A stretch of 64,000 nt of DNA, taken from NCBI GenBank assembly GCA_949299135.1, contig CASFZG010000006.1, forward strand, positions 1 through 64,000. Direction: 5' to 3'. Positions 1-64,000 of the stretch are shown in pieces. The notes beneath the pieces were generated by a model, which saw nothing but the letters and a program-made list of their open reading frames with translations, did no database searches and was not told the origin of the DNA. The number at the start of each line of letters is the position of its first letter. The stretch's first letter is position 1. The DNA comes from an uncultured Phascolarctobacterium sp. (lineage in GTDB: Bacteria > Bacillota > Negativicutes > Acidaminococcales > Acidaminococcaceae). The position numbers and the translations under genes are program-made.

Positions 1-96
1 GGTCCACCTGTTCCCATCCCGAACACAGAAGTTAAGCCCTTATACGTCGAAAGTACTTGGCTGGAAGCGGCCCGGGAGGATAGATAGCTGCCGGTT
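1..96 (+). rRNA. rrf: 5S ribosomal RNA, 3' part
   Basis: The first ~96 bases read as the 3' four-fifths of a 5S rRNA. The conserved loop beginning CCCGAACACAGAAGTTAAGC is present, and the molecule ends in the helix I strand near GATAGCTGCCGG. About 20 bases of the 5' end lie outside the window. A complete rRNA operon (16S-23S-5S) therefore presumably lies just to the left. An intrinsic terminator follows within a few bases. Confidence 0.93.
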
Positions 97-99
97 AAA

Positions 100-138
100 T
101 AAAAGAGCCTGTGCAAAAGCACAGGTTCTTTTATTTTT
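100..138 (+). terminator. Intrinsic terminator of the rRNA operon
   Basis: A 14-bp stem (AAAAGAGCCTGTGC at 101-114 against GCACAGGTTCTTTT at 119-132, one G-U pair) with an AAAA loop is followed by ATTTTTA. It sits directly after the 5S gene. Confidence 0.9.
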
Positions 139-140
139 AC

Positions 141-349
141 TTTACAAATGAAATCTATCCGAGCGGGGTGACTCCGGGAGGCATGGGCCACCTAGCGCTT
201 AAGCGCGTGTGGCACAGCCCGCACAGCGCAGGCGAGTCGCCAATTAGCAGCGAGTGTAAATGAAGCTGATAATTGTGCCAGCGAGACTTCGCGCAATATG
301 CGACTGAATAAGGAGCATATGACGCGTATAGATAGCTGCTTTCATTATT
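141..349. other. GC-rich structured intergenic stretch, no gene recognised
   Basis: This stretch between the 5S terminator and the acyltransferase terminator holds no convincing coding region. It carries several inverted repeats in a row: the perfect palindrome GCGCTTAAGCGC at 195-206, GGCGAGTCGCC at 231-241, and CAATTAGCAG (241-250) against CTGATAATTG (266-275) with one mismatch. A 12-base word, ATAGATAGCTGC, from the end of the 5S gene (80-91) recurs at 328-339. It could be a structured RNA, a dispersed intergenic repeat or decayed rRNA-flanking DNA. No function can be assigned. Confidence 0.4.
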
Positions 350-360
350 TTAAAAAACCA

Positions 361-411
361 TAAAAATAACCCATACCATTTACTTATACAGTAAATTCGG
401 TATGGGTTTAA
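361..411 (-). terminator. Terminator after the acyltransferase gene, possibly bidirectional
   Basis: The arms AACCCATACC-A-TTTAC and GTAAATTCGGTATGGGTT form a long hairpin at 368-409. Read on the minus strand, the stem is followed by a U-rich run (the complement of 343-367). This places it correctly for the minus-strand gene that ends at 422. Confidence 0.75.
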
Positions 412-421
412 CTTTAGTATT

Positions 422-1540
422 TCATTTCTTCCCTGTCAGCAAATAACGCAATGGAGCGGAATGTTTTGATAATTTTGTGAGGATAACGCTTGTTATGAGC
501 GAAATGATAAGTAACAAAACATACGCCGCTATGACGCGTTTTGTAGTCATAACAATGTCAAAATGATGGCTTATTCTGTCAATCATGCTGAGCCAGAATG
601 GGTGGCAGAAATAAACCAGCATGGAATTGTCCGAGATAAAATCAACTGCTTTGGTAAAATAATTTGTTGCTTTTTGCCTGCCGAACACGGCGCAGAAAAA
701 CAGGATTGAAGCAATGGTATAGAAAAATCCCTGCGGGCTGAGTTGCTGGAAGGTATTGGTCAGGCTGATGAGGTCATAGCCGTGTTTGTAATAATACCAG
801 TAATAGCTGCCGCAGATGTAGGCAACGGAAAGCAGATACAGCACCATTACCGTTTTGAATTTTGTCGTCACCGTTTGGAAGAATTCTTTTTCTTTTATCG
901 CCGCAAGGCCACCAAGCATAAATATAAATAAGTAGTGCAGCGGCAGGTAGTTTAAGCGGTAGGTGAAAAAGTCCTGCAAGACAAGGGGCAGCTGCTGCGC
1001 CGTTATGCCGGGGTGCATTGTCCAGTAGTTGAACAGCATTTGCAGCACAAACAGCATGGCAAAGCCGGTTTTTAAACCGATGCGCTGCATGAACGCCATC
1101 AGCTTTTGGAACAGCGGGAAGAAGACATAGAACCACAGCAGGATTATCATAAAGTACAGGTGGTAGCATGCCAGCCCCCAAAAGAGGATATGCAGCAGCC
1201 CGAGCGGTGAAAACCACGGTATGCAGCCGGGGACGACGGTGGTAAAATATACCATGTAAAACAGCGACCAGCTTAAATAAGGCACGCCGCTGCTTAGAAA
1301 GCGTTTTTTGATAAATTGGCGGTAGTTAAGCTCTGCGCCCGGTTTATAATGGCAAAACAGTCCGTAGCCCGATATAAAAAAGAAGGCAGGTACGCTGTAG
1401 CGCGAAAGTATCTCAAGCAGCATATATAAATGCGGGTTGGGCGCAGCGCACATCAGCGCCAGCGAACCGGTGTGGATGCCAAGCACGCCCAGCATGCAGA
1501 TGCCGCGCAGTTTATCTATTGTTCGGTTGCGTTCGATCAT
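422..1540 (-). CDS. Acyltransferase 3 family membrane protein
   Basis: The 372-residue product is a polytopic membrane protein of the OafA/YrhL-type acyltransferase 3 family (PF01757 type). These enzymes move acetyl or other acyl groups onto cell-surface sugars, lipids or peptides. The family N-terminus is visible: R-x-x-D-K-L-R-G-I followed by a membrane segment ending in H23. About ten hydrophobic segments follow. The start ATG is preceded by GGAG at a normal distance. The gene stands alone, divergent from the symporter gene, with its own promoter (1574-1602) and terminator (361-411). The acceptor is unknown; a surface polysaccharide is the usual guess for the family. Confidence 0.85.
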   Translation of the reverse strand: MIERNRTIDKLRGICMLGVLGIHTGSLALMCAAPNPHLYMLLEILSRYSVPAFFFISGYGLFCHYKPGAELNYRQFIKKRFLSSGVPYLSWSLFYMVYFTTVVPGCIPWFSPLGLLHILFWGLACYHLYFMIILLWFYVFFPLFQKLMAFMQRIGLKTGFAMLFVLQMLFNYWTMHPGITAQQLPLVLQDFFTYRLNYLPLHYLFIFMLGGLAAIKEKEFFQTVTTKFKTVMVLYLLSVAYICGSYYWYYYKHGYDLISLTNTFQQLSPQGFFYTIASILFFCAVFGRQKATNYFTKAVDFISDNSMLVYFCHPFWLSMIDRISHHFDIVMTTKRVIAAYVLLLIISLITSVILTKLSKHSAPLRYLLTGKK

Positions 1541-1573
1541 AATAACTCCATAGTTTAAAATTTAACATTTAAA

Positions 1574-1602
1574 ATTGTATCATCATCCTGCCAAGTTGTC
1601 AT
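1574..1602 (-). promoter_or_regulatory. Predicted sigma-A promoter for the acyltransferase gene
   Basis: On the minus strand, ATGACA (-35, complement of 1597-1602) is separated by 17 bases from TACAAT (-10, complement of 1574-1579). A TG sits one base upstream of the -10, as in extended -10 promoters. It lies ~35 bases before the start codon. Confidence 0.6.
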
Positions 1603-1670
1603 TAGTTTAAAGCAGGATATTTTTTATTTTTAGCGAAGTTGAAAATATTATAGTATAATCAGGTGATTTT

Positions 1671-3056
1671 ATGGAGCTTTCTTTTACACATATTGCCAGC
1701 CTGGTGCTGACGCTTGCCGTGGTGCTTGGCAGCGGCATTTATTCGTCGCGCCGCGTTAAATCGGCAGATGATTTTGACGTCGGCGGGCGCAGTGCGGGCG
1801 TTATTATGGTTGCCGGTTCCATCGTTGCCACCATTATCGGCGGTGCGGCCACTATCGGTACGGCGCAGGGCGGTTTTACCTTTGGGCTTGGCGCGTGGTG
1901 GTTTACCATGGGCAGCGGCATCGGCTTTTTAATTATGGCTGCTTTTTACGCGCGCCCTTTGCGCAAAAGCGGATTAACGACGATATCGGAGTATCTTGTT
2001 ATCAACTTCGGACCGGCGGCAGGGCCTTTGGCAAGTGTTGCCGCATCGCTGGGTATTTTTTTCAGTATTGTTTCCAGTTCGCTCAGTTCCGTGCATTTAA
2101 TAGGCGGCGTGCTGCACCTTGATTTTTTATCTTCTGCCGTTATTGTGGTGCTGCTGGTTACGGGTTTTGTGTTTTTTGGCGGCATTAACAGCAGCGGCAT
2201 GGCCGGATTATTTAAAATATGCCTGATATTTGCGACCGTATTTGTCGGCGGCTTTTTGGCGTTTAACGATATGGGCGGGCTGAGCGGCATGCACGAATCG
2301 TTTCCGGAGTTGCCGTGGTTCAGTTTGTTCGGTATTGGCGCAGACCACGCGCTGTTTAATTTGTTTTCGATGATTGTCGGCGTTATTTCTACTCAGAGCT
2401 ATGTGCAGGCGTTGTTTTCGGCGCGCAACAGCAAAGTTGCCGCTATGGGCTGTTTTTTTGCAGCGTGCATTGCCATACCGGTCGGGCTGCCGTCCGTAAT
2501 TATCGGCATGTTTATCAAGCTGCACCATCCGGAACTTAACAGCATTGAAACGCTGCCGTATTTTATGTGCAATTACCTGCCGGACTGGCTGGGCGGCGCG
2601 GGGCTGGCTGCGCTTGTTCTTTCGTGCGTCGGTTCAATCGCCGGTCTGGCGTTGGGTGTTGGCACACTGTTCAGCCGCGATATTTTCGGAGCTGTGCTGA
2701 AGGTGCATGACAGCAAAAAGCTGATGTGGATTAACAAGCTGACGGTGCTTGCCGTTACGTTTCTGGCGCTGGTGTTCATCCATTCGCATCTGGATTCTTC
2801 CGTGCTGCAATGGAACTATCTTTCCATGGCACTGCGCGGAGCGGGCGTGTTCCTGCCGATGACGGCGGTTATCTTTTTTAAAGGCAAAGTAGGCAAAATC
2901 GCAGGGCTGCTTTCCATGCTGGGCGGCGTTGCTTCGGGGTGCATCTGGCATTTTATGTTCCCGACGTCGCCGTACACATTGTTTGTAAGCCTGTTTTTCA
3001 ATCTGCTGTTTCTGGTGCCGTCCATAGGTTTCAACCTGTTGCACGGCAAAAAATAA
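1671..3056 (+). CDS. Sodium:solute symporter (SSS) family transporter
   Basis: The 461-residue inner-membrane protein of the SSS family (PutP/PanF-like) would use a sodium gradient to import a small organic solute. It starts with a hydrophobic helix, then the cytoplasmic stretch R-R-V-K-S-A-D-D-F and the glycine-rich segment G-G-R-S-A-G, which are typical of SSS transporters. Roughly 13 membrane segments follow. AGGTGA lies just upstream of the ATG. The gene ends 18 bases before dnaE, so the two may share a transcript, although their functions are unrelated. The substrate cannot be read from the sequence. Confidence 0.85.
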   Translation: MELSFTHIASLVLTLAVVLGSGIYSSRRVKSADDFDVGGRSAGVIMVAGSIVATIIGGAATIGTAQGGFTFGLGAWWFTMGSGIGFLIMAAFYARPLRKSGLTTISEYLVINFGPAAGPLASVAASLGIFFSIVSSSLSSVHLIGGVLHLDFLSSAVIVVLLVTGFVFFGGINSSGMAGLFKICLIFATVFVGGFLAFNDMGGLSGMHESFPELPWFSLFGIGADHALFNLFSMIVGVISTQSYVQALFSARNSKVAAMGCFFAACIAIPVGLPSVIIGMFIKLHHPELNSIETLPYFMCNYLPDWLGGAGLAALVLSCVGSIAGLALGVGTLFSRDIFGAVLKVHDSKKLMWINKLTVLAVTFLALVFIHSHLDSSVLQWNYLSMALRGAGVFLPMTAVIFFKGKVGKIAGLLSMLGGVASGCIWHFMFPTSPYTLFVSLFFNLLFLVPSIGFNLLHGKK

Positions 3057-3074
3057 AGTTTTAAGGAGAAGCAT

Positions 3075-6000
3075 ATGTCCGGAAAATTTACACATCTGCA
3101 CGTCCACACGCAGTACAGCCTGTTGGACGGCGCTTCTAAAATAGATTTGCTGCTGGCGCGCGCCAAAGAGCTTGGCATGGACAGTATTGCCATTACCGAC
3201 CACGGCGTTATGTACGGTGCTGTCGATTTTTACCAGCAGGCGCAAAAAATAGGCATTAAGCCGATAATAGGCTGTGAGGTTTATATAACGGAATCGCGGT
3301 TTGACCGCAGCCAGCGCGGCGGCATTTACCATTTGATTTTGCTGGCGGAAAACAACACCGGTTACCACAATTTGATGAAGCTGGTTTCACTGGGGCATTT
3401 GGAAGGTTTTTATTACAAGCCGCGTATTGATAAGGATATTCTGCGCAAGTACAGCGAAGGGCTGATTTGCCTGAGCGCGTGCGTGGCAGGCGAAGTGCCG
3501 GTTAAAATTTTGCAGCGCGATATTGACGGCGCGGAACGTGCGGCGCAGGAATATATTGATATTTTCGGTAAGGAAAATTACTTTTTTGAAATACAGGACC
3601 ACGGACTGGACGAAGAACGCATTGTTGACCGCGAATTAAAACGCATGGCGCAGAAGTTCGGCGTCGGCCTTGTGGCGACCAACGACCTGCATTACGTTAT
3701 GCGCGAGGACGCAGAGGCGCAGGACGTTTTGCTTTGCATTCAGACAGCGAGCACGGTGGACGACCCTAAGCGCATGAAGTTTGCCAACGACCAGTTTTAT
3801 TTAAAAAGCTATGACGAAATGGCAGAGCGCTTTGCCGATTGCCCTGAGGCGTTGGAGAATACCGTTAAAATTGCTGAGCGCTGCAATGTGACGCTGGAGT
3901 TTGGGCATTTGCTGCTGCCGGAGTTCCCGATACCGGGTGAATTTGCCAATGCCACGGAATACCTGCGCAGCCTGTGCATGCAGGGTTTGCCTGCGCGTTA
4001 CCCCAATGCGGATGAAAAAGTAATGCAGCGTTTGGATTACGAGCTTGATATCATCGACCGCATGGGTTACAGCTGTTACTTTTTGATTGTGTGGGATTTT
4101 ATCAATTACAGCCGCCAGAACGATATCCCGGTCGGTCCGGGGCGCGGCAGTGCGGCGGGCAGCATTGTGGCGTATCTGCTGGGCATTACCAACATCGACC
4201 CGCTGAAATACGATTTGCTTTTTGAACGTTTTTTGAACCCGGAACGCGTAAGCATGCCGGATATTGATACTGATTTTTGCTACGTGAACCGCGGGCGAGT
4301 GCTGGATTATATCATCAAACGCTACGGCAAGGAGCGCGTGGCGCAGATTATTACCTTTGGTACCTTGCAGGCACGTGCCGCCGTGCGTGATGTAGGGCGC
4401 GCGCTGGATTATACCTACGGCTTTGTGGACAATGTTGCCAAAATGATTCCGCGCGAGCTGGGCATTACGCTGGAAAAAGCGCTGGAAACGAGCAACGATT
4501 TTAAAGCGCTGTACGACAGCGATGAAAAAGTGCGCCGCCTGATTGACATTGCCAAAAAGGTTGAAGGCATGCCGCGCAACAGCGGTACGCATGCTGCAGG
4601 CGTTGTAATTACGCCGCGCGATTTGATTGACTGTGTGCCCTTGCAGCTGTCAAACGAAGGTCTTGTCATTACGCAGTACGATAAGGATAAAGTTGAAAAC
4701 CTCGGCTTGCTCAAAATGGATTTGCTGGGGCTGAGGACTTTGACCGTTATCGGCGACGCGGTACGTTATATAAAAGAAACAACCGGCGAAAAAGTTGATA
4801 TCGAAAACATCCCGCTGGACGACGACGCTACCTGCGCCATGCTGCGGCGCGGCGATACGCAGTGCGTGTTCCAGCTGGAATCCGAGGGCATGACCAAGCT
4901 GGTTATGGATTTGGCGCCGGAAAAATTCAGCGATTTGATTCCGCTGGTGGCGCTGTACCGCCCCGGTCCGCTGGGTACAGGCATGGTAGAAGATTTTATT
5001 GAAGGCAAGCACGGCACGCGTACGGCGGAAATGCTGCACCCGCTGCTGGAGCCTGTTTTAAAAGATACCTTCGGCGTTATCCTGTATCAGGAACAGGTTA
5101 TGCAGATAACATCCGTGCTGGCGGGCTTTACGCTGGGTCAGGCTGATATTTTGCGCCGCGCAATGGGCAAAAAGAAAGCCAAAGAGCTGGACAGCATGAA
5201 GCAGAAATTTATCGACGGTGCGCGTGAAAACCACGGCATCAACGAAGAAACCAGCAAGCAGATTTTTGCGCTTTTGCAGCATTTTGCCGGTTACGGCTTC
5301 AATAAATCACATTCGGCGGCGTATGCGCTGGTTGCTTACCAGACTGCATATTTAAAACAGCACTGGCCGACGCAGTTTATGGCGGCATTTTTGTGCAGCG
5401 TTATGAACGACAACGATAAATTAAGCTGGTATCTGGGCGTTACCAAACGCATGGGCATTAAAATTTTACCGCCGGACGTTAACGAAAGCGGCAAGGAGTT
5501 TTCACCGGTTAAGGGCAACGCTATCCGTTTCGGTATGGCGGGTATTAAAAGCGTGGGCGAACAGGCGATTGATGCTATTATCAAAGCGCGTGAAAGCGGC
5601 GGGCGTTTTACGTCGATACTGGATTTCTGCCGCCGCGTACCGTCACGCCTTATCAACAAGCGTGTGATTGAAAATCTTATTTACTGCGGCGCAATGGATT
5701 CCTTCGGGGCTAAACGCTCGCAGCTGCTTGCTGTTTACGAGCAGGCTTCCGATTTGGGCAGCGCGTACCAGAAGGATTCTGCCAGCGGGCAGTTAGGTTT
5801 GTTTGGCGACGATATGTTTGAAGAAGTGCAGGATATTAAACTGCCGCAGCTTGATGAAATGCCGAAGCGTCTGCTTTTGGAAAACGAGAAGAAAATTGTC
5901 GGTTTTTACGTAACAGGCCATCCGCTTGATGCGTATGCCGGGGCGCTGGCAAACTACACGCCGGTGTATAAATTAAACGAAGCCGATGAAGCCAGCAGCG

Positions 6001-6476
6001 ACAAATTCTTTAAGGTGGCGGGGCTTATCAGCGAAATGCGCCTGCGTACCACAAGGCGCGGCGATACAATGGCAGTTTTAACGCTGGAGGATTTCAGCGG
6101 CAGGCTGGAAGTTGTTGTGTTTGCGCGCCAGTACCATGATTATATGCGCTTTTTGGTTAAGGAAAACGTAGTTGTGATAGAAGGGCGCTTGAAGGTTGAC
6201 GAACGCGGCTCATCCTTGCAGGCAACTGCCGTGCGCCAGCTTAACGAAACCGGCGCGGATATTCATTTGAGAATTACGCCGGACAAGGAAACGGGCGCAG
6301 TGCAGAAGGAAATGCGCCGCATTTTTGCCATGTACCACGGCAGCACGCCGCTGTACCTGCATTTGCTTTCTTCCGGCAAAACCATTAAAACCGACCGCTG
6401 CTTCTGGATTGATGCCGGTGCGGAAGGGTTTTACAAGGAAATTACCGCACTGCTGGGGCCGGGCTGTCTGCAATAA
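3075..6476 (+). CDS. dnaE: DNA polymerase III alpha subunit, DnaE type
   Basis: The 1133-residue protein is a bacterial family C DNA polymerase. An N-terminal PHP domain (LHVHTQYSLLDG near residue 8) is followed by the palm/fingers region. The catalytic aspartates are visible in P395-D-I-D-T-D-F, and the third is D549 in K-M-D-L-L-G-L-R. GPGRGSAAGS lies near residue 355. An OB-fold nucleic-acid binding domain follows near 975-1060. The length agrees with DnaE1/DnaE3-type enzymes. A PolC-type replicase is also encoded in this window (23801-27487). In Firmicutes carrying both, PolC is the main replicase and DnaE extends primers or helps in lesion bypass. AAGGAG precedes the ATG. Confidence 0.96.
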   Translation: MSGKFTHLHVHTQYSLLDGASKIDLLLARAKELGMDSIAITDHGVMYGAVDFYQQAQKIGIKPIIGCEVYITESRFDRSQRGGIYHLILLAENNTGYHNLMKLVSLGHLEGFYYKPRIDKDILRKYSEGLICLSACVAGEVPVKILQRDIDGAERAAQEYIDIFGKENYFFEIQDHGLDEERIVDRELKRMAQKFGVGLVATNDLHYVMREDAEAQDVLLCIQTASTVDDPKRMKFANDQFYLKSYDEMAERFADCPEALENTVKIAERCNVTLEFGHLLLPEFPIPGEFANATEYLRSLCMQGLPARYPNADEKVMQRLDYELDIIDRMGYSCYFLIVWDFINYSRQNDIPVGPGRGSAAGSIVAYLLGITNIDPLKYDLLFERFLNPERVSMPDIDTDFCYVNRGRVLDYIIKRYGKERVAQIITFGTLQARAAVRDVGRALDYTYGFVDNVAKMIPRELGITLEKALETSNDFKALYDSDEKVRRLIDIAKKVEGMPRNSGTHAAGVVITPRDLIDCVPLQLSNEGLVITQYDKDKVENLGLLKMDLLGLRTLTVIGDAVRYIKETTGEKVDIENIPLDDDATCAMLRRGDTQCVFQLESEGMTKLVMDLAPEKFSDLIPLVALYRPGPLGTGMVEDFIEGKHGTRTAEMLHPLLEPVLKDTFGVILYQEQVMQITSVLAGFTLGQADILRRAMGKKKAKELDSMKQKFIDGARENHGINEETSKQIFALLQHFAGYGFNKSHSAAYALVAYQTAYLKQHWPTQFMAAFLCSVMNDNDKLSWYLGVTKRMGIKILPPDVNESGKEFSPVKGNAIRFGMAGIKSVGEQAIDAIIKARESGGRFTSILDFCRRVPSRLINKRVIENLIYCGAMDSFGAKRSQLLAVYEQASDLGSAYQKDSASGQLGLFGDDMFEEVQDIKLPQLDEMPKRLLLENEKKIVGFYVTGHPLDAYAGALANYTPVYKLNEADEASSDKFFKVAGLISEMRLRTTRRGDTMAVLTLEDFSGRLEVVVFARQYHDYMRFLVKENVVVIEGRLKVDERGSSLQATAVRQLNETGADIHLRITPDKETGAVQKEMRRIFAMYHGSTPLYLHLLSSGKTIKTDRCFWIDAGAEGFYKEITALLGPGCLQ

Positions 6477-6561
6477 AAAGTTAAGGCTTGCCAGCAGGCG
6501 TTAAACACTGTAAAATAATAAGTATGAATAATTTGTAATTAAAGATTCTGGGAGGTCGCTT

Positions 6562-7356
6562 ATGAATATCGTAGTATGTCTTAAACAGGTTCCGGATACT
6601 TCCGAAGTAAAGCTTAATCCGGAAACCAACACCCTTATCAGGGACGGAGTGCAGAACATCATGAACCCGTTTGACCGTCAGGCACTGGAAACGGCGCTGA
6701 TTTTAAAAGACGCCGGCGGTGCAAAGGTAACGGTTGTATCCATGGGGCCTCCGCAGGCTGAAGAAATTTTGAAAGAAGCAATCTCGATGGGCGCAGACGA
6801 AGGAATTCTGGTCAGCGACCGCGCATTGGCAGGCAGCGATACGCTGGCAACCAGCTTTGCACTGGCAGGCGTTGTAAAAAGCCTAGGCGATGTTGACCTT
6901 GTGCTGTGCGGCAAACAGGCCGTTGACGGCGATACCGCCCAGGTTGGCCCGGAAATGGCGGAACATCTCGGCATGCCGCAGGTTACCGGTGCATTGAAAG
7001 TAACCATGGACGGCGAAAAAGTTTTGGTTGAACGCGAAAACGAAAGCACCAGCCAGACTCTTGCCGTTGAACTTCCTGCCCTTGTAACCGTTACCAGAGC
7101 AGAAAAAGAACCGCGCTTTGCCAGCATCAAAGGCAAAATGAAAGCCAGAAAAGCCGTTATCCCCGTTAAAACGGCGGCAGAGCTTGGCATCGACACCACC
7201 ATGATTGGCCTGTCCGGTTCCCCGACCAAGGTAAGAAAAGTATTTACGCCGCCTGTTCCGCAGGTTGAAAGCGAAATCATTACCGAAGAAGACGCAGATA
7301 AAGCAGTAGACATGCTGCTGGAAAAACTCGTTCAGGCAAATATTATTACTCGTTGA
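6562..7356 (+). CDS. etfB: Electron transfer flavoprotein, beta subunit
   Basis: The 264-residue product is the beta subunit of an electron transfer flavoprotein, a soluble cytoplasmic FAD protein that passes electrons between acyl-CoA dehydrogenases, NADH and ferredoxin. It shows the family start MNIVVCLKQVPDTSEVKLNP, the N-P-F-D segment near residue 36 and the C-G-K-Q-A-V-D-G-D-T-A-Q-V-G nucleotide-binding signature near 114-127. GGGAGG precedes the ATG. The alpha subunit follows after 11 bases, so the two are certainly co-expressed. In anaerobes, EtfAB of this kind often bifurcates electrons from NADH to ferredoxin and an enoyl-CoA. Confidence 0.95.
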   Translation: MNIVVCLKQVPDTSEVKLNPETNTLIRDGVQNIMNPFDRQALETALILKDAGGAKVTVVSMGPPQAEEILKEAISMGADEGILVSDRALAGSDTLATSFALAGVVKSLGDVDLVLCGKQAVDGDTAQVGPEMAEHLGMPQVTGALKVTMDGEKVLVERENESTSQTLAVELPALVTVTRAEKEPRFASIKGKMKARKAVIPVKTAAELGIDTTMIGLSGSPTKVRKVFTPPVPQVESEIITEEDADKAVDMLLEKLVQANIITR

Positions 7357-7367
7357 GGTGAAATGAC

Positions 7368-8558
7368 ATGGCAATTAAAATAGATAAAGAACAGTGCATC
7401 GGCTGCGAATCCTGCGTGGCAACCTGCCCGACGGGCGCGCTTTCCATGGAGGACGGCAAAGCAAATGTTAACGAAGATACCTGCGTTTCCTGCGGCGCAT
7501 GTGTGGGCGAATGCCCGGTAGGCGCTATCAGCCTTGGCGGCGCTGCCGAAAAGAAAGAAGCTGCTGAAGGCAAAGACCTGTGGGTAATGGTTGAGCTGGA
7601 AAACGGCGAACCTGTTGGCGTAACCTATGAGCTTTTAGGCGTAGCCGCTGACCTTGCCGCTAAATGCGGACAGCGCTGCTGTGCTGTGCTTGTCGGTGCT
7701 GAAAAAGGCGATATCCCCGCCAAACTGTTTGCGGCAGGCGCAGATGTTGTTTATGCTGTTACCGGCGCAGAATACGCCGAATACAATACCGACCTTTATA
7801 CCAACGCTTTTTGCGAACTGGCTGAGAGCTACAAACCGAACGCAGTTATGTTTGGCGCAACCGTTGACGGGCGCGACCTGGCACCGCGCATTGCGGCACG
7901 TTTAAAAACCGGCCTTTGCGCAGACTGCACCGGCCTTGACATGGCATGCGACCTTGTTGAATGGACCCGTCCGGCACTCGGCGGCAATATTCTGGCAACC
8001 ATCGTCTGCGACGAACACCGCCCGCAGATGGGCACCGTCCGCCCGAAGGTGTTTAAAGCCAAAGAGGCTGACGCATCCCGCACCGGCGAAGTAGTTGATT
8101 ACGAAGTTAAAAATAAAGTTGCAAGCAAGGTAACCATTGTCCGCAAGGAAGCGCTTACCGAAGCAGGCAGCATTAAGATTGAAGACGCTGAAGTTGTATG
8201 CAGCGGCGGCCGTGGGCTTGGCAGCTGTGATAACTTTAAAATGCTGGAAGAACTGGCAGCCCTGTTTGAAAACGGCACTGTCGGCGGCAGCCGTGCGGTT
8301 GTTGACGAAGGCTGGGTTGACCATGCGCATCAGGTAGGCCAGAGCGGTAAAACCGTAACGCCGAAGGTATATTTTGCGTTCGGTATTTCCGGCGCTATCC
8401 AGCATCTGGCAGGCATGAGCTCGTCCGATGTTATTATCGCCGTTAACAAAGACGCTAACGCGCCTATCTTTAAAGTAGCGCAGTACGGCATCGTCGGCGA
8501 CGCCAAAGAAATTCTGCCCAAACTTATTGCCAAAATTAAAGCTTTTAAAGAGGCATAA
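7368..8558 (+). CDS. etfA: Electron transfer flavoprotein, alpha subunit, with N-terminal ferredoxin domain
   Basis: The 396-residue protein fuses a 2[4Fe-4S] ferredoxin domain to a standard ETF alpha subunit. The clusters are bound by C10-C13-C16-C20 and C39-C42-C45-C49. ETF domain I starts near residue 70 and the FAD-binding domain covers roughly 270-390 (S-G-G-R-G-L-G-S, then G-I-S-G-A-I-Q-H). Ferredoxin-fused EtfA is known from electron-bifurcating complexes such as caffeyl-CoA reductase of Acetobacterium. An extra electron route through these clusters is therefore likely. No acyl-CoA dehydrogenase gene lies beside it, so the partner dehydrogenase is unknown. The operon is etfB-etfA. Confidence 0.95.
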
Positions 8559-8574
8559 CGGAGGTTTAACATTT

Positions 8575-8778
8575 GTGTGGAAAGTAGTTTATATTGCGCA
8601 GACTAAAGAGAATGCGCAGGAGATACAAGAACTGCTTACAAACAACGGCTTTCTGATACAGGTTAATGTAGCGGGAGCCAACAAAGGTGGACAGGGGGGC
8701 GCTTACGAAATAAGCGTCCCGTACTCCGAAGCGGAAGATGCTTACGAAGTGCTTTGCGAGAACCGTTTTCGCGCATAA
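8575..8778 (+). CDS. Small DUF2007-like conserved protein
   Basis: The 67-residue protein resembles the short DUF2007-like proteins (putative signal-transducing family) found in many Firmicutes. It begins W-K-V-V-Y-I-A-Q-T-K-E-N-A, contains an E-L-L-T-N-N-G-F segment, and ends with the Y-E-I-S-V-P-Y-S-E-A-E-D-A-Y-E-V-L pattern typical of a small ferredoxin-like fold. GTG at 8575 is chosen as the start because GGAGGT at 8560-8565 lies nine bases before it; the open frame extends further upstream without a ribosome site. It sits between etfA and pyk, 12 bases before pyk. The function is unknown. Confidence 0.75.
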   Translation: MWKVVYIAQTKENAQEIQELLTNNGFLIQVNVAGANKGGQGGAYEISVPYSEAEDAYEVLCENRFRA

Positions 8779-8790
8779 GCGGAGGTTATA

Positions 8791-10548
8791 ATGAAAAAAA
8801 CTAAAATTATCTGCACTATGGGCCCCAGCACCGACGATGTCGGTTTGCTGGGCCAAATGATGCGCAGCGGCATGGACTTGGCGCGTTTTAATTTTTCGCA
8901 CGGAAGCCATGATGACCATGCACGCCGCGTGGAACTGGTGCGCAGAGCTGCCGCCGAAGTTGAAAAACCAATAGCTTTAATTGCCGATACCAAGGGGCCT
9001 GAGATGCGCCTTGGTATTTTTAAAGCCGGTAAGGTTATTTTAAAAGAAGGCGACAGCTTTACGCTTACAACAGAAGAAATTGAAGGAACTGAAGAAATTT
9101 CCTACGTTAACTATGCCGGCCTGCCGGAAGAATTGCAGTCGGGCAACGCTATCCTGCTTTCGGACGGTTTGCTTGCGCTGGAGGTAACTTCCGTCGATGT
9201 GGCAGGCGGCAAAATTTACACCAAAGTTGTGCATGGCGGCGAAATCAGCTCTCGCAAGCGAGTGGCCTGCCCCGGTGCGGAACTGAAACTACCGTTTTTA
9301 TCGGAGCAGGATATCAGCGACATTACCTTTGCCGCTGAGCTTGGCATGGATTATGTGGCGGCGTCCTTTGTGCAAAAGGCGGACGACGTGCTGGCCATCC
9401 GCCGAGTTTTGGAGCAGTGCGGCTCGCAGATGGGCATCATCTCCAAAATTGAAAATCATGCCGGTGTAAAAAATATAGAAGAAATTATCGCCGTTTCGGA
9501 CGGCGTTATGGTAGCGCGCGGCGATTTGGGCGTGGAAATTCCCGCCGAGGTTGTGCCGCTGGTACAGAAGGATATTATCCGCAGCTGCAACAGGTTCGGC
9601 AAACCGGTAATTACCGCCACGCAGATGCTTGAAAGCATGATTAACAGCTACCGTGCCACGCGCGCAGAGGCGAGCGATATCGCCAACGCTATTTTTGACG
9701 GTACGGATGCGATTATGCTGAGCGGCGAAACTGCATCCGGCAAATATCCGCTGGAGGCGGTGCAGACCATGGCAAAAATTGCCGAGCAGACGGAAACAGC
9801 GTTGGACTATGCACGCATTTTTAAAAACAAGGGCATTGGCGAGCGTATCCATTCTACCGAAGCAATCAGCCACGCAACTGTGCAGATTGCACAGGAGCTT
9901 GGCAGCGACGCTATCGTCAGTGTTACGGAATCAGGCTTTACGGCGCGCATGCTGGCAAAATACCGTCCGGCGGCAGGCGTTATCGGCGTATCGCGCCACC
10001 CGCAAAGCGTAAGGCTGATGCAGCTTTACTGGGGCGTGTGCCCTGTGCTTGGCCCGTGGAGCGAGAACACCGACGAACTTATTGAAGAATCGCTGGCGTG
10101 CGTTAAAAAGCACAGGCTTGTTAAAGACGGCGATAACGTAATTGTAACCGCAGGCGTGCCGGTCGGGCGCAGCGGAACCACCAATTTAATCAAGGTTGTA
10201 ACCATGAGCAAAAAACTTGTCAGCGGCGTTGGCATCGGCTTGCAGTCCATTACGGGCGTTATCTGCAAATGCGAAAAGCCGGAGGACTTTACTTCTAAAT
10301 TTAAAGCGGGCGACATTCTTGTCGTTGGCGTGCTGCCGGACGAAGCGGGCAAATATGCAGCTGCAGCAGGCGCGATTATTGCGGAAGAAGGCGGGCTGAC
10401 ATCGACCGCGGCGATTGTTGCCGTAGGCTGCGGCGTACCGGCGATTGTTGGCGCGGCAGGCGCAATGCAGAAGCTGACTGACGGCGCGACTGTTACGGTG
10501 GATACCGTCAGCGGCATTGTGTACGAAGGCACCAGCAATATTATGTAA
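8791..10548 (+). CDS. pyk: Pyruvate kinase with C-terminal PEP-utiliser-like domain
   Basis: The 585-residue enzyme makes pyruvate and ATP from phosphoenolpyruvate and ADP, the last step of glycolysis. The barrel domain starts KTKIICTMGPS. The catalytic region holds I-I-S-K-I-E-N-H-A-G, the M-V-A-R-G-D-L-G-V-E-I-P metal/substrate motif, and T-A-T-Q-M-L-E-S-M with a following D-A-I-M-L-S-G-E-T-A. The length and the extra ~110-residue C-terminal domain match the Bacillus/Geobacillus form. In that extra domain the usual G-G-L-T-S-H motif reads G-G-L-T-S-T here (T539), so the phosphotransfer-type histidine is absent. GGAGGT precedes the ATG. A helical protein gene follows after 10 bases. Confidence 0.96.
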   Translation: MKKTKIICTMGPSTDDVGLLGQMMRSGMDLARFNFSHGSHDDHARRVELVRRAAAEVEKPIALIADTKGPEMRLGIFKAGKVILKEGDSFTLTTEEIEGTEEISYVNYAGLPEELQSGNAILLSDGLLALEVTSVDVAGGKIYTKVVHGGEISSRKRVACPGAELKLPFLSEQDISDITFAAELGMDYVAASFVQKADDVLAIRRVLEQCGSQMGIISKIENHAGVKNIEEIIAVSDGVMVARGDLGVEIPAEVVPLVQKDIIRSCNRFGKPVITATQMLESMINSYRATRAEASDIANAIFDGTDAIMLSGETASGKYPLEAVQTMAKIAEQTETALDYARIFKNKGIGERIHSTEAISHATVQIAQELGSDAIVSVTESGFTARMLAKYRPAAGVIGVSRHPQSVRLMQLYWGVCPVLGPWSENTDELIEESLACVKKHRLVKDGDNVIVTAGVPVGRSGTTNLIKVVTMSKKLVSGVGIGLQSITGVICKCEKPEDFTSKFKAGDILVVGVLPDEAGKYAAAAGAIIAEEGGLTSTAAIVAVGCGVPAIVGAAGAMQKLTDGATVTVDTVSGIVYEGTSNIM

Positions 10549-10558
10549 GAGGTTATTT

Positions 10559-11650
10559 ATGGCGGCAGATATCGGACTGGAAAACTTAAAAGCGGAATGC
10601 ATTGCCGCGCTGCGCAATGGCGACGAAGATGCCTTTGAAGCAGCGGCGGTAAAGTTGCAGGAATACGCACCTGACGGTTTGCATTTTAAAATGGAAACGC
10701 TGGGGTTGCTGACCTGTCTTGCGTTAAAGCAGAACTGCCGCCGCAGTGCGTTAAAAGCGCTGAATTTACTGTCGGTGTGCTCGCTGGACATTGCAGCAGG
10801 CGACGCGGAAGCAGAAAGCATATTTTTGCAGAACCTGCGTTTTGCGGCGGTAATGGCGGCGCGCACGCACGATAAAGATATTTTCGCAGCGGCTGTCAGT
10901 AAGCTGGCGGTGCGCTATGCAACCATCGGCTATGTTAAGGAAAACGCCGAAGCGTTTGTAAATCTTTTGACGGCGCTGATGTTTATCGCGGCGGATCGCC
11001 GTTATACAAATGTGCTGCCGATGCTGCGGTGGCTGAGCCTGCGCCTGTGCAAAAATGAAGCGGTTGGCGAAGATTTGCTGCTGCCGTTTCTGCGCGAATG
11101 GGCGTGCCTGGCGGCGCAGGCGGCAAGGCGCGGCTGGCAGGACGTAACGGCGCAGCTTTTAAACGGGCTGTTTTACCTTTTGCTTAAGCAGAACAGCTTT
11201 GCCTTAACGCGCAGCATGCTGCTGTATGTAATGATGCACATGCAGATGTACGCGGCGTGGGACGGTGCAGAAAAAGCATTTACTGTTTATACGCCGGTGC
11301 AGAAATTTTCGCTGCTGTTCTTTGACCGTTCCGTAAAGCTGAAAGATGAAAAGCAGCGTGTTGAAGCGGTAAGGTTGCTGCTCCGCGCATGGCGCGATTT
11401 TATCGCCGCGGCGGCAAGGCAGACCATGCAGGACGAAATGGAGCTGTACCAAAGCTGGTTTGCGTTTGGCGAAGCAGCAGAAAGCGAAAAATACAACAAA
11501 CGCTGCCGTCTGTTTATCCAGCTGACGCTGGGCTATTGGGCGGCGCAGCAGCCGCGCACCAGCAAAAAGCAGCTTAAATACTTAAAAAATATTTTTGAAC
11601 CGGACCTTGTAAAGGATAAATACCTGCGGCTTTTGGAAGCCGTGCGTTAA
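10559..11650 (+). CDS. Unrecognised all-helical protein downstream of pyk
   Basis: The 363-residue protein was not recognised as a member of a known family. It is rich in Ala and Leu and appears to consist almost wholly of amphipathic helices, perhaps a TPR-like or other helical-repeat solenoid. It has no signal peptide and no clear membrane segment, and is probably cytoplasmic. The ATG at 10559, preceded by AGAGG, is preferred to the frame's earlier start inside pyk. It lies 10 bases after pyk and is followed by an intrinsic terminator, so it is probably co-transcribed with pyk. No catalytic motif is visible. Confidence 0.7.
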   Translation: MAADIGLENLKAECIAALRNGDEDAFEAAAVKLQEYAPDGLHFKMETLGLLTCLALKQNCRRSALKALNLLSVCSLDIAAGDAEAESIFLQNLRFAAVMAARTHDKDIFAAAVSKLAVRYATIGYVKENAEAFVNLLTALMFIAADRRYTNVLPMLRWLSLRLCKNEAVGEDLLLPFLREWACLAAQAARRGWQDVTAQLLNGLFYLLLKQNSFALTRSMLLYVMMHMQMYAAWDGAEKAFTVYTPVQKFSLLFFDRSVKLKDEKQRVEAVRLLLRAWRDFIAAAARQTMQDEMELYQSWFAFGEAAESEKYNKRCRLFIQLTLGYWAAQQPRTSKKQLKYLKNIFEPDLVKDKYLRLLEAVR

Positions 11651-11655
11651 AACTT

Positions 11656-11686
11656 CGGGCAGTTACCTGTGTAGCTGCCCGTTTTG
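11656..11686 (+). terminator. Intrinsic terminator of the pyk transcript
   Basis: The arms CGGGCAG (11656-11662) and CTGCCCG (11675-11681), extended by TAC/GTA pairs, are followed by TTTTGT, six bases after the stop codon. Confidence 0.75.
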
Positions 11687-11776
11687 TATAATCCATGTAA
11701 AATTTTGGCGTAAAACGGCGCGGCACACCTGCAAATGATATAATAAAATTAACCGTACATTTGGAGGGATGGCTTA

Positions 11777-12832
11777 ATGAGCAACTATTCGCTGCCGCTG
11801 TTTATGCAGGTTAAGGAAAACGCAGTCAGCGACCTTAATAAAAACCTAAATTTATACATGCCGAAGCTGGTGTTTGCAAATGCGCTTATTTTAACGACGG
11901 AAGGGCTTTTGCAGACGCTTGATAAAAAAGTAAAAATCCTTTTGAACCAGCTGCGCAATTATGAAGTTGTCACCGTAAAGGAAAGCTCGTTTGATTTTGC
12001 GGTGGAAGTTGCCAAGAAAGTGGCGATGAACAACATCCGCCTTGTTATCGGGCTTGGCGGCGGCACGGCGCTGGATACTGCCAAGTACGCGGCTTTTGTT
12101 GCCAACGTGGCGTACATTGCCATACCGACGGCGCTCAGCAACGACGGCGTGTGTTCGCCGGTTTCCGTTTTGCTGGCGCAGAACGGGCGGCGCCATTCGT
12201 TTACGTCTAAAATCCCCGACGGGCTTTTGATTGATACCGATATTATTTTTGAAGCGCCGCGCCTTTTGCTGAAAGCAGGTGTGGGCGATACTATCAGCAA
12301 CTATACTGCTTTGTATGACTGGAAGTTGGGATGTGAGGAAAACAACGACCGCCCTAATGACTTTGCCTATATGCTCAGTGAAACAGCGTTTAACTCGCTG
12401 TTATATTCGGAAGCCAAATCGCTGACGAGTATTGAAGGCATTAAAATGCTGGCGCAGTCGCTGGTGTTAAGCGGACTTTCCATGCAGTTGGCAGGCAATT
12501 CGCGTCCGTGCAGCGGGTCGGAGCATCTTTTCAGCCATGCCATGGATGAATTATTTGACCACAACATACCGCACGGCATTTTAGTGGCAATGGGCAGTGT
12601 GGTAGCCTGCAAATTGCAGGGGCGCGACCACCGTGTAGTGCTGAACTTTTTAAAAGCTTATGATATTTCCGTTAACCCCGCCAAACACGGCATTACGGAA
12701 GACATGTTCATTAAAGCGTGGATGTTTGCCAGAGAAGTCCGCAAGGAACGCTATACAATTTTAAACAAAATCAACTTAACGGAGGAACTGTTCCGCCAGC
12801 TTTATGTAACAATGCTGGAAGAATGTGAATGA
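11777..12832 (+). CDS. Glycerol-1-phosphate dehydrogenase-like, iron-containing alcohol dehydrogenase superfamily
   Basis: The 351-residue protein belongs to the dehydroquinate synthase/iron-alcohol dehydrogenase fold and is closest in pattern to sn-glycerol-1-phosphate dehydrogenases (AraM/EgsA). These reduce dihydroxyacetone phosphate with NAD(P)H. The nucleotide-binding stretch G-L-G-G-G-T-A-L-D-T-A-K and the P-T-A-L-S-N-D-G motif are clear. Metal ligands are expected in the G-S-E-H-L-F-S-H-A-M-D region and the later H-G-I-L. GGAGGG precedes the ATG, and TATAAT at 11739-11744 could serve as a -10. It appears to be a single-gene unit. The exact substrate is not certain; a related polyol-phosphate dehydrogenase is possible. 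Confidence 0.8.
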   Translation: MSNYSLPLFMQVKENAVSDLNKNLNLYMPKLVFANALILTTEGLLQTLDKKVKILLNQLRNYEVVTVKESSFDFAVEVAKKVAMNNIRLVIGLGGGTALDTAKYAAFVANVAYIAIPTALSNDGVCSPVSVLLAQNGRRHSFTSKIPDGLLIDTDIIFEAPRLLLKAGVGDTISNYTALYDWKLGCEENNDRPNDFAYMLSETAFNSLLYSEAKSLTSIEGIKMLAQSLVLSGLSMQLAGNSRPCSGSEHLFSHAMDELFDHNIPHGILVAMGSVVACKLQGRDHRVVLNFLKAYDISVNPAKHGITEDMFIKAWMFAREVRKERYTILNKINLTEELFRQLYVTMLEECE

Positions 12833-12871
12833 AACCGCCGATAAATTTTTGTAAAAATTTTACAAAATGGC

Positions 12872-12901
12872 TTGCCTGGCGTTGAAGGCTTGTGATATAA
12901 T
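12872..12901 (+). promoter_or_regulatory. Predicted promoter of rpsB-tsf
   Basis: TTGCCT (12872-12877), an 18-base spacer and TATAAT (12896-12901), with TG placed for an extended -10, lie ~100 bases before rpsB. An AT-rich palindrome (TTTTGTAAAA/TTTTACAAAA, around 12847-12867) precedes it. Confidence 0.75.
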
Positions 12902-12904
12902 ATT

Positions 12905-12998
12905 ACGCGTGTAAAAATACACACGCCTGTGGATTTGCCCGCTGTCCAATTTGGTTAGGGCAGAGAAGAAACAGGCGGAGGAAAAAACAGGAGGAATA
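12905..12998 (+). promoter_or_regulatory. Structured rpsB leader, possible S2 autoregulation
   Basis: The ~95-base leader contains nested pairings. GCGTGT pairs with ACACGC just after the promoter. CCTGT pairs with ACAGG around an inner GCCC/GGGC helix. The ribosome site AGGAGG follows. Ribosomal protein S2 leaders that bind S2 are known in several bacteria. That this is one is an inference from position and foldability only. Confidence 0.4.
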
Positions 12999-13002
12999 AA
13001 AA

Positions 13003-13749
13003 ATGGCAATCATCTCTATGAAACAATTACTCGAAGCCGGCGTACACTTCGGTCATCAGACCCGCCGCTGGAACCCGAAAATGGCTCCGTACATCTTCAC
13101 CGAAAGAAACGGTATCTACATTATCGACCTGCAGAAAACCGTTAAAAAGGTAGAAGAAGCTTACAACTTTATGCGTGACGTTGCTGCAAGCGGCGAAAGC
13201 ATTCTGTTCGTTGGTACCAAAAAACAGGCTCAGGAAGCTATCCGCGAAGAAGCTCTGCGCTGCAACATGTTCTATGTAAACGAACGTTGGCTGGGCGGCA
13301 TGATGACTAACTTCAAAACCATCCAGGGCCGTATCAAACGCCTGCGTACCCTTGAAGCTATGGAAGCTGACGGCACTTTTGACGTACTGCCGAAAAAAGA
13401 AGTTATCGGCCTGCGCCATGAAATGGAAAAACTGACCAAATACCTTGGCGGTATTAAAGATATGAAAAAACTGCCGGGCGCTCTGTTCATCATCGACCCG
13501 CGCAAAGAAAACATTGCCGTTATGGAAGCTCGCAAACTGAACATTCCTATCGTTGCAACCGTTGACACCAACTGTGACCCGGATGTTATCGACCATGTAA
13601 TTCCGGCAAACGACGACGCTATCCGCGCTGTTAAACTGCTGACCGCTAAAATGGCTGACGCAGTTCTGGAAGGCCGTCAGGGCATGCAGACCGAAGAAGC
13701 TGCAGAAGTTCCGGCTGAAGAAACCGCTGCTGCTGAAGACGCAGAATAA
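13003..13749 (+). CDS. rpsB: 30S ribosomal protein S2
   Basis: The 248-residue protein is ribosomal protein S2 of the small subunit. The family start [20 protein letters not shown] is present, as is [12 protein letters not shown]. The tail is rich in Glu and Ala, as in many S2 proteins. AGGAGG lies before the ATG. Codon use is strongly biased, as expected for a highly expressed gene. It is followed after 27 bases by tsf, the classic rpsB-tsf operon. Confidence 0.98.
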
Positions 13750-13776
13750 TTTTTAAGATTTCAGGAGGAAAAATAA

Positions 13777-14427
13777 ATGGCTGAAATTACCGCTGCATTA
13801 GTAAAAGAATTACGTGAACGCACCGGCGCCGGCATGATGGACTGCAAAAAAGCCCTTGCCGCTACCGAAGGCGATATGGATAAAGCAATTGACTTCCTGC
13901 GTGAAAAAGGCCTTGCTGCCGCAGCTAAAAAAGCCGGCCGCATTGCTGCCGAAGGTTTGGTAGAATCCTACATCCATGGCGGCGGCCGTATCGGCGTTTT
14001 GGTTGAAGTTAACTGCGAAACCGACTTCGTTGCCAAAACCGACGATTTCAAAAACCTCGTTAGAGATATCGCAATGCACATTGCTGCTGCAAACCCGAGC
14101 TACCTGCGCCGCGAAGAAGTTCCGACCGCAGAACTCGAACATGAAAAAATGGTTCTTTCCGAACAGGCCCGCAACGAAGGCAAACCGGAAAAAATCATTG
14201 AAAAAATGGTTTCCGGCCGTATTGAAAAATACTACAAAGAAGTTTGCCTGTTAGAGCAGCCCTTTGTTAAAGATCCGGATAAAACCATCAATGACCTGAT
14301 TACCGAATCCATTGCCAAAATCGGCGAAAACATTTCCATCCGCCGCTTCACCCGTTATCAGCTGGGCGAAGGCATTGAAAAGAAACAGGAAGATTTTGCA
14401 GCAGAAGTTATGTCTTTTGTAAAATAA
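13777..14427 (+). CDS. tsf: Elongation factor Ts
   Basis: The 216-residue protein recharges EF-Tu with GTP by promoting GDP release. The N-terminal UBA-like helix bundle reads [19 protein letters not shown]. The core contact T-D-F-V occurs in N-C-E-T-D-F-V-A-K. The protein is shorter than the E. coli form, in line with the short EF-Ts type of many other bacteria. It follows rpsB and ends in a strong terminator. Confidence 0.97.
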
Positions 14428-14437
14428 TACTTGTTGA

Positions 14438-14472
14438 ATAAAGAGAGTGCTTAGGTACTCTCTTTATTTTTT
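14438..14472 (+). terminator. Intrinsic terminator of rpsB-tsf
   Basis: A perfect 11-bp stem, ATAAAGAGAGT (14438-14448) with ACTCTCTTTAT (14457-14467), is followed by a T run. Confidence 0.92.
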
Positions 14473-14577
14473 GCCTTTTGCAAAGTTCTTTTGAATTTTG
14501 GCGCCTAAAAAGAGGAAAAACAGAGTATTTGTAGAATATAGAACAAGATGTAAAAGTATGTAAATTTTACGGTATAG

Positions 14578-15315
<738 letters not shown>

Positions 15316-15316
15316 G

Positions 15317-15880
15317 ATGGCAGAAATTAAGGAGATTTTGGAAACAACACAGACGAAAATGCACAAAACCGTTGACGTTTTGCGCGTTGACCTTGCTTCC
15401 GTGCGCGCAGGCCGCGCCAGCGTTTCGCTGCTGGATAAGGTAATGGTTGAATATTACGGCACGCCGACGCCTGTTAACCAGGTTGCCAGCGTAACCGTGC
15501 CTGAACCGCGCATGATTATCATTCAGCCGTGGGAAAAGAACCTGCTGAAAGATATTGAACGCGCTATTATGAAATCCGATTTGGGCCTGAGCCCGAACAG
15601 CGACGGCAGCGTAATCCGTTTGAACCTGCCGCAGCTGACGGAAGAAAGACGTAAAGAGCTGGTTAAAACCGTACATAAAAAAGCGGAAGACGCACGCGTA
15701 AGCGTAAGAAACCTGCGCCGCGACGCCAACGACGCCGTAAAGAAAGCTGAAAAAGCTAAAGAAATTACGGAAGACGAGGCTAAAAAGGCCAATGACGATA
15801 TCCAGAAAATGACCGATAAATTCATTAAAGAAGTGGATACCGTTATGGAACACAAGGAAAAAGAGGTTATGGAAATCTGA
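15317..15880 (+). CDS. frr: Ribosome recycling factor
   Basis: The 187-residue protein splits the post-termination ribosome together with EF-G. The sequence is typical: a long helical domain with V-D-V-L-R-V-D-L-A-S-V-R-A-G-R-A, then P-T-P-V-N-Q-V-A-S-V-T-V-P-E-P-R. ATG at 15317 is chosen because GGGAGG lies just before it, one base after the pyrH stop. The stop TGA overlaps the ATG of the next gene. Confidence 0.97.
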   Translation: MAEIKEILETTQTKMHKTVDVLRVDLASVRAGRASVSLLDKVMVEYYGTPTPVNQVASVTVPEPRMIIIQPWEKNLLKDIERAIMKSDLGLSPNSDGSVIRLNLPQLTEERRKELVKTVHKKAEDARVSVRNLRRDANDAVKKAEKAKEITEDEAKKANDDIQKMTDKFIKEVDTVMEHKEKEVMEI

Positions 15881-16119
15881 TGGGGTTTCCTGACGTTTTG
15901 GCGCTGGAGGTTAGTGAGGCGCTGCGCATTTTAAAGCAGGCAGGCTATACCTGCGAAGTTACTGCCACCGAGCCGCCGAAATCCAAAGGCGTGCCGCAAG
16001 AGGGCAGCATTAGCGAATATGTGGTTAGACAGCGCGAGCTGGATAACAATAAAGCAGAAATCATTACTGTAAGAAGATACAGGAAAGGAGGCGTACAGGA
16101 TGGCTCTGAAAATCAATAA
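15880..16119 (+). CDS. Small conserved protein between frr and ferredoxin, PASTA-like
   Basis: The 79-residue protein starts with an ATG overlapping the frr stop by one base. The sequence (a helix A-L-R-I-L-K-Q-A-G-Y, then short strands with V-V-R-Q-R and I-I-T-V-R-R-Y) loosely resembles a single PASTA-type domain. It has no signal peptide. The tight coupling to frr and the overlap with the ferredoxin gene (16100) support a real gene. The function is unknown. Confidence 0.65.
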   Translation: MGFPDVLALEVSEALRILKQAGYTCEVTATEPPKSKGVPQEGSISEYVVRQRELDNNKAEIITVRRYRKGGVQDGSENQ

Positions 16120-16270
16120 AGATGAATGTGTAGGCTGCGGCACTTGCGCTGCTACCTGCCCGGTTGGCGCAATCAAAGAAGTCGACGGCAAATATGAAAT
16201 CGGCGAAGAATGCGTTGAATGCGGCGCTTGCGCAGGCGCTTGCCCGGTTGGTGCAATTTCACAACCCTGA
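16100..16270 (+). CDS. 2[4Fe-4S] ferredoxin, clostridial type
   Basis: The 56-residue protein is a classic small bacterial ferredoxin, a low-potential cytoplasmic electron carrier. The two cluster motifs are complete: C10-C13-C16-C20-P and C38-C41-C44-C48-P, each ending in P-V-G-A-I. AGGAGG at 16086-16091 lies nine bases before the ATG, and the gene overlaps the preceding one by 20 bases. It is a likely partner for ferredoxin-reducing enzymes, including the Fd-fused ETF encoded at 6562-8558. That pairing is an inference. Confidence 0.95.
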   Translation: MALKINKDECVGCGTCAATCPVGAIKEVDGKYEIGEECVECGACAGACPVGAISQP

Positions 16271-16282
16271 TTTATTGCGTAG

Positions 16283-16329
16283 AACTGAAGTAGCCTCCTC
16301 TTTTCAGGGGAGGTACCTCAGTTTTATTG
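16283..16329 (+). terminator. Hairpin after the ferredoxin gene
   Basis: ACTGAAGTAGCCTCC pairs with GGAGGTACCTCAGT (two mismatches) and is followed by TTTTATT. It is either a terminator or an attenuating hairpin before uppS. Confidence 0.7.
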
Positions 16330-16351
16330 CCTTTAACGGAAAGGTGATACT

Positions 16352-17131
16352 GTGTTTAATACTTTATTTAAATTTAAAACCGGCAATAAAGATATTAGTG
16401 TAGATACAATCGGCATCGACCCGGAAAAAGTTCCGCAGCATATTGCCATCATTATGGACGGCAACGGGCGCTGGGCCAAGGCGCAGGGCAAGCCGCGCAC
16501 ATTTGGGCATCAGGCCGGGGCGGAAACCTTAAAAAATATTGTTAAAACTGCCGATAAGATTGGCGTTAAAATTATCAGCGCTTACGCTTTTTCTACCGAA
16601 AACTGGAAACGCCCGGTAACTGAAGTTAATTTTATTATGGAGCTGTTAAGCCGCTATTTGACCAGCGAGATTGACGAGTTCCACAAAAACAACGTGCAGG
16701 TGCGTTTTATGGGCAGCCGCGAAGGATTGCCTGATGTTGTGCGCCAGAAAATGGAGCACGCCGAAAAGGTAACGGCAGAAAATACCGGCATTATTTTAAA
16801 TTTGGCTATAAACTACGGCGGACAGGCTGAAATTCTGCATGCTGTGCAAAAAATTGTCACTGACGTGCAGAGCGGTTCGCTGAAGGTTGAAGATATAGAC
16901 GCTGCGCATTTTGAAAACTATCTGTATACCCAAGGGCTGCCTGCGCCGGATTTGTTAATCCGCCCGGGCGGTGATTTGCGCATTAGTAATTTTATGCTGT
17001 GGCAGATTGCTTACGCCGAAATTTGGACGACAGAGGTTTACTGGCCTGCTTTTACGCCCGAAATGTTTTTGGAGGCGGTAAAGGCTTATGGCGGGCGCGA
17101 ACGCCGTTACGGCGGTTTGATTACTAAATAG
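16352..17131 (+). CDS. uppS: Undecaprenyl diphosphate synthase (isoprenyl transferase)
   Basis: The 259-residue cis-prenyltransferase makes the C55 lipid carrier for cell-wall and surface-sugar synthesis from farnesyl-PP and IPP. The catalytic start I-A-I-I-M-D-G-N-G-R-W-A holds the essential Asp. F-S-T-E-N-W and the C-terminal R-P-G-G-D-L-R-I-S-N-F and E-R-R-Y-G-G follow. GTG at 16352 is the start, preceded by AAGGTGA. The genes cdsA, dxr, rseP and ispG follow in the same direction, an envelope-lipid operon common in bacteria. Confidence 0.97.
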   Translation: MFNTLFKFKTGNKDISVDTIGIDPEKVPQHIAIIMDGNGRWAKAQGKPRTFGHQAGAETLKNIVKTADKIGVKIISAYAFSTENWKRPVTEVNFIMELLSRYLTSEIDEFHKNNVQVRFMGSREGLPDVVRQKMEHAEKVTAENTGIILNLAINYGGQAEILHAVQKIVTDVQSGSLKVEDIDAAHFENYLYTQGLPAPDLLIRPGGDLRISNFMLWQIAYAEIWTTEVYWPAFTPEMFLEAVKAYGGRERRYGGLITK

Positions 17132-17145
17132 TTGGCGGTGTGGTA

Positions 17146-18039
17146 ATGTTAAAAAGAATTATAACCGGCATTGTTGCTTTGCCGGTAGTTATATTTTTAA
17201 TCCACCAGGGCGGATATTTATTTGATGCCGCTATTTTTGCGCTGGCAACGGTGGGTTTGTTTGAGTTCAGGAATATGGCGCGTGCCAATGGGCAGGACGT
17301 ATACTGGCTTTCGACCGGCATGACGATGATTTGCCTGATTTATGCGGCGGCTGTGTTCCGTTATATCAGCGTGTATTCGTTTTTGCTGTTCCCGGCTATT
17401 TTAATGCTGGGCGTGATACTTGTAATGCTTGAAGGCATGGCGCGCCACCATGCGGACGGCAAGTGGGCGTATAATACGGCGCTTTCCGTAATGGCTGTGG
17501 TGTATATCGGCTTTGGCTTTGCGCATTTTATCCTGCTGCGCGACGCTTTGTATTTTACGTCTGCGGATTTGCAAGTTAGCCTGTGGGGCTTGCCGATTGA
17601 CCGTGGCGAGATTTTGTTCTGGGTTATTATGCTTGGCGTTTGGGCAAGTGATACCTTTGCGTATTTTGCAGGTTCTGCCTTTGGTAAACACAAGCTGTGC
17701 CCGACCATCAGCCCCAATAAATCGGTAGAAGGCGCAGTTGCAGGTTTTATCGGCAGCGTGGCTGTGATTATAGGTGGCATGCACTATCTTAATACTGCCA
17801 ATGTGTTCCAGGGCTCGACGCTTCTGGCGGTGATGCTGGGCGTTGGCGTGGCAATTGTGGCGCCGCTGGGCGATTTAGTGGAATCCATTTTAAAACGCAA
17901 CTTCGGCGTTAAGGATTCCGGTAAAATTTTCCCGGGTCACGGCGGCGTGCTGGACCGCTGCGACAGTTTGCTGTTCGCAATACCGGTCGGCTATTATGTA
18001 TTTTTGTTAAGCGTTATGGTTAACAGCTTTTTTATGTAA
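17146..18039 (+). CDS. cdsA: Phosphatidate cytidylyltransferase (CDP-diglyceride synthase)
   Basis: The ~297-residue inner-membrane enzyme makes CDP-diacylglycerol from phosphatidate and CTP, the branch point for bacterial phospholipids. Several membrane segments precede the family signature near the C-terminus, which reads D-S-G-K-I-F-P-G-H-G-G-V-L-D-R-C-D-S. ATG 17146 is preferred; an in-frame GTG lies six bases earlier and the ribosome site is weak for both. It lies 14 bases after uppS. Confidence 0.95.
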   Translation: MLKRIITGIVALPVVIFLIHQGGYLFDAAIFALATVGLFEFRNMARANGQDVYWLSTGMTMICLIYAAAVFRYISVYSFLLFPAILMLGVILVMLEGMARHHADGKWAYNTALSVMAVVYIGFGFAHFILLRDALYFTSADLQVSLWGLPIDRGEILFWVIMLGVWASDTFAYFAGSAFGKHKLCPTISPNKSVEGAVAGFIGSVAVIIGGMHYLNTANVFQGSTLLAVMLGVGVAIVAPLGDLVESILKRNFGVKDSGKIFPGHGGVLDRCDSLLFAIPVGYYVFLLSVMVNSFFM

Positions 18040-18058
18040 TCCCCTTGGAGGTATGGCG

Positions 18059-19210
18059 ATGAAAAACGTAGCTGTTCTTGGCAGTACGGGCTCGATTGGC
18101 AAACAGACGCTGGAAGTGGCGGCTGCTAATCCCGATAAGCTGAAAATAAAAGTGCTGGCGGCGCATGTAAACGACGCTTTGATGGAGGAGCAGATTGAAC
18201 AGTTTGCACCCGATATGGCGGTGTTGACCGATGAAAAGGCGGCGCAGCGTTTAAAAGCGCGTTACAGCGGCAAAACCAGAATACTGGCAGGCAGGGAAGG
18301 CCTGCTGGAAGCAGTTACTTATGACGGCGTCGATACGGTGCTGGCTTCCATGGTTGGTTACGCAGGGCTTTTGCCGACGCTGGAAGCAATTAAGCACGGC
18401 AAGGATATTGCCCTTGCCAACAAGGAAACGCTTGTTGCAGCAGGCAGCATCGTAATGGAAGCCGTAAAAAAACACGGCGTTTCGCTGACGCCTGTTGACA
18501 GCGAGCACAGCGCTATTTTTCAATCGCTGCAGGGCGGCAAAAAAGATGAAGTTAAACGCCTGATTATTACTGCCAGCGGCGGCCCGTTTTTAGGAAAAAC
18601 CAAAGAAGAACTTGCTGATGTAACGCTGGCGCAGTGCTTAAAGCACCCTAACTGGAGCATGGGCAGGAAGATTACTGTGGATTCTTCCACGCTTGCCAAT
18701 AAAGGGCTGGAAGTTATTGAAGCACACTGGCTGTTTGACATGCCTTATGATAAAATAGATGTTGTCGTGCATCCGCAAAGCATCGTGCACAGCATGGTAG
18801 AGTTTAACGACGGCTCCGTCATTGCGCAGATGGGTTTGCCGGATATGCGCCTGCCGATACAGTATGCGTTTTCCTATCCGCAGCGTTACGGCAACGCTTT
18901 TGGGCAGCTTGATTTTGTTAAAGCAGGCACGCTTACATTTTTAGCGCCGGATACGGAAGCGTTTCCCGCGCTTAAAATCGCCGTTGAATGCGGCAGGCAG
19001 GGCGGCACGCTGCCGTGTGCCTTTAACGCCGCTAACGAAGAAGCGGTTTACGCCTTTTTGGACGGCAAAATTAAATATCTTGATATAATTAAGACGATTG
19101 AACATGTCGTTGCCGGGCACAAAAACATTTTGCAGCCCGAGCTGAGCGACATTGAAAATACAGACGCCGCTGCACGTGAAGCAGCGCGCGGATTTTTGAG
19201 CAGCTTGTAA
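18059..19210 (+). CDS. dxr: 1-deoxy-D-xylulose 5-phosphate reductoisomerase
   Basis: The 383-residue enzyme converts DXP to 2-C-methyl-D-erythritol 4-phosphate with NADPH, the first committed step of the MEP isoprenoid route. G-S-T-G-S-I-G-K-Q-T binds NADPH. D-S-E-H-S-A-I-F-Q and H-P-N-W-S-M-G-R-K-I-T-V-D-S-S-T hold the metal and substrate ligands. ATG 18059 is chosen because GGAGG at 18047-18051 is seven bases before it; the earlier ATG at 18053 is too close to the ribosome site. ispG of the same pathway lies two genes downstream. Confidence 0.97.
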   Translation: MKNVAVLGSTGSIGKQTLEVAAANPDKLKIKVLAAHVNDALMEEQIEQFAPDMAVLTDEKAAQRLKARYSGKTRILAGREGLLEAVTYDGVDTVLASMVGYAGLLPTLEAIKHGKDIALANKETLVAAGSIVMEAVKKHGVSLTPVDSEHSAIFQSLQGGKKDEVKRLIITASGGPFLGKTKEELADVTLAQCLKHPNWSMGRKITVDSSTLANKGLEVIEAHWLFDMPYDKIDVVVHPQSIVHSMVEFNDGSVIAQMGLPDMRLPIQYAFSYPQRYGNAFGQLDFVKAGTLTFLAPDTEAFPALKIAVECGRQGGTLPCAFNAANEEAVYAFLDGKIKYLDIIKTIEHVVAGHKNILQPELSDIENTDAAAREAARGFLSSL

Positions 19211-19225
19211 TACAGGAGGAAGTTA

Positions 19226-20242
19226 GTGACAACTTTGCTTGCGGCCCTTTTTGTGTTCGGCGTACTGGTAACGGTACACGAATTCGGGCACTTTATTACC
19301 GCAAAAATGACGGGCATGCGTGTCGATGAATTTGCCATCGGCTTCGGCCCGAACATTTTTCAGAAGAAATATGGCGACACGCTGTACAGTTTAAGGATTA
19401 TCCCGCTGGGCGGGTATAATAAAATTGCCGGCATGGAGCCGGATGAGCCTGCCGATGAGGGCGCGTTCAAGTCCAAGCCGATACCGGCGCGTATGCTGGT
19501 TATACTGGCGGGCGTTTTGATGAATTTTATTTTGCCGGTGTTTTTGTTTACCGGTATTTTTGCAGCCAACGGGTTGGAAGTACCTGTCGATAAGCCGGTG
19601 CTTGGTTATGTAATGCCGGGCAAATCTGCCGTTGAAGCAGGTTTGCAGGCAGGCGACAAAATTTTGGCTGTTGGCGGCAAGCCTGTAGCTACGTGGTCCG
19701 AAATGGTTACGGAGCTGAATGCTTACGGCGAAAATGAAGTTACGCTGACGGCTGAGCGCAACGGCGTGACGAAGGATTACACCTTAAAACCGGAATTTGA
19801 TAAGGATTACGGCAAAGCGCTGGTAGGCATTTCGCCGCAGGTTGAGCATAAGGACTTCGGCATTTTTGAATCCCTGCAAATGGGCTTTAAATATACATAC
19901 TACATTATGGTGATGATGCTGGACGGTTTGTATAAAATCGTAACCGGCGCTGCCCCGGCAGATGTTACCGGCCCTATCGGCATTGCCAAAATAGCGGGCG
20001 AGGCTGCGGAAAGCGGCTGGATGCCGCTGCTGAACCTTGTCGGGCTTTTAAGCATCAACCTTGGCATTATCAATTTGCTGCCGCTGCCAGCACTGGACGG
20101 CGGGCATTTTGTGCTTTTGATTTTGGAAGCGCTGCGCGGCAAACCGTTGGGCGAAAGAGCGGCGACGATGATTCAAAGCATCGGCGTCGGTTTGATTCTG
20201 ACTTTAACCGTGTGGGCAATTTTCAGTGATATATCCAGATAA
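19226..20242 (+). CDS. rseP: RIP metalloprotease RseP (site-2 protease)
   Basis: The 338-residue membrane zinc protease cleaves substrates within the inner membrane and usually acts in envelope-stress signalling. The first helix carries H18-E19-F-G-H22, the zinc motif. A single PDZ domain spans about 120-200, and the C-terminal L-P-A-L-D-G-G-H supplies the third ligand region. GTG 19226 is the start with GGAGG upstream. Position between dxr and ispG is the usual one in Firmicutes. Confidence 0.95.
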   Translation: MTTLLAALFVFGVLVTVHEFGHFITAKMTGMRVDEFAIGFGPNIFQKKYGDTLYSLRIIPLGGYNKIAGMEPDEPADEGAFKSKPIPARMLVILAGVLMNFILPVFLFTGIFAANGLEVPVDKPVLGYVMPGKSAVEAGLQAGDKILAVGGKPVATWSEMVTELNAYGENEVTLTAERNGVTKDYTLKPEFDKDYGKALVGISPQVEHKDFGIFESLQMGFKYTYYIMVMMLDGLYKIVTGAAPADVTGPIGIAKIAGEAAESGWMPLLNLVGLLSINLGIINLLPLPALDGGHFVLLILEALRGKPLGERAATMIQSIGVGLILTLTVWAIFSDISR

Positions 20243-20253
20243 AGAGGTGCCTG

Positions 20254-21324
20254 ATGGAACGCAGGAAAACAAGGCAAATAATGTTGGGCAATGTAAAAAT
20301 CGGCGGCGGCGCGCCCGTTGCCGTGCAGTCCATGACCAACACCAGAACGGATGACGCGGCGGCAACGCTGGCGCAGATTAACGAGCTGGCGGCGGCAGGC
20401 TGTGACATTGTGCGCTGCGCCGTACCGGATATGGCAGCGGCGGAAGCGCTGAAAGAGATTTGCAAAAACAGCCCGATACCGGTAATTGCCGATATCCATT
20501 TTGATTATAAACTGGCACTGGCGGCGGTGGAAGCAGGCATCAGCGGCCTGCGCCTGAACCCGGGAAACATCGGCGGCGACGATAAGGTGCGTGCCGTGGT
20601 GGAAGCGGTTAAGCCGTTGAACATACCAATCCGCATCGGCGTAAATGCCGGTTCACTGCCTAAAGATTTGCTGGAAAAATACGGGCATCCCACGCCGGAA
20701 GCGCTGGTTGAAGCGGCATGGCGGCACATCCGTATTTTGGAAAGCATGGATTACCGCAACATTAAAATATCGCTTAAAGCGCATGACGTGCCTTTAACTA
20801 TTGCTGCTTACCGTTTGCTTGCTTCGCAGTGCGATTATCCGCTGCATGTTGGCATAACGGAGGCAGGCACTGTAAACTCCGGCATTATCAAATCGGCAGT
20901 TGGCATTGGCACGCTGCTGGCTGAAGGCATCGGCGACACCATCCGCGTATCGCTGACGGGCAACCCGGTGGAAGAAGTTAAAACCGGTTTTGCTATTTTA
21001 AAAGCGCTGGGTCTGCGTGAATACGGCCCGACATTAATTTCGTGCCCGACCTGCGGCAGGACGAGGATTAACCTTGAAAAGCTGGCGCTGACGGTGGAAA
21101 AGAAGCTGGCGGATATTACCGAACCGATAACCGTTGCCGTTATGGGCTGTGTGGTTAACGGCCCGGGCGAAGCGCGCGAAGCCGACGTTGGCATTGCGGG
21201 CGGTATCGGCGAAGGGCTTTTGTTCCGCAAGGGCGAAATTTTGCGCAAGGTGCGCGAAGATGAAATTGTTGATGAATTATTTAAAGAAATAGACAAAATT
21301 TTGACGGAAAGGAAGAATAAATAA
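20254..21324 (+). CDS. ispG: 4-hydroxy-3-methylbut-2-enyl diphosphate synthase
   Basis: The 356-residue [4Fe-4S] enzyme (GcpE) carries out the penultimate MEP-pathway step, MEcPP to HMBPP, with two electrons from ferredoxin or flavodoxin. The cluster ligands are C264, C267, C299 and E306 (S-C-P-T-C-G-R-T and [10 protein letters not shown]). The N-terminal barrel contains V-Q-S-M-T-N-T. The ferredoxin gene at 16100 is a possible donor. The stop overlaps the proS start by one base. Confidence 0.97.
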
Positions 21325-23051
21325 TGAGAGTATCCCAAATGTACGCTCCTACTTTAAGGGAAGTTCCCGCCGAAGCGGAGGTTATCAGCCATCAGCTGAT
21401 GCTGCGCGCAGGCTTTATACGTAAAGCAGCCGGAGGTATTTACAGCTATCTGCCTTTGGCATGGCGCGTGCTGAAAAAAATAGAAAACATTGTGCGCGAG
21501 GAAATGGACGCTACCGGTGCGCAGGAACTTTTAATGCCGATTGTGCAGCCTGCGGAAATCTGGCAGGAAAGCGGCCGCTGGGATGTTTACGGACAGGAAA
21601 TGTTTAAGCTGATGGACCGCCATGAAAGGCCGTTCAGCCTTGGCCCGACGCACGAAGAAATGGTAACTACCCTTATCCGTCAGGACGTGCGCTCTTACAG
21701 GCAGCTTCCTTTATGTGTTTACCAGATTCAGAACAAATACCGCGACGAAAAAAGACCGCGTTTCGGCCTTCTGCGCGGGCGCGAATTTATTATGAAGGAC
21801 GCTTATTCCTTTGATAAAAATGTTGAAGGTTTGGATGTTTCCTATCAGAAAATGTATGACGCTTACAGCAAGGTGTTTACGCGCTGCGGTTTGAACTTCC
21901 GCCCGGTTGAAGCAGATTCCGGAGCGATTGGCGGCAGCGGCTCGCACGAGTTTACCGTTATTGCAAACAGCGGCGAAAACGAAATTGTTTTCTGCAGCAA
22001 ATGCGATTACGCAGCCAATGTTGAAAAAGCGGAACTGAAACCGATTGCAGCGGCTGACGAAGAAGTTAAACCGATGGAAAAGGTTGTTACACCGGAATGC
22101 AAAACCATTGCAGCTGTTTGCGAATATCTGAAACTGCCTGTCGACCATTCCGTTAAAGCTGTTGCCTATAACAGCAATAAAGGTTTGATTTTGTGCTTTG
22201 TACGCGGCGACCATGAAGTTAACGAAATTAAAATCGTCAACACCTGCGGCGTGCTGGAAGACAGCCTGGAAATGGCCAGCGAAGAACAGCTTACCGCTGC
22301 CGGCACCGTTGGCGGTTATATGGGCCCGGTTGGCATTGACCTTACCAAAGCTACCGTTGTTGTTGACAGCACCGTTATGAATATGCACAACATCTGCTGC
22401 GGCGCTAACGAAGAAGGCTATCACTTTGTGAATGTTGACCCGAAACGTGATTTTAACGTAACCTATGTTGCCGATATCCGCATGATTCAGGAAGGCGACC
22501 CCTGCCCGCACTGCGGCGCGCCGGTTGTTAAGGCACGCGGCATTGAAGTAGGCCAGGTATTTAAACTGTTTACCAAATATAGCGAAGCGCTGCACGCAAC
22601 CTTCCTTGATGAAGAAGGCAAGGAATGCCCGATGGTTATGGGCTGCTACGGCATCGGCGTAAGCCGCACCATGGCTGCTGCCATTGAACAGAACCACGAC
22701 GAAAACGGCATCATCTGGCCAGTAACCATTGCACCGTATGAAGTGCTGGTTGTGCCGATGAACGCTAAAGATAAAGAATCCCGGGATAAAGCGGAAGCCA
22801 TTTACGAGGAACTTAAAGCTGCCGGTGTGGAAACCGTTATTGACGACCGCAACGAGCGCCCGGGCGTTAAATTTAAGGACGCCGACTTAATCGGCTATCC
22901 GGTACGTGTTGTAGTTGGCCCGAAAACTCTGGCAAACGGCCAGCTGGAAGTTAAAATCCGCAAAAACGGCGAAATTAAATATTTGCCGTTGGACGGCGAT
23001 TATGTAGCCGGTATTAAAAATATTCTGGCGGAGCTGGCTGTTAACGCTTAA
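21324..23051 (+). CDS. proS: Prolyl-tRNA synthetase, bacterial type with editing domain
   Basis: The 575-residue class II synthetase charges tRNA-Pro. Motif 2 ([18 protein letters not shown]) and motif 3 ([12 protein letters not shown]) are clear. A YbaK-like insertion of about 170 residues (near 230-400) is the site that removes mischarged alanine in bacterial ProRS. A C-terminal anticodon-binding domain follows. The length is normal for the bacterial form. The start overlaps ispG by one base. Confidence 0.97.
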
Positions 23052-23071
23052 TTTTGTTGGAGGTGTTTCGT

Positions 23072-23782
23072 ATGATGGAGCACTTTGCCTTTAATGTCCA
23101 TAACTGGGACATGATTCTGCGCCTGCTGGTTGCCACGGTTTTAGGCGGCGCTGTCGGTATCGAACGCGGCAGCGGCGACCGCCCGGCAGGCTTCAGGACG
23201 CACATACTGGTGTGTGTCGGCTCGGCGCTGATTATGCTGGTATCCATGTACGGTTTTGACGATACTTACGTCAGCGGTATCAGCAACGCCAACAACAGGG
23301 ACTCGGCGCGTATTGCGGCGCAGGTTGTCAGCGGCATCGGCTTTTTAGGTGCGGGCACTATTATGCACGAGGGCGTAACGGTGCGCGGGCTGACGACGGC
23401 GGCGAGTCTGTGGATGGTATCTGCTATCGGCCTTGCGGCCGGTGCGGGTATGTATGTGCTTAGTTTCGTATCGACTGCAATTATGCTGATAACGCTGGTG
23501 TCGTTCCGCAAATGGGAAAAACGCTTCGGTGTTGCTGCCAGCAACGGACGACGTTATATCCGCATTGTGGCGAACAATGAACCGGGAATTATAACAAATA
23601 TTACTTCGTATCTGGCGGAAAACGACATTAAGGTTAAAACCCTGAATGTCAAAAACAACGCGCAGAAAAACGAGGTTGTGCTTGAGCTTTATTTAAAAAT
23701 CGGCAAGAACGCCGATAAAGAAGGAGTTGCCCGCGGGCTGCAAAGCATCAGCGGCATTATTACGATTGAAAATATAGGTTAA
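23072..23782 (+). CDS. MgtC/SapB family membrane protein with C-terminal ACT-like domain
   Basis: The ~236-residue protein belongs to the MgtC/SapB family. Four or five membrane segments lie in the first 140 residues, with the signature G-G-A-V-G-I-E-R-G and G-I-G-F-L-G-A-G-T-I-M-H-E-G-V-T-V-R-G-L. A soluble C-terminal part looks like an ACT-type fold (E-P-G-I-I-T-N-I-T-S-Y-L-A). Family members affect magnesium or acid adaptation and ATP synthase, but the role here is unknown. ATG 23072 is preferred, eight bases after GGAGG. It splits the usual proS-polC pair. Confidence 0.88.
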   Translation: MMEHFAFNVHNWDMILRLLVATVLGGAVGIERGSGDRPAGFRTHILVCVGSALIMLVSMYGFDDTYVSGISNANNRDSARIAAQVVSGIGFLGAGTIMHEGVTVRGLTTAASLWMVSAIGLAAGAGMYVLSFVSTAIMLITLVSFRKWEKRFGVAASNGRRYIRIVANNEPGIITNITSYLAENDIKVKTLNVKNNAQKNEVVLELYLKIGKNADKEGVARGLQSISGIITIENIG

Positions 23783-23800
23783 TTTTATGGAAGGTAAGGT

Positions 23801-26800
23801 ATGAAGGCTAAATATTGCATTATCCCCGATACAGCCAAGTTTTTTGAATTTTTAGCCGGATTGTCCTTGACGGAGTCAGACCTTTTGCATACCCGCCTTA
23901 TCCGCCCGCTGAAAATTCTGGTGGATGTTGAAGGGGCGGAATGGGAAATTGAGTATAAGGCTGCTGCTCCGGTTGAAGAAAGGCTTACTTTGGCAGTGGC
24001 AGAAAAACTTGCCGCTGCTTTTTCTTTGCACGGCGGCGTTAAATTTACCTGCTGCAATGCGGAGGTAAATACCAAAACGGCAGTTAACGGAAAGGCGAAG
24101 GCGGACGAAGTGCCGCTGCCGCCAGAACCGCAGGAAGAAACGGAATTTGTTGTAACCGATTGCAGCGGCCAGCCCGTGCCAGAGGAAATACCTCTGCCGG
24201 AAGAACCGCCGCAGAACGATTTGGAAGGTTACACCTATGACGAGCAAGGCAGCTGCGGTAGTGAGGCTGATGCCGAATTTGCCAAAGCATACGAACTTTT
24301 GTACGGCAACGGCAAAAAAGATGATAATCTGCTGTGGGGCAAGCGCATTAAAGGCAAGCCGCGCCCGCTGGATGACATTACCGAAGACGAAAACAACGTT
24401 GTTGTGGAAGGCCAGTTTGTAAAATGCTTCGATAAGGACGGCGTGCTGACTTCGTTTAATGAGCGCGAGCTGCGCACCGGACGCATTAAGCTGACCTTTA
24501 ATTTAAGCGACGATACCAACGGCATTTACGTTAATATGTACTTTGATACGCTGGAAGAATGCCATAAGTTTAAGGGCAGCATCAAGCCGGGCGTTTACCT
24601 GCGAATTATGGGCGACGCAAGACGCGACCGTTATGCCTTTGAGGAGATGGCGATTGAGCCGAAGGGCATTATGCGTATTGAAAAAGAAGAACGCATGGAT
24701 AACGCCGAGGTTAAAAGGGTAGAACTGCACTGCCATACCAAGATGAGTAAGCTGGACGCTCTGACGCCTATGGAAGATTTGGTTAAAAAGGCAATCAAAT
24801 GGGGGCATAAGGCGCTGGCAATTACCGACCACGGCGTAGTGCAGGCATTCCCGTTCTGTTATGACGCCGCCGAAGGCAGCGATTTGAAGCTGATTTTCGG
24901 CATGGAAGGGTATCTCATCAGCGACAGCGGTGTTGAAGGCGCCGATATTGAACCGACGGATAGCCTGAAACCCAAACGCGGCAAAAAAACGCCGCTTGAC
25001 CATATTATCATTCTGGCTAAAAATGAAACCGGACTGCGTAATTTGTACAAACTGGTTACACTGAGCCATTTAAAATATTACAACAACCGCCCTGCACTGC
25101 CGCGCGCCATTATTCAGGAGCACCGCGACGGTTTGATTTTGGGTTCTGCCTGCGAAGCGGGTGAGCTTTACCGCGCCGTAAGGGCAGGCAAGAGCGACGA
25201 AGAACTGATGAAAATAGCATCGTTCTATGATTATCTGGAAATTCAGCCGTTGGGCAACAATATGTACCTGGTGCGCGAAAATAAATGTACCATTGATGAT
25301 TTGAAGGCTTACAACCGCAAAATTTACGAGCTTGGCAAACAGATGGGCAAAATGACCGTTGCTACCTGCGACGTGCATTTCTTAAACCCGGAAGACAGTA
25401 AGTTCCGCACAATTTTGCAGGGCGTGCAGCATTACCGCGATGCTGACGAACAGCCGCCGCTGTATTACCGCACGACGGAAGAAATGCTGGCGGAATTTGA
25501 ATATCTCGGCAAAGACGTTGCTTACGAAATTTGCGTAACCAACCCGAATAAAGTTGCCGATATGGTTGATAAAATTAAGCCGGTGCCTGACCGCGATCAG
25601 CTTTATTCTCCTTCGATACCGGGCGCGGTGGAAGCGCTGCCACAGATGGTTTACGACAAGGCGCACGAATGGTACGGCGACGAGCTGCCGGAAATTGTAG
25701 AAGAACGAATTAAAACAGAACTTCATTCCATTATCAGCAACGGTTTTGCGATTTTGTACTACATTGCGCACAAGCTGGTGCGTAAATCACTGGACGACGG
25801 TTATCTGGTAGGTTCCAGGGGGTCGGTAGGTTCATCATTGGTTGCTACGCTGATTGACATTACCGAAGTTAATCCGCTGGCGCCGCATTACCGTTGCCCC
25901 AAATGCCGTTACAGCGAATTTTTTACCAATAACGAATATGCTTCCGGCTTCGACCTGCCGGAGAAAGACTGTCCGCACTGCGGAACACCGATGTGGCGCG
26001 ACGGGCACAACATTCCGTTTGCCGTATTTCTTGGCTTCCACGGCGACAAGGTTCCTGATATCGACCTTAACTTCTCCGGCGAATATCAGCCGGTGGCGCA
26101 TAAATACACCGAAGAACTGTTCGGGCGCGATAATGTTTGCCGCGCCGGTACGATATCGACGGTGGCAAGCAAAACCGCCTATGGTTATGTGCGCAAATAT
26201 TATGAGGAAAAGGGGCTGACCAAACACCCGGCATTTATGGCGGGTCTTGTTGAAGGCATTGCCGGGCTGAAACGCACAACGGGCCAGCATCCGGGCGGCA
26301 TTATGGTTGTGCCGCGCAACATGGATATTCATTACATCACGCCGATGAACCATCCTGCCGATGAAAAAGACAGCCCGACGGTAACGACACACTTCGATTA
26401 CCATTCTATCAACGACAGGCTTGTTAAGCTTGATATACTCGGACACGATGACCCGACGGTTATCAAGCTGCTGGAAGAATTTACGCATATCAAGCCGACC
26501 AAAATTCCTATTGGCGACGAAGCCACGATGTCTATCTTCCGTAATACGGAAGCACTGGGCGTAACACCGGACCAGATTAACAGCAGCGTCGGCACATACG
26601 GCATACCTGAATTTGGTACACGCTTTGTACGCCAGATGGTTGAGGACGTACAGCCGAAAAACTTCGGCCAGATAGTGCGCGTATCCGGTTATTCTCACGG
26701 TACGGACGTATGGCTGAACAACGCGCAGGATTTGATTAAGGAAGGCAAGCCGCCTGAAGATACCATCGCCACGCGCGACGACGTTATGAATAATCTTATC

Positions 26801-27487
26801 GCCATGGGCGTTGAGCCGAGCCTAGCGTTTAAAACGATGGAATATGTGCGTAAGGGCAAGGCTGCCAAAAACGGATTAGAGCCGAAAATGCTGGAAGCTA
26901 TGAAAGAAGCGGGCGTTCCGGAATGGTTTAAAAAATCGTGCGAAACGGTTAAATATCTGTTCCCAAAAGCACACGCCATTGCTTATGTTTTGATGGCTTA
27001 CCGCATTGCTTACTGTAAGGTGCATTACCCAAAAGAATTTTACGCCGCATATTTCAGCGTGCGCGCGCCGGAATTTGACGCAACCTATATCGCCAAGGGC
27101 AAAGAATACATGAAGCGTTTTATTAAAGACGTGTATGCTCAGGGCGGCAAGGCCAACAACAGGGATAAGGATACCGTAACGTATCTTGAACTTGCGGTTG
27201 AGATGATGGAACGCGGCTTTGAATTTGAGCCGATTGATTTGTATAAATCACATGCTACGCGCTTTTTGCCTACGGAAAAAGGCGTGCGCATACCGCTCGG
27301 CGCGTTAAGCGGCATCGGTACGGCGGCAGCGTTAAGCATCGACGAAGCACGCAAAACGGGCGTACCGTTCATCTCTCAGGAGGATTTGCGCGTACGTTCC
27401 AAAGTATCAAAATCGGTAATCGATAAACTGGCAGAGTACGGCACCTTAAAAGACCTGCCGGAAAATGACCAGATAGATTTGTTTTAA
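23801..27487 (+). CDS. polC: DNA polymerase III PolC-type, lacking the exonuclease domain
   Basis: The 1228-residue protein is a PolC family replicase. After a ~190-residue N-terminal region comes an OB fold (about 195-300), then the PHP domain from H310-C-H312-T-K-M-S, a polymerase core with G-S-R-G-S-V-G-S-S near 670, a zinc finger with two C-x2-C pairs near 700-725, and the catalytic P752-D753-I-D755-L-N. In Bacillus PolC (about 1440 residues) a DnaQ-like 3'-5' exonuclease of ~170-190 residues is inserted in the PHP domain. Here only ~33 residues (367-400) separate F-G-M-E-G from D-H-I-I-I-L-A-K-N-E. The shorter length fits loss of that domain, so proofreading must come from elsewhere. Confidence 0.95.
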   Translation: MKAKYCIIPDTAKFFEFLAGLSLTESDLLHTRLIRPLKILVDVEGAEWEIEYKAAAPVEERLTLAVAEKLAAAFSLHGGVKFTCCNAEVNTKTAVNGKAKADEVPLPPEPQEETEFVVTDCSGQPVPEEIPLPEEPPQNDLEGYTYDEQGSCGSEADAEFAKAYELLYGNGKKDDNLLWGKRIKGKPRPLDDITEDENNVVVEGQFVKCFDKDGVLTSFNERELRTGRIKLTFNLSDDTNGIYVNMYFDTLEECHKFKGSIKPGVYLRIMGDARRDRYAFEEMAIEPKGIMRIEKEERMDNAEVKRVELHCHTKMSKLDALTPMEDLVKKAIKWGHKALAITDHGVVQAFPFCYDAAEGSDLKLIFGMEGYLISDSGVEGADIEPTDSLKPKRGKKTPLDHIIILAKNETGLRNLYKLVTLSHLKYYNNRPALPRAIIQEHRDGLILGSACEAGELYRAVRAGKSDEELMKIASFYDYLEIQPLGNNMYLVRENKCTIDDLKAYNRKIYELGKQMGKMTVATCDVHFLNPEDSKFRTILQGVQHYRDADEQPPLYYRTTEEMLAEFEYLGKDVAYEICVTNPNKVADMVDKIKPVPDRDQLYSPSIPGAVEALPQMVYDKAHEWYGDELPEIVEERIKTELHSIISNGFAILYYIAHKLVRKSLDDGYLVGSRGSVGSSLVATLIDITEVNPLAPHYRCPKCRYSEFFTNNEYASGFDLPEKDCPHCGTPMWRDGHNIPFAVFLGFHGDKVPDIDLNFSGEYQPVAHKYTEELFGRDNVCRAGTISTVASKTAYGYVRKYYEEKGLTKHPAFMAGLVEGIAGLKRTTGQHPGGIMVVPRNMDIHYITPMNHPADEKDSPTVTTHFDYHSINDRLVKLDILGHDDPTVIKLLEEFTHIKPTKIPIGDEATMSIFRNTEALGVTPDQINSSVGTYGIPEFGTRFVRQMVEDVQPKNFGQIVRVSGYSHGTDVWLNNAQDLIKEGKPPEDTIATRDDVMNNLIAMGVEPSLAFKTMEYVRKGKAAKNGLEPKMLEAMKEAGVPEWFKKSCETVKYLFPKAHAIAYVLMAYRIAYCKVHYPKEFYAAYFSVRAPEFDATYIAKGKEYMKRFIKDVYAQGGKANNRDKDTVTYLELAVEMMERGFEFEPIDLYKSHATRFLPTEKGVRIPLGALSGIGTAAALSIDEARKTGVPFISQEDLRVRSKVSKSVIDKLAEYGTLKDLPENDQIDLF

Positions 27488-27499
27488 AGGAGGTCCATT

Positions 27500-27958
27500 A
27501 TGTTAGAAGCAGGAATGAAAGCGCCGGATTTTACGCTGGAGGATAAAGACGGCAACGAGGTTTCGCTGCACGATTTTGCAGGTAAAAAAGTGGTTGTGTA
27601 TTTTTACCCGAAGGATTCTACGCCGGGCTGTACCCGTCAGGCATGTGCCTTCCGCAACAATTATGGCGAATATAAACAGCTGGGCGTGGAGGTTATAGGT
27701 ATCAGTAAGGACAGTGTAAAATCGCACAGCAATTTTGCCGCCAAACAGGAGCTGCCGTTTATTTTGCTGAGCGACCCCGAACGCAAAGCCATTGAAGCCT
27801 TTGGCGTATGGCAGGAAAAGAAAATGTACGGCAAGGTAAGCATGGGCGTTGTACGCAGCACCTTCATTATCGACGAGAACGGCGTGATTGAAAAGGTTTA
27901 CCCAAAAGCCAAACCTGATACCAACGCTGAAGAAATTCTGGCGTACTTAAAAGGTTGA
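27500..27958 (+). CDS. bcp: Thioredoxin-dependent peroxiredoxin, BCP/PrxQ type
   Basis: The 152-residue cytoplasmic enzyme reduces hydrogen peroxide and organic hydroperoxides with thioredoxin. The active site P-K-D-S-T-P-G-C44-T-R-Q-A-C49 shows both peroxidatic and resolving cysteines five apart, the two-Cys atypical PrxQ form. AAGGAGG precedes the ATG, 12 bases after polC. It is inserted between polC and rimP, which are adjacent in many Firmicutes. Confidence 0.96.
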   Translation: MLEAGMKAPDFTLEDKDGNEVSLHDFAGKKVVVYFYPKDSTPGCTRQACAFRNNYGEYKQLGVEVIGISKDSVKSHSNFAAKQELPFILLSDPERKAIEAFGVWQEKKMYGKVSMGVVRSTFIIDENGVIEKVYPKAKPDTNAEEILAYLKG

Positions 27959-27982
27959 TTTGTTAATTTTAATACAAAAAAC

Positions 27983-28011
27983 TTGTCAGCAAACAAGTAT
28001 AATGGTATAAT
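27983..28011 (+). promoter_or_regulatory. Strong promoter of the rimP-nusA-infB operon
   Basis: TTGTCA (27983-27988), a 17-base spacer and TATAAT (28006-28011) with an upstream TGG extended -10 give a near-consensus sigma-A promoter. A second TATAAT lies eight bases earlier, which could allow alternative starts. Confidence 0.82.
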
Positions 28012-28042
28012 ATATTAAGAAAAATTATGACTTCTTTTGAGA

Positions 28043-28065
28043 GAGTGGGTATTTTACCCGCTCTT
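28043..28065 (+). promoter_or_regulatory. Leader hairpin upstream of rimP
   Basis: AGAGTGGGTA (28043-28052) pairs with TACCCGCTCT (28056-28065) over ten base pairs with a TTT loop. It is followed by TTCCTCTT, a poor U run. It lies in the leader of the NusA operon, so it may be an attenuator or NusA-responsive element. This is a position-based inference. Confidence 0.5.
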
Positions 28066-28102
28066 TCCTCTTATAGGGGCAGGAAAAAGCGGAGGTGAAT
28101 AT

Positions 28103-28579
28103 ATGCAGAGTGTGGAAATTGAAAAACTGGTAAGCACCCTGGCGGAGCAGATTTTGGAAGGAACGGAAATTTCGCTGGTGGACGTTGAGTATGTACGCGA
28201 AAAGGATTGGTACCTGAGGATTTACATTGACAAACCCTGCGGCATTGAAATTGACGACTGCCAGATGGTCAGCGAAAAGCTGACGGAGGTTCTGGACGAG
28301 CGCGACCCTATCAGGGATAAGTATTATCTTGAGGTTTCTTCACCGGGTATCGACCGCCCGCTGAAAAAGGACAAGGATTTTGAAAGCGCTTACGGCAAAA
28401 AGGTAGATATTAAATTTTTTGCGCCGTGGGAGAAAAACAAGGAGATTGTTGCTGTGCTGGTAGCGCACGATGAGGCAACCATCAGCGCAAGGCCCATTAT
28501 TAAGGGGCGCGAAAGCAAGAACCCTGTTGTATTTGACAGAAAACTGATTGCTATGGTCAGACCGCATATAGATTTTTAA
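28103..28579 (+). CDS. rimP: Ribosome maturation factor RimP
   Basis: The 158-residue cytoplasmic protein helps assemble the 30S subunit. The two-domain pattern is present: an N-terminal helix-strand domain with L-V-D-V-E-Y-V-R-E-K-D-W-Y-L-R-I-Y-I-D and Y-Y-L-E-V-S-S-P-G-I-D-R-P-L, then a C-terminal SH3-like part. ATG 28103 with GGAGGTG upstream is chosen; the frame's earlier ATG lies inside the leader hairpin. It heads the nusA-infB operon. Confidence 0.95.
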   Translation: MQSVEIEKLVSTLAEQILEGTEISLVDVEYVREKDWYLRIYIDKPCGIEIDDCQMVSEKLTEVLDERDPIRDKYYLEVSSPGIDRPLKKDKDFESAYGKKVDIKFFAPWEKNKEIVAVLVAHDEATISARPIIKGRESKNPVVFDRKLIAMVRPHIDF

Positions 28580-28601
28580 GATTTTAGGGGGAGTAAAAAA
28601 A

Positions 28602-29687
28602 GTGAACGCAGATTTTATTATGGCAGTACAGGAATTGGGCAAGGAAAAAGGCATTGAGCCTTCCGTGCTGTTTGAAGCTGTTGAGGAAGCGCTGGTAACT
28701 GCTTACAAAAAGAATTTTGGCAGCAGCCAGAACGTGCGCGTTGATTTAAACAGAACAACCGGCGAGCTGCATGTATATGCGCAGAAGCATGTTGTGGAAA
28801 ATGTTGAGGACGACGCTAACGAGCTTTCGCTGGAAGATGCGCGCAAGATTGACCCGCGTTATGAACTGGACGACATTGTTGAGCAGGAAGTAACGCCGAA
28901 AAACTTTGGCCGCATTGCTGCACAGAATGCAAAACAGGTTGTTGTGCAGCGCATCCGCGAGGCAGAACGCGGCATGGTGTTTGAAAAATACTACAACCGT
29001 GAAAATGATATTGTAACCGGCGTTATTCAGCGCATGGAAAACAGAAATGTATATATTGACCTTGGCAAAGCCGAAGCAGTTTTAACTGTCGGCGAGCAGA
29101 TTCCGGGCGAAATTTACGAATACCACGACAGAATGAAAACCTACATTCTGGAAGTACGCAAAACCAGCAAAGGTCCGCAGATCATGGTTTCCAGGACTCA
29201 TCCGGGACTGCTGAAACGCCTGTTTGAGCTGGAAGTGCCGGAAATCCACGACGGTTTGGTGGAAATCAAATCCGTTGCGCGTGAACCGGGTATGCGCTCC
29301 AAAATCGCAGTGTACACCAAAGATGAAAACATCGACCCGGTAGGCGCCTGCGTTGGACAGAAAGGCATGCGCGTACAGGCAATCGTCAACGAACTGCGCG
29401 GCGAAAAAATCGACATTGTTAAATACAGTGAAGACCCGGCGCAGTATGTTGCCAACGCACTTTCACCGGCAAAAGTTATCAGCACCGAAGTGCTGGAAAA
29501 CGAAAAAATCTGCCGCGTGGTTGTGCCGGATTACCAGCTTTCGCTTGCAATCGGCAAGGAAGGGCAGAACGCACGCCTTGCAGCCAAGCTGACCGGCTGG
29601 AAAATTGACATCAAGAGCGAAACCCAGAGCAGGGAAGAACCTTTTGAACCCATCGGAGGTGAATCCGGTGAAGCAGCAGAAGATTAA
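28602..29687 (+). CDS. nusA: Transcription termination/antitermination factor NusA
   Basis: The 361-residue protein binds RNA polymerase and nascent RNA and modulates pausing, termination and antitermination. The order is an N-terminal polymerase-binding domain, an S1 domain near 130-200 and two KH domains (the first with [11 protein letters not shown], the second with [13 protein letters not shown]). The acidic repeats of E. coli NusA are absent, as in other Firmicutes. GTG 28602 is the start after GGGGAG. ylxR starts inside its 3' end. Confidence 0.97.
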
Positions 29688-29946
29688 AAAAATCCCGCAG
29701 CGCAAATGCGTCGGCTGCGGCGAAATGAAGGATAAAAAAGCGCTGCTGCGCATTGTTCGTTCGCCGGAAGGCGAAATTGCGCTGGATTTGACCGGCAAAA
29801 AATCCGGGCGCGGCGCGTATGTTTGCCGCAGTAAGGACTGCATTAGCAAAGCGGTGAAGGAAAAACGCCTTGAGCGTGCTTTGGAAAAACCGGTGAGCGA
29901 AGAAGTTTACGCCAAGCTGCTGGAGGATTTGCCGGATGGACAGTAA
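29668..29946 (+). CDS. ylxR: YlxR family RNA-binding protein
   Basis: The 92-residue protein of the YlxR/DUF448 family is encoded between nusA and infB in most Firmicutes. The signature [12 protein letters not shown] is near the N-terminus, followed by a G-R-G-A-Y-V-C loop. GTG 29668 is chosen because CGGAGGT lies eight bases upstream; this start lies 20 bases inside the nusA end. YlxR proteins have been linked to RNase P and to transcription control in some species. Confidence 0.92.
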
Positions 29947-30241
29947 ACAGGTAGCATTTGCACTGGGGCTGGCGCAGAAGGCCGGTAAGGTTGCCAGCGG
30001 TGATTTTGCGGTACGCAGCGCGTTAAACGGCGGCAAGGCCAAGCTGATGCTGATTGCCTGCGATGCTGCGGAAGCATCGCGCAAGGAACTGGAATACCTT
30101 GCCGAAACGGCAGATGTGAAAACGGTAACAGGCCCCGCCCGTGCGGAAATCGGTTCGGCAATAGGCAAATCGCCGCGGACGGCGGTTGTAATTACGGATA
30201 ATAATTTTGCAGTTATGATATATAACAAGTGCCACGACTAA
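29936..30241 (+). CDS. ylxQ: L7Ae/L30e-family ribosomal protein, YlxQ type
   Basis: The 101-residue protein has the L7Ae/L30e/S12e fold, an RNA kink-turn binder. Its pattern is A-L-G-L-A-Q-K-A-G-K-V-A-S-G early and a terminal V-V-I-T-D-N-N-F-A. It overlaps the ylxR end by 11 bases and precedes infB by 16 bases, the standard position in the operon. Its role on ribosomes or other RNAs is not settled. Confidence 0.9.
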   Translation: MDSKQVAFALGLAQKAGKVASGDFAVRSALNGGKAKLMLIACDAAEASRKELEYLAETADVKTVTGPARAEIGSAIGKSPRTAVVITDNNFAVMIYNKCHD

Positions 30242-30257
30242 GTTTGGAGGTGGATGA

Positions 30258-32807
30258 ATGGGTAAGCATAGAGTATATGAAATAGCAAAGGAACTTGGCA
30301 AAACCAATCAGGAAGTAATTGATGTTTTGGCCAAAAATAACATTCAGGTAAAAAGTTTGAGTACGGTTGACGATTCTGCCAAAGATTTGGTAGTGCGCGC
30401 ATTTACCAAAAAGCCGGTTCAGCCGGAGAAGAAACCTGCGCTGCAGCCCAAGCCGCAGAATAATGCGCCTAAAGCTGCACCGGTTAACAACGATAACAAA
30501 ACCAATGCGCAGAAGCATGATAAACCGCAGGTGCAGAACCAGCCAAAAGCTGCTGTGCCCAATAAGCCGCAGCAGGATAACAGGCCGAAAAACCAGCCTA
30601 ACAATAAACCTGCCAATGCGCATAACGACCAGCGCAACCAGAATCAGAACAGAAATAATAACCAAAATCAAAACCAGAATCAGAAGAAAAATAACCAGCC
30701 CATGCAGCAGCAGGGCAAAGGCAATCCGCAGGGGCAGCATAACAAAAACAACAAACCTAACCGCCCCCAGCGCCCGCAGGGAGGAATTTTTATCGGACCG
30801 CGTGACAAACAGCAGGCAGCCCAGCCGAACCGCGGCGCTAATGCGCAGCAGAACCAGAACCGTTTTGATAATCAGAACCGCGGCGGACAGCAGCAGGGTA
30901 AAGGTAATCAGCAGTTTAACAAAAAACGCAACGAAAAACCGCAGATTAAAGGCCAGTACGCCAGCCGCGACAGCCGCAACATGCACAGCCGCGACCATAT
31001 GATGAAAAAACGCCCCGGCAGCAGCAAACCGCAGCAGCCCGCGCAGCCGGTTCAGGTTGTACGCCCCAGCCGTGTTGAAGTTGGCGAAAGCATTAATGTA
31101 AAAGAGTTTGCCAACCTTATCAAACGCGAGGTTAACGAAGTTATTAAAGCCCTGTTTATGCTGGGCGTAATGGTAACCATTAACCAGGATATTGATTTTG
31201 AAACCGCAGAGCTTGTCGGTACTGAATTCGACGTTGAAGTAGTACCGCTGCCGCCGGAAGAAGACCCGACCGAAATTCCGGAGGTTGAGGACGACCCGTC
31301 CAAGCGTTTGCCGCGCCCGCCTGTAATTACCGTTATGGGCCACGTTGACCACGGCAAGACTTCGCTTTTGGACGCTATCCGCAAATCCAACGTAACCAGC
31401 CGCGAAGCAGGCGGCATTACCCAGCATATCGGTGCATATATGGTTAACTACCAGGGCAAAAAGATTGTTTTCCTCGATACCCCTGGTCACGAAGCGTTTA
31501 CCGCCATGCGTGCCCGCGGCGCACAGGTAACTGACGTTGCCATCCTTGTAGTTGCCGCAGACGATGGCGTTATGCCGCAGACCATTGAAGCAATTAACCA
31601 TGCCAAAGCTGCCAAGGTGCCTATTATTGTTGCCATCAACAAAATGGACCGCCCGGGCGCAAACCCCGACCATGTTAAACAGCAGCTGGCAGAGCATGAA
31701 CTGATCCCTGAAGACTGGGGCGGCGATACCATCATGGTTCCAGTTTCCGCACATCAGAAAACCGGTATCCCCGAACTTTTGGAAATGATTTTGCTGGTTG
31801 CCGAAATGCAGGAACTGAAAGCCAACCCGAACCTGCCGGCACACGGTACTATCATCGAAGCGCAGCTTGATAAAGGCCGCGGCCCTGTTGCCACCGTTCT
31901 GGTACAGCGCGGTACTTTAAGTATCGGCGATACCATTATTGCAGGCACGGCTTACGGCAAAGTGCGCGCCATGGTTAACGACCGCGGCGAAAAAGTAAAA
32001 AAAGCGCTGCCGTCTACCCCTGTCGAAGTGCTTGGCCTGAACGAAGTGCCTATGGCAGGCGATATCCTTGACAGCACGGACGAAAAAACTGCCCGCAGTG
32101 TTGCCGAAAAGCGCCTTGCAAAACGCCGCAGCGAAGAAATGCAGCAGAACGCCAAAGTATCTCTGGACGATATCTTCCAGCGTATTCAGGAAGGCGAGCT
32201 GAAAGAACTGAACATTGTTGTTAAGGCTGACGTTCAGGGCACTATCGAAGCACTGAAATCTTCGCTTTCCAACATTAAAAACGATGAAGTTAAGGTTGTC
32301 GTTGTTCACTCCGGCGTAGGCTCTATTACCGAATCCGACGTAATGTTGGCATCCGCTGCCAACGCACTGATTATCGGCTTTAACGTCCGTCCGGACGCCA
32401 ACGCGCGTAAGGCTGCCGAAACCGAAAAGGTTGACGTACGCACTTACAGGGTTATTTACGACGCTATCAACGACGTTGAAGCTGCTATCAAAGGCATGCT
32501 TGCGCCTAAATTTAAAGAAGTTATCACAGGGCGTGTGGAAGTCCGCCAGCTGATTACAATTTCCAAACTGCTCATCGCAGGCTGCTATGTGCTTGAAGGC
32601 AAAGTTACCAACTCCTCCAAGGTACGCGTAGTACGCGACGGCATTGTAGTACACGAAGGCGAAATAGACTCCCTGCGCAGATTTAAAGATGATGTTAAAG
32701 AAGTTGTGGCAGGCTTTGAATGTGGCATAACACTTGATAAATTCCGCGACCTTAAAGAAGGGGACGTATTTGAAGTTTATTCCATGGAAGAAGTTGCCGC
32801 AGAATAA
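30258..32807 (+). CDS. infB: Translation initiation factor IF-2
   Basis: The 849-residue GTPase places initiator tRNA on the 30S subunit. The IF2 N-terminal domain lies in the first ~50 residues. An unusually Asn/Gln-rich, low-complexity linker spans about 50-265. The G domain starts near 350 with G-H-V-D-H-G-K-T, followed by D-T-P-G-H and N-K-M-D. Domains II-IV complete the protein. GGAGGTG lies before the ATG. It is the largest gene of the operon and is followed after 12 bases by rbfA. Confidence 0.98.
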
Positions 32808-32819
32808 CAGGTACTTGTT

Positions 32820-33179
32820 ATGGCAAGATTAAGAGTAGAAAAATTACAAGAAGCAATCAAGCAGGAAATCAGCAAGATTTTGCTGCACGATATTAAAGAC
32901 CCGCGCATTAAATTCGTTACCGTTACAGGAGTGGAACTGACTGACGATATCAGCCAGGCGAAGGTTTATGTAAGCCTGTACGGCAGCGAAACCCAGCAGG
33001 AGGAAGCATGGCAGGGGCTTAATAAAGCCGTAGGCTATATGCGTACGGAAATTGCCAAACGCATCAGGCTGCGCTTTGCCCCGGTGCTGATTTTTACCAA
33101 AGACACCTCCATGGAATACAGCGCGCATATCGAAGAATTGCTCAGAAAAATCAAACAAGAGGAAACCCCGCATGAGTAA
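32820..33179 (+). CDS. rbfA: 30S ribosome-binding factor A
   Basis: The 119-residue KH-fold protein takes part in late 30S maturation. The family pattern is visible: I-S-K-I-L-L-H-D-I-K-D-P-R-I, V-T-V-T-G-V-E-L-T-D-D and L-R-F-A-P-V-L-I-F. It ends 8 bases inside the nrnA start, implying translational coupling. Confidence 0.96.
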   Translation: MARLRVEKLQEAIKQEISKILLHDIKDPRIKFVTVTGVELTDDISQAKVYVSLYGSETQQEEAWQGLNKAVGYMRTEIAKRIRLRFAPVLIFTKDTSMEYSAHIEELLRKIKQEETPHE

Positions 33180-34122
33180 AAACTGTACGCTTGAAGAAAT
33201 TGCCGCCCTGCTGCTGGCGCAGGATAAACTGGTTCTGTGTCCGCATGTAAGCCCGGACGGCGATGCTTTGGGCTCTACGCTGGCGCTGAAAATGGCGCTG
33301 GAAAAAGCCGGTAAAAAGGTAACGGTAATGGTGGATGACGATGTTCCCAAAGCCTTTGGCTTTTTGCCGCAGATAGATTGTTTTGTAAAACCTGCCGACG
33401 GCGAAGTGCTGGAAGCAGATTTGCTGGTAGTATTGGACGCCAGCTCGCTGGACCGTATCGGCAAGGTGGCGCAGGCTGTTAAGGCTAAAGCTGTTGCCAA
33501 TATCGACCATCACATTTCCAACACGCAGTTTGCCGATTATCTGTATCTGAATACGGAAGCGGCGGCAACGGCGGAAATTTTGTGCAATCTGGTGGAAAAA
33601 CTCGGCATTACGCCGGATAAGGATTTGGCAACCTGCCTGTACACCGGCATTTATACGGACTGCGGTTCGTTCCGCTATGCCAATACCACGCCGGGCACAA
33701 TGCGCGCGGCGGCAAAGCTGTTGGAATACGGCGCACGCCCGAATGAAATTTCGGACGCTTTGGGCACGAACACCCGCGCCAATATTGAAATGCTGGGCAA
33801 GGTTTTGCAGACTCTGGCTTTTTACAACGACGGCAAAATCAGCACGCTGGAAATCAACACTGATTTGTACGATAAAGACGTGAATACGGATAATTTTATT
33901 TCGTTTGCGCGTTATATCGAAGGCGTTGATATTGCAGTGCTGTTTAAAGCTGTTGAACCTGCTGTTACGCGCGTCAGCATGCGCTCGCAGGATACCGACG
34001 TTGCGGCAATTGCTTTGTCGTTCGGCGGCGGCGGTCATGTCCGTGCGGCGGGCTGCACCGTTGAGCTGCCGCTGGAACAGGCCAAAGCCAAAGTGCTGGA
34101 AGCTATCGGTAAAGCGTTATGA
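33172..34122 (+). CDS. nrnA: DHH family phosphoesterase, NrnA-like
   Basis: The 316-residue enzyme belongs to the DHH-DHHA1 family. NrnA proteins degrade short oligoribonucleotides and 3'-phosphoadenosine 5'-phosphate. Motifs are H-V-S-P-D-G-D-A-L-G-S near residue 24, D-A-S-S (motif II), I-D-H-H-I-S-N near 107, and the C-terminal substrate loop G-G-G-G-H-V-R-A-A-G. The gene lies between rbfA and truB with overlaps at both ends, the usual Firmicutes arrangement. Confidence 0.95.
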   Translation: MSKNCTLEEIAALLLAQDKLVLCPHVSPDGDALGSTLALKMALEKAGKKVTVMVDDDVPKAFGFLPQIDCFVKPADGEVLEADLLVVLDASSLDRIGKVAQAVKAKAVANIDHHISNTQFADYLYLNTEAAATAEILCNLVEKLGITPDKDLATCLYTGIYTDCGSFRYANTTPGTMRAAAKLLEYGARPNEISDALGTNTRANIEMLGKVLQTLAFYNDGKISTLEINTDLYDKDVNTDNFISFARYIEGVDIAVLFKAVEPAVTRVSMRSQDTDVAAIALSFGGGGHVRAAGCTVELPLEQAKAKVLEAIGKAL

Positions 34123-35003
34123 CAGCCGGTATTATTAATGTTTTAAAACCCTGCGGTATGACAAGCCATGATGTTATCAGCTTTATGCGCAGGGTACTGA
34201 ATACTAAAAAAATCGGGCACTCCGGTACGCTTGACCCTGATGCGGCCGGTGTGCTGCCTGTTTTTGCGGGTACTGCCACACGCCTTTTGGAATACGCGCT
34301 GGAGGACGGCAAAAGTTACCGTGCGGAAATTACCTTTGGTGTAAAAACCGACACAGGCGATGACAGCGGTACGGTAGTGCAAACAAGCGCTTTGCCAACA
34401 TGCAGTGCGGAAGAATTTACCGCTGTGCTGCAAGAATTTACCGGCGTGCAGAAGCAGATGCCGCCGATGTATTCCGCTTTGAAGCTGAACGGACAGCCGC
34501 TTTATAAGCTGGCGCGCAAGGGGATAGAAGTGGAACGCGAAGCGCGCGAAATTTTTATCAGCCGTTTAGAGCTTATCAGCTTTAATCCGCAAAAAGCGGT
34601 GCTTGATGTGGAATGCAGCAAAGGTACTTATATTCGCACTTTGCTGGAAGATATCTGCGCAAGGCTGGGCGTTTGCGGCACAATGAGTTTTTTGCTGCGT
34701 ACTTCCGCAGGCGGCTTTAAAATTGAGGACGCCGTTACCTTGCAGGAGCTGGAAGCAGAACCTTTGCGTTACCTGCTGCCGGAGGAAACTGCCGTTATGC
34801 ACCTTGCGGAAGCTGTGCTGACAGAGCGGCAGGCGTGGCGCATTACGCAGGGCGTTGCCACCAGCATGGCAGGCATGGCGGACGGATTATACCGCCTGAA
34901 AGGGCAAAGCGGCGAATTTTACGGCATCGGCAAAGCTGCTGAAGGCGTAATGAAAGGCGTAAAAATTCTGCATCAGGCAGATAAACCGCAGGAACTTATT
35001 TGA
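34119..35003 (+). CDS. truB: tRNA pseudouridine(55) synthase TruB
   Basis: The 294-residue enzyme makes pseudouridine 55 in the T-loop of tRNAs. The catalytic aspartate is in G-H-S-G-T-L-D-P-D-A-A-G-V-L-P, followed by G-T-A-T-R-L. The N-terminal K-P-C-G-M-T-S-H-D-V matches the family. The ATG overlaps the nrnA stop by four bases (ATGA). Confidence 0.97.
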   Translation: MTAGIINVLKPCGMTSHDVISFMRRVLNTKKIGHSGTLDPDAAGVLPVFAGTATRLLEYALEDGKSYRAEITFGVKTDTGDDSGTVVQTSALPTCSAEEFTAVLQEFTGVQKQMPPMYSALKLNGQPLYKLARKGIEVEREAREIFISRLELISFNPQKAVLDVECSKGTYIRTLLEDICARLGVCGTMSFLLRTSAGGFKIEDAVTLQELEAEPLRYLLPEETAVMHLAEAVLTERQAWRITQGVATSMAGMADGLYRLKGQSGEFYGIGKAAEGVMKGVKILHQADKPQELI

Positions 35004-35011
35004 GGTAGTTC

Positions 35012-35947
35012 ATGAAAATTATTACATCTCTGGATGCTGATTTAAAAAATGAATATCCAGCAACGGTTATTGCGCTGGGCACGTTTGACGGTTTGCATTT
35101 AGGGCATAACGACGTTATTTATACGGCGAGGAATTACGCGCGCCAGAACGGGCTGAAGCTGGCTGTATTTACGTTCAGCAACCATCCGCTGGCGTTAATC
35201 CGTCCGGATCTGGTGCCGGTGAGGATTATTTCCGCCGAAGAAAAAATCCGGCTTCTGGAAGCCGACGGCGTTGATTACCTGATTAACATACCGTTTACGG
35301 AAGCGTTTGCGTCGCTGTCGCCGGATGAATTTTTGGAAGGCTTGAAGCATTTTAACTACCGCTGTTTGGTTGTGGGCGAGAACTTTACCTACGGCTTTTT
35401 GGGCAGCGGCAAAACCGAAACGCTGGAACGCAGCGGCAAAAAGAACGGTTTTGAAGTTATTGTGCGCCCGCTGGTTAAGATGAACGGCAACATCGTCAGC
35501 AGTACCGGCATCCGTAATTTAATCCGCGCAGGGCATATTGAATACGCTAACGAAATGCTGGGGCGTGCTTACAGCATTACCGGGCAGATTGTGCACGGCG
35601 AGCAGCGCGGGCGCAAGTTAGGCTTCCCGACTGCGAATATTGAACTGCTGCATGGCGAAATGGCTGTGCCTGCGCCGGGTGTGTATGCCGTTACGGCAGA
35701 AATTGACGGCGCTGTTTACGAAGGTATGGGCAATATTGGCAACAACCCGACTTTTAACGACGTGGAGCACGTAAGGCTGGAAGTAAATTTGTTTGATTGC
35801 AGCGGCGATTTATACGGCAAACAGATGAAGGTCTATTTTTATAAATATATCCGCGCCGAGCAGAAGTTTAACGGCGTGGAAGCATTGTGCCAACAGATTG
35901 ATGAAGACAAAAAAGCTATAAAAGCTTACTTTTTAAATAAAAAATAG
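35012..35947 (+). CDS. ribF: Bifunctional riboflavin kinase / FAD synthetase
   Basis: The 311-residue enzyme converts riboflavin to FMN and then FAD. The N-terminal nucleotidyltransferase domain shows G-T-F-D-G-L-H-L-G-H and a second motif S-S-T-G-I-R-N-L-I-R-A-G. The C-terminal kinase domain contains G-R-K-L-G-F-P-T-A-N-I. It ends the long rimP operon. FAD supply links it functionally to flavoproteins such as the ETF in this window. Confidence 0.97.
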   Translation: MKIITSLDADLKNEYPATVIALGTFDGLHLGHNDVIYTARNYARQNGLKLAVFTFSNHPLALIRPDLVPVRIISAEEKIRLLEADGVDYLINIPFTEAFASLSPDEFLEGLKHFNYRCLVVGENFTYGFLGSGKTETLERSGKKNGFEVIVRPLVKMNGNIVSSTGIRNLIRAGHIEYANEMLGRAYSITGQIVHGEQRGRKLGFPTANIELLHGEMAVPAPGVYAVTAEIDGAVYEGMGNIGNNPTFNDVEHVRLEVNLFDCSGDLYGKQMKVYFYKYIRAEQKFNGVEALCQQIDEDKKAIKAYFLNKK

Positions 35948-35976
35948 TTGCCCTGCGGCTGATTTTATGTTATACT
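35948..35976 (+). promoter_or_regulatory. Predicted promoter of rpsO
   Basis: TTGCCC (35948-35953), 17 bases, then TATACT (35971-35976) with an extended -10 TGT. It begins immediately after the ribF stop and leaves a leader of ~85 bases before rpsO, long enough for S15 autoregulation. No specific S15-binding fold was verified. Confidence 0.72.
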
Positions 35977-36067
35977 ACTAAAGTATTATTTTTGAACCAT
36001 TGCTTGGAGATGCGCTGCTCCGGCGGTTTCTATGCTTTGGCGATTACAGAAAAATGGAGGAATTACA

Positions 36068-36334
36068 ATGTTAACACCTGAAAGAAAACAACAAATCATT
36101 CTTGAAAACGCAAGACATGAAGGCGACACCGGTTCTCCGGAAGTACAGATCGCAGTTCTTACCGAACGCATTAAATACCTTACCGAACATCTGAAAGACC
36201 ACAAAAAAGACCATCATTCCCGCCGCGGCCTGCTGAAAATGGTTGGCCAGCGCCGTGGTTTGCTGAACTATCTTATGGCTAAGGATATCGAGCGTTATCG
36301 TGCAATCCTTGCAAAGCTCGGCCTGCGTAAATAA
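36068..36334 (+). CDS. rpsO: 30S ribosomal protein S15
   Basis: The 88-residue protein binds 16S rRNA early in 30S assembly. The family sequence is complete: [32 protein letters not shown] and the C-terminal [14 protein letters not shown] 36068 follows TGGAGG; the open frame upstream is leader. It has its own promoter and terminator. Confidence 0.98.
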
Positions 36335-36347
36335 TTGGCAAATAAAG

Positions 36348-36376
36348 GCCTGCTTCACTGCGAAGCAGGCTTTTTT
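36348..36376 (+). terminator. Intrinsic terminator of rpsO
   Basis: GCCTGCTTC (36348-36356) pairs with GAAGCAGGC (36362-36370) and is followed by TTTTTT. Confidence 0.95.
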
Positions 36377-36456
36377 ACAAGATACTTATTTTTATTGTAA
36401 CCGTTTGCCGGTTATGATAAAATAAAAAGGTAATTTAGTTTTAGGAGGAAGCCAAG

Positions 36457-36681
36457 TTGATTACAGCGTTAAGTGTATTGGACGTTATTGTCAGCATAGC
36501 ATTAATTGGCGCTGTGCTTGCACAGTCCGGCAAGGGCTCCGGTTTGTCCGACGCTTTTGGCGGCGGCGGCGGTTATTTTGGCAAAGGCAACGATATGGAC
36601 ACGATGATGGCTAAGGCTACTATTGTTTTAGGCATTTTGTTTGCCCTTATTACTTTGGTAATTGCCAAATTAAGCATGTAA
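36457..36681 (+). CDS. secG: Preprotein translocase subunit SecG
   Basis: The 74-residue membrane protein is the small stimulating subunit of the SecYEG channel. Two membrane segments flank the loop L-A-Q-S-G-K-G-S-G-L-S-D-A-F-G-G-G, which is the family signature. TTG at 36457 is the start, preceded by AGGAGG. It is a single-gene unit closed by a terminator, immediately upstream of the rnr-smpB cluster as in many Firmicutes. Confidence 0.95.
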   Translation: MITALSVLDVIVSIALIGAVLAQSGKGSGLSDAFGGGGGYFGKGNDMDTMMAKATIVLGILFALITLVIAKLSM

Positions 36682-36720
36682 TTTTATAAAACCATAAGCA
36701 AAGCTTTTGTAAAATCCTGC

Positions 36721-36744
36721 ATCCTACCGATGTAGGATTTTTTT
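36721..36744 (+). terminator. Intrinsic terminator of secG
   Basis: ATCCTAC-CGAT-GTAGGAT at 36721-36738 is followed by TTTTTT. Confidence 0.93.
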
Positions 36745-36784
36745 GTATGTGATATAATTATTATATATGTCAGGAGGTAGTAAC

Positions 36785-37519
36785 GTGGCTAAACTTGGCG
36801 CAGAACCTTTCTTTTTTGCGGGCGGCGAAGAAGGTGTGCTTTTAATACATGGTTATACCGGCGCACCGGGAGAAATGCGCCTGCTGGGCGAATTTTTGCA
36901 CCGCAAAGGCTATACCGTGCTGGGCGTGCTGCTGCCGGGCCATTGCACAACTCCCAAAAATTTATCTAAATATACTTTTGACGACTGGTATGCGGAAGTT
37001 AAACGTGGTTACGCACGGCTTAAAGCCAGATGCAGTAAGGTTTATGTAGCGGGGCTTTCGATGGGTGGATTGCTTACACTGCGGGCAGCGGCAGAGCTTG
37101 AGCCGGATAAGGCTGTCGTTATGGCAGCGCCGATTTATGTGCACGACCGCAGGCAGTTTTTGCTGCCGTGGCTGCATTTTTTAATCCGCTACGTTAAAAA
37201 GCATCAGCGTGTGTTTGACGGCGTGCCGGAGGAATACTGCGTGCAGTGCGAGGCAATGCCGACGAAACCATTAATCAGCATGTTTAAATTTGTTAAGGAA
37301 TGTAAGCGCGGCTATTTAAAAAATATCACCGTGCCGTGCCTCATCATGCAGAGCAAAATTGAACATACCGTCCGCCGGCAGAGCGCGCAGTTTATTTATG
37401 ACAACATTGCTTCCAAACGGAAAGAACTGGTGTGGTTTGAACACTGCGGACATATTTTGACATTAGATAAGGAAAGGGGAGCCGTATTTAACAAAATACT
37501 GGCTTTTTTACAGGAATAG
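36785..37519 (+). CDS. Alpha/beta hydrolase, Est30-like carboxylesterase
   Basis: The 244-residue protein resembles the Geobacillus Est30 carboxylesterase along its whole length. The oxyanion segment L-L-I-H-G-Y-T-G, nucleophile S92 in G-L-S-M-G-G and H223 in C-G-H-I-L-T-L-D-K-E are present. The position of the catalytic Asp (D193 in Est30) is occupied by E193 in Q-S-K-I-E-H-T-V. GTG 36785 is preferred because AGGAGG lies seven bases upstream; an in-frame ATG at 36767 precedes the ribosome site. TATAAT at 36753-36758 with TGTGA may be its -10. Esterases of this type often lie between secG and rnr in Firmicutes. Its natural ester is unknown. Confidence 0.9.
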   Translation: MAKLGAEPFFFAGGEEGVLLIHGYTGAPGEMRLLGEFLHRKGYTVLGVLLPGHCTTPKNLSKYTFDDWYAEVKRGYARLKARCSKVYVAGLSMGGLLTLRAAAELEPDKAVVMAAPIYVHDRRQFLLPWLHFLIRYVKKHQRVFDGVPEEYCVQCEAMPTKPLISMFKFVKECKRGYLKNITVPCLIMQSKIEHTVRRQSAQFIYDNIASKRKELVWFEHCGHILTLDKERGAVFNKILAFLQE

Positions 37520-37521
37520 AA

Positions 37522-37920
37522 ATGTTTGAAGATAAAGAGTACCCGATGTGTTTTGCCTGCGGCAAAAAGAACCCCATCGGCTTGAAAATGACTTTTGAAA
37601 TGAATGAAAAAGAGTGCGTATCGTATTTTACGCCAAAGCCGGAGCACCAGAGCTACAACGGCATGATGCACGGCGGTTTAATCAGCGTGCTGCTGGATGA
37701 AATTATGGGGCATTACCTGTTCTGCATGGAAGGCAGACCAGCCTACACCGCCAAAATGGAACTGCGTTACCGCCAGCCGCTGAAAATTGGCGAAGAAGTA
37801 AAATGTGTGGGTACGCGCGTTAAGCAAAAAGGACGCCTTGTGGAAATGCACGGCGAAATTATAACGAAAGAGGGCATTGTTGCGGCGGAAGCTACTGCCA
37901 AAATGATGCTGGAGGAATGA
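37522..37920 (+). CDS. PaaI-type hotdog-fold thioesterase
   Basis: The 132-residue protein is a hotdog-fold thioesterase that would hydrolyse an acyl-CoA or other thioester. The key loop M-M-H-G-G-L-I-S-V-L-L-D-E-I-M-G matches the HGG...D/E active-site pattern of PaaI/YbgC-type enzymes. A C-F-A-C-G-K-K-N-P-I-G-L-K motif at the N-terminus is a feature of one subgroup. It starts two bases after the esterase stop and ends one base before rnr. Confidence 0.9.
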   Translation: MFEDKEYPMCFACGKKNPIGLKMTFEMNEKECVSYFTPKPEHQSYNGMMHGGLISVLLDEIMGHYLFCMEGRPAYTAKMELRYRQPLKIGEEVKCVGTRVKQKGRLVEMHGEIITKEGIVAAEATAKMMLEE

Positions 37921-37921
37921 A

Positions 37922-40258
37922 ATGATAAAAAGTAAGGAAAAAATACTGGAGTTTATGCGGCAAAGCAGTTATGCGCCGCTGACTGCCGAAGATTTAATTG
38001 AATCCATACCCATAACCGGCAACCTGAACACGTTTTGGCAGGATTTGAAGGAATTGCAGGAAAACGGCGAAATTATCAAAACCCGTTTCGGCACTTTCGG
38101 TTTGCCGGAGCGCATGGGGCTTGTTGTTGGGCGCGTGCAGCTGACGAGCAAAGGCTTTGGTTTTGTTATACCAGATAACAAGGGCGAGCGCCCGGATGTA
38201 TTTATCCCGCCGCGCCTTTTGAACGGAGCTATGAACAATGACCGCGTTATGGCAAGGGTAGAAACCGCAGGCGGTGATAAGCGCAAGCCTGAAGGCGAGA
38301 TAATCCGCATTATCAAACACGCCAATAATAAAATTGTCGGTACGTTTAAAGCAAGCCGCGATTATGGTTTTGTTGTGCCTGACGATAAACGCATCGGGCA
38401 GGACGTTTATATTTTAAAACGCAATTTTAACGGCGCAAAAACCAACCAGAAGGTTGTGGTTGAAATTACCGAGTGGGCGCCGGACAGCCGCCGCAATATC
38501 GAAGGCAAGATTGTGGAAGTGCTTGGCAACACCGGCGACGTCGGTATGGAACTGCTGTCGCTGATTAAGCAGTACGACTTGCCGCTGGAGTTTCCGGAGC
38601 AGGTTATCACGGCATCTAAACGTGTGCCGAAAACCATTAAAAGCACGGAGCTTGAAGGCAGGCGTGATTTGCGTGACCGTTTGATTGTAACCATTGACGG
38701 CGACGATGCCAAAGACCTTGACGACGCTGTTTTTGTGCAGCCTGCGGAGAATGGCGATTTTACGCTGGGCGTTTACATTGCCGATGTCAGCCACTATGTG
38801 CGTGAAAATACTATTCTGGACAGGGAAGCACAGGAGCGCGGCACCAGCGTATACCTTGTAGACCGCGTGCTGCCTATGCTGCCGGAACGCCTTTCCAACG
38901 GTATTTGCAGCCTTAACGCCGGTGAGGACCGCCTGGTAATGTGCTGTGAAATGCTGATAGACAAAAAAGGGCGCATAAAAAGCTACGATATTTTCCCCGG
39001 CGTTATCAACGTGCGCTACCGTTTAAGCTACCGCATTGTGCGCGAGATTCTGGTCAATAAAAATGCAGAATTAACGGAAAAATACCGCGACGCGCTGCCG
39101 ATGCTGAACGAAATGGAAAAGCTGTGCGTAATCCTGCACAAAAAACGCGTAACGCGCGGCGCGATAGATTTTGACCTGCCGGAGCAGAAAGTAATTCTGG
39201 ACGAGCAGGGCAGGCCGCTGGAAATTGTTCAGCGTGAGCACGGCCTTGCAGAATCAATCATTGAAGAATTTATGCTGGCCGCCAACGAAACCGTGGCGCG
39301 CCACATGGCATTGCAGAAATGGCCGTTTATTTACCGCGTGCACGACAAGCCGCAGGAAGAAAAAATGCGCGACCTGTCGCTGCTGCTGTCACGTTTTAAC
39401 GTAAAAATGCCGGTTGCGGCAGAAGTTAAACCGCTGGCGCTGCAAAAAGCGTTAATCGCTATGGAAGGCCGCCCCGAAGAACGCATGGTATCAACTGTGG
39501 CGCTGCGTTCGTTAAAACAGGCCGTTTACCAGACGGATAATATCGGCCACTTTGGCCTTGCGGCAGAATATTACACGCATTTTACTTCGCCAATCCGCCG
39601 TTACCCGGATTTGATTGTACACCGCCTGCTGCATAAATGGCTGGTTGACCCGTACATGAAGGAAAAAACAAAAGACGAATACATCGATAAGCTCGACCAT
39701 ATTGCCGAACATTCTTCAATCCGTGAGCGCACGGCTGCAGAAGCCGAACGTGCCACCGTCGATTTGAAGAAGGCAGAATATATGGCAGGGCACATCGGCG
39801 AAGAATACGACGGCATCATCAGCGGCGTTACCGCTTTCGGCATGTTTGTCGAGCTGGAAAACGGCGTGGAAGGCCTGGTGCATATTTCCAGCCTGCTGGA
39901 TGATTACTACGAATTTATTGAAGAAAACTACGCGCTGATGGGCACGCATACACGCAAGTGCTATCGACTTGGCGACCCGGTACGCATTGAAGTCTTTCAG
40001 GTTAATATTGCCGAACGTAATATTGATTTTATCCTCGCGGGCGAGGACGACAGCGTGCGCGAGCGTATTAAAATGCAGCTGGCTGAACAGCGTAAAACCG
40101 CACCGCGTTATAGCGCCGAGCCGGAAAAGAAAGGCAAAAATAAAAAGGGCAAGAACAAATTTGCCAAACGCGGCAAGGGCGGCACCGGCGGAAACAAATA
40201 TTTGAAGGACGCCAAGCCCAAGCGCGGCAAACATAAGAAAAAACAGAGGAACAAATAG
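37922..40258 (+). CDS. rnr: Ribonuclease R
   Basis: The 778-residue 3'-5' exoribonuclease degrades structured RNA and works with tmRNA in quality control. An N-terminal helix-turn-helix-like segment and cold-shock domains ([14 protein letters not shown]) are followed by the RNB catalytic domain with [14 protein letters not shown]-terminal S1 domain ([15 protein letters not shown]) and a Lys-rich tail complete it. It overlaps smpB by one base; the partner tmRNA is encoded 1 kb downstream. Confidence 0.97.
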
Positions 40259-40722
40259 TGGAACAGAAGATAAAAATAGTTGCTGAAAACAGAAAAGCGC
40301 GACACGATTACACCATTCACGAAACCTACGAGGCAGGCATTGCCCTGACAGGTACGGAGGTAAAATCGCTGCGCGCGGGCAAAGCCAATATGAAGGACAG
40401 CTATGCCCAGATTACTAAAAGTGCGGAAGTTATTGTTTGCAACCTGCACATCAGCCCTTACGACCAGGGCAACCGCTTTAACCATGACCCGCTGCGCGAC
40501 CGCAAGCTGCTTCTGCACAGGGCGGAAATCCGCAGGCTCATCGGCAAGGTTAAGGAAAAAGGCTACACCCTTGTGCCGTTAAAAATGTATTTTACGCACG
40601 GGCTGATTAAAATTGAAATCGCGCTGGCGACAGGCAAAAAGCTGTATGACAAACGTCAGGACATGGCTAAACGCGACGCCAAACGCGAGGTTGAACGTGC
40701 TATGAAAGAGCGTAATAAATAA
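40258..40722 (+). CDS. smpB: SsrA-binding protein SmpB
   Basis: The 154-residue protein brings tmRNA to stalled ribosomes. The family sequence [17 protein letters not shown] is followed by G-T-E-V-K-S-L-R and a C-terminal basic tail with [13 protein letters not shown] 40258 overlaps the rnr stop. The neighbouring tmRNA gene (41245-41590) completes the trans-translation set. Confidence 0.97.
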
Positions 40723-40741
40723 AAACAAAGGAGATGTTGTT

Positions 40742-41140
40742 ATGAAGAAGATGTTGCTGCTTGTTTTGGCTGCCGTACTTGCAATATCGGCAGTATGCTT
40801 TGCGCAAAGCCCAGCCAATGCGGAAGGCTACCAGAAAATTACGCCGCAGCAGGCAAAGGCACGCATGGCTGAACCCGGCGTAATTGTGTTGGATGTGCGT
40901 ATGCAGCAGGAATATGACGCAGGGCATATCACCAACGCTGTTTTGCTGCCGCTGCCGTTAATTGAAGCAGGCGACGCAGCAGTTGCCAAAGCGCTGCCGG
41001 ATAAAGACGCTGAAATTCTGGTTTACTGCCGCAGTGGGCGCCGCAGTGCGATTGCTGCCAACGCTTTAATCAACATGGGTTACACCAATGTTTTGGACTT
41101 CGGCGGCATTAACGACTGGCCGTACGAAGTGGTAAAATAA
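40742..41140 (+). CDS. Secreted single-domain rhodanese
   Basis: The 132-residue protein has an N-terminal signal peptide (M-K-K, hydrophobic stretch, A-N-A near residue 27) followed by one rhodanese domain. Rhodaneses move sulfane sulfur through an active-site cysteine. The loop C-R-S-G-R-R-S is intact and L-D-V-R marks the domain start. Export suggests a periplasmic or envelope site. The acceptor is unknown. The gene is 19 bases after smpB and ends at a strong terminator. Confidence 0.92.
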   Translation: MKKMLLLVLAAVLAISAVCFAQSPANAEGYQKITPQQAKARMAEPGVIVLDVRMQQEYDAGHITNAVLLPLPLIEAGDAAVAKALPDKDAEILVYCRSGRRSAIAANALINMGYTNVLDFGGINDWPYEVVK

Positions 41141-41154
41141 CAAACGGCAAAAAA

Positions 41155-41195
41155 TAAAGGCTGGTTACAGTTGATACTGTAATCAGCCTTTTGTG
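41155..41195 (+). terminator. Intrinsic terminator after the rhodanese gene
   Basis: AAAGGCTGGTTACAGT pairs with ACTGTAATCAGCCTTT around a short loop, followed by TTGT. It lies between the convergent rhodanese and tmRNA genes and may work in both directions. Confidence 0.85.
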
Positions 41196-41244
41196 TATTA
41201 TAACAGCTGTTGAAGAAATCCGTAATCAGCTGTTTCCGTGGCGA

Positions 41245-41590
41245 TGGTGGAGATGAGGGGAGTCGAACCCCTGTCCGAAAATATTGCAATATAACTTTCT
41301 CCGAGCGCAGCGCATCATTTTTTATTTCGCTTCAAAATCACCTGATGGCGGGTTACTTCGTCGCTATCCCGAAAAGTTTCCCCTAAAGCCCACGGGAGAA
41401 AGCTTTAAAGTATCCTGCTGTTGGCGTCCATATCATTCCCGCAGGAAAGGAACGAAAGGACGTAGCATTAAGCTGCTAAAGCGTAATCGTTTTTAGCGTT
41501 TATTTTTAAACGTCCGCCGTTTAACGTGCTGACGGAAACACGGCTCGCTTATCATACCACACCTATCCCCGTCGAAACCAGTACATCCCC
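41245..41590 (-). ncRNA. ssrA: Transfer-messenger RNA (tmRNA)
   Basis: Read on the minus strand, the gene starts GGGGATGTACTGGTTTCGAC at 41590 and ends CATCTCCACCA at 41245. The first seven bases pair with CATCTCC to form the tRNA-like acceptor stem, and GGTTCGACTCC near the 3' end is the T arm. The internal reading frame (complement of 41468-41497) runs GCT to TAA and encodes the degradation tag AKNDYALAA. The molecule is one-piece, about 346 nt. The tag's ALAA end targets stalled products to ClpXP-type proteases. It lies close to smpB and rnr. Confidence 0.96.
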
Positions 41591-41614
41591 GAGGTAAGTG
41601 AATTTCATTAAAAT

Positions 41615-41644
41615 ATTATAGCATATCTGTAACAAAATGTACAA
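41615..41644 (-). promoter_or_regulatory. Predicted promoter of tmRNA
   Basis: On the minus strand, TTGTAC (complement of 41639-41644), 18 bases and TATAAT (complement of 41615-41620) with an extended -10 TGC lie ~25 bases before the mature 5' end, consistent with a short 5' leader removed by RNase P. Confidence 0.75.
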
Positions 41645-41754
41645 GTGAAATTAATAAAATCCGCCGCAGCGGCAAGATTTGCAATTTTCTTTTATTTTTA
41701 TACAGCAAAGTGTATAATATACTTATATAACTATTTTAATAAAGGAGAACGGCG

Positions 41755-43053
41755 ATGAAGGAATACTCTCTCCCGTATGGCAGCGGCGAACAAAAAGTAA
41801 TGCTGCCCGAAGAACATATATTGTATGATATTCACGGCAACAAAGCAGCCGTTGCCGGCGATATTAAAGCGGCGACGCTGGAAGCACTGCGCAACCCGAT
41901 TGAAAGCGCACCGCTGAAGGACGTTGTTAAAGCAGGCGACAAAGTTGCGGTTATCGTTAGCGATATTACGCGTTTGGTACGCACCGCAGATTTTTTACCA
42001 GTTGTTATTGACGAAATCAACGCGGGCGGCGTGCCCGACAGCGATATTACCATTGTTGTGGCAACCGGCACGCACCGCGCCCACACGCCGGAAGAAGACG
42101 TTATGGTTTGCGGCGCCGATATTGTAAAGCGCATTAAAATTCATCAGCATGACTGCCGCAATAACGACGAACTGGTTGACCTTGGTGTTACTAGCCGCGG
42201 CACACCGATTTTAATTGATAAAACCGTGCTTGACGCTGATAAAATAATCATCACCGGCGCGTTATCCCTGCACCCGATGGCAGGCTTCGGCGGCGGGCGC
42301 AAAGCAGTTATGCCGGGCGTAAGCGGCTATGCTACCATTATGCACAACCACGCCATGGCACTGGCCGATGAAGTCGGTGCTGGCTGTAACCCGCTGTGCG
42401 AAACCGGCGTTTTGGAAAACAATCCGCTGCATGAGGATATGACCGAGGTTTGCGCCAAAATTAACCCTGCCTTTTTAGTAAATATGGTGTTCAGCCCCGA
42501 AGGCGACCTGCACGAAGTTGTGGCAGGGCACTGGTACAAAGCGTGGGAAAAAGGCTGCCACGATTTACTGGCTATGGCTGGCGTGCATATTAAAGAGCAG
42601 GCGGACGTCGTTATCGCTTCCGCAGGCGGCAGCCCGAAGGACATCAACCTGTACCAAAGCTGCAAAGCGCACATGAACGCAGTTTTTGCAGTTAAACCCG
42701 GCGGCTACCTCATCTGCACGCTGGAATGCCCGGATATTAAAGAGCCGGCAATATTTACCGACTGGTTCTCAAAATCCGACATTCTGCAATTTGAAAAAGA
42801 CGTGCGTGCCGATTTTTCCATTCCGGCCTTTGTCGCGTTTAAAACGCGATGCATTGTAAATTCGCTGCATACCTATCTGGTAACGAAACCGGAGAACTTT
42901 GATTTTGTCCGCGCGACGGGGCAGACGCCGGTAACTACGCTGGAAGAAGCATGGCAGCTGGTGCAGCACGATTTAGCCAAAAATAACAAACAGGATTACA
43001 CAATTACGATTATGGGGCACGCCTCCGCGACGCTGCCGATACTGGACAAGTGA
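41755..43053 (+). CDS. LarA-family nickel-pincer racemase/epimerase, copy 1
   Basis: The 432-residue protein belongs to the lactate racemase LarA family, whose members use the nickel-pincer nucleotide cofactor to racemise or epimerise 2-hydroxyacids. Residues matching the Lactiplantibacillus LarA active site are present, each offset by one: H107 (G-T-H-R-A), H173 (L-H-P-M-A-G-F-G-G-G), K183 (G-G-R-K), which would anchor the cofactor, and H199 (H-N-H), a nickel ligand. AAAGGAG precedes the ATG and TATAAT at 41713-41718 may be the -10. It is the first of three paralogues in a row. Substrate specificity cannot be predicted; D/L-lactate is only one option. Confidence 0.9.
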   Translation: MKEYSLPYGSGEQKVMLPEEHILYDIHGNKAAVAGDIKAATLEALRNPIESAPLKDVVKAGDKVAVIVSDITRLVRTADFLPVVIDEINAGGVPDSDITIVVATGTHRAHTPEEDVMVCGADIVKRIKIHQHDCRNNDELVDLGVTSRGTPILIDKTVLDADKIIITGALSLHPMAGFGGGRKAVMPGVSGYATIMHNHAMALADEVGAGCNPLCETGVLENNPLHEDMTEVCAKINPAFLVNMVFSPEGDLHEVVAGHWYKAWEKGCHDLLAMAGVHIKEQADVVIASAGGSPKDINLYQSCKAHMNAVFAVKPGGYLICTLECPDIKEPAIFTDWFSKSDILQFEKDVRADFSIPAFVAFKTRCIVNSLHTYLVTKPENFDFVRATGQTPVTTLEEAWQLVQHDLAKNNKQDYTITIMGHASATLPILDK

Positions 43054-44345
43054 GCAAAATGAAAGAATACAGATTAAAATACGGCAAAGGCGAACAAAGC
43101 ATCAAGCTTGATGAGAACAAGGTGCTGCAAATTATCGATGCTGAGCCGGGAGTAAAAATTACCGATTTAAAACAGGCGGTGCTGGATGCTATCCGCAATC
43201 CGGTTGGCAGCGCACCGCTGAAGGAAGTTGTAAAAGCAGGCGACAAGGTTGTAATCCTCGTCAGCGATATCACGCGTGCGTGGACAAAAACCAGCCAATA
43301 CCTGCCGATAGTGGTGGAGGAGCTGAACAACAACGGCGTGCCCGATGAGGATATTTCCGTTATCGTCGCTGCCGGTACGCACCGTGCCAACACCGATGAA
43401 GAAAAGAAAATCATTCTGGGCGAGGATTTATTCCGCCGCTTAAAGGTTTACGACCACGACGCTTACGATATGGAAAAGAATGTGTACCTTGGCACTACCA
43501 AACGCGGTACGCCGGTGTACCTTGACAAGCGCGCTGTGGAAGCGGATAAGGTCATTCTTACCGGCGGCATTACGCCGCATCTATTTGCAGGCTTCGGCGG
43601 CGGGCGCAAAAGCGTACTGCCCGGCATTGCCGCAGCGCAAACCATTAACCACAACCATGTTATGGCGCTCAGCGATACGATTGGCGGCGGCATTAACCCC
43701 GATACCTGCCTTGCCAAAACTTGGGATAACCGCGTCAGCGACGATATGTGCGACGCAACCGCCATGCTGAACCCGTGCTTTTTAGTTAACTCCATTATGG
43801 ATGCCGACGGCGATTTTTACGCAGTCGTTGCGGGCAACTGGCATGACGCATGGCTGGAAGGCACGCGCATTGTGCTTAAGCAGCAAAATGCAAAAACCAA
43901 AGCCAAAGCTGATATTGCAATTACCAGCGGCGGCGGTTTTCCTTACGATATGAATCTCTATCAGGGAATGAAGGCTTATGTCCCGGCGGCGATGTCGCTG
44001 AAAGAAGGCGGCGTAATGATTGCCGTGCTGGAGTGCGAGGACATTGCCGAACCGCCGGTATACTTCAACAGTTTCCATTATGATGATTTAAAGGAAATGG
44101 AACAGGACGTGCGCGACGGTTTTACCATACCTTTTTATGTGGCGTTTTACACCTGCTGCCTGGCGGAACGTTTTACCGTTATTTTGGTGACGAAGCCCGA
44201 AAACTTTGAAAAAGCACGCAAAACACGCGCCGTACCTGTAGCTACGCTTGAAGAAGCAATGGCGATGGCGGAAAAAATTGTCGGCAAGGATTACACCGTC
44301 AACATCATTCCGCACGGCATGGCAACAATACCTGTTTTTGATTAA
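43050..44345 (+). CDS. LarA-family nickel-pincer racemase/epimerase, copy 2
   Basis: The 431-residue paralogue keeps the active-site pattern: G-T-H-R-A-N, P-H-L-F-A-G-F-G-G-G-R-K and N-H-N-H. It starts at a GTG overlapping the copy 1 stop by four bases (an in-frame ATG lies at 43059), so translation is probably coupled. The N-terminal L-K-Y-G-K-G-E-Q and G-S-A-P-L-K-E-V-V-K-A-G-D-K segments match copy 1 closely. That suggests gene duplication followed by change of substrate. No other function is apparent. Confidence 0.9.
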   Translation: MSKMKEYRLKYGKGEQSIKLDENKVLQIIDAEPGVKITDLKQAVLDAIRNPVGSAPLKEVVKAGDKVVILVSDITRAWTKTSQYLPIVVEELNNNGVPDEDISVIVAAGTHRANTDEEKKIILGEDLFRRLKVYDHDAYDMEKNVYLGTTKRGTPVYLDKRAVEADKVILTGGITPHLFAGFGGGRKSVLPGIAAAQTINHNHVMALSDTIGGGINPDTCLAKTWDNRVSDDMCDATAMLNPCFLVNSIMDADGDFYAVVAGNWHDAWLEGTRIVLKQQNAKTKAKADIAITSGGGFPYDMNLYQGMKAYVPAAMSLKEGGVMIAVLECEDIAEPPVYFNSFHYDDLKEMEQDVRDGFTIPFYVAFYTCCLAERFTVILVTKPENFEKARKTRAVPVATLEEAMAMAEKIVGKDYTVNIIPHGMATIPVFD

Positions 44346-44376
44346 ATTAAAATAAATTTTTTCAGGGGAAAGGAAG

Positions 44377-45684
44377 ATGAATATGGCATTGAAAAATTTT
44401 AAATTCGGTTTTGGCGACGGCTATCAGGAAGTAGCCCTGCCGGAAGAACACATTTTGCAGGTAATTGAAGGCAACGAAAGCGAAAAAATTACCGACGTTA
44501 AAGCGGCTGTTTTAAAAGCCTTGCGCGAGCCTATCAACAGCAAACCCTTGCAGCAGTGTGTTAATAAGGGCGAAAAGGTAGCAATCGTCGTCAGCGACAT
44601 TACCCGCCTTGTGCATACCGACCAGATTCTGGTGCATATCGTTAACGAACTGAACCTTGCCGGTATTCCGGACGAAGATATCAGCATCGTTGTAGCTCAG
44701 GGCACCCACCGTGCGCAGACCCATGAAGAAGACGTTATCGTTTGCGGGCAGGAGGTTGTAGACCGCATTAAAATTTTCCAGCACAGCAGCAAGGATTCCG
44801 AATGCGTGCATGTCGGCGATACCCCGCGCGGCGTGCCCGTATGGATTGACAAACACGTAACCGACGCCGACAAAGTAATCCTTACCGGCGGCATTACCGT
44901 ACATCTTCTGGCGGGTTATGGCGGCGGGCGCAAAAGCATTCTGCCTGGCGTTGCCAGCGACGAAACCATTCAAAAACATCATTCCCTGGCACTGGCCGAT
45001 GAATTTGGCGGCGGCGTATATCCCGGCGTTGAAACTGCCAATATCGACGGCAACCGCTTCCACGAAGAACTGTGTGCAGCATGCGAATTTATCAATCCGT
45101 GCTTCTTGGTAAACAACGTGCTGGATAACGACGGCGACTTTGCCAAAATCGTCGGCGGCCACTGGTATGACGCATGGCTGGAAGGCACCAAAGAAGTGCT
45201 TAGAATTCAGGGCGTAAAATGCAAAGGCCGTGCCGATGTTGTTATCGCATCTCCGGGCGGCTTCCCGAAGGATATCAACCTTTATCAGGGCAGCAAAACT
45301 TATGATACCTCTGTGCTGGCGCTGAAAAAAGGCGGCATTTTGATTGCTGTCCTCGAAGCGCGCGAAATTAACGACCCGCCCGCATATATGGAAAGCTTCC
45401 GCTTTGATAACCTTACCGACATGGAAAGAGCGCTGCGCGAAGAATTTACCATTCCGTTTTATGTAGCGTTTGTTCTGGCCAATCTGTGCCATGACAACAC
45501 CGTTTACCTTGTAACCAAACCCGAAAACTTTGAAGCCGCAGCAAGAACCGGACAAATTCCGGTAGCGACGGTTGCCGAAGCGTGGGAACTGGCGCAGAAA
45601 AAACTGGCAGAGCAGGGCAAAACCGATTACACCATTAACGTAATGCAGCACGCAGCCAACACCGTGCCGATGATTGAAGAATAA
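44377..45684 (+). CDS. LarA-family nickel-pincer racemase/epimerase, copy 3
   Basis: The 435-residue paralogue has G-T-H-R-A-Q, V-H-L-L-A-G-Y-G-G-G-R-K and K-H-H-S at the catalytic positions, so the nickel and cofactor ligands are conserved. It starts 31 bases after copy 2 with its own ribosome site (AAAGGAAG) and is closed by a terminator shared with feoB. N-terminal L-P-E-E-H-I-L is shared with copy 1. The cofactor genes larB, larC and larE are not in this window. Confidence 0.9.
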   Translation: MNMALKNFKFGFGDGYQEVALPEEHILQVIEGNESEKITDVKAAVLKALREPINSKPLQQCVNKGEKVAIVVSDITRLVHTDQILVHIVNELNLAGIPDEDISIVVAQGTHRAQTHEEDVIVCGQEVVDRIKIFQHSSKDSECVHVGDTPRGVPVWIDKHVTDADKVILTGGITVHLLAGYGGGRKSILPGVASDETIQKHHSLALADEFGGGVYPGVETANIDGNRFHEELCAACEFINPCFLVNNVLDNDGDFAKIVGGHWYDAWLEGTKEVLRIQGVKCKGRADVVIASPGGFPKDINLYQGSKTYDTSVLALKKGGILIAVLEAREINDPPAYMESFRFDNLTDMERALREEFTIPFYVAFVLANLCHDNTVYLVTKPENFEAAARTGQIPVATVAEAWELAQKKLAEQGKTDYTINVMQHAANTVPMIEE

Positions 45685-45701
45685 GAGAAAAATAAAATAA
45701 C

Positions 45702-45742
45702 AAACAGCCTTTTACCTACAAGCGCAGGTAAAAGGCTGTTTT
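45702..45742. terminator. Bidirectional terminator between larA copy 3 and feoB
   Basis: AAACAGCCTTTTACCT (45702-45717) pairs with AGGTAAAAGGCTGTTTT (45726-45742). T-rich sequence follows on both strands. A closely similar hairpin lies at 62152-62186, also between convergent genes. Confidence 0.85.
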
Positions 45743-45785
45743 GCTTATCTCGTATTAAGTTTTAATCCGCCTAAGCGTTGAGTTT

Positions 45786-47801
45786 TTAATTAAATCCAAG
45801 CATCTTGCCGATGTGGTATACTGCAAAGGCCATCAGCCAGGCGATGGTGATTTCATATGCCATGATGCAGAGCGTTGCAATGCCGGAGTTCATTTCGCGC
45901 CTGATGGCGGCAAGTGCTGCCACGCAAGGCGGATAGAGCAGGGCGAAGGTTAAGTAGCTGAGCGCTGTAAGCGGGCTGAAGATGGTTTGCAGTGCGCTGC
46001 CGACCATTTCGTCGCCGCTGCCGGTAAGCACGGAAAGCGTACTGATAACGACTTCTTTAGCGGTGATGCCGGTAATAAGCGCCGTTGCCGCACGCCAGTC
46101 GCCAAAGCCCAGCGGTGCAAATACAGGGGCGATAAAGCTGCCAATCTGCGCCAGCATGCTTTGTGCTGGGTCTTCAACCATGTAAAAACGGGTGTCGAAG
46201 CTTTGCAGCAGCCAGATGACGATGCTGGCAAGGAAGATTATGGTAAAGGCTCTGTATAAAAAGTCTTTGGCTTTGCTCCACATGTGCAGGCCGATGTTGC
46301 GAGCGGTCGGCAGGCGGTAGGCAGGCAGTTCCATTACAAACGGTACGGGCTGGCCGTTGAACACAAAGGCTTTTAACAAAAGGCCGGAGAGTATTGCCAT
46401 GCAGATGCCGGTGAGGTACAGGAACATCATTACCTGCGCGCGGTTATCGGCAAAGAAGGCTGCAATAAACACGCCGTAAACAGGCAGTTTGGCGCTGCAC
46501 GACATGAACGGCGTTAAGATGATGGTGATTTTTCGGTCGCGTTCGCTGGCGAGAGTGCGGGTTGCCATAATGGCCGGTACGCTGCATCCGAAGCCGATAA
46601 GCATCGGCACGAAGGACGAGCCGGAAAGCCCGATTTTACGTAGCAGCATGTCCATTACAAAGGCAATGCGTGCCATGTAGCCGGTGTCTTCCAAAAGTGA
46701 GAGAAAGAAAAACAGTGTTACGATGGTGGGCAGGAACGAAAGTACGCTGCCGACGCCGGTGAATACGCCGTCGATAATTAATGAATGGATTGGCGCGCTG
46801 ACGCCTGCCGCCGTTAACCCTGCGTCTGCGGCGTCTGTTACTGCGGCAATGCCAAGTTCCAGCCATTCGCTAAGCGTTGCGCCGATAACGTCAAAAGTCA
46901 GCCAGAACACGGTGAACATTGTGAGCAAAAATATCGGTATCGCAAAATATTTGCTGGTTAAGTAGCGGTCCATTTTAACGGAACGCTGTTGGGCGATGCT
47001 TTCGTCCGGCTTATGTACTGTCTCGCTGCACAGTTCTTCAATATAAGTGTAGCGCATATCGGCCAGAGCCGCTTCCTTGTCGGTGTCCAGCGCTGTTTCC
47101 AGCTCCGTCGTCAAATGGCCGATGATGTCTTTTTCGTTTTCCGTCAGTTCAAGCTCTGCGCTTAAAAGGTCGTCGCCTTCAATCAGCTTGGTTGCCGAAA
47201 AGCGCAGCGGCAAACCCTTTTGGCGAACTTTATGCTCAATTAAATGGGCGATAGAGTGAATTGCCACATGGGCAGGGCCTTTGCAAAAGTCAATGCGTTC
47301 CGGCAGCTGGCCGGTTTCGGCAACAGTTTTTGCTCGGCGCACAAGCTCATCAACGCCTGCGCCGGAGTTTGCGGTAATGGGTATTACCGGAATGGTGAGC
47401 TTTTTCTCAAGGCTCTTGATATCAATACTGCCGCCGCTGGCCTGCAATTCGTCCATCATGTTCAGGGCGATGACCATCGGCGTGTTCAGCTCGATTAATT
47501 GCAGCGAAAGGTAGAGGCTGCGTTCGATATTGGTAGCGTCAAGCACGTTGACGATAACGTCCGGCTTGTTGCGCAAAAGCAAATCGCGCGTAACAATTTC
47601 TTCGGACGTATAAGGCGAAAGCGAATAAATGCCAGGCAGGTCGATAACGGTAATATCCTTATCCTTCAGCAAAATGCCTTCCTTTTTTTGTACCGTTACG
47701 CCCGGAAAATTGCCGACATGCTGGTTGCTGCCGGTAAGATAGTTAAACAGGGTGCTTTTGCCGCAATTCTGGTTTCCTACAAGTGCAAATGTCAGGCTCA
47801 T
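45786..47801 (-). CDS. feoB: Ferrous iron transporter FeoB
   Basis: The 671-residue inner-membrane protein imports Fe2+. The N-terminal G domain shows G-N-Q-N-C-G-K-S-T, the switch G-N-F-P-G-V-T-V, D-L-P-G-I-Y-S and N-M-M-D. A helical linker precedes about eight membrane segments with the family Gate motifs. The start overlaps feoA by four bases (ATGA). With feoA it forms a two-gene operon transcribed away from the perR-like gene. No feoC was seen. Confidence 0.96.
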   Translation of the reverse strand: MSLTFALVGNQNCGKSTLFNYLTGSNQHVGNFPGVTVQKKEGILLKDKDITVIDLPGIYSLSPYTSEEIVTRDLLLRNKPDVIVNVLDATNIERSLYLSLQLIELNTPMVIALNMMDELQASGGSIDIKSLEKKLTIPVIPITANSGAGVDELVRRAKTVAETGQLPERIDFCKGPAHVAIHSIAHLIEHKVRQKGLPLRFSATKLIEGDDLLSAELELTENEKDIIGHLTTELETALDTDKEAALADMRYTYIEELCSETVHKPDESIAQQRSVKMDRYLTSKYFAIPIFLLTMFTVFWLTFDVIGATLSEWLELGIAAVTDAADAGLTAAGVSAPIHSLIIDGVFTGVGSVLSFLPTIVTLFFFLSLLEDTGYMARIAFVMDMLLRKIGLSGSSFVPMLIGFGCSVPAIMATRTLASERDRKITIILTPFMSCSAKLPVYGVFIAAFFADNRAQVMMFLYLTGICMAILSGLLLKAFVFNGQPVPFVMELPAYRLPTARNIGLHMWSKAKDFLYRAFTIIFLASIVIWLLQSFDTRFYMVEDPAQSMLAQIGSFIAPVFAPLGFGDWRAATALITGITAKEVVISTLSVLTGSGDEMVGSALQTIFSPLTALSYLTFALLYPPCVAALAAIRREMNSGIATLCIMAYEITIAWLMAFAVYHIGKMLGFN

Positions 47802-48037
47802 GCTTCCTCCGGCTGTACGGTTATTTTTTTAGCGTCATCCAGTCGCAGAGTCAGCTCGTAGCCGCGCAGAAAAATCTCAATTGGGTCGCCCAAAGGCGCG
47901 CGTTTGCGTACCATAACTTTGGTTTTGGGCGTCAGCCCCATATCTAAAAAGCGGCGCCGCAAAATGCCTTCGCCGCCAACGGTAATAATCGTGGCCTTTT
48001 GCCCAATGGCCAGATTATTTAAGGTAATAGCGTCCAT
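47798..48037 (-). CDS. feoA: FeoA family protein
   Basis: The 79-residue SH3-like cytoplasmic protein assists FeoB. The pattern is G-Q-K-A-T-I-I-T-V-G-G, R-R-R-F-L-D-M-G-L-T-P and a final beta strand L-T-L-R-L-D-D-A-K-K-I. AAGGAG precedes the ATG. It is the first gene of feoAB. Confidence 0.93.
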   Translation of the reverse strand: MDAITLNNLAIGQKATIITVGGEGILRRRFLDMGLTPKTKVMVRKRAPLGDPIEIFLRGYELTLRLDDAKKITVQPEEA

Positions 48038-48083
48038 ATTTTATGTTCTCCTTATTGAATTACTCATAACTAACTGCAAATTT

Positions 48084-48111
48084 ATTATACCACTAATCTA
48101 TGAGCAATCAA
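48084..48111 (-). promoter_or_regulatory. Predicted promoter of feoAB
   Basis: On the minus strand, TTGATT (complement of 48106-48111), 16 bases and TATAAT (complement of 48084-48089) with TGG extended -10. TGCTCATAGA in the spacer and TTATGAGTAA downstream form an imperfect inverted repeat around the start point, a possible iron-regulator site. Confidence 0.6.
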
Positions 48112-48180
48112 ACAAATTTGTTGCGTAAAACGCGATAAAATGGGCTTAAATAAAATTATTACTTATTGCACACCGCAAGA

Positions 48181-48253
48181 TAAGTAAGCAAAAGCTTACT
48201 TAAAAACTTATCAATTTTATTAAAAATTACAGCTAAAATCACCGTCACGGTGA
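48181..48253. repeat. Inverted repeats in the feoA-perR intergenic region
   Basis: A perfect 9-bp inverted repeat TAAGTAAGC-AAAA-GCTTACTTA lies at 48181-48202, and a palindrome TCACCGTCACGGTGA at 48239-48253. Both lie between the divergent promoters, without a T run, so regulator binding is more likely than termination. The ~300-base gap holds no gene. Confidence 0.5.
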
Positions 48254-48270
48254 AAAAACAGTGAAGTTAC

Positions 48271-48310
48271 TTGACAAGATTTCTTTTGGGTATATAATTG
48301 TAAATGAGAA
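48271..48310 (+). promoter_or_regulatory. Promoter and possible operator of the PerR-like gene
   Basis: Consensus TTGACA (48271-48276), 16 bases and TATAAT (48293-48298). The AT-rich sequence across the -10 and start (ATAATTGTAAATGAGAATAAG, positions 48294-48314) resembles Fur/Per-type boxes, suggesting autoregulation. Confidence 0.65.
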
Positions 48311-48337
48311 TAAGTTTTGTTAGAAGGGTGAGACAGA

Positions 48338-48739
48338 ATGAAACGCAATACTATTCAAAGACAGCTTGTAATTGCTGCAGTACGCTTCCTGGCGGACCAT
48401 CCCACAGCTGACGAGGTTTATGAGCGCATAACGATGGAATACCCTGATATCAGCAAGGGCACGGTGTACCGCAACCTTAACTCGCTTGTTGAAAGCGGGC
48501 TGTTGAATAAAGTTTCCGTACCGAGCGGCGCGGACAGATTTGACCACATGCTTACCAAGCATTACCATATCAAATGCAGTGGCTGCGGCAAATTTATGAA
48601 CGTTGACAACATGGATTACATGGAAGACCTTGACGAAAAGGTTGCCGCCGTAACCGGTTTTAAAATGCAGAACCACGATATTGTGTTTAATGGATTGTGC
48701 CCCGAATGCCAGAAGATGGCAGCGAAGGAAGCGCAATAA
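48338..48739 (+). CDS. Fur family regulator, PerR-like
   Basis: The 133-residue protein is a Fur family repressor most like PerR, the peroxide sensor that uses iron to oxidise its own histidines. H21 (H-P-T-A-D), D69 (R-F-D), H75 and H77 (H-Y-H) match PerR ligands H37, D85, H91 and H93. The structural zinc cysteines C80-x2-C83 and a C-terminal C-x2-C are present. The fifth PerR ligand, D104, is N88 here. Rubrerythrin follows and feoAB diverges, which supports a peroxide/iron regulator. The recognition helix lies in I-S-K-G-T-V-Y-R-N-L. Confidence 0.88.
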   Translation: MKRNTIQRQLVIAAVRFLADHPTADEVYERITMEYPDISKGTVYRNLNSLVESGLLNKVSVPSGADRFDHMLTKHYHIKCSGCGKFMNVDNMDYMEDLDEKVAAVTGFKMQNHDIVFNGLCPECQKMAAKEAQ

Positions 48740-48784
48740 GTGCAGCAGCACAGATAAAAATTTTATTTTATGGAGGTATGTACA

Positions 48785-49339
48785 ATGGAATTTAAAGGAA
48801 GTAAAACCGAAGCTAATTTGCAAACCGCTTTTGCAGGTGAATCCCAGGCAAGGAACAAATACACTTATTATGCAGGCATTGCTAAAAAAGAAGGCTACAA
48901 CCAGATTGCCAATATTTTTGAAGAAACTGCCGGCAACGAAAAAGAACATGCTAAAATCTGGTTTAAACTTTTAACCAGCGGCGGCGTTGCACACAGCAGC
49001 CTGCCCGATACCCTGACCAACCTGAAAGATGCAGCTGCAGGCGAAAACTACGAATGGACCGAAATGTACGCTGAATTTGCCAAAGTTGCAAGGGAAGAAG
49101 GCTTTGATTACATTGCGACCCTGTTTGAAGAAGTTGGCAAAATCGAAAAAGAACATGAAGAACGCTACAACGCTCTTGTTGCCAACATTGAAAACGACCG
49201 CGTATTCAAACGCGAAGAAAAACAGGTTTGGATTTGCGGCAACTGCGGCCATATCGTAATTGCTGAACAGGCTCCGGAAGTTTGCCCGGTTTGCGACCAT
49301 CCGAAAGCTTATTTTGAACTGCGCAAAGTTAACTACTAA
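48785..49339 (+). CDS. rbr: Rubrerythrin
   Basis: The 184-residue protein reduces hydrogen peroxide in anaerobes. A four-helix di-iron domain with two E-x-x-H-type motifs (N-E-K-E-H-A and I-E-K-E-H-E-E-R) is followed by a C-terminal rubredoxin domain with C-G-N-C-G and C-P-V-C-D. ATG 48785 is chosen because GGAGG lies nine bases upstream. There is no terminator between the PerR-like gene and rbr, so they probably form one transcript. Confidence 0.97.
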
Positions 49340-49370
49340 TCCGCAGCGCGTAAAGCTTAAAACTTAATTT

Positions 49371-49409
49371 TAAACACCTCTTTGCAGATATTTGCGGAGA
49401 GGTGTTTTT
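49371..49409 (+). terminator. Intrinsic terminator of rubrerythrin
   Basis: AAACACCTCT pairs with AGAGGTGTTT, extended by inner TGCA/TGCG pairing, and is followed by TTTTT. Confidence 0.9.
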
Positions 49410-49428
49410 AATATTTTAAAATGCACGC

Positions 49429-49457
49429 TTGCAAAGCTTTTTTTATAATGGTATGAT
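49429..49457 (+). promoter_or_regulatory. Predicted promoter of the 49494 gene pair
   Basis: TTGCAA (49429-49434), 17 bases and TATGAT (49452-49457) with TGG extended -10. A TATAAT at 49444-49449 overlaps the spacer. Confidence 0.6.
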
Positions 49458-49493
49458 GAAGCTGTTATATTTTTAAATGCGGAGGTAGAAGTT

Positions 49494-49898
49494 TTGATTT
49501 TAATTACCTGTGTTGATGATAAAATGGGTATGCTGTTTAACAAGCGACGCCAGAGCATGGACAGCATCCTGCGCGAGCGCGTGCTTAAAATGTGCGCCGG
49601 TAAAAAGCTGTGGATGAACGAATACAGCCGTAAACAGTTTGACGCTGTGGCGGAAGGCATATCGGTTGACGAGGACTTTATGACAAAAGCGGGCGAAGAC
49701 GATTACTGCTTTGCGGAAAACATCAGCCCTAAGGCTTATGAAGGGCAGTTTAAACAGATTGTGTTATATAAATGGAACAGGGTTTACCCCGCCGATTTAT
49801 ATTTTGACATAGATTTAAATGACTGGCGGCTTGCGCAGAGCAGTGATTTTGCAGGTTCGTCGCACGATAAAATTACAGAGGAGATTTACGTAAAATGA
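49494..49898 (+). CDS. Conserved small protein, often mislabelled ribonuclease Z
   Basis: The 134-residue protein matches a short conserved family of Clostridia and relatives, with I-T-C-V-D-D-K-x-G-M-L-F-N-K-R-R-Q-S at the start and K-W-N-R-V-Y-P-A-D-x-Y-F-D-I-D-L near the end. Databases sometimes label it ribonuclease Z, but the HxHxDH metal motif of that enzyme is absent. The function is unknown. TTG 49494 is the start, after GGAGG. The stop overlaps the next start by four bases, so it is coupled to the secreted nuclease. Confidence 0.8.
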   Translation: MILITCVDDKMGMLFNKRRQSMDSILRERVLKMCAGKKLWMNEYSRKQFDAVAEGISVDEDFMTKAGEDDYCFAENISPKAYEGQFKQIVLYKWNRVYPADLYFDIDLNDWRLAQSSDFAGSSHDKITEEIYVK

Positions 49899-50800
49899 GA
49901 AGAATATTTGCTTTAATCTGTTCGCTGCTTTTAATTGCCGGTATGTTCATCAGCGGGTGTGGCAGCAGCGGCAGCGCGACCAATACAAACAGCACGGCGG
50001 CTGCCATTACGCTTACTTCGGTGCCGCAGTTCACCAACCAGCCTTATGTTGCCGTTAACAACAATGTGCCCGGCTTTACCGAAGAAGATTTAACGACCAA
50101 AAGCTTTGAAAAATACAGTGAGCTTGATAAATACGGACGCTGCGGCGTTGCTTATGCCAATGTCAGCAAAGATACCATGCCGACCGAAAAGCGCGGCAAA
50201 ATCGGTCAGGTTAAGCCTACCGGCTGGCAAACCGCTAAATATGACTCCGTCGACGGCAAGTATCTGTTTAACCGCTGCCATTTAATCGGCTTTCAGCTGA
50301 CGGCTGAAAACGCAAATGAGCGCAACCTGATTACCGGCACGCGCTATATGAATGTGGACGGCATGCTGCCATTTGAAAATATGGTAGCCGACTATGTAAA
50401 AGAAACTGGCAACCACGTTTTGTACCGCGTAACGCCGCTGTTTACGGGCAACAACCTCGTTGCCGACGGCGTGCAGATGGAAGCCATGTCCGTTGAGGAT
50501 AAGGGCGAAGGCATCAGCTTTAATGTGTTCTGCTACAACGTGCAGCCGGGCATTGATATAGACTATGCAACCGGTTACAGCAAGCTGGCCGCACCCGGCA
50601 GCGTCGGCGGTAAAATCTGCCCCGCGGCGGATGAATTTGCCGTTAAAAACTTTGTGCTGAACAAGAGCAGCAAAAAGTTCCACAAACCGGACTGCAGCGG
50701 TGCTTATGACATCAACCCCAAAAACAAGGAAAACTATACCGGTACGCGCAACGAGCTGACCAGCAAAGGCTACGAGCCGTGCGGGCTTTGCAAACCCTGA
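49895..50800 (+). CDS. Secreted DNA/RNA non-specific endonuclease, probable lipoprotein
   Basis: The 301-residue protein begins with a signal ending in F-I-S-G-C, a lipobox-like cysteine, so it is probably a lipid-anchored envelope protein. The central domain resembles DNA-entry/NucA-type nucleases, with N-R-C-H-L-I-G-F-Q-L-T-A-E-N-A and N-E-R-N-L-I-T-G-T-R. The C-terminal ~50 residues (K-K-F-H-K-P-D-C then G-Y-E-P-C-G-L-C-K-P) form a cysteine-rich module like the Ada-type metal-binding motif seen at the end of some nucleases. The context (a small conserved protein before, a transporter after) gives no further clue. Possible roles are nutrient DNA use or DNA uptake. Confidence 0.88.
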   Translation: MRRIFALICSLLLIAGMFISGCGSSGSATNTNSTAAAITLTSVPQFTNQPYVAVNNNVPGFTEEDLTTKSFEKYSELDKYGRCGVAYANVSKDTMPTEKRGKIGQVKPTGWQTAKYDSVDGKYLFNRCHLIGFQLTAENANERNLITGTRYMNVDGMLPFENMVADYVKETGNHVLYRVTPLFTGNNLVADGVQMEAMSVEDKGEGISFNVFCYNVQPGIDIDYATGYSKLAAPGSVGGKICPAADEFAVKNFVLNKSSKKFHKPDCSGAYDINPKNKENYTGTRNELTSKGYEPCGLCKP

Positions 50801-50818
50801 TTTAAAGAAGTGTAGTAA

Positions 50819-51982
50819 ATGGGATTAGTAGACGATTATTTATCAACATTTAAAGTAGGCAAAAAAGAACAGATGGCGGCGCGCATGGCGTTTTTTATAT
50901 CCGGCTTTGCCGTTGCCACCTGGGCGCCTATGATACCCGCCGTTAAGGAAAAATTGCAGATTGGCGCTGACGTTTTAGGGCTTTTACTTTTAAGCATCGG
51001 CATCAGCGCATTTATTTTTATGCCCCTTGCGGGGATGTTAAGCCGCAGTTACGGCTGCAAAAAGGTGCTGCGTGTGGCAATAACAATTATGGCGCTGGAT
51101 TTGATAGTGCTGTCGCTGCTTGGCAGTATCTGGAGCTTTTTGGTGTTTCTGGCGGTGTTCGGCGCGGCGATGGGCTGCATCGACGTTAACATGAACCTGA
51201 ACGCCGTTATTGTTGAAAACGCCAGCAAAAAACGCATGATGAGCGGCATGCACGCACTGTGGAGCGTTGGCTGCTTTACCGGTGCGGGGCTGTTCAGTCT
51301 TCTGGCAAAAGCGGGGCTTGGCATAACGGTTATTGCCGTTATGCATTGCTTTGTTGTGCTGTTGTGTACCGTAATTTACAGCCGCCACTTTTTAAATTTT
51401 AAGGGCGCAGGCAACGAAAAGCCAATCGCCATACCCAAAGGCATTGTGGTGTTCTTTGGGCTGCTGGCGTGCATAACCTTTTTGGGCGAAGGTGCCGTTA
51501 TGGACTGGAGCGGAGTTTTGCTGACCGAAGTTAAAAACACGGAACTGTCGCTGGCAGGCGTTGGTTACGCTGTGTTCAGCGTTGCCATGCTGGCCATGCG
51601 CCTTGTGGGCGATAAGGTTGTTGCCGTGCTGGGTGAAGAAAAAACGCTGATTTTTGGCAGCCTTACCGGCGCGCTTGGCTTTTTAAGCGTTATCTTTTTA
51701 GATAACTTTTACGCCTTACAGCTTGGCTTTGTGCTGATGGGTCTGGGGCTTGCCAACATTGTGCCGACAATTTATTCGCTGACCAAATATCAGACTGTAA
51801 TGCCCATCAACGCCGCCGTTACGGCGATAACAAGCATGGGCTACACCGGTGTTATTTTAGGACCTGCCGTATTGGGCTTTGTAGCGCACGGCTTCGGCAT
51901 AACGCAGGTGTTTTACCTGCTGATGGCACTCCTTGCAGCGCAGGCAGTTGCCGTTAAATATTACTTCAGTAAGATGGGGTAA
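50819..51982 (+). CDS. MFS transporter
   Basis: The 387-residue protein has about twelve membrane segments and belongs to the major facilitator superfamily, with an overall pattern like the YbjJ group. The loop after helix 2 reads G-M-L-S-R-S-Y-G-C-K-K, a weak version of the family A-motif. It lies 18 bases after the nuclease gene with a poor ribosome site (GAAGTG). The substrate is unknown; sugar or drug transport are both possible. Confidence 0.85.
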   Translation: MGLVDDYLSTFKVGKKEQMAARMAFFISGFAVATWAPMIPAVKEKLQIGADVLGLLLLSIGISAFIFMPLAGMLSRSYGCKKVLRVAITIMALDLIVLSLLGSIWSFLVFLAVFGAAMGCIDVNMNLNAVIVENASKKRMMSGMHALWSVGCFTGAGLFSLLAKAGLGITVIAVMHCFVVLLCTVIYSRHFLNFKGAGNEKPIAIPKGIVVFFGLLACITFLGEGAVMDWSGVLLTEVKNTELSLAGVGYAVFSVAMLAMRLVGDKVVAVLGEEKTLIFGSLTGALGFLSVIFLDNFYALQLGFVLMGLGLANIVPTIYSLTKYQTVMPINAAVTAITSMGYTGVILGPAVLGFVAHGFGITQVFYLLMALLAAQAVAVKYYFSKMG

Positions 51983-52023
51983 TTGTTTTAGAAATATTGC
52001 AAATAACAAAATAGTAATAAAAA

Positions 52024-52061
52024 ATCCTGCCCGGCAGATTTGCTGAGCAGGATAATTTTTT
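52024..52061. terminator. Bidirectional terminator between the MFS gene and glxK
   Basis: ATCCTGC (52024-52030) pairs with GCAGGAT (52047-52053), with an inner CAG/CTG pairing, and is followed by AATTTTTTA. Genes converge on it from both sides. Confidence 0.82.
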
Positions 52062-52069
52062 ATTTGTTT

Positions 52070-53200
52070 TTAGCGCATATGCTTCATAAAGTACATGATG
52101 TTTTCAACTGTTAAACGCAGGTCTTCCTTAGCGCGCAGCTTAAGCTGTTCGTAAGGCAGGGCGACGCGGTTAATGCTGAATATACCGGTAACGCCTTCAT
52201 CATACGCCTTTTGTATGTCGCCGCCGATATCGCCGACAACAGCAATAAGCGGAACATGCGATTGTTTGGCACGGCGCGCAACGCCGATAACAACTTTGCC
52301 TCGCAATGATTGTGTATCAATTTTTCCTTCGCCGCTGATGACGAGGTCTGCGCCTTCGAGCAGGTTATTGAAGTGTACTGTATCAAGTACTGTTTCTATA
52401 CCTGGCTGCAAACGGCTGCCAAAAAAGGCTGCCATGCCGCCGCCCATACCGCCGGCCGCACCGCTGCCGGGCAGCAGTAAAACATCTTTTTCAAGGTCGC
52501 GTTTGATAATATCCGCCATGTGGTGCAGTCCGTTATCCAGCATTTCCACACATTCGGCGTCAGCGCCTTTTTGCGGGCCAAATACTGCCGATGCGCCGTA
52601 CGGTCCGCAGAGCGGGTTATCAATATCGCACATGGTGATGATGGGTACCTGCTTTAACAGCGGGTCAAGCCCTGTCATATCAATAGCGGTAATGTCCTTT
52701 AAGGTTTCGCCGACCGGCACAAAGCTTTCATGGTGTTTGTTGATAAAGCGCACGCCCAGTGCCGCCGCCGCACCGCAGCCTCCTTCGTTGGTCGCACTGC
52801 CGCCAAGGCCGATAATCAGCTTTTTGCATTTGTTGCGCAATGCGTCCTTAATGAGCTGGCCAACGCCGTAAGTAGTTGTTTTTTCAGCGTGGCGGTTTTC
52901 GCCGACAAGGGGCAGTCCTGCCGCAGCAGCCATTTCTATAATAGCAGTGCCGTCCGGCAGAATGCCGTAAAAAGAATCAATTTCCTGTCCGTAAGGGTCT
53001 TGCGCTTTAACTGTTACTTTTTCGCCGCCGAGCGCCTGCAAAAAAGCGTCCACGCTGCCTTCGCCGCCGTCGGCTACCGGTATGCTGACAACTTCAGCTT
53101 CCGGATAGTGGTGGTGGATGCTTTCAGCCATGATGCCGCAGATTTCCAGCGAACTCATGGTGCCCTTAAACGAATCGGGGATTAAAAGGATTTTTTTCAT
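52070..53200 (-). CDS. glxK: Glycerate kinase
   Basis: The 376-residue enzyme of the GlxK/GarK family phosphorylates D-glycerate to 2- or 3-phosphoglycerate. The start K-K-I-L-L-I-P-D-S-F-K-G-T-M-S-S and the active-site stretch G-L-G-G-S-A-T-N-E-G-G-C-G are typical. GAGAGG precedes the ATG. It lies ten bases after the permease stop and is co-transcribed with it, so the pair probably imports and uses glycerate or a sugar acid that yields it. Confidence 0.95.
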   Translation of the reverse strand: MKKILLIPDSFKGTMSSLEICGIMAESIHHHYPEAEVVSIPVADGGEGSVDAFLQALGGEKVTVKAQDPYGQEIDSFYGILPDGTAIIEMAAAAGLPLVGENRHAEKTTTYGVGQLIKDALRNKCKKLIIGLGGSATNEGGCGAAAALGVRFINKHHESFVPVGETLKDITAIDMTGLDPLLKQVPIITMCDIDNPLCGPYGASAVFGPQKGADAECVEMLDNGLHHMADIIKRDLEKDVLLLPGSGAAGGMGGGMAAFFGSRLQPGIETVLDTVHFNNLLEGADLVISGEGKIDTQSLRGKVVIGVARRAKQSHVPLIAVVGDIGGDIQKAYDEGVTGIFSINRVALPYEQLKLRAKEDLRLTVENIMYFMKHMR

Positions 53201-53210
53201 GGTTTACCTC

Positions 53211-54596
53211 TCAGCAGAACAGCGACAGCAGCCAGATGCCGAGCATAGCGGAAACGCCGAGGATAAAGGTGCAGACGGTCTGGGTTTTGTAGCCCTGGTC
53301 AGGGGTCATTTCGCCAAAGTTGGTAACAACCCAGAAGTAGGAGTCGTTAGCGTGCGAAACAACCATCGCGCCTGCGCCGATTGCCATAACGGTAAGGGTG
53401 GTAAGCATCGGGGTATCAAGCCCAAGCACGCCCAGAAGCGGGGCAACAATGCCTGCGGTTGTGGTAAGCGCAACGGTAGAAGAACCCTGCGCGGTTTTGA
53501 GAATTGCAGAAAGAAGGAAGGGGAAGAAAATACCGATAGTTTCCAGAATGCTGGCGTTTGCTGTAATGAACTGCACCATGCCGCTTACGGCGATAACCTT
53601 GCCCAAAACGCCGCCTGCAGCGGTAACAAACAAAATCGGGCCGGTAACTTTTAATGTTTCGTTGGTAAGCTCATAAAATTCACCGGTTTTGCCTGCGCCG
53701 ACAAGCTGGAAAATAGCAAAAATTACGCCGACAGCCAAAGCGATAACCGGAGTTCCTAAAAATACGCACAGTTCGCCGAAGAAGCCACCCCATTTAGCCA
53801 TGTTGGAAACAGAACCCAAAGCCATCAGAAGAATAGGCACAATAATCGGCGCAAGAGAGCTGAACGCGCCCGGGATGTTTTTGTGGGCAGCCATAATTTC
53901 TTCGTAAGTTTTTACAACTTCGCCGTCGTTAATATCTTCAGGAGTTTTAACCTTTGGACCGATGTATTTAACAAAAGCGTAACCTGCAATCAGCGGGAAG
54001 ATTGAAACAACCATGCCCATCCCGATAACCAGCAGCAGGTTGTCGCCAATGCCCAAAGTGTTGGCAGCGGCAATCGGCCCCGGCGTAGGCGGAATGAATA
54101 CGTGCGAAATATAAAGGCCTGCGCTTAATGCCACGGACATGCCGACGCTGGGCACCAAAGTGCGTTTAACCAGCGCTTTGCGGATAGGGTTTAAAATAAC
54201 GAAACCGGAATCGCAGAAAACAGGAATGGAAACAACCCAGCCCATCAGTTCGATGGCAAGTTCAGGGTTCTTTTTGCCAACTAATTTGATGATGAGGTCG
54301 GCTAGTTTAAAGGCCGCACCGGTAATTTCAAGAATACCGCCGATTAAAGCACCCAAAATAATTACGATACCTATACTGGTAAACGTGCCGGAAAAGCCGG
54401 AACCGATAACAGTGGCAATGCCCTGTACGGTTTTGCCGTCCACTTTGGTATCTACCAGCGGAATACCTGCAACAAGGCCAAGTACAAGAGAAACCGTCAT
54501 AATAGAAAGGAACGGATGAATCTTATACTTTGAAATAGCTACAATCATGACGATGATAGCGATTACAAACGCTATCATTAAACCTAAACCTGACAT
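53211..54596 (-). CDS. GntP family permease (gluconate/glycerate type)
   Basis: The 461-residue inner-membrane protein belongs to the GntP permease family, which imports sugar acids such as gluconate. It has about 12-14 membrane segments and the family segment I-P-P-T-P-G-P-I-A-A-A-N-T-L. ATG at 54596 (M-S-G-L-G-L-M) is chosen because AAGGAGGA lies just upstream; the longer open frame has no ribosome site. The coupled kinase suggests that glycerate is the substrate, but gluconate is not excluded. Confidence 0.92.
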   Translation of the reverse strand: MSGLGLMIAFVIAIIVMIVAISKYKIHPFLSIMTVSLVLGLVAGIPLVDTKVDGKTVQGIATVIGSGFSGTFTSIGIVIILGALIGGILEITGAAFKLADLIIKLVGKKNPELAIELMGWVVSIPVFCDSGFVILNPIRKALVKRTLVPSVGMSVALSAGLYISHVFIPPTPGPIAAANTLGIGDNLLLVIGMGMVVSIFPLIAGYAFVKYIGPKVKTPEDINDGEVVKTYEEIMAAHKNIPGAFSSLAPIIVPILLMALGSVSNMAKWGGFFGELCVFLGTPVIALAVGVIFAIFQLVGAGKTGEFYELTNETLKVTGPILFVTAAGGVLGKVIAVSGMVQFITANASILETIGIFFPFLLSAILKTAQGSSTVALTTTAGIVAPLLGVLGLDTPMLTTLTVMAIGAGAMVVSHANDSYFWVVTNFGEMTPDQGYKTQTVCTFILGVSAMLGIWLLSLFC

Positions 54597-54815
54597 ACAA
54601 AAATTCCTCCTTAGATATATAAGTATAAAAATATCTTTTATATAATAAATCAATTTTGTCCGATTGTAAATTAAATTCTACAAAATTTAACAAAAATTTT
54701 ACACTAAAAGCTATCATATAAATAAAACAGCATACACTGTTTATTGGCAAATTTGCTTTTTGGGTTTGTCACTGAGTTGTGGTAAAATAGAAGAAAAACT
54801 TTGACGGAGAAAATT
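54597..54815. promoter_or_regulatory. AT-rich divergent promoter region of gntP-glxK and addB
   Basis: This ~220-base gap holds no gene. On the plus strand, TTGGGT (54760-54765), 17 bases and TAAAAT (54783-54788) with TGG could drive addB. On the minus strand, AT-rich TATA-like sequences around 54635-54645 precede the permease. No operator was identified. Confidence 0.45.
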
Positions 54816-57800
54816 ATGAATAAACTTTATTGTATCCCTTTGGGGAGCAGTGCCAGACAGTTTTTTATAAATGAAATTGAGCAGCAGGGCTGGGATAAAG
54901 CGCTTTTGGTGTTACCCAGCGGCGTGCTGCAAAAGCGCGCTTACGCGGAAGGCGCAGTACGCGTGAAAAACTTTGACGATATTGCAGGCGGGCTTTTAAA
55001 TGCCAACGGTTACACCAATTTGAAACGCATATCGCGCCGCACGCAGGAGCTGATTGTTGAAGAATTACTGAAAGATTATGCTGCCGAAAATCAGCTGCCG
55101 TATTTTAACGTGCTGGTAGAAAAGAAGGGCTTTGTGAAAGCCGTTACCGGTTTGATGGGGCAGTTATCGCGCAGCGGCGCAAAAATGGAAGAAATTTACG
55201 AAGCGCTGAACAGCTGGGACAGGCAGGGCAAGCTGGGTTTGAAGGACCGCGAAATTGCCGCCGTTTACACCGCTTACCGCCTTAAATTAAAGGAAGAAGG
55301 CTGGTTTGACGTTGAGGGCTTGTACCGTCTTGCCGTTTACGTTTTGCAGCAGGAGCACCCGATTGTGCCGTGGCAGCATTTGTATTTCAGCGAATTTTAC
55401 CAGTTTGACGGCTTGCAGGTGGAGCTTTTGCGCGAGCTGAAGAACCACTGCGGCATTAACGTGGGACTGATGTATGACGGAGCGCGCCCTGAAATTTTTG
55501 CGGCTACTGCCAACGCTTACCTTGATTTAAGCGGCTTTTTAGAAGTTGAAAAATTAAACCCACCGGTGCCGCCGCGTGCCGAAGCACTGACCGTACTGGC
55601 GGAAAACCTTGGCGAAGAAAGCAATATCGCCTATGATGGCAAGGGCATACGCTTAATTGAAGCCAATACCCGTGAACAGGAAGTGCGTACCGTTTTGCGC
55701 AGCGTTAAAAAGCTGTTGCAGCAGGGCGAAAGCGCGGACGATATCATCATTTTACTGCGCGATTTCAGTTTTTACGCAGGCCTGCGCCGTTTAAGCGACG
55801 AATACGGCGTGCCGGTATCGCTGCCGCAAAGCGCCAAATTAAATAACCAGCCGCTGACGGAACTGGTTTACCTGCTGTTGAAAAAAGCAGTGCCATCCGC
55901 GCCGGCATTGGACGCTGCCAATTTGTGGCAGGTGCTGGGCTGCCAGGCGCTTAAAATGCTGTTTAAGCTGGACGCCGAAAAATTACTGCGCTTAAAAGCG
56001 GATAAATATTACCAGACTACAGCCGCCTTTATTGAGGACGGCATGTCTGCGTTGGATGAGGAAAACAAACAGGAATTTACAAGACTACTGGAACTGGTTG
56101 ACAGTTTGCCGCAGGCGGCGAATATAAGCGATTACTGCAACGCCGTCAGCAATTTACTGGAGCAGTTAAACATTGCCGATGTGCTTGGCGCTGCCTTTAA
56201 AAACGGCACGGCAGACCACGCCGCCATTAAAAATTACCTGCTTGCCGAAACGGCTATAACCAAAATTTTAACGCAGTTACAGGCCGATTACGAAGCAGGC
56301 GGCATGCTGCACAAAAAAATCAGCGCGCAGGACTTTGCCGATATTTTTTACGAGGCAGTGCAGGGCGTGGAGCTGACTTTGCAAAAGGGCGACATGGGCG
56401 GCGTGCTGATTACGGAAGCCTCCGGCATACAGGGTGTTTACTACAAACACGTCTTTTTGCTGGGCGTGCGCGAGGGTGAGTTCCCTGTATTGAAAACCGA
56501 AAACTGGATTTATAACGACTACGAGCGCGCCATGATGGTGTCGCTCGGTATCGACCTGCCCGGCACGATTGCCGGTTTAAACGAGGACCGTTACTTTTTC
56601 GCCGCTGCTGTCAGCGCTGCGCTGCAAAGTTTAACGGTAAGCTGGTACAGCGACGACCAGGGCGGCGCATCCGCATATGCGGAAATGCTGCAAAACACCT
56701 TTGCGGAAGGTACTTTAAAAGTAGAAAGCTGCGAAGCCGTTACGGTTGAAAATGCGCTTTCCGCAAACGAACTGGCAGAAAAACTGGCAGCTGCCGACCG
56801 CGATAACGAGTGGCTGGCGGAACGCTTTAATAACTGGAACGAGCGCACGGAACTGGAATATTGGCGTGACGGCGGTTTTGACAATTACAGCGGCGTGCTG
56901 GTGGATAAAAACCTGCTGGCACAGCTGCAAAAACACCTTGGCAGCAGTTTCAGCGCCTCGCGCCTTGAAACTTATGCCGCCTGCCCGTTTAAATTTTTGG
57001 TCAGCTATTTGTGGCAGCAGCAGGAATACGCCGAAGCGGACGAAAATGTTACGAGCATTGACCGCGGCAATTTGCTGCACGCCGCCGCTGCGGAATTTAC
57101 AGAGCGTTACTGCGGCAAGAAGCTGACAGATTTTGCTTTGGACGCTTTGCAGGCAGAAATGCAGCAGATTTTTGAAAAACTGTGCGAGGAGTATCTGCAC
57201 AGCGGCAAATTGAAGGACACGGTTTTGCTGCCTTACCAGAAGGAGCGCTTTTTGCAGACGCTTTTTGATTTTGTTAAGGCGGAATACGCCTATGCACAAA
57301 GCTGGCAGGGCTATACGCCGCTGGCGGTGGAGCGTGCCTTCGGGCCAAATACGGATTTATCGGTTAGCATCGACGTTGACGGCGCGCCAATCAATTTGCA
57401 GGGGCGTATTGACCGTATTGATACCGGCGACGGCGGCATTTTTGTTACCGACTACAAAAGCGGCGAACCGCCGAAACCAGCTAAAATGCAGCAGGGGCTT
57501 GACATGCAGATGCCGCTGTATCTTTTGGCGGCACAGCAGCTTGGCGGCAAAGTTTTAGGCGGCGGTTATTACAGCTTTAAAACCGGCAAACGCGAAGGCG
57601 GCATATTTTTTGACGATACATCCAAACCGCCGTTTTATGGCAAAAATGCCAAAGCCGCAGATTTTAACGGATTTATATCCGCCACAGGCGAATTTATCAA
57701 AAATTATGTAACCGCTATGCGCAGCGGCGATTTTAAGCCGCAGGCGGTTGACGGCTGCGATTATTGCCCGGCGTGCGATATCTGCCGCCGCTATGGCATA

Positions 57801-57833
57801 AAAGCTGCGGGAGGTGCAGACGAAGATGTTTAA
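54816..57833 (+). CDS. addB: AddB-like helicase-exonuclease subunit
   Basis: The 1005-residue protein is the AddB/RexB subunit of the double-strand-break repair nuclease. A UvrD-like but inactive-looking helicase region covers most of it; no Walker A G-x-G-K-T is visible (the N-terminus reads I-P-L-G-S-S-A-R-Q). The C-terminal PD-(D/E)XK nuclease has G-R-I-D-R-I and F-V-T-D-Y-K-S-G. An Fe-S staple is predicted from the cysteine in Y-A-A-C-P-F-K and the closing C-x2-C-x5-C (C-D-Y-C-P-A-C-D-I-C). ATG 54816 follows CGGAGA. It overlaps addA by eight bases. Confidence 0.9.
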   Translation: MNKLYCIPLGSSARQFFINEIEQQGWDKALLVLPSGVLQKRAYAEGAVRVKNFDDIAGGLLNANGYTNLKRISRRTQELIVEELLKDYAAENQLPYFNVLVEKKGFVKAVTGLMGQLSRSGAKMEEIYEALNSWDRQGKLGLKDREIAAVYTAYRLKLKEEGWFDVEGLYRLAVYVLQQEHPIVPWQHLYFSEFYQFDGLQVELLRELKNHCGINVGLMYDGARPEIFAATANAYLDLSGFLEVEKLNPPVPPRAEALTVLAENLGEESNIAYDGKGIRLIEANTREQEVRTVLRSVKKLLQQGESADDIIILLRDFSFYAGLRRLSDEYGVPVSLPQSAKLNNQPLTELVYLLLKKAVPSAPALDAANLWQVLGCQALKMLFKLDAEKLLRLKADKYYQTTAAFIEDGMSALDEENKQEFTRLLELVDSLPQAANISDYCNAVSNLLEQLNIADVLGAAFKNGTADHAAIKNYLLAETAITKILTQLQADYEAGGMLHKKISAQDFADIFYEAVQGVELTLQKGDMGGVLITEASGIQGVYYKHVFLLGVREGEFPVLKTENWIYNDYERAMMVSLGIDLPGTIAGLNEDRYFFAAAVSAALQSLTVSWYSDDQGGASAYAEMLQNTFAEGTLKVESCEAVTVENALSANELAEKLAAADRDNEWLAERFNNWNERTELEYWRDGGFDNYSGVLVDKNLLAQLQKHLGSSFSASRLETYAACPFKFLVSYLWQQQEYAEADENVTSIDRGNLLHAAAAEFTERYCGKKLTDFALDALQAEMQQIFEKLCEEYLHSGKLKDTVLLPYQKERFLQTLFDFVKAEYAYAQSWQGYTPLAVERAFGPNTDLSVSIDVDGAPINLQGRIDRIDTGDGGIFVTDYKSGEPPKPAKMQQGLDMQMPLYLLAAQQLGGKVLGGGYYSFKTGKREGGIFFDDTSKPPFYGKNAKAADFNGFISATGEFIKNYVTAMRSGDFKPQAVDGCDYCPACDICRRYGIKAAGGADEDV

Positions 57834-60800
57834 TTTTACCGAAAATCAGGCCGCAGCAATCAACACTTTAAACTGCAACGTGTCCGTATCGGCGGGCGCT
57901 GGAAGCGGTAAAACGCGCGTGCTTGTCGAACGCTTTATTAACATTCTGGCGCAGGGCATTAAAAATCCGCAAAACGCGGTAGTGCCCAAAGAGATTTTGG
58001 CAATAACCTTTACCCGCAAGGCCGCCGCGGAAATGAAAGAACGCATCCGCAAACGCCTGTACGAGCTGGAAAAAGAGGACGCGCTGAACCGCGAGTTCTG
58101 GCACAAACAGCGTCAGGGCTTTGACCAGGCGCGCATCAGCACGATACACGGCTTCTGCAACGGCATTTTAAAGGAGAACCCCGTTGAAACGGAGCTTGAC
58201 CCTGCCTTTAACGTCGCTGAAGAAAACGACATGACGGACTTTTTGCAGACCGGCATTTTTAACTACATCAAAAAAGCACTGGCAGAACGCAGTAACGCTG
58301 TGGAAACTTTGGTGCGTGCATATGGCATCGACGGCTTTAAAAGCCAGTTATATACAATTTACGCCTATGCGGATGAAGTTTTGGCATTTGGAGATTTGGC
58401 TGCGCCGTATGCTGTTGACGAAAACGCCGTGCGCGATAAGCAGGCAGAGCTGGTACAGCTTGTTGATGAGCTTATTGCCGGTGCGGATAATTTTAAGAAG
58501 AACAGCCCGCACTGGAATGAACTGAAAAAACTTGAAGAAAACCGTGCGCTTGTTATTGAAGCCGTCAAGGATTTTGCTAACGCGGAAAATCAGGCTATAC
58601 TTGATGAACACCTGCAATCAATGAGTAAGCGCGGTAAGGATAAAGAAACCGTTGCTGCCGCGCAGGAAGCCTTAAACGCTTTACACCAGAGCATTACCGA
58701 CAAACGCGCGCAGGAGCTTGTTATCTGCTGGCAGCAGGTTTTGCAGGGCTGTACTGATTACATTAAAACCTTGCAAACGGAACAGAACTTAATCGGCTTT
58801 GACGATTTGGAAAGCATGGCGCTGAATCTTCTGGCAAACTCGCCGGAAATCCGCCATAAATACCAGCAGAATTTTAAATATATCATGGTGGACGAGTTTC
58901 AGGATGCGGTGATGATAAAAACAAACTCTGCGGCAATAAGCTGTTCATCGTCGGTGACCCCAAACAGTCCATTTACCGTTTCCGCGGGGCGGATGTGAAC
59001 GTATTTGCGCGCGTGCGCCGTGATATAGAAGTGGGCGGCGGCAAAAACATTACTATGGATGACAACTTCCGCACGGTGGATAAAATACTTGATTTGTGCA
59101 ACGAAACTTTCCCCGATTTGCTGGGGTTAGACGCAACGAAGGACGTATTTTTTGAAGCTTTGCAGGCTAACCGCGAAAGCGAACTGCTGCCGGAGATGCT
59201 TGTTATCAGCTACGACGCTGAAACCGCGCCTTATAGCGAACGCCAGACGGAAGCCAACGCCATAGCGCAGAAAATTAAAACGCTGCATGATGAAGACGGC
59301 GTGCCTTACGGCGATATTGTAATTTTGCTGCGTGCCATGACGCACGTCAGCACTTACGAAGCAACCTTAAACGCCGCCGGCATACCCTGCACCGTTGTGG
59401 ACGGCAAGGGCTTTTACGGCAGGCAGGAAATTGTTGATTTTATCAATTTGCTGACGGTGTGCGCTGACAGCCGCCGCGACTTGGAACTGGCAGGCGTACT
59501 GCGTTCGCCGTATTTTGCGCTTGATGACGAAACAATTACTACGCTGTTCTTTAAAATGCAGGACGATAAAATCTGCGAAAGCCTGTGGCAGCAGCTGCAA
59601 AACAGGGCTTACCCGGATTATTTAAGCAAAGCTAAAAAAGCGCAGCTTGCAGACTGTGCCCAAACATTAAGTAATATTTACAACGCCGCCGCATTCCTGC
59701 CGCTGACGGATTTACTGATATATATTGAAGAAACCTTAAACCTTAACGCACTTTTGGCGGCGCAGCCGGGCGGGGCAGAGCAGCTTGCCAATGTTAAAAA
59801 ACTGTTCAGCCTGGCGGGCGATTTTTGCCTGCACCGTCAGGGCGGCCTGCGCGAATACCTTGATAATGTAAAAAAATTGCGTGCCATGGCGGCGCGCGAA
59901 GCTTCTGCACCGGCCGATAATGAACGCGAAACCGTTACGATTATGACCATCCATAAATCAAAGGGGCTGGAGTTCCCGACAGTCATTTTGCCGGTATTGG
60001 ATGGCAAAATCCAGTCGGATAAAACGCAAATACGCTTTAATAAAAACATCGGCCTTGGCATTAAGGCAGATGTTAACGGCAGCCTGCTGGCAAGCAGCGT
60101 GTTTAACAAAATCAGCGAGCTTAACAAAGAACTGGACGACGCGGAAAAGCAGCGCCAGTTTTATGTTGCCGTTACGCGCGCCAGGGACAGGTTAATAATG
60201 TCCGGTATTGTTAAAACAAATAAAAACGGCAAAGAGCCAAATAACTGGTTTACAAGACTGCGCAGCATTTTGCTGGGTTACACCGGTTTAAACTTTAATG
60301 CGCTGAACGCTGCGGAAATCCCCGCGCCGGAAGAAATAACCACTTTAACCGAAGGCGTTGAGCTGACTGACGAAATAAAAGCTAATATCAAACCACTGAC
60401 TGCTTACGGCAAAGCTTGGCAGCAGAACTTTTCGGCGTCAGCCTTGCAACAGTATGATATCTGCCCGCGCAGCTATTATTACCATTATATTCTGCAAATG
60501 CCGCAGGTCGAGCCGGTGCTGGAAGGTGAGGGCAGTATGGACGCGCGTACGCTGGGCACCTTAATCCACGCCGCGCTGGAAAAATACAACGGCGATGCAC
60601 ACAAAGCCATAATGCAGGCCGCTTACGAAAATGACATAGCCGCCAATCCCACCGAGGCGGAAAATTTGCTTAATGCTTATTTGCAAAGCAATTTATATCC
60701 GGGCCTGGAGGCTAAACAGATGCACGAAACCGGCTTTACGCTGCCGGTACTTGCAAAATACGGCATATATGCGCAGTGCTACGGCTTTATAGATAACATT

Positions 60801-61118
60801 ATTTATAATTCTGACGGCAGTTTAAGCATTATTGATTATAAAACAGGTCATGTTCCTGACGTACTTCCCAAAGGATATAAATATCAGCTTGCCTTATATA
60901 AGCTGGCGGCAGAAGAAATGTTTAACATGCCTGTTAAAAGTGCGGAGCTGCACTTTCTGCGCGGTTGTGTAAGTTTTGAACTTCCGGCAGACTTTAACCC
61001 GGAAGAAATTGCCGCCGAACTGCAAAGCATTTTTGCCAAAACAGACGAGCAGAAATTTACATGCAGCACAGCTTATTGCCACAGCTGCCCGTATGCGTAT
61101 TTCTGCAAAAAAATTTAA
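57826..61118 (+). pseudogene. addA: AddA-like helicase-nuclease subunit, broken by a frameshifting deletion
   Basis: Two open frames together make an AddA protein. The first (57826-58998, ~390 residues) has Walker A G-A-G-S-G-K-T, T-F-T-R-K-A-A-A-E-M-K and the Walker B V-D-E-F-Q-D, then runs into unrelated residues and stops. The second frame is open from about 58905 and reads L-F-I-V-G-D-P-K-Q-S-I-Y-R-F-R-G-A-D, the expected next helicase motif, on to a nuclease domain with S-I-I-D-Y-K-T-G. Residues expected just after Q-D (T-N-x-x-Q) are absent, so roughly ten codons plus one base appear deleted near 58903-58908. A GTG at 58995 could start the second part alone. Two cysteine groups (I-C-P-R-S-Y and C-H-S-C-P-Y-A-Y-F-C) suggest an Fe-S nuclease. 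A sequencing or assembly error is possible. Confidence 0.85.
58903..58924 (+). other. Site of the addA deletion/frameshift
   Basis: Frame one ends its homology at GAT (58903-58905). Frame two begins at TGC (58905-58907), sharing the T. The frame change is -1. An A5 run lies at 58917-58921, but slippage there would still leave the T-N-x-x-Q segment missing. Confidence 0.75.
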
Positions 61119-61193
61119 GGCGGGCGCGCATATAGTAAAATTTGCTTTAGTATAGTATAATGTATACAAAAAAGAATAAGAGGTGTTTACATA

Positions 61194-62138
61194 ATGAAAA
61201 CAAAAATTACCGAACTTTTAGGCATTAAATATCCTGTTATCCAGGGCGGCATGGCATGGACTTCCGACGCTAACCTTGCTGCAGCTGTTTCTAACGCAGG
61301 CGGCGCAGGCATTATTGCTACCGGCGGCCGTACCACAGAATGGACCAAAGCAGAAATTCAAAAATGCAAAACCTTAACCGATAAACCTTTTGGCGTAAAC
61401 TTAATGCTGATGGCACCGAATGTTAACGAAATTATCGAAGTTGTATGCGAAGAAAGAGTTGCTTTTGTAACTCTCGGCGCAGGCAACCCGGTTCCGCATA
61501 TTGAAAAACTGCACAGTGCAGGTATTAAGGTTATCCCTGTTGTGCCGAACGTAAAACTTGCAAAACGTGTAGAAGCGGCAGGCGTAGACGCAATGGTTAT
61601 TGAAGGCATGGAAGGCGGCGGACATATCGGCCAGCAGACCACCATGGCGTTGATGACAAACGTACTGCCTCTGGTTAAAAACGTACCTGTACTGGTTGCA
61701 GGCGGCATTGCCGATGGCCGCGGCATTGCAGCAGCACTTCTGATGGGTGCAGACGGTGTACAGATGGGCTCCCGTTTTATTCTTACCACTGAATGCCCGA
61801 CTCATCCGCGTGCTAAACAGGCAATTATTGATGCTACCGACACCGATTCCGCTGTTACCGGCTTCAGCCGCAACAACGCAGTACGCTGCCTGAAAAATGA
61901 ATTTACCAAAGAATATCTTGCCAAAGAAGTTGCAGGCGCTCCGCAGCAGGAACTTAATGATTTTGCAACCGGTACCAACCGCATGGGTGCAGTAGACGGC
62001 GACATTGAACATGGCGCAGTGCTTGTAGGCCAGAGCCTGAACGCTCTTAACGAAATTCTGCCCTGTAAGGAAGTTATGGAAAAACTTATTGCCGAAGCAA
62101 GAGAAACCCTTGCCAACGCTAAAAATATTGAACTGTAA
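61194..62138 (+). CDS. fabK: Enoyl-ACP reductase II FabK-like / nitronate monooxygenase family
   Basis: The 314-residue FMN protein belongs to the nitronate monooxygenase/FabK family. The sequence I-Q-G-G-M-A-W near the start, V-I-E-G-M-E-G-G-G-H-I-G in the middle and V-A-G-G-I-A-D-G-R-G-I-A-A-A-L-L-M-G-A-D-G-V-Q-M-G-S-R-F are more like FabK, which reduces enoyl-ACP in fatty-acid synthesis, than like nitronate oxidisers. No fab genes lie nearby, so the assignment is from sequence pattern alone. TATAAT at 61156-61161 is a likely -10 and AAGAGGTG precedes the ATG. Confidence 0.85.
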   Translation: MKTKITELLGIKYPVIQGGMAWTSDANLAAAVSNAGGAGIIATGGRTTEWTKAEIQKCKTLTDKPFGVNLMLMAPNVNEIIEVVCEERVAFVTLGAGNPVPHIEKLHSAGIKVIPVVPNVKLAKRVEAAGVDAMVIEGMEGGGHIGQQTTMALMTNVLPLVKNVPVLVAGGIADGRGIAAALLMGADGVQMGSRFILTTECPTHPRAKQAIIDATDTDSAVTGFSRNNAVRCLKNEFTKEYLAKEVAGAPQQELNDFATGTNRMGAVDGDIEHGAVLVGQSLNALNEILPCKEVMEKLIAEARETLANAKNIEL

Positions 62139-62151
62139 TTAAAATAAAAAA

Positions 62152-62186
62152 ACAGCCCTTTACTTACAAATGTAGGTAAAAGGCCG
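62152..62186. terminator. Hairpin between fabK and the sigma-factor gene
   Basis: ACAGCCCTTTACTTACA folds on TGTAGGTAAAAGGCCG with an AA loop. It lies between convergent genes and matches the hairpin at 45704-45738 in 29 of 35 positions. Confidence 0.75.
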
Positions 62187-62219
62187 CTTAATGTTAAACT
62201 TTATATCTTTATAAGTCCG

Positions 62220-62834
62220 TTACGCTATATTATTGCGTAAAATTTTTAACGCCTGTTTATGGTTTTTACTAACCATAGCAGGCGTTATTTTTTGTTTGGC
62301 GGCAATTTCCTTACCGCTGTAACCGTCAAAGTATAAGGCTTTGATGGTGTTTCTTTGTTTCTCGGTCAATTTCTTTAAAGCCAGTTTTAATAATATGGCG
62401 AGTTCTTCGCGCTCAATCATGTTATCGGCAAGGGCGGGCGTATCGGTATCATCGCCAACCGGGATTGCGGTTTCGTTATTCTCACGTTTCCACGCTTTTT
62501 TCATTTCATCATACAAAGCGAAATGAATACGGCAGCGGACATAACCGGCAAAATGCGTAAAATCAGCACCGTTATAATTTAAAACAATTTCTATAAATTT
62601 AAGCCTTGCTAAACTTAAACCTTCTTCATAACCGATAGAGTTATAAAAAATTTCCCTGCGCATCTCTTTTTTAAATAAAGGCTCATAAAAAATACACAGC
62701 CTTTCCAGCGCATTGCGGTCGCCGTTTTGCGCGGCGGTAACAAGTGATTTGGTAAGCTCCGTCTGCTTGTCGTAATCGGTTTTGCTTGCCTCGTTGGGCA
62801 GGGGGTTGTTAATAAAGTGATTATTCGCTTTCAA
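62220..62834 (-). CDS. Small sigma-70 family RNA polymerase sigma factor
   Basis: The 204-residue protein has a region 2-like part (A-A-Q-N-G-D-R-N-A-L-E-R-L to F-A-G-Y-V-R-C-R-I-H-F-A-L-Y-D-E-M-K-K-A-W) and a region 4 helix-turn-helix (L-T-E-K-Q-R-N-T-I-K-A-L-Y, then S-G-K-E-I-A-A-K-Q-K-I-T-P-A-M-V-S). It lacks region 3 and resembles small alternative sigma factors of Firmicutes. TTG at 62834 is chosen as the start because AGGAGG (complement of 62843-62848) is eight bases upstream; an earlier in-frame GTG at 62882 has no ribosome site. It diverges from a surface-protein gene. No anti-sigma gene was seen. Confidence 0.85.
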   Translation of the reverse strand: MKANNHFINNPLPNEASKTDYDKQTELTKSLVTAAQNGDRNALERLCIFYEPLFKKEMRREIFYNSIGYEEGLSLARLKFIEIVLNYNGADFTHFAGYVRCRIHFALYDEMKKAWKRENNETAIPVGDDTDTPALADNMIEREELAILLKLALKKLTEKQRNTIKALYFDGYSGKEIAAKQKITPAMVSKNHKQALKILRNNIA

Positions 62835-62960
62835 ATTAAAAGCCTCCTGTACTAAAAATTTTATCCGCTTAATTGTGGCCACGCAAAAGCGACGTGAAAA
62901 TGATTGTAACTGAAAATAAAAATTTTGGCAAGCCCTTTGGCGAAAAAATTTAACAATTTT

Positions 62961-63167
62961 TTAAAAACGCCATAAATAACTTAACACGCCGCCGTAAACG
63001 GGCGGGTTACCGCATACTGCGCCGCCGCGCAAACCTACCGGCAGGGAAAAAGTTACCACAAGACCAGAAGAAGTAAGACTTACGCCAACCAAAATGTCTT
63101 GATGGGGGGGAAGATTGTGATAAAATAATTTTACATAAACTGCATTTGTATAAAATGCCAAAAGCAA
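62961..63167 (-). other. Short GC-rich open frame, possible gene remnant
   Basis: A 68-codon minus-strand frame fills most of the gap between the sigma factor and the surface gene. From about residue 20 it reads like a protein tail with alternating polar and hydrophobic residues (V-G-V-S-L, V-V-T-F-S-L, G-V-L-S-Y-L-W-R-F at the end). It has no ribosome site and its first codons run through the poly-G tract and the surface-gene promoter area. It may be a decayed gene end or chance. No family was recognised. Confidence 0.3.
63104..63110 (+). repeat. Homopolymeric G7 tract upstream of the surface-protein gene
   Basis: Seven G residues lie 67 bases before the start codon. Such tracts in promoter regions can change length by slippage and alter expression. 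Confidence 0.6.
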
Positions 63168-63177
63168 AGGAGCGATT

Positions 63178-64000
63178 ATGATGACGAAGAAAAATTTAGC
63201 AAAGGCGGTTACGTTAAGCGTCTTGCTTATGATGCCTTACGGTATGGCGTGGGCAGCAGAGTATGATACTTATATTCATGTCGGTGGTAATTCTGATAAT
63301 TATCAAAATGTGGAAAATGCAAAAGGCGAAAAAATTAAAACTGTTGATGGAAATACTTATATATATGATTTTGGTGGTGAAGCGGATTTAAATATAAAAA
63401 CATCAAAATCTCAGATTAACAATGATTGTAACAGAGGTATTGGTATAATCAATAGGAACAGTAAAGTTATTATAAAAGACCGGTTGAATGTTACAGTTAG
63501 TAAAGGTTATGATAAACCATTAAGTAAAAATATATCAGTATTTGGTATTTTAATAAATAATTCTGGTAGTTTACTAGATAGAAGGTTTGGTGGAGATATT
63601 GTAGTAAACGAAGGTACTCAAGGTATATCTATATCTGGCAGTAAAAATATCATTTATGGTGGTAGTGGGAACATAGAAGTTACAGGTAGATATAATGGAT
63701 TTGAAACAAATAGTGAAGCGACATATGGTATTAATATTGGAAATGCTGGAGATGGTTCGGCAATTTATTGGGGGGAGGGAAACATTAAAGTTAGTGATAG
63801 TACTACGAAATATGACCAGAGTAGAAAGAAAAGTGAAAATACTTATGTAAATGCAATTAATTTAACACGCGATAAATTTTCAGTAAGTTATAATAGAGAT
63901 GTTGTTTTGGGAATTAAAAATAGTGATGATTACGATAATGTTGATAAGTATAAAAATATTAAATCTGATGAGTATTCAACATTGGTTAATGAACTCGGTA
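63178..64000 (+). CDS. AT-rich secreted/surface protein, autotransporter-like, partial
   Basis: The frame is open from ATG 63178 to the right edge (274 codons and one base) and is cut off by the window. AAGGAG precedes the start. The product begins with a signal peptide (M-M-T-K-K-N-L-A-K-A, hydrophobic core, A-W-A-A near 27). It then becomes rich in Asn, Ser, Gly, Ile and Thr with short strand-turn repeats (V-I-I-K-D-R-L-N-V-T-V, G-D-I-V-V-N-E-G, G-N-I-E-V-T-G, G-N-I-K-V-S), as in beta-helical passenger domains of autotransporters and adhesins. Base composition is visibly more AT-rich than everything to its left, which suggests a different origin. The C-terminal barrel that would prove the class is outside the window. 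Confidence 0.8.
   Translation, partial: MMTKKNLAKAVTLSVLLMMPYGMAWAAEYDTYIHVGGNSDNYQNVENAKGEKIKTVDGNTYIYDFGGEADLNIKTSKSQINNDCNRGIGIINRNSKVIIKDRLNVTVSKGYDKPLSKNISVFGILINNSGSLLDRRFGGDIVVNEGTQGISISGSKNIIYGGSGNIEVTGRYNGFETNSEATYGINIGNAGDGSAIYWGEGNIKVSDSTTKYDQSRKKSENTYVNAINLTRDKFSVSYNRDVVLGIKNSDDYDNVDKYKNIKSDEYSTLVNELG

Follow-up and report, generated by a model that had tools for sequence, protein, structure and literature searches.

PolC-type DNA polymerases III that lack the DEDDh exonuclease domain (Exo) were described by Timinskas et al. (2013; PMC3919608), who found them in Clostridia and Negativicutes, as 6% of PolCs and 16% of PolC+DnaE1 systems; in the part of that paper which deals with them, they have no Exo insertion, a DnaE1 partner and a conserved PHP metal site. 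Canonical PolCs (Geobacillus PolC, 3F2B; the solved PolC 9QPC) combine OB, PHP, polymerase, zinc finger and HhH regions and a clamp motif with an Exo of about 213 residues, carried within a loop of the PHP domain. Active PHP exonucleases are defined by nine metal ligands, HHDHEH[C/H]DH (PMC12926913). In G. kaustophilus PolC one of these is mutated and the PHP domain has no exonuclease activity; in Mycobacterium tuberculosis, the PHP domain of DnaE1 is the replicative exonuclease (both PMC5636811).

The window (the whole 64,000-nt stretch of DNA analysed, from an uncultured Phascolarctobacterium sp., a gut-type bacterium of the family Acidaminococcaceae, class Negativicutes) encodes a PolC of the Exo-less group of Timinskas et al. 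(2013), with the features given for it above (Table 1). The protein passes the cut-offs of both NF001688 (1405 bits, cut-off 873) and TIGR01405 (1309 bits, cut-off 1043), the main aligned stretch beginning downstream of the Exo position. Pfam detects PHP, DNA_pol3_alpha, finger and HHH_6 domains, the order OB-PHP-Pol3-HhH followed by a C-terminal clamp motif is that of a PolC, and a K-L-D-I-L-G-H-D motif is also present. The best Foldseek match is G. kaustophilus PolC (3F2C/3F2B, 49% identity), with DnaE structures, including M. tuberculosis DnaE1, at lower ranks. Of the AlphaFold2 model, which is of moderate quality (built on 10 sequences; mean pLDDT 72.5, pTM 0.58, residues 701-812 poor), the PHP region alone was used, and the global rmsd to 3F2B carries no meaning.

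Table 1. Features of the two replicative alpha subunit genes (positions in the window)
Feature	Position	Strand	Remarks
dnaE1	3075..6476	+	1133 aa, second replicative alpha subunit; PHP HHDHEHCDH; TIGR00594 1351 bits
polC	23801..27487	+	ATG start, 1228 aa; PolC-type DNA polymerase III alpha without embedded DEDDh exonuclease
PHP domain	24707..25420	+	about residues 303-540; Pfam, alignment; AlphaFold2 pLDDT about 80-95 over most
Residual linker	24908..25000	+	residues 370-400 (31 residues); exact Exo insertion site; predicted disordered
Zinc-finger cysteines	25895..25981	+	C699, C702, C724, C727; invariant in alignment A2
Catalytic motif PDIDLN	26054..26071	+	residues 752-757; kept across aligned PolCs
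C-terminal sliding-clamp motif	27461..27484	+	ENDQIDLF (core QIDLF); read from sequence, alignment

The gene lies in an ordinary chromosomal neighbourhood, the canonical locus, with cdsA-, dxr-, rseP-, ispG- and proS-like genes upstream and rimP-, nusA- and infB-like genes downstream (names from reading the translations). There is no sign of a PolC paralogue, PolC and DnaE1 being the only alpha subunits found in the genome. Some 17 kb separates the two genes, which share a strand; they are likewise near each other in two genomes of the same genus (G041, G168) and distant in another genome (G078). In a genome of the same family (G106, 96% complete), the polC match (C62:10143-12155) is broken by three stop codons (TGA once, TAA twice), and is either a pseudogene or the product of assembly errors.

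The Exo inserted in the PHP domain, a PolC hallmark known to be missing in a minority, is absent here. The Pfam RNase_T model has no match in the protein even at E<=10, and an HMM trained on intact PolC Exo domains scores 1.8 bits against its whole length, which is noise; location of the Exo elsewhere in the protein is therefore rejected. The PHP ligands E369 and H401 are linked by 31 residues, against about 213 in Exo-bearing PolCs and 12-13 in most other Negativicutes. In the model, the linker at the insertion site (model residues 200-216, pLDDT <50) is the longest predicted-disordered part of the PHP domain. A sequence-only reading had already proposed that the Exo is missing, and Pfam, the Exo HMM and the E369-H401 gap all bear it out. 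The residue numbers it gave (366-370 and 400-405 for the flanking PHP segments, 1228 in total) are right, and a search for exonuclease motifs elsewhere in the protein, which it named as a possible refutation, found none. It also called the PHP domain, zinc finger and catalytic aspartates intact, in agreement with the presence of nine ligands, four cysteines and PDIDLN.

That reading took the lack of the Exo for an oddity of one protein; it is instead the normal state in the class, and PolCs of this kind have been known from print since 2013. Among the matches listed for 300 Negativicutes genomes (97 genera), each PolC match begins beyond the Exo position, in frames of about 1120-1350 aa, the exceptions being a few cut by contig ends. 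In 70 Negativicutes genomes (48 genera), no frame with an RNase_T domain exceeds 1012 aa, and hence no Exo is embedded in PolC there. All 107 aligned PolCs without an Exo-sized insert, same genus included, share the Exo-less architecture (L113, in a wrong reading frame, is discounted).

Outside Negativicutes, a sample of the phylum spread over many families contains about 62 genomes with an Exo-less PolC, 40 with an Exo-bearing one and 1 with a relic, compared with the 6% of PolCs given by Timinskas et al. (2013); the sample was tallied by rows, and its counts are no measure of abundance. Exo-less examples include Moorella thermoacetica, Desulfosporosinus, Syntrophomonadaceae, Cuneatibacter and Oscillospiraceae, and Exo-bearing ones Halanaerobium, Fervidicola, Lutispora, Hathewaya, Eisenbergiella and Brevibacillus. 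About 30 of the 149 phylum-sample genomes have no PolC over threshold and are apparently DnaE-only. One PolC (L164, from genome G366) holds at the Exo site an 84-residue low-complexity insert rich in Ala, Pro and Glu, unrelated to the Exo.

The PHP domain of the Phascolarctobacterium PolC carries the full HHDHEHCDH set (H310, H312, D319, H344, E369, H401, C451, D524 and H526), and by the nine-ligand definition would count as an active exonuclease. Over the 146 aligned PolCs, this set is found in 107 of 107 without an Exo-sized insert, and in 35 of 39 with one. The other four read HHDHEHCNH, and the two of them displayed (L115, L139) are Bacilli-like; Fisher's test gives p=0.005 for the contrast, which is not independent evidence, since the four exceptions represent at most a few evolutionary events. 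Geobacillus PolC has G-N-V-H where this protein has C-D-V-H, and the G. kaustophilus site is imperfect where the present one is complete. The resemblance to M. tuberculosis DnaE1 extends to the nine-ligand set and to the loop beside the site (29 residues there, 31 here), although that enzyme is of the DnaE type, and its activity is experimental where that of the PolC is predicted. No PHP exonuclease activity has been reported for any PolC in the open-access papers searched. The DnaE1 of the same genome is a candidate second proofreader, judged from its ligands; the DnaE1 PHP site is intact in 30 of 30 sampled.

In this genome (98% complete, in 40 contigs, which leaves room for a gap) there is no match to DnaQ (TIGR00573) at E<=10, and none to the Pol I-type 3'-5' exonuclease (exo1). 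As no DnaQ was found and the PHP sites are intact, the most economical reading would make the PHP domain the proofreader, and proofreading by the PHP domain of PolC itself, together with that of DnaE1, following loss of the Exo, is the best explanation; we put its probability at about 0.65, the activity being predicted from the conserved ligands. Mis-incorporated 3' ends would be removed by the metal-dependent PHP 3'-5' exonuclease of PolC together with that of DnaE1, an activity established for mycobacterial DnaE1, and mismatch repair would act after PHP excision. The earlier expectation that the enzyme polymerises but does not proofread by itself is thus probably wrong, the nine-ligand set being complete. 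Of the two compensators then suggested, a stand-alone DnaQ has no match in the genome, while an active PHP nuclease would fit. Against PHP proofreading, intact metal ligands could be there for pyrophosphatase activity or for structure; they persist in 35 of the 39 Exo-bearing PolCs too, so that replacing the Exo is not the sole reason for their conservation.

A division of labour is an unlikely alternative, and is compatible with PHP proofreading rather than exclusive of it. DnaE1, with an active PHP domain, would carry out accurate bulk replication, and loss of the Exo from an auxiliary PolC would be tolerated without replacement. The idea is raised for PolC+DnaE1 species in the portion of Timinskas et al. 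(2013; PMC3919608) concerned with them, and is in keeping with the intact DnaE1 PHP site in all complete cases checked and with the phylum-sample genomes that have no PolC at all. It sits less well with the retention of PolC throughout the class, clamp motif, catalytic residues and PHP ligands all fully conserved.

As a second alternative, a stand-alone DEDDh exonuclease might act as an epsilon subunit in trans. The genome encodes a single RNase_T protein (C2:49414-49920, 208 aa), whose gene precedes mutS (C2:51931-54465) by about 2 kb on the same strand, both outside the window; many relatives likewise carry at least one stand-alone DEDDh-fold protein, PRK06195-like proteins of about 190 aa being common in other members of the class. 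However, the Phascolarctobacterium protein resembles KapD (148 bits, under the 169 cut-off) and eukaryotic ERI1, not DnaQ, and five high-quality relatives whose PolC lacks the Exo, including a 4.8 Mb genome in a single contig, give no hit to RNase_T at E<=10. The PHP site is intact in PolC of all five, and in DnaE1 of the four of them examined. The PRK06195-like proteins form a clade separate from the PolC Exo (support 100), and so are not relocated Exo domains; transfer of the Exo to a separate gene is generally unsupported, and is possible only for four stand-alone proteins (L053, L054, L202, L203) with long branches and unresolved placement. Taken with these points, an epsilon subunit in trans seems improbable.

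That replicative proofreading is altogether absent, with nucleotide selection and mismatch repair supplying fidelity, seems very improbable: MutS1 is present (in four of four genomes checked, this one included) and no DEDD-type proofreader was found, but the nine-ligand PHP sites are invariant across the class in both polymerases. An assembly or gene-model deletion has nothing in its favour and can be dismissed with near certainty, as the proposed alignment with Negativicutes relatives finds the Exo-less form in the genus (e.g., L090), in the family and in all PolCs of the class that were aligned.

Trees of the PolC core, built without the Exo columns and with an assumed root, imply by parsimony 7 to 10 changes of Exo state, of which well-supported branches force 4 to 5. 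Grouping all Exo-bearing PolCs in a single clade is rejected (AU test p=1e-41; second test p=5e-6), and with it, under the assumed root, a primitive absence of the Exo followed by a single gain. Dollo parsimony gives about 10 losses, a figure tied to the outgroup, which was picked on the ground that L115 shares 83% identity with Geobacillus PolC across 691 residues. Because the Exo insertion site is shared, repeated loss is the simplest reading, and the Negativicutes most likely lack the Exo through loss in their common ancestor. If PHP proofreading is correct, the Exo would have become redundant in organisms with both PolC and DnaE1, and then been lost repeatedly.

Intermediates are visible in one clostridial genus (g187, family f55). 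The PolCs of two of its species (L218, L220) carry 198-residue relics, identified as PolC Exo by their 36% identity (E=1.6e-36) with a relative's active Exo, in which the DEDDh motifs are gone by the motif patterns tested; that of a third (L219) has a 39-residue scar. In all three the PHP set is intact, the cores are 92-93% identical and RNase_T gives no significant match, and an active-looking Exo is retained by each of the 11 full-length family relatives examined. The dN/dS ratio is 0.35 in the relic against 0.10 in the core, so that constraint is relaxed, though not absent. In an unrelated genome (L312, uncultured Clostridiales RUG094), a full-length Exo (169 bits) reads VLSTVTTG, AAYDADME and MRAFPRA where the DEDDh motifs belong; its catalytic motifs are lost, and the PHP site is intact. 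This dead Exo runs contrary to a 2026 statement according to which the DnaQ proofreaders of Pol III alpha do not undergo inactivation. Loss may thus proceed from catalytic death through erosion to excision. The dead intermediates (L218, L220, L312) are not reported in the passage of Timinskas et al. (2013) on these enzymes.

For the wider proposal, that Negativicutes and several independent clostridial lineages dropped the DEDDh domain from PolC by way of dead or eroded relics still visible, and depend on PHP exonucleases alone, in some cases without any genomic DEDDh match, we see about an even chance. What is added here to the published Exo-less PolCs, within the open-access literature searched and with earlier reports possible, is their class-wide extent, their frequency over Clostridia families, the RNase_T-free genomes and the Exo relics; what is new is that Exo-less PolCs recur in scattered lineages and that decay of the Exo is under way in one clostridial genus.

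The decay series shows intermediate steps of Exo loss, and corrects the impression that the DnaQ domain of PolC never becomes inactivated. Exo-less PolCs are a natural experiment on the exchange of proofreaders in a replicase, and Negativicutes without an RNase_T match offer a clean background in which to test proofreading by the PolC PHP domain. PolC is an antibiotic target, and the identity of the nuclease that edits for it would bear on nucleoside-type inhibitors.
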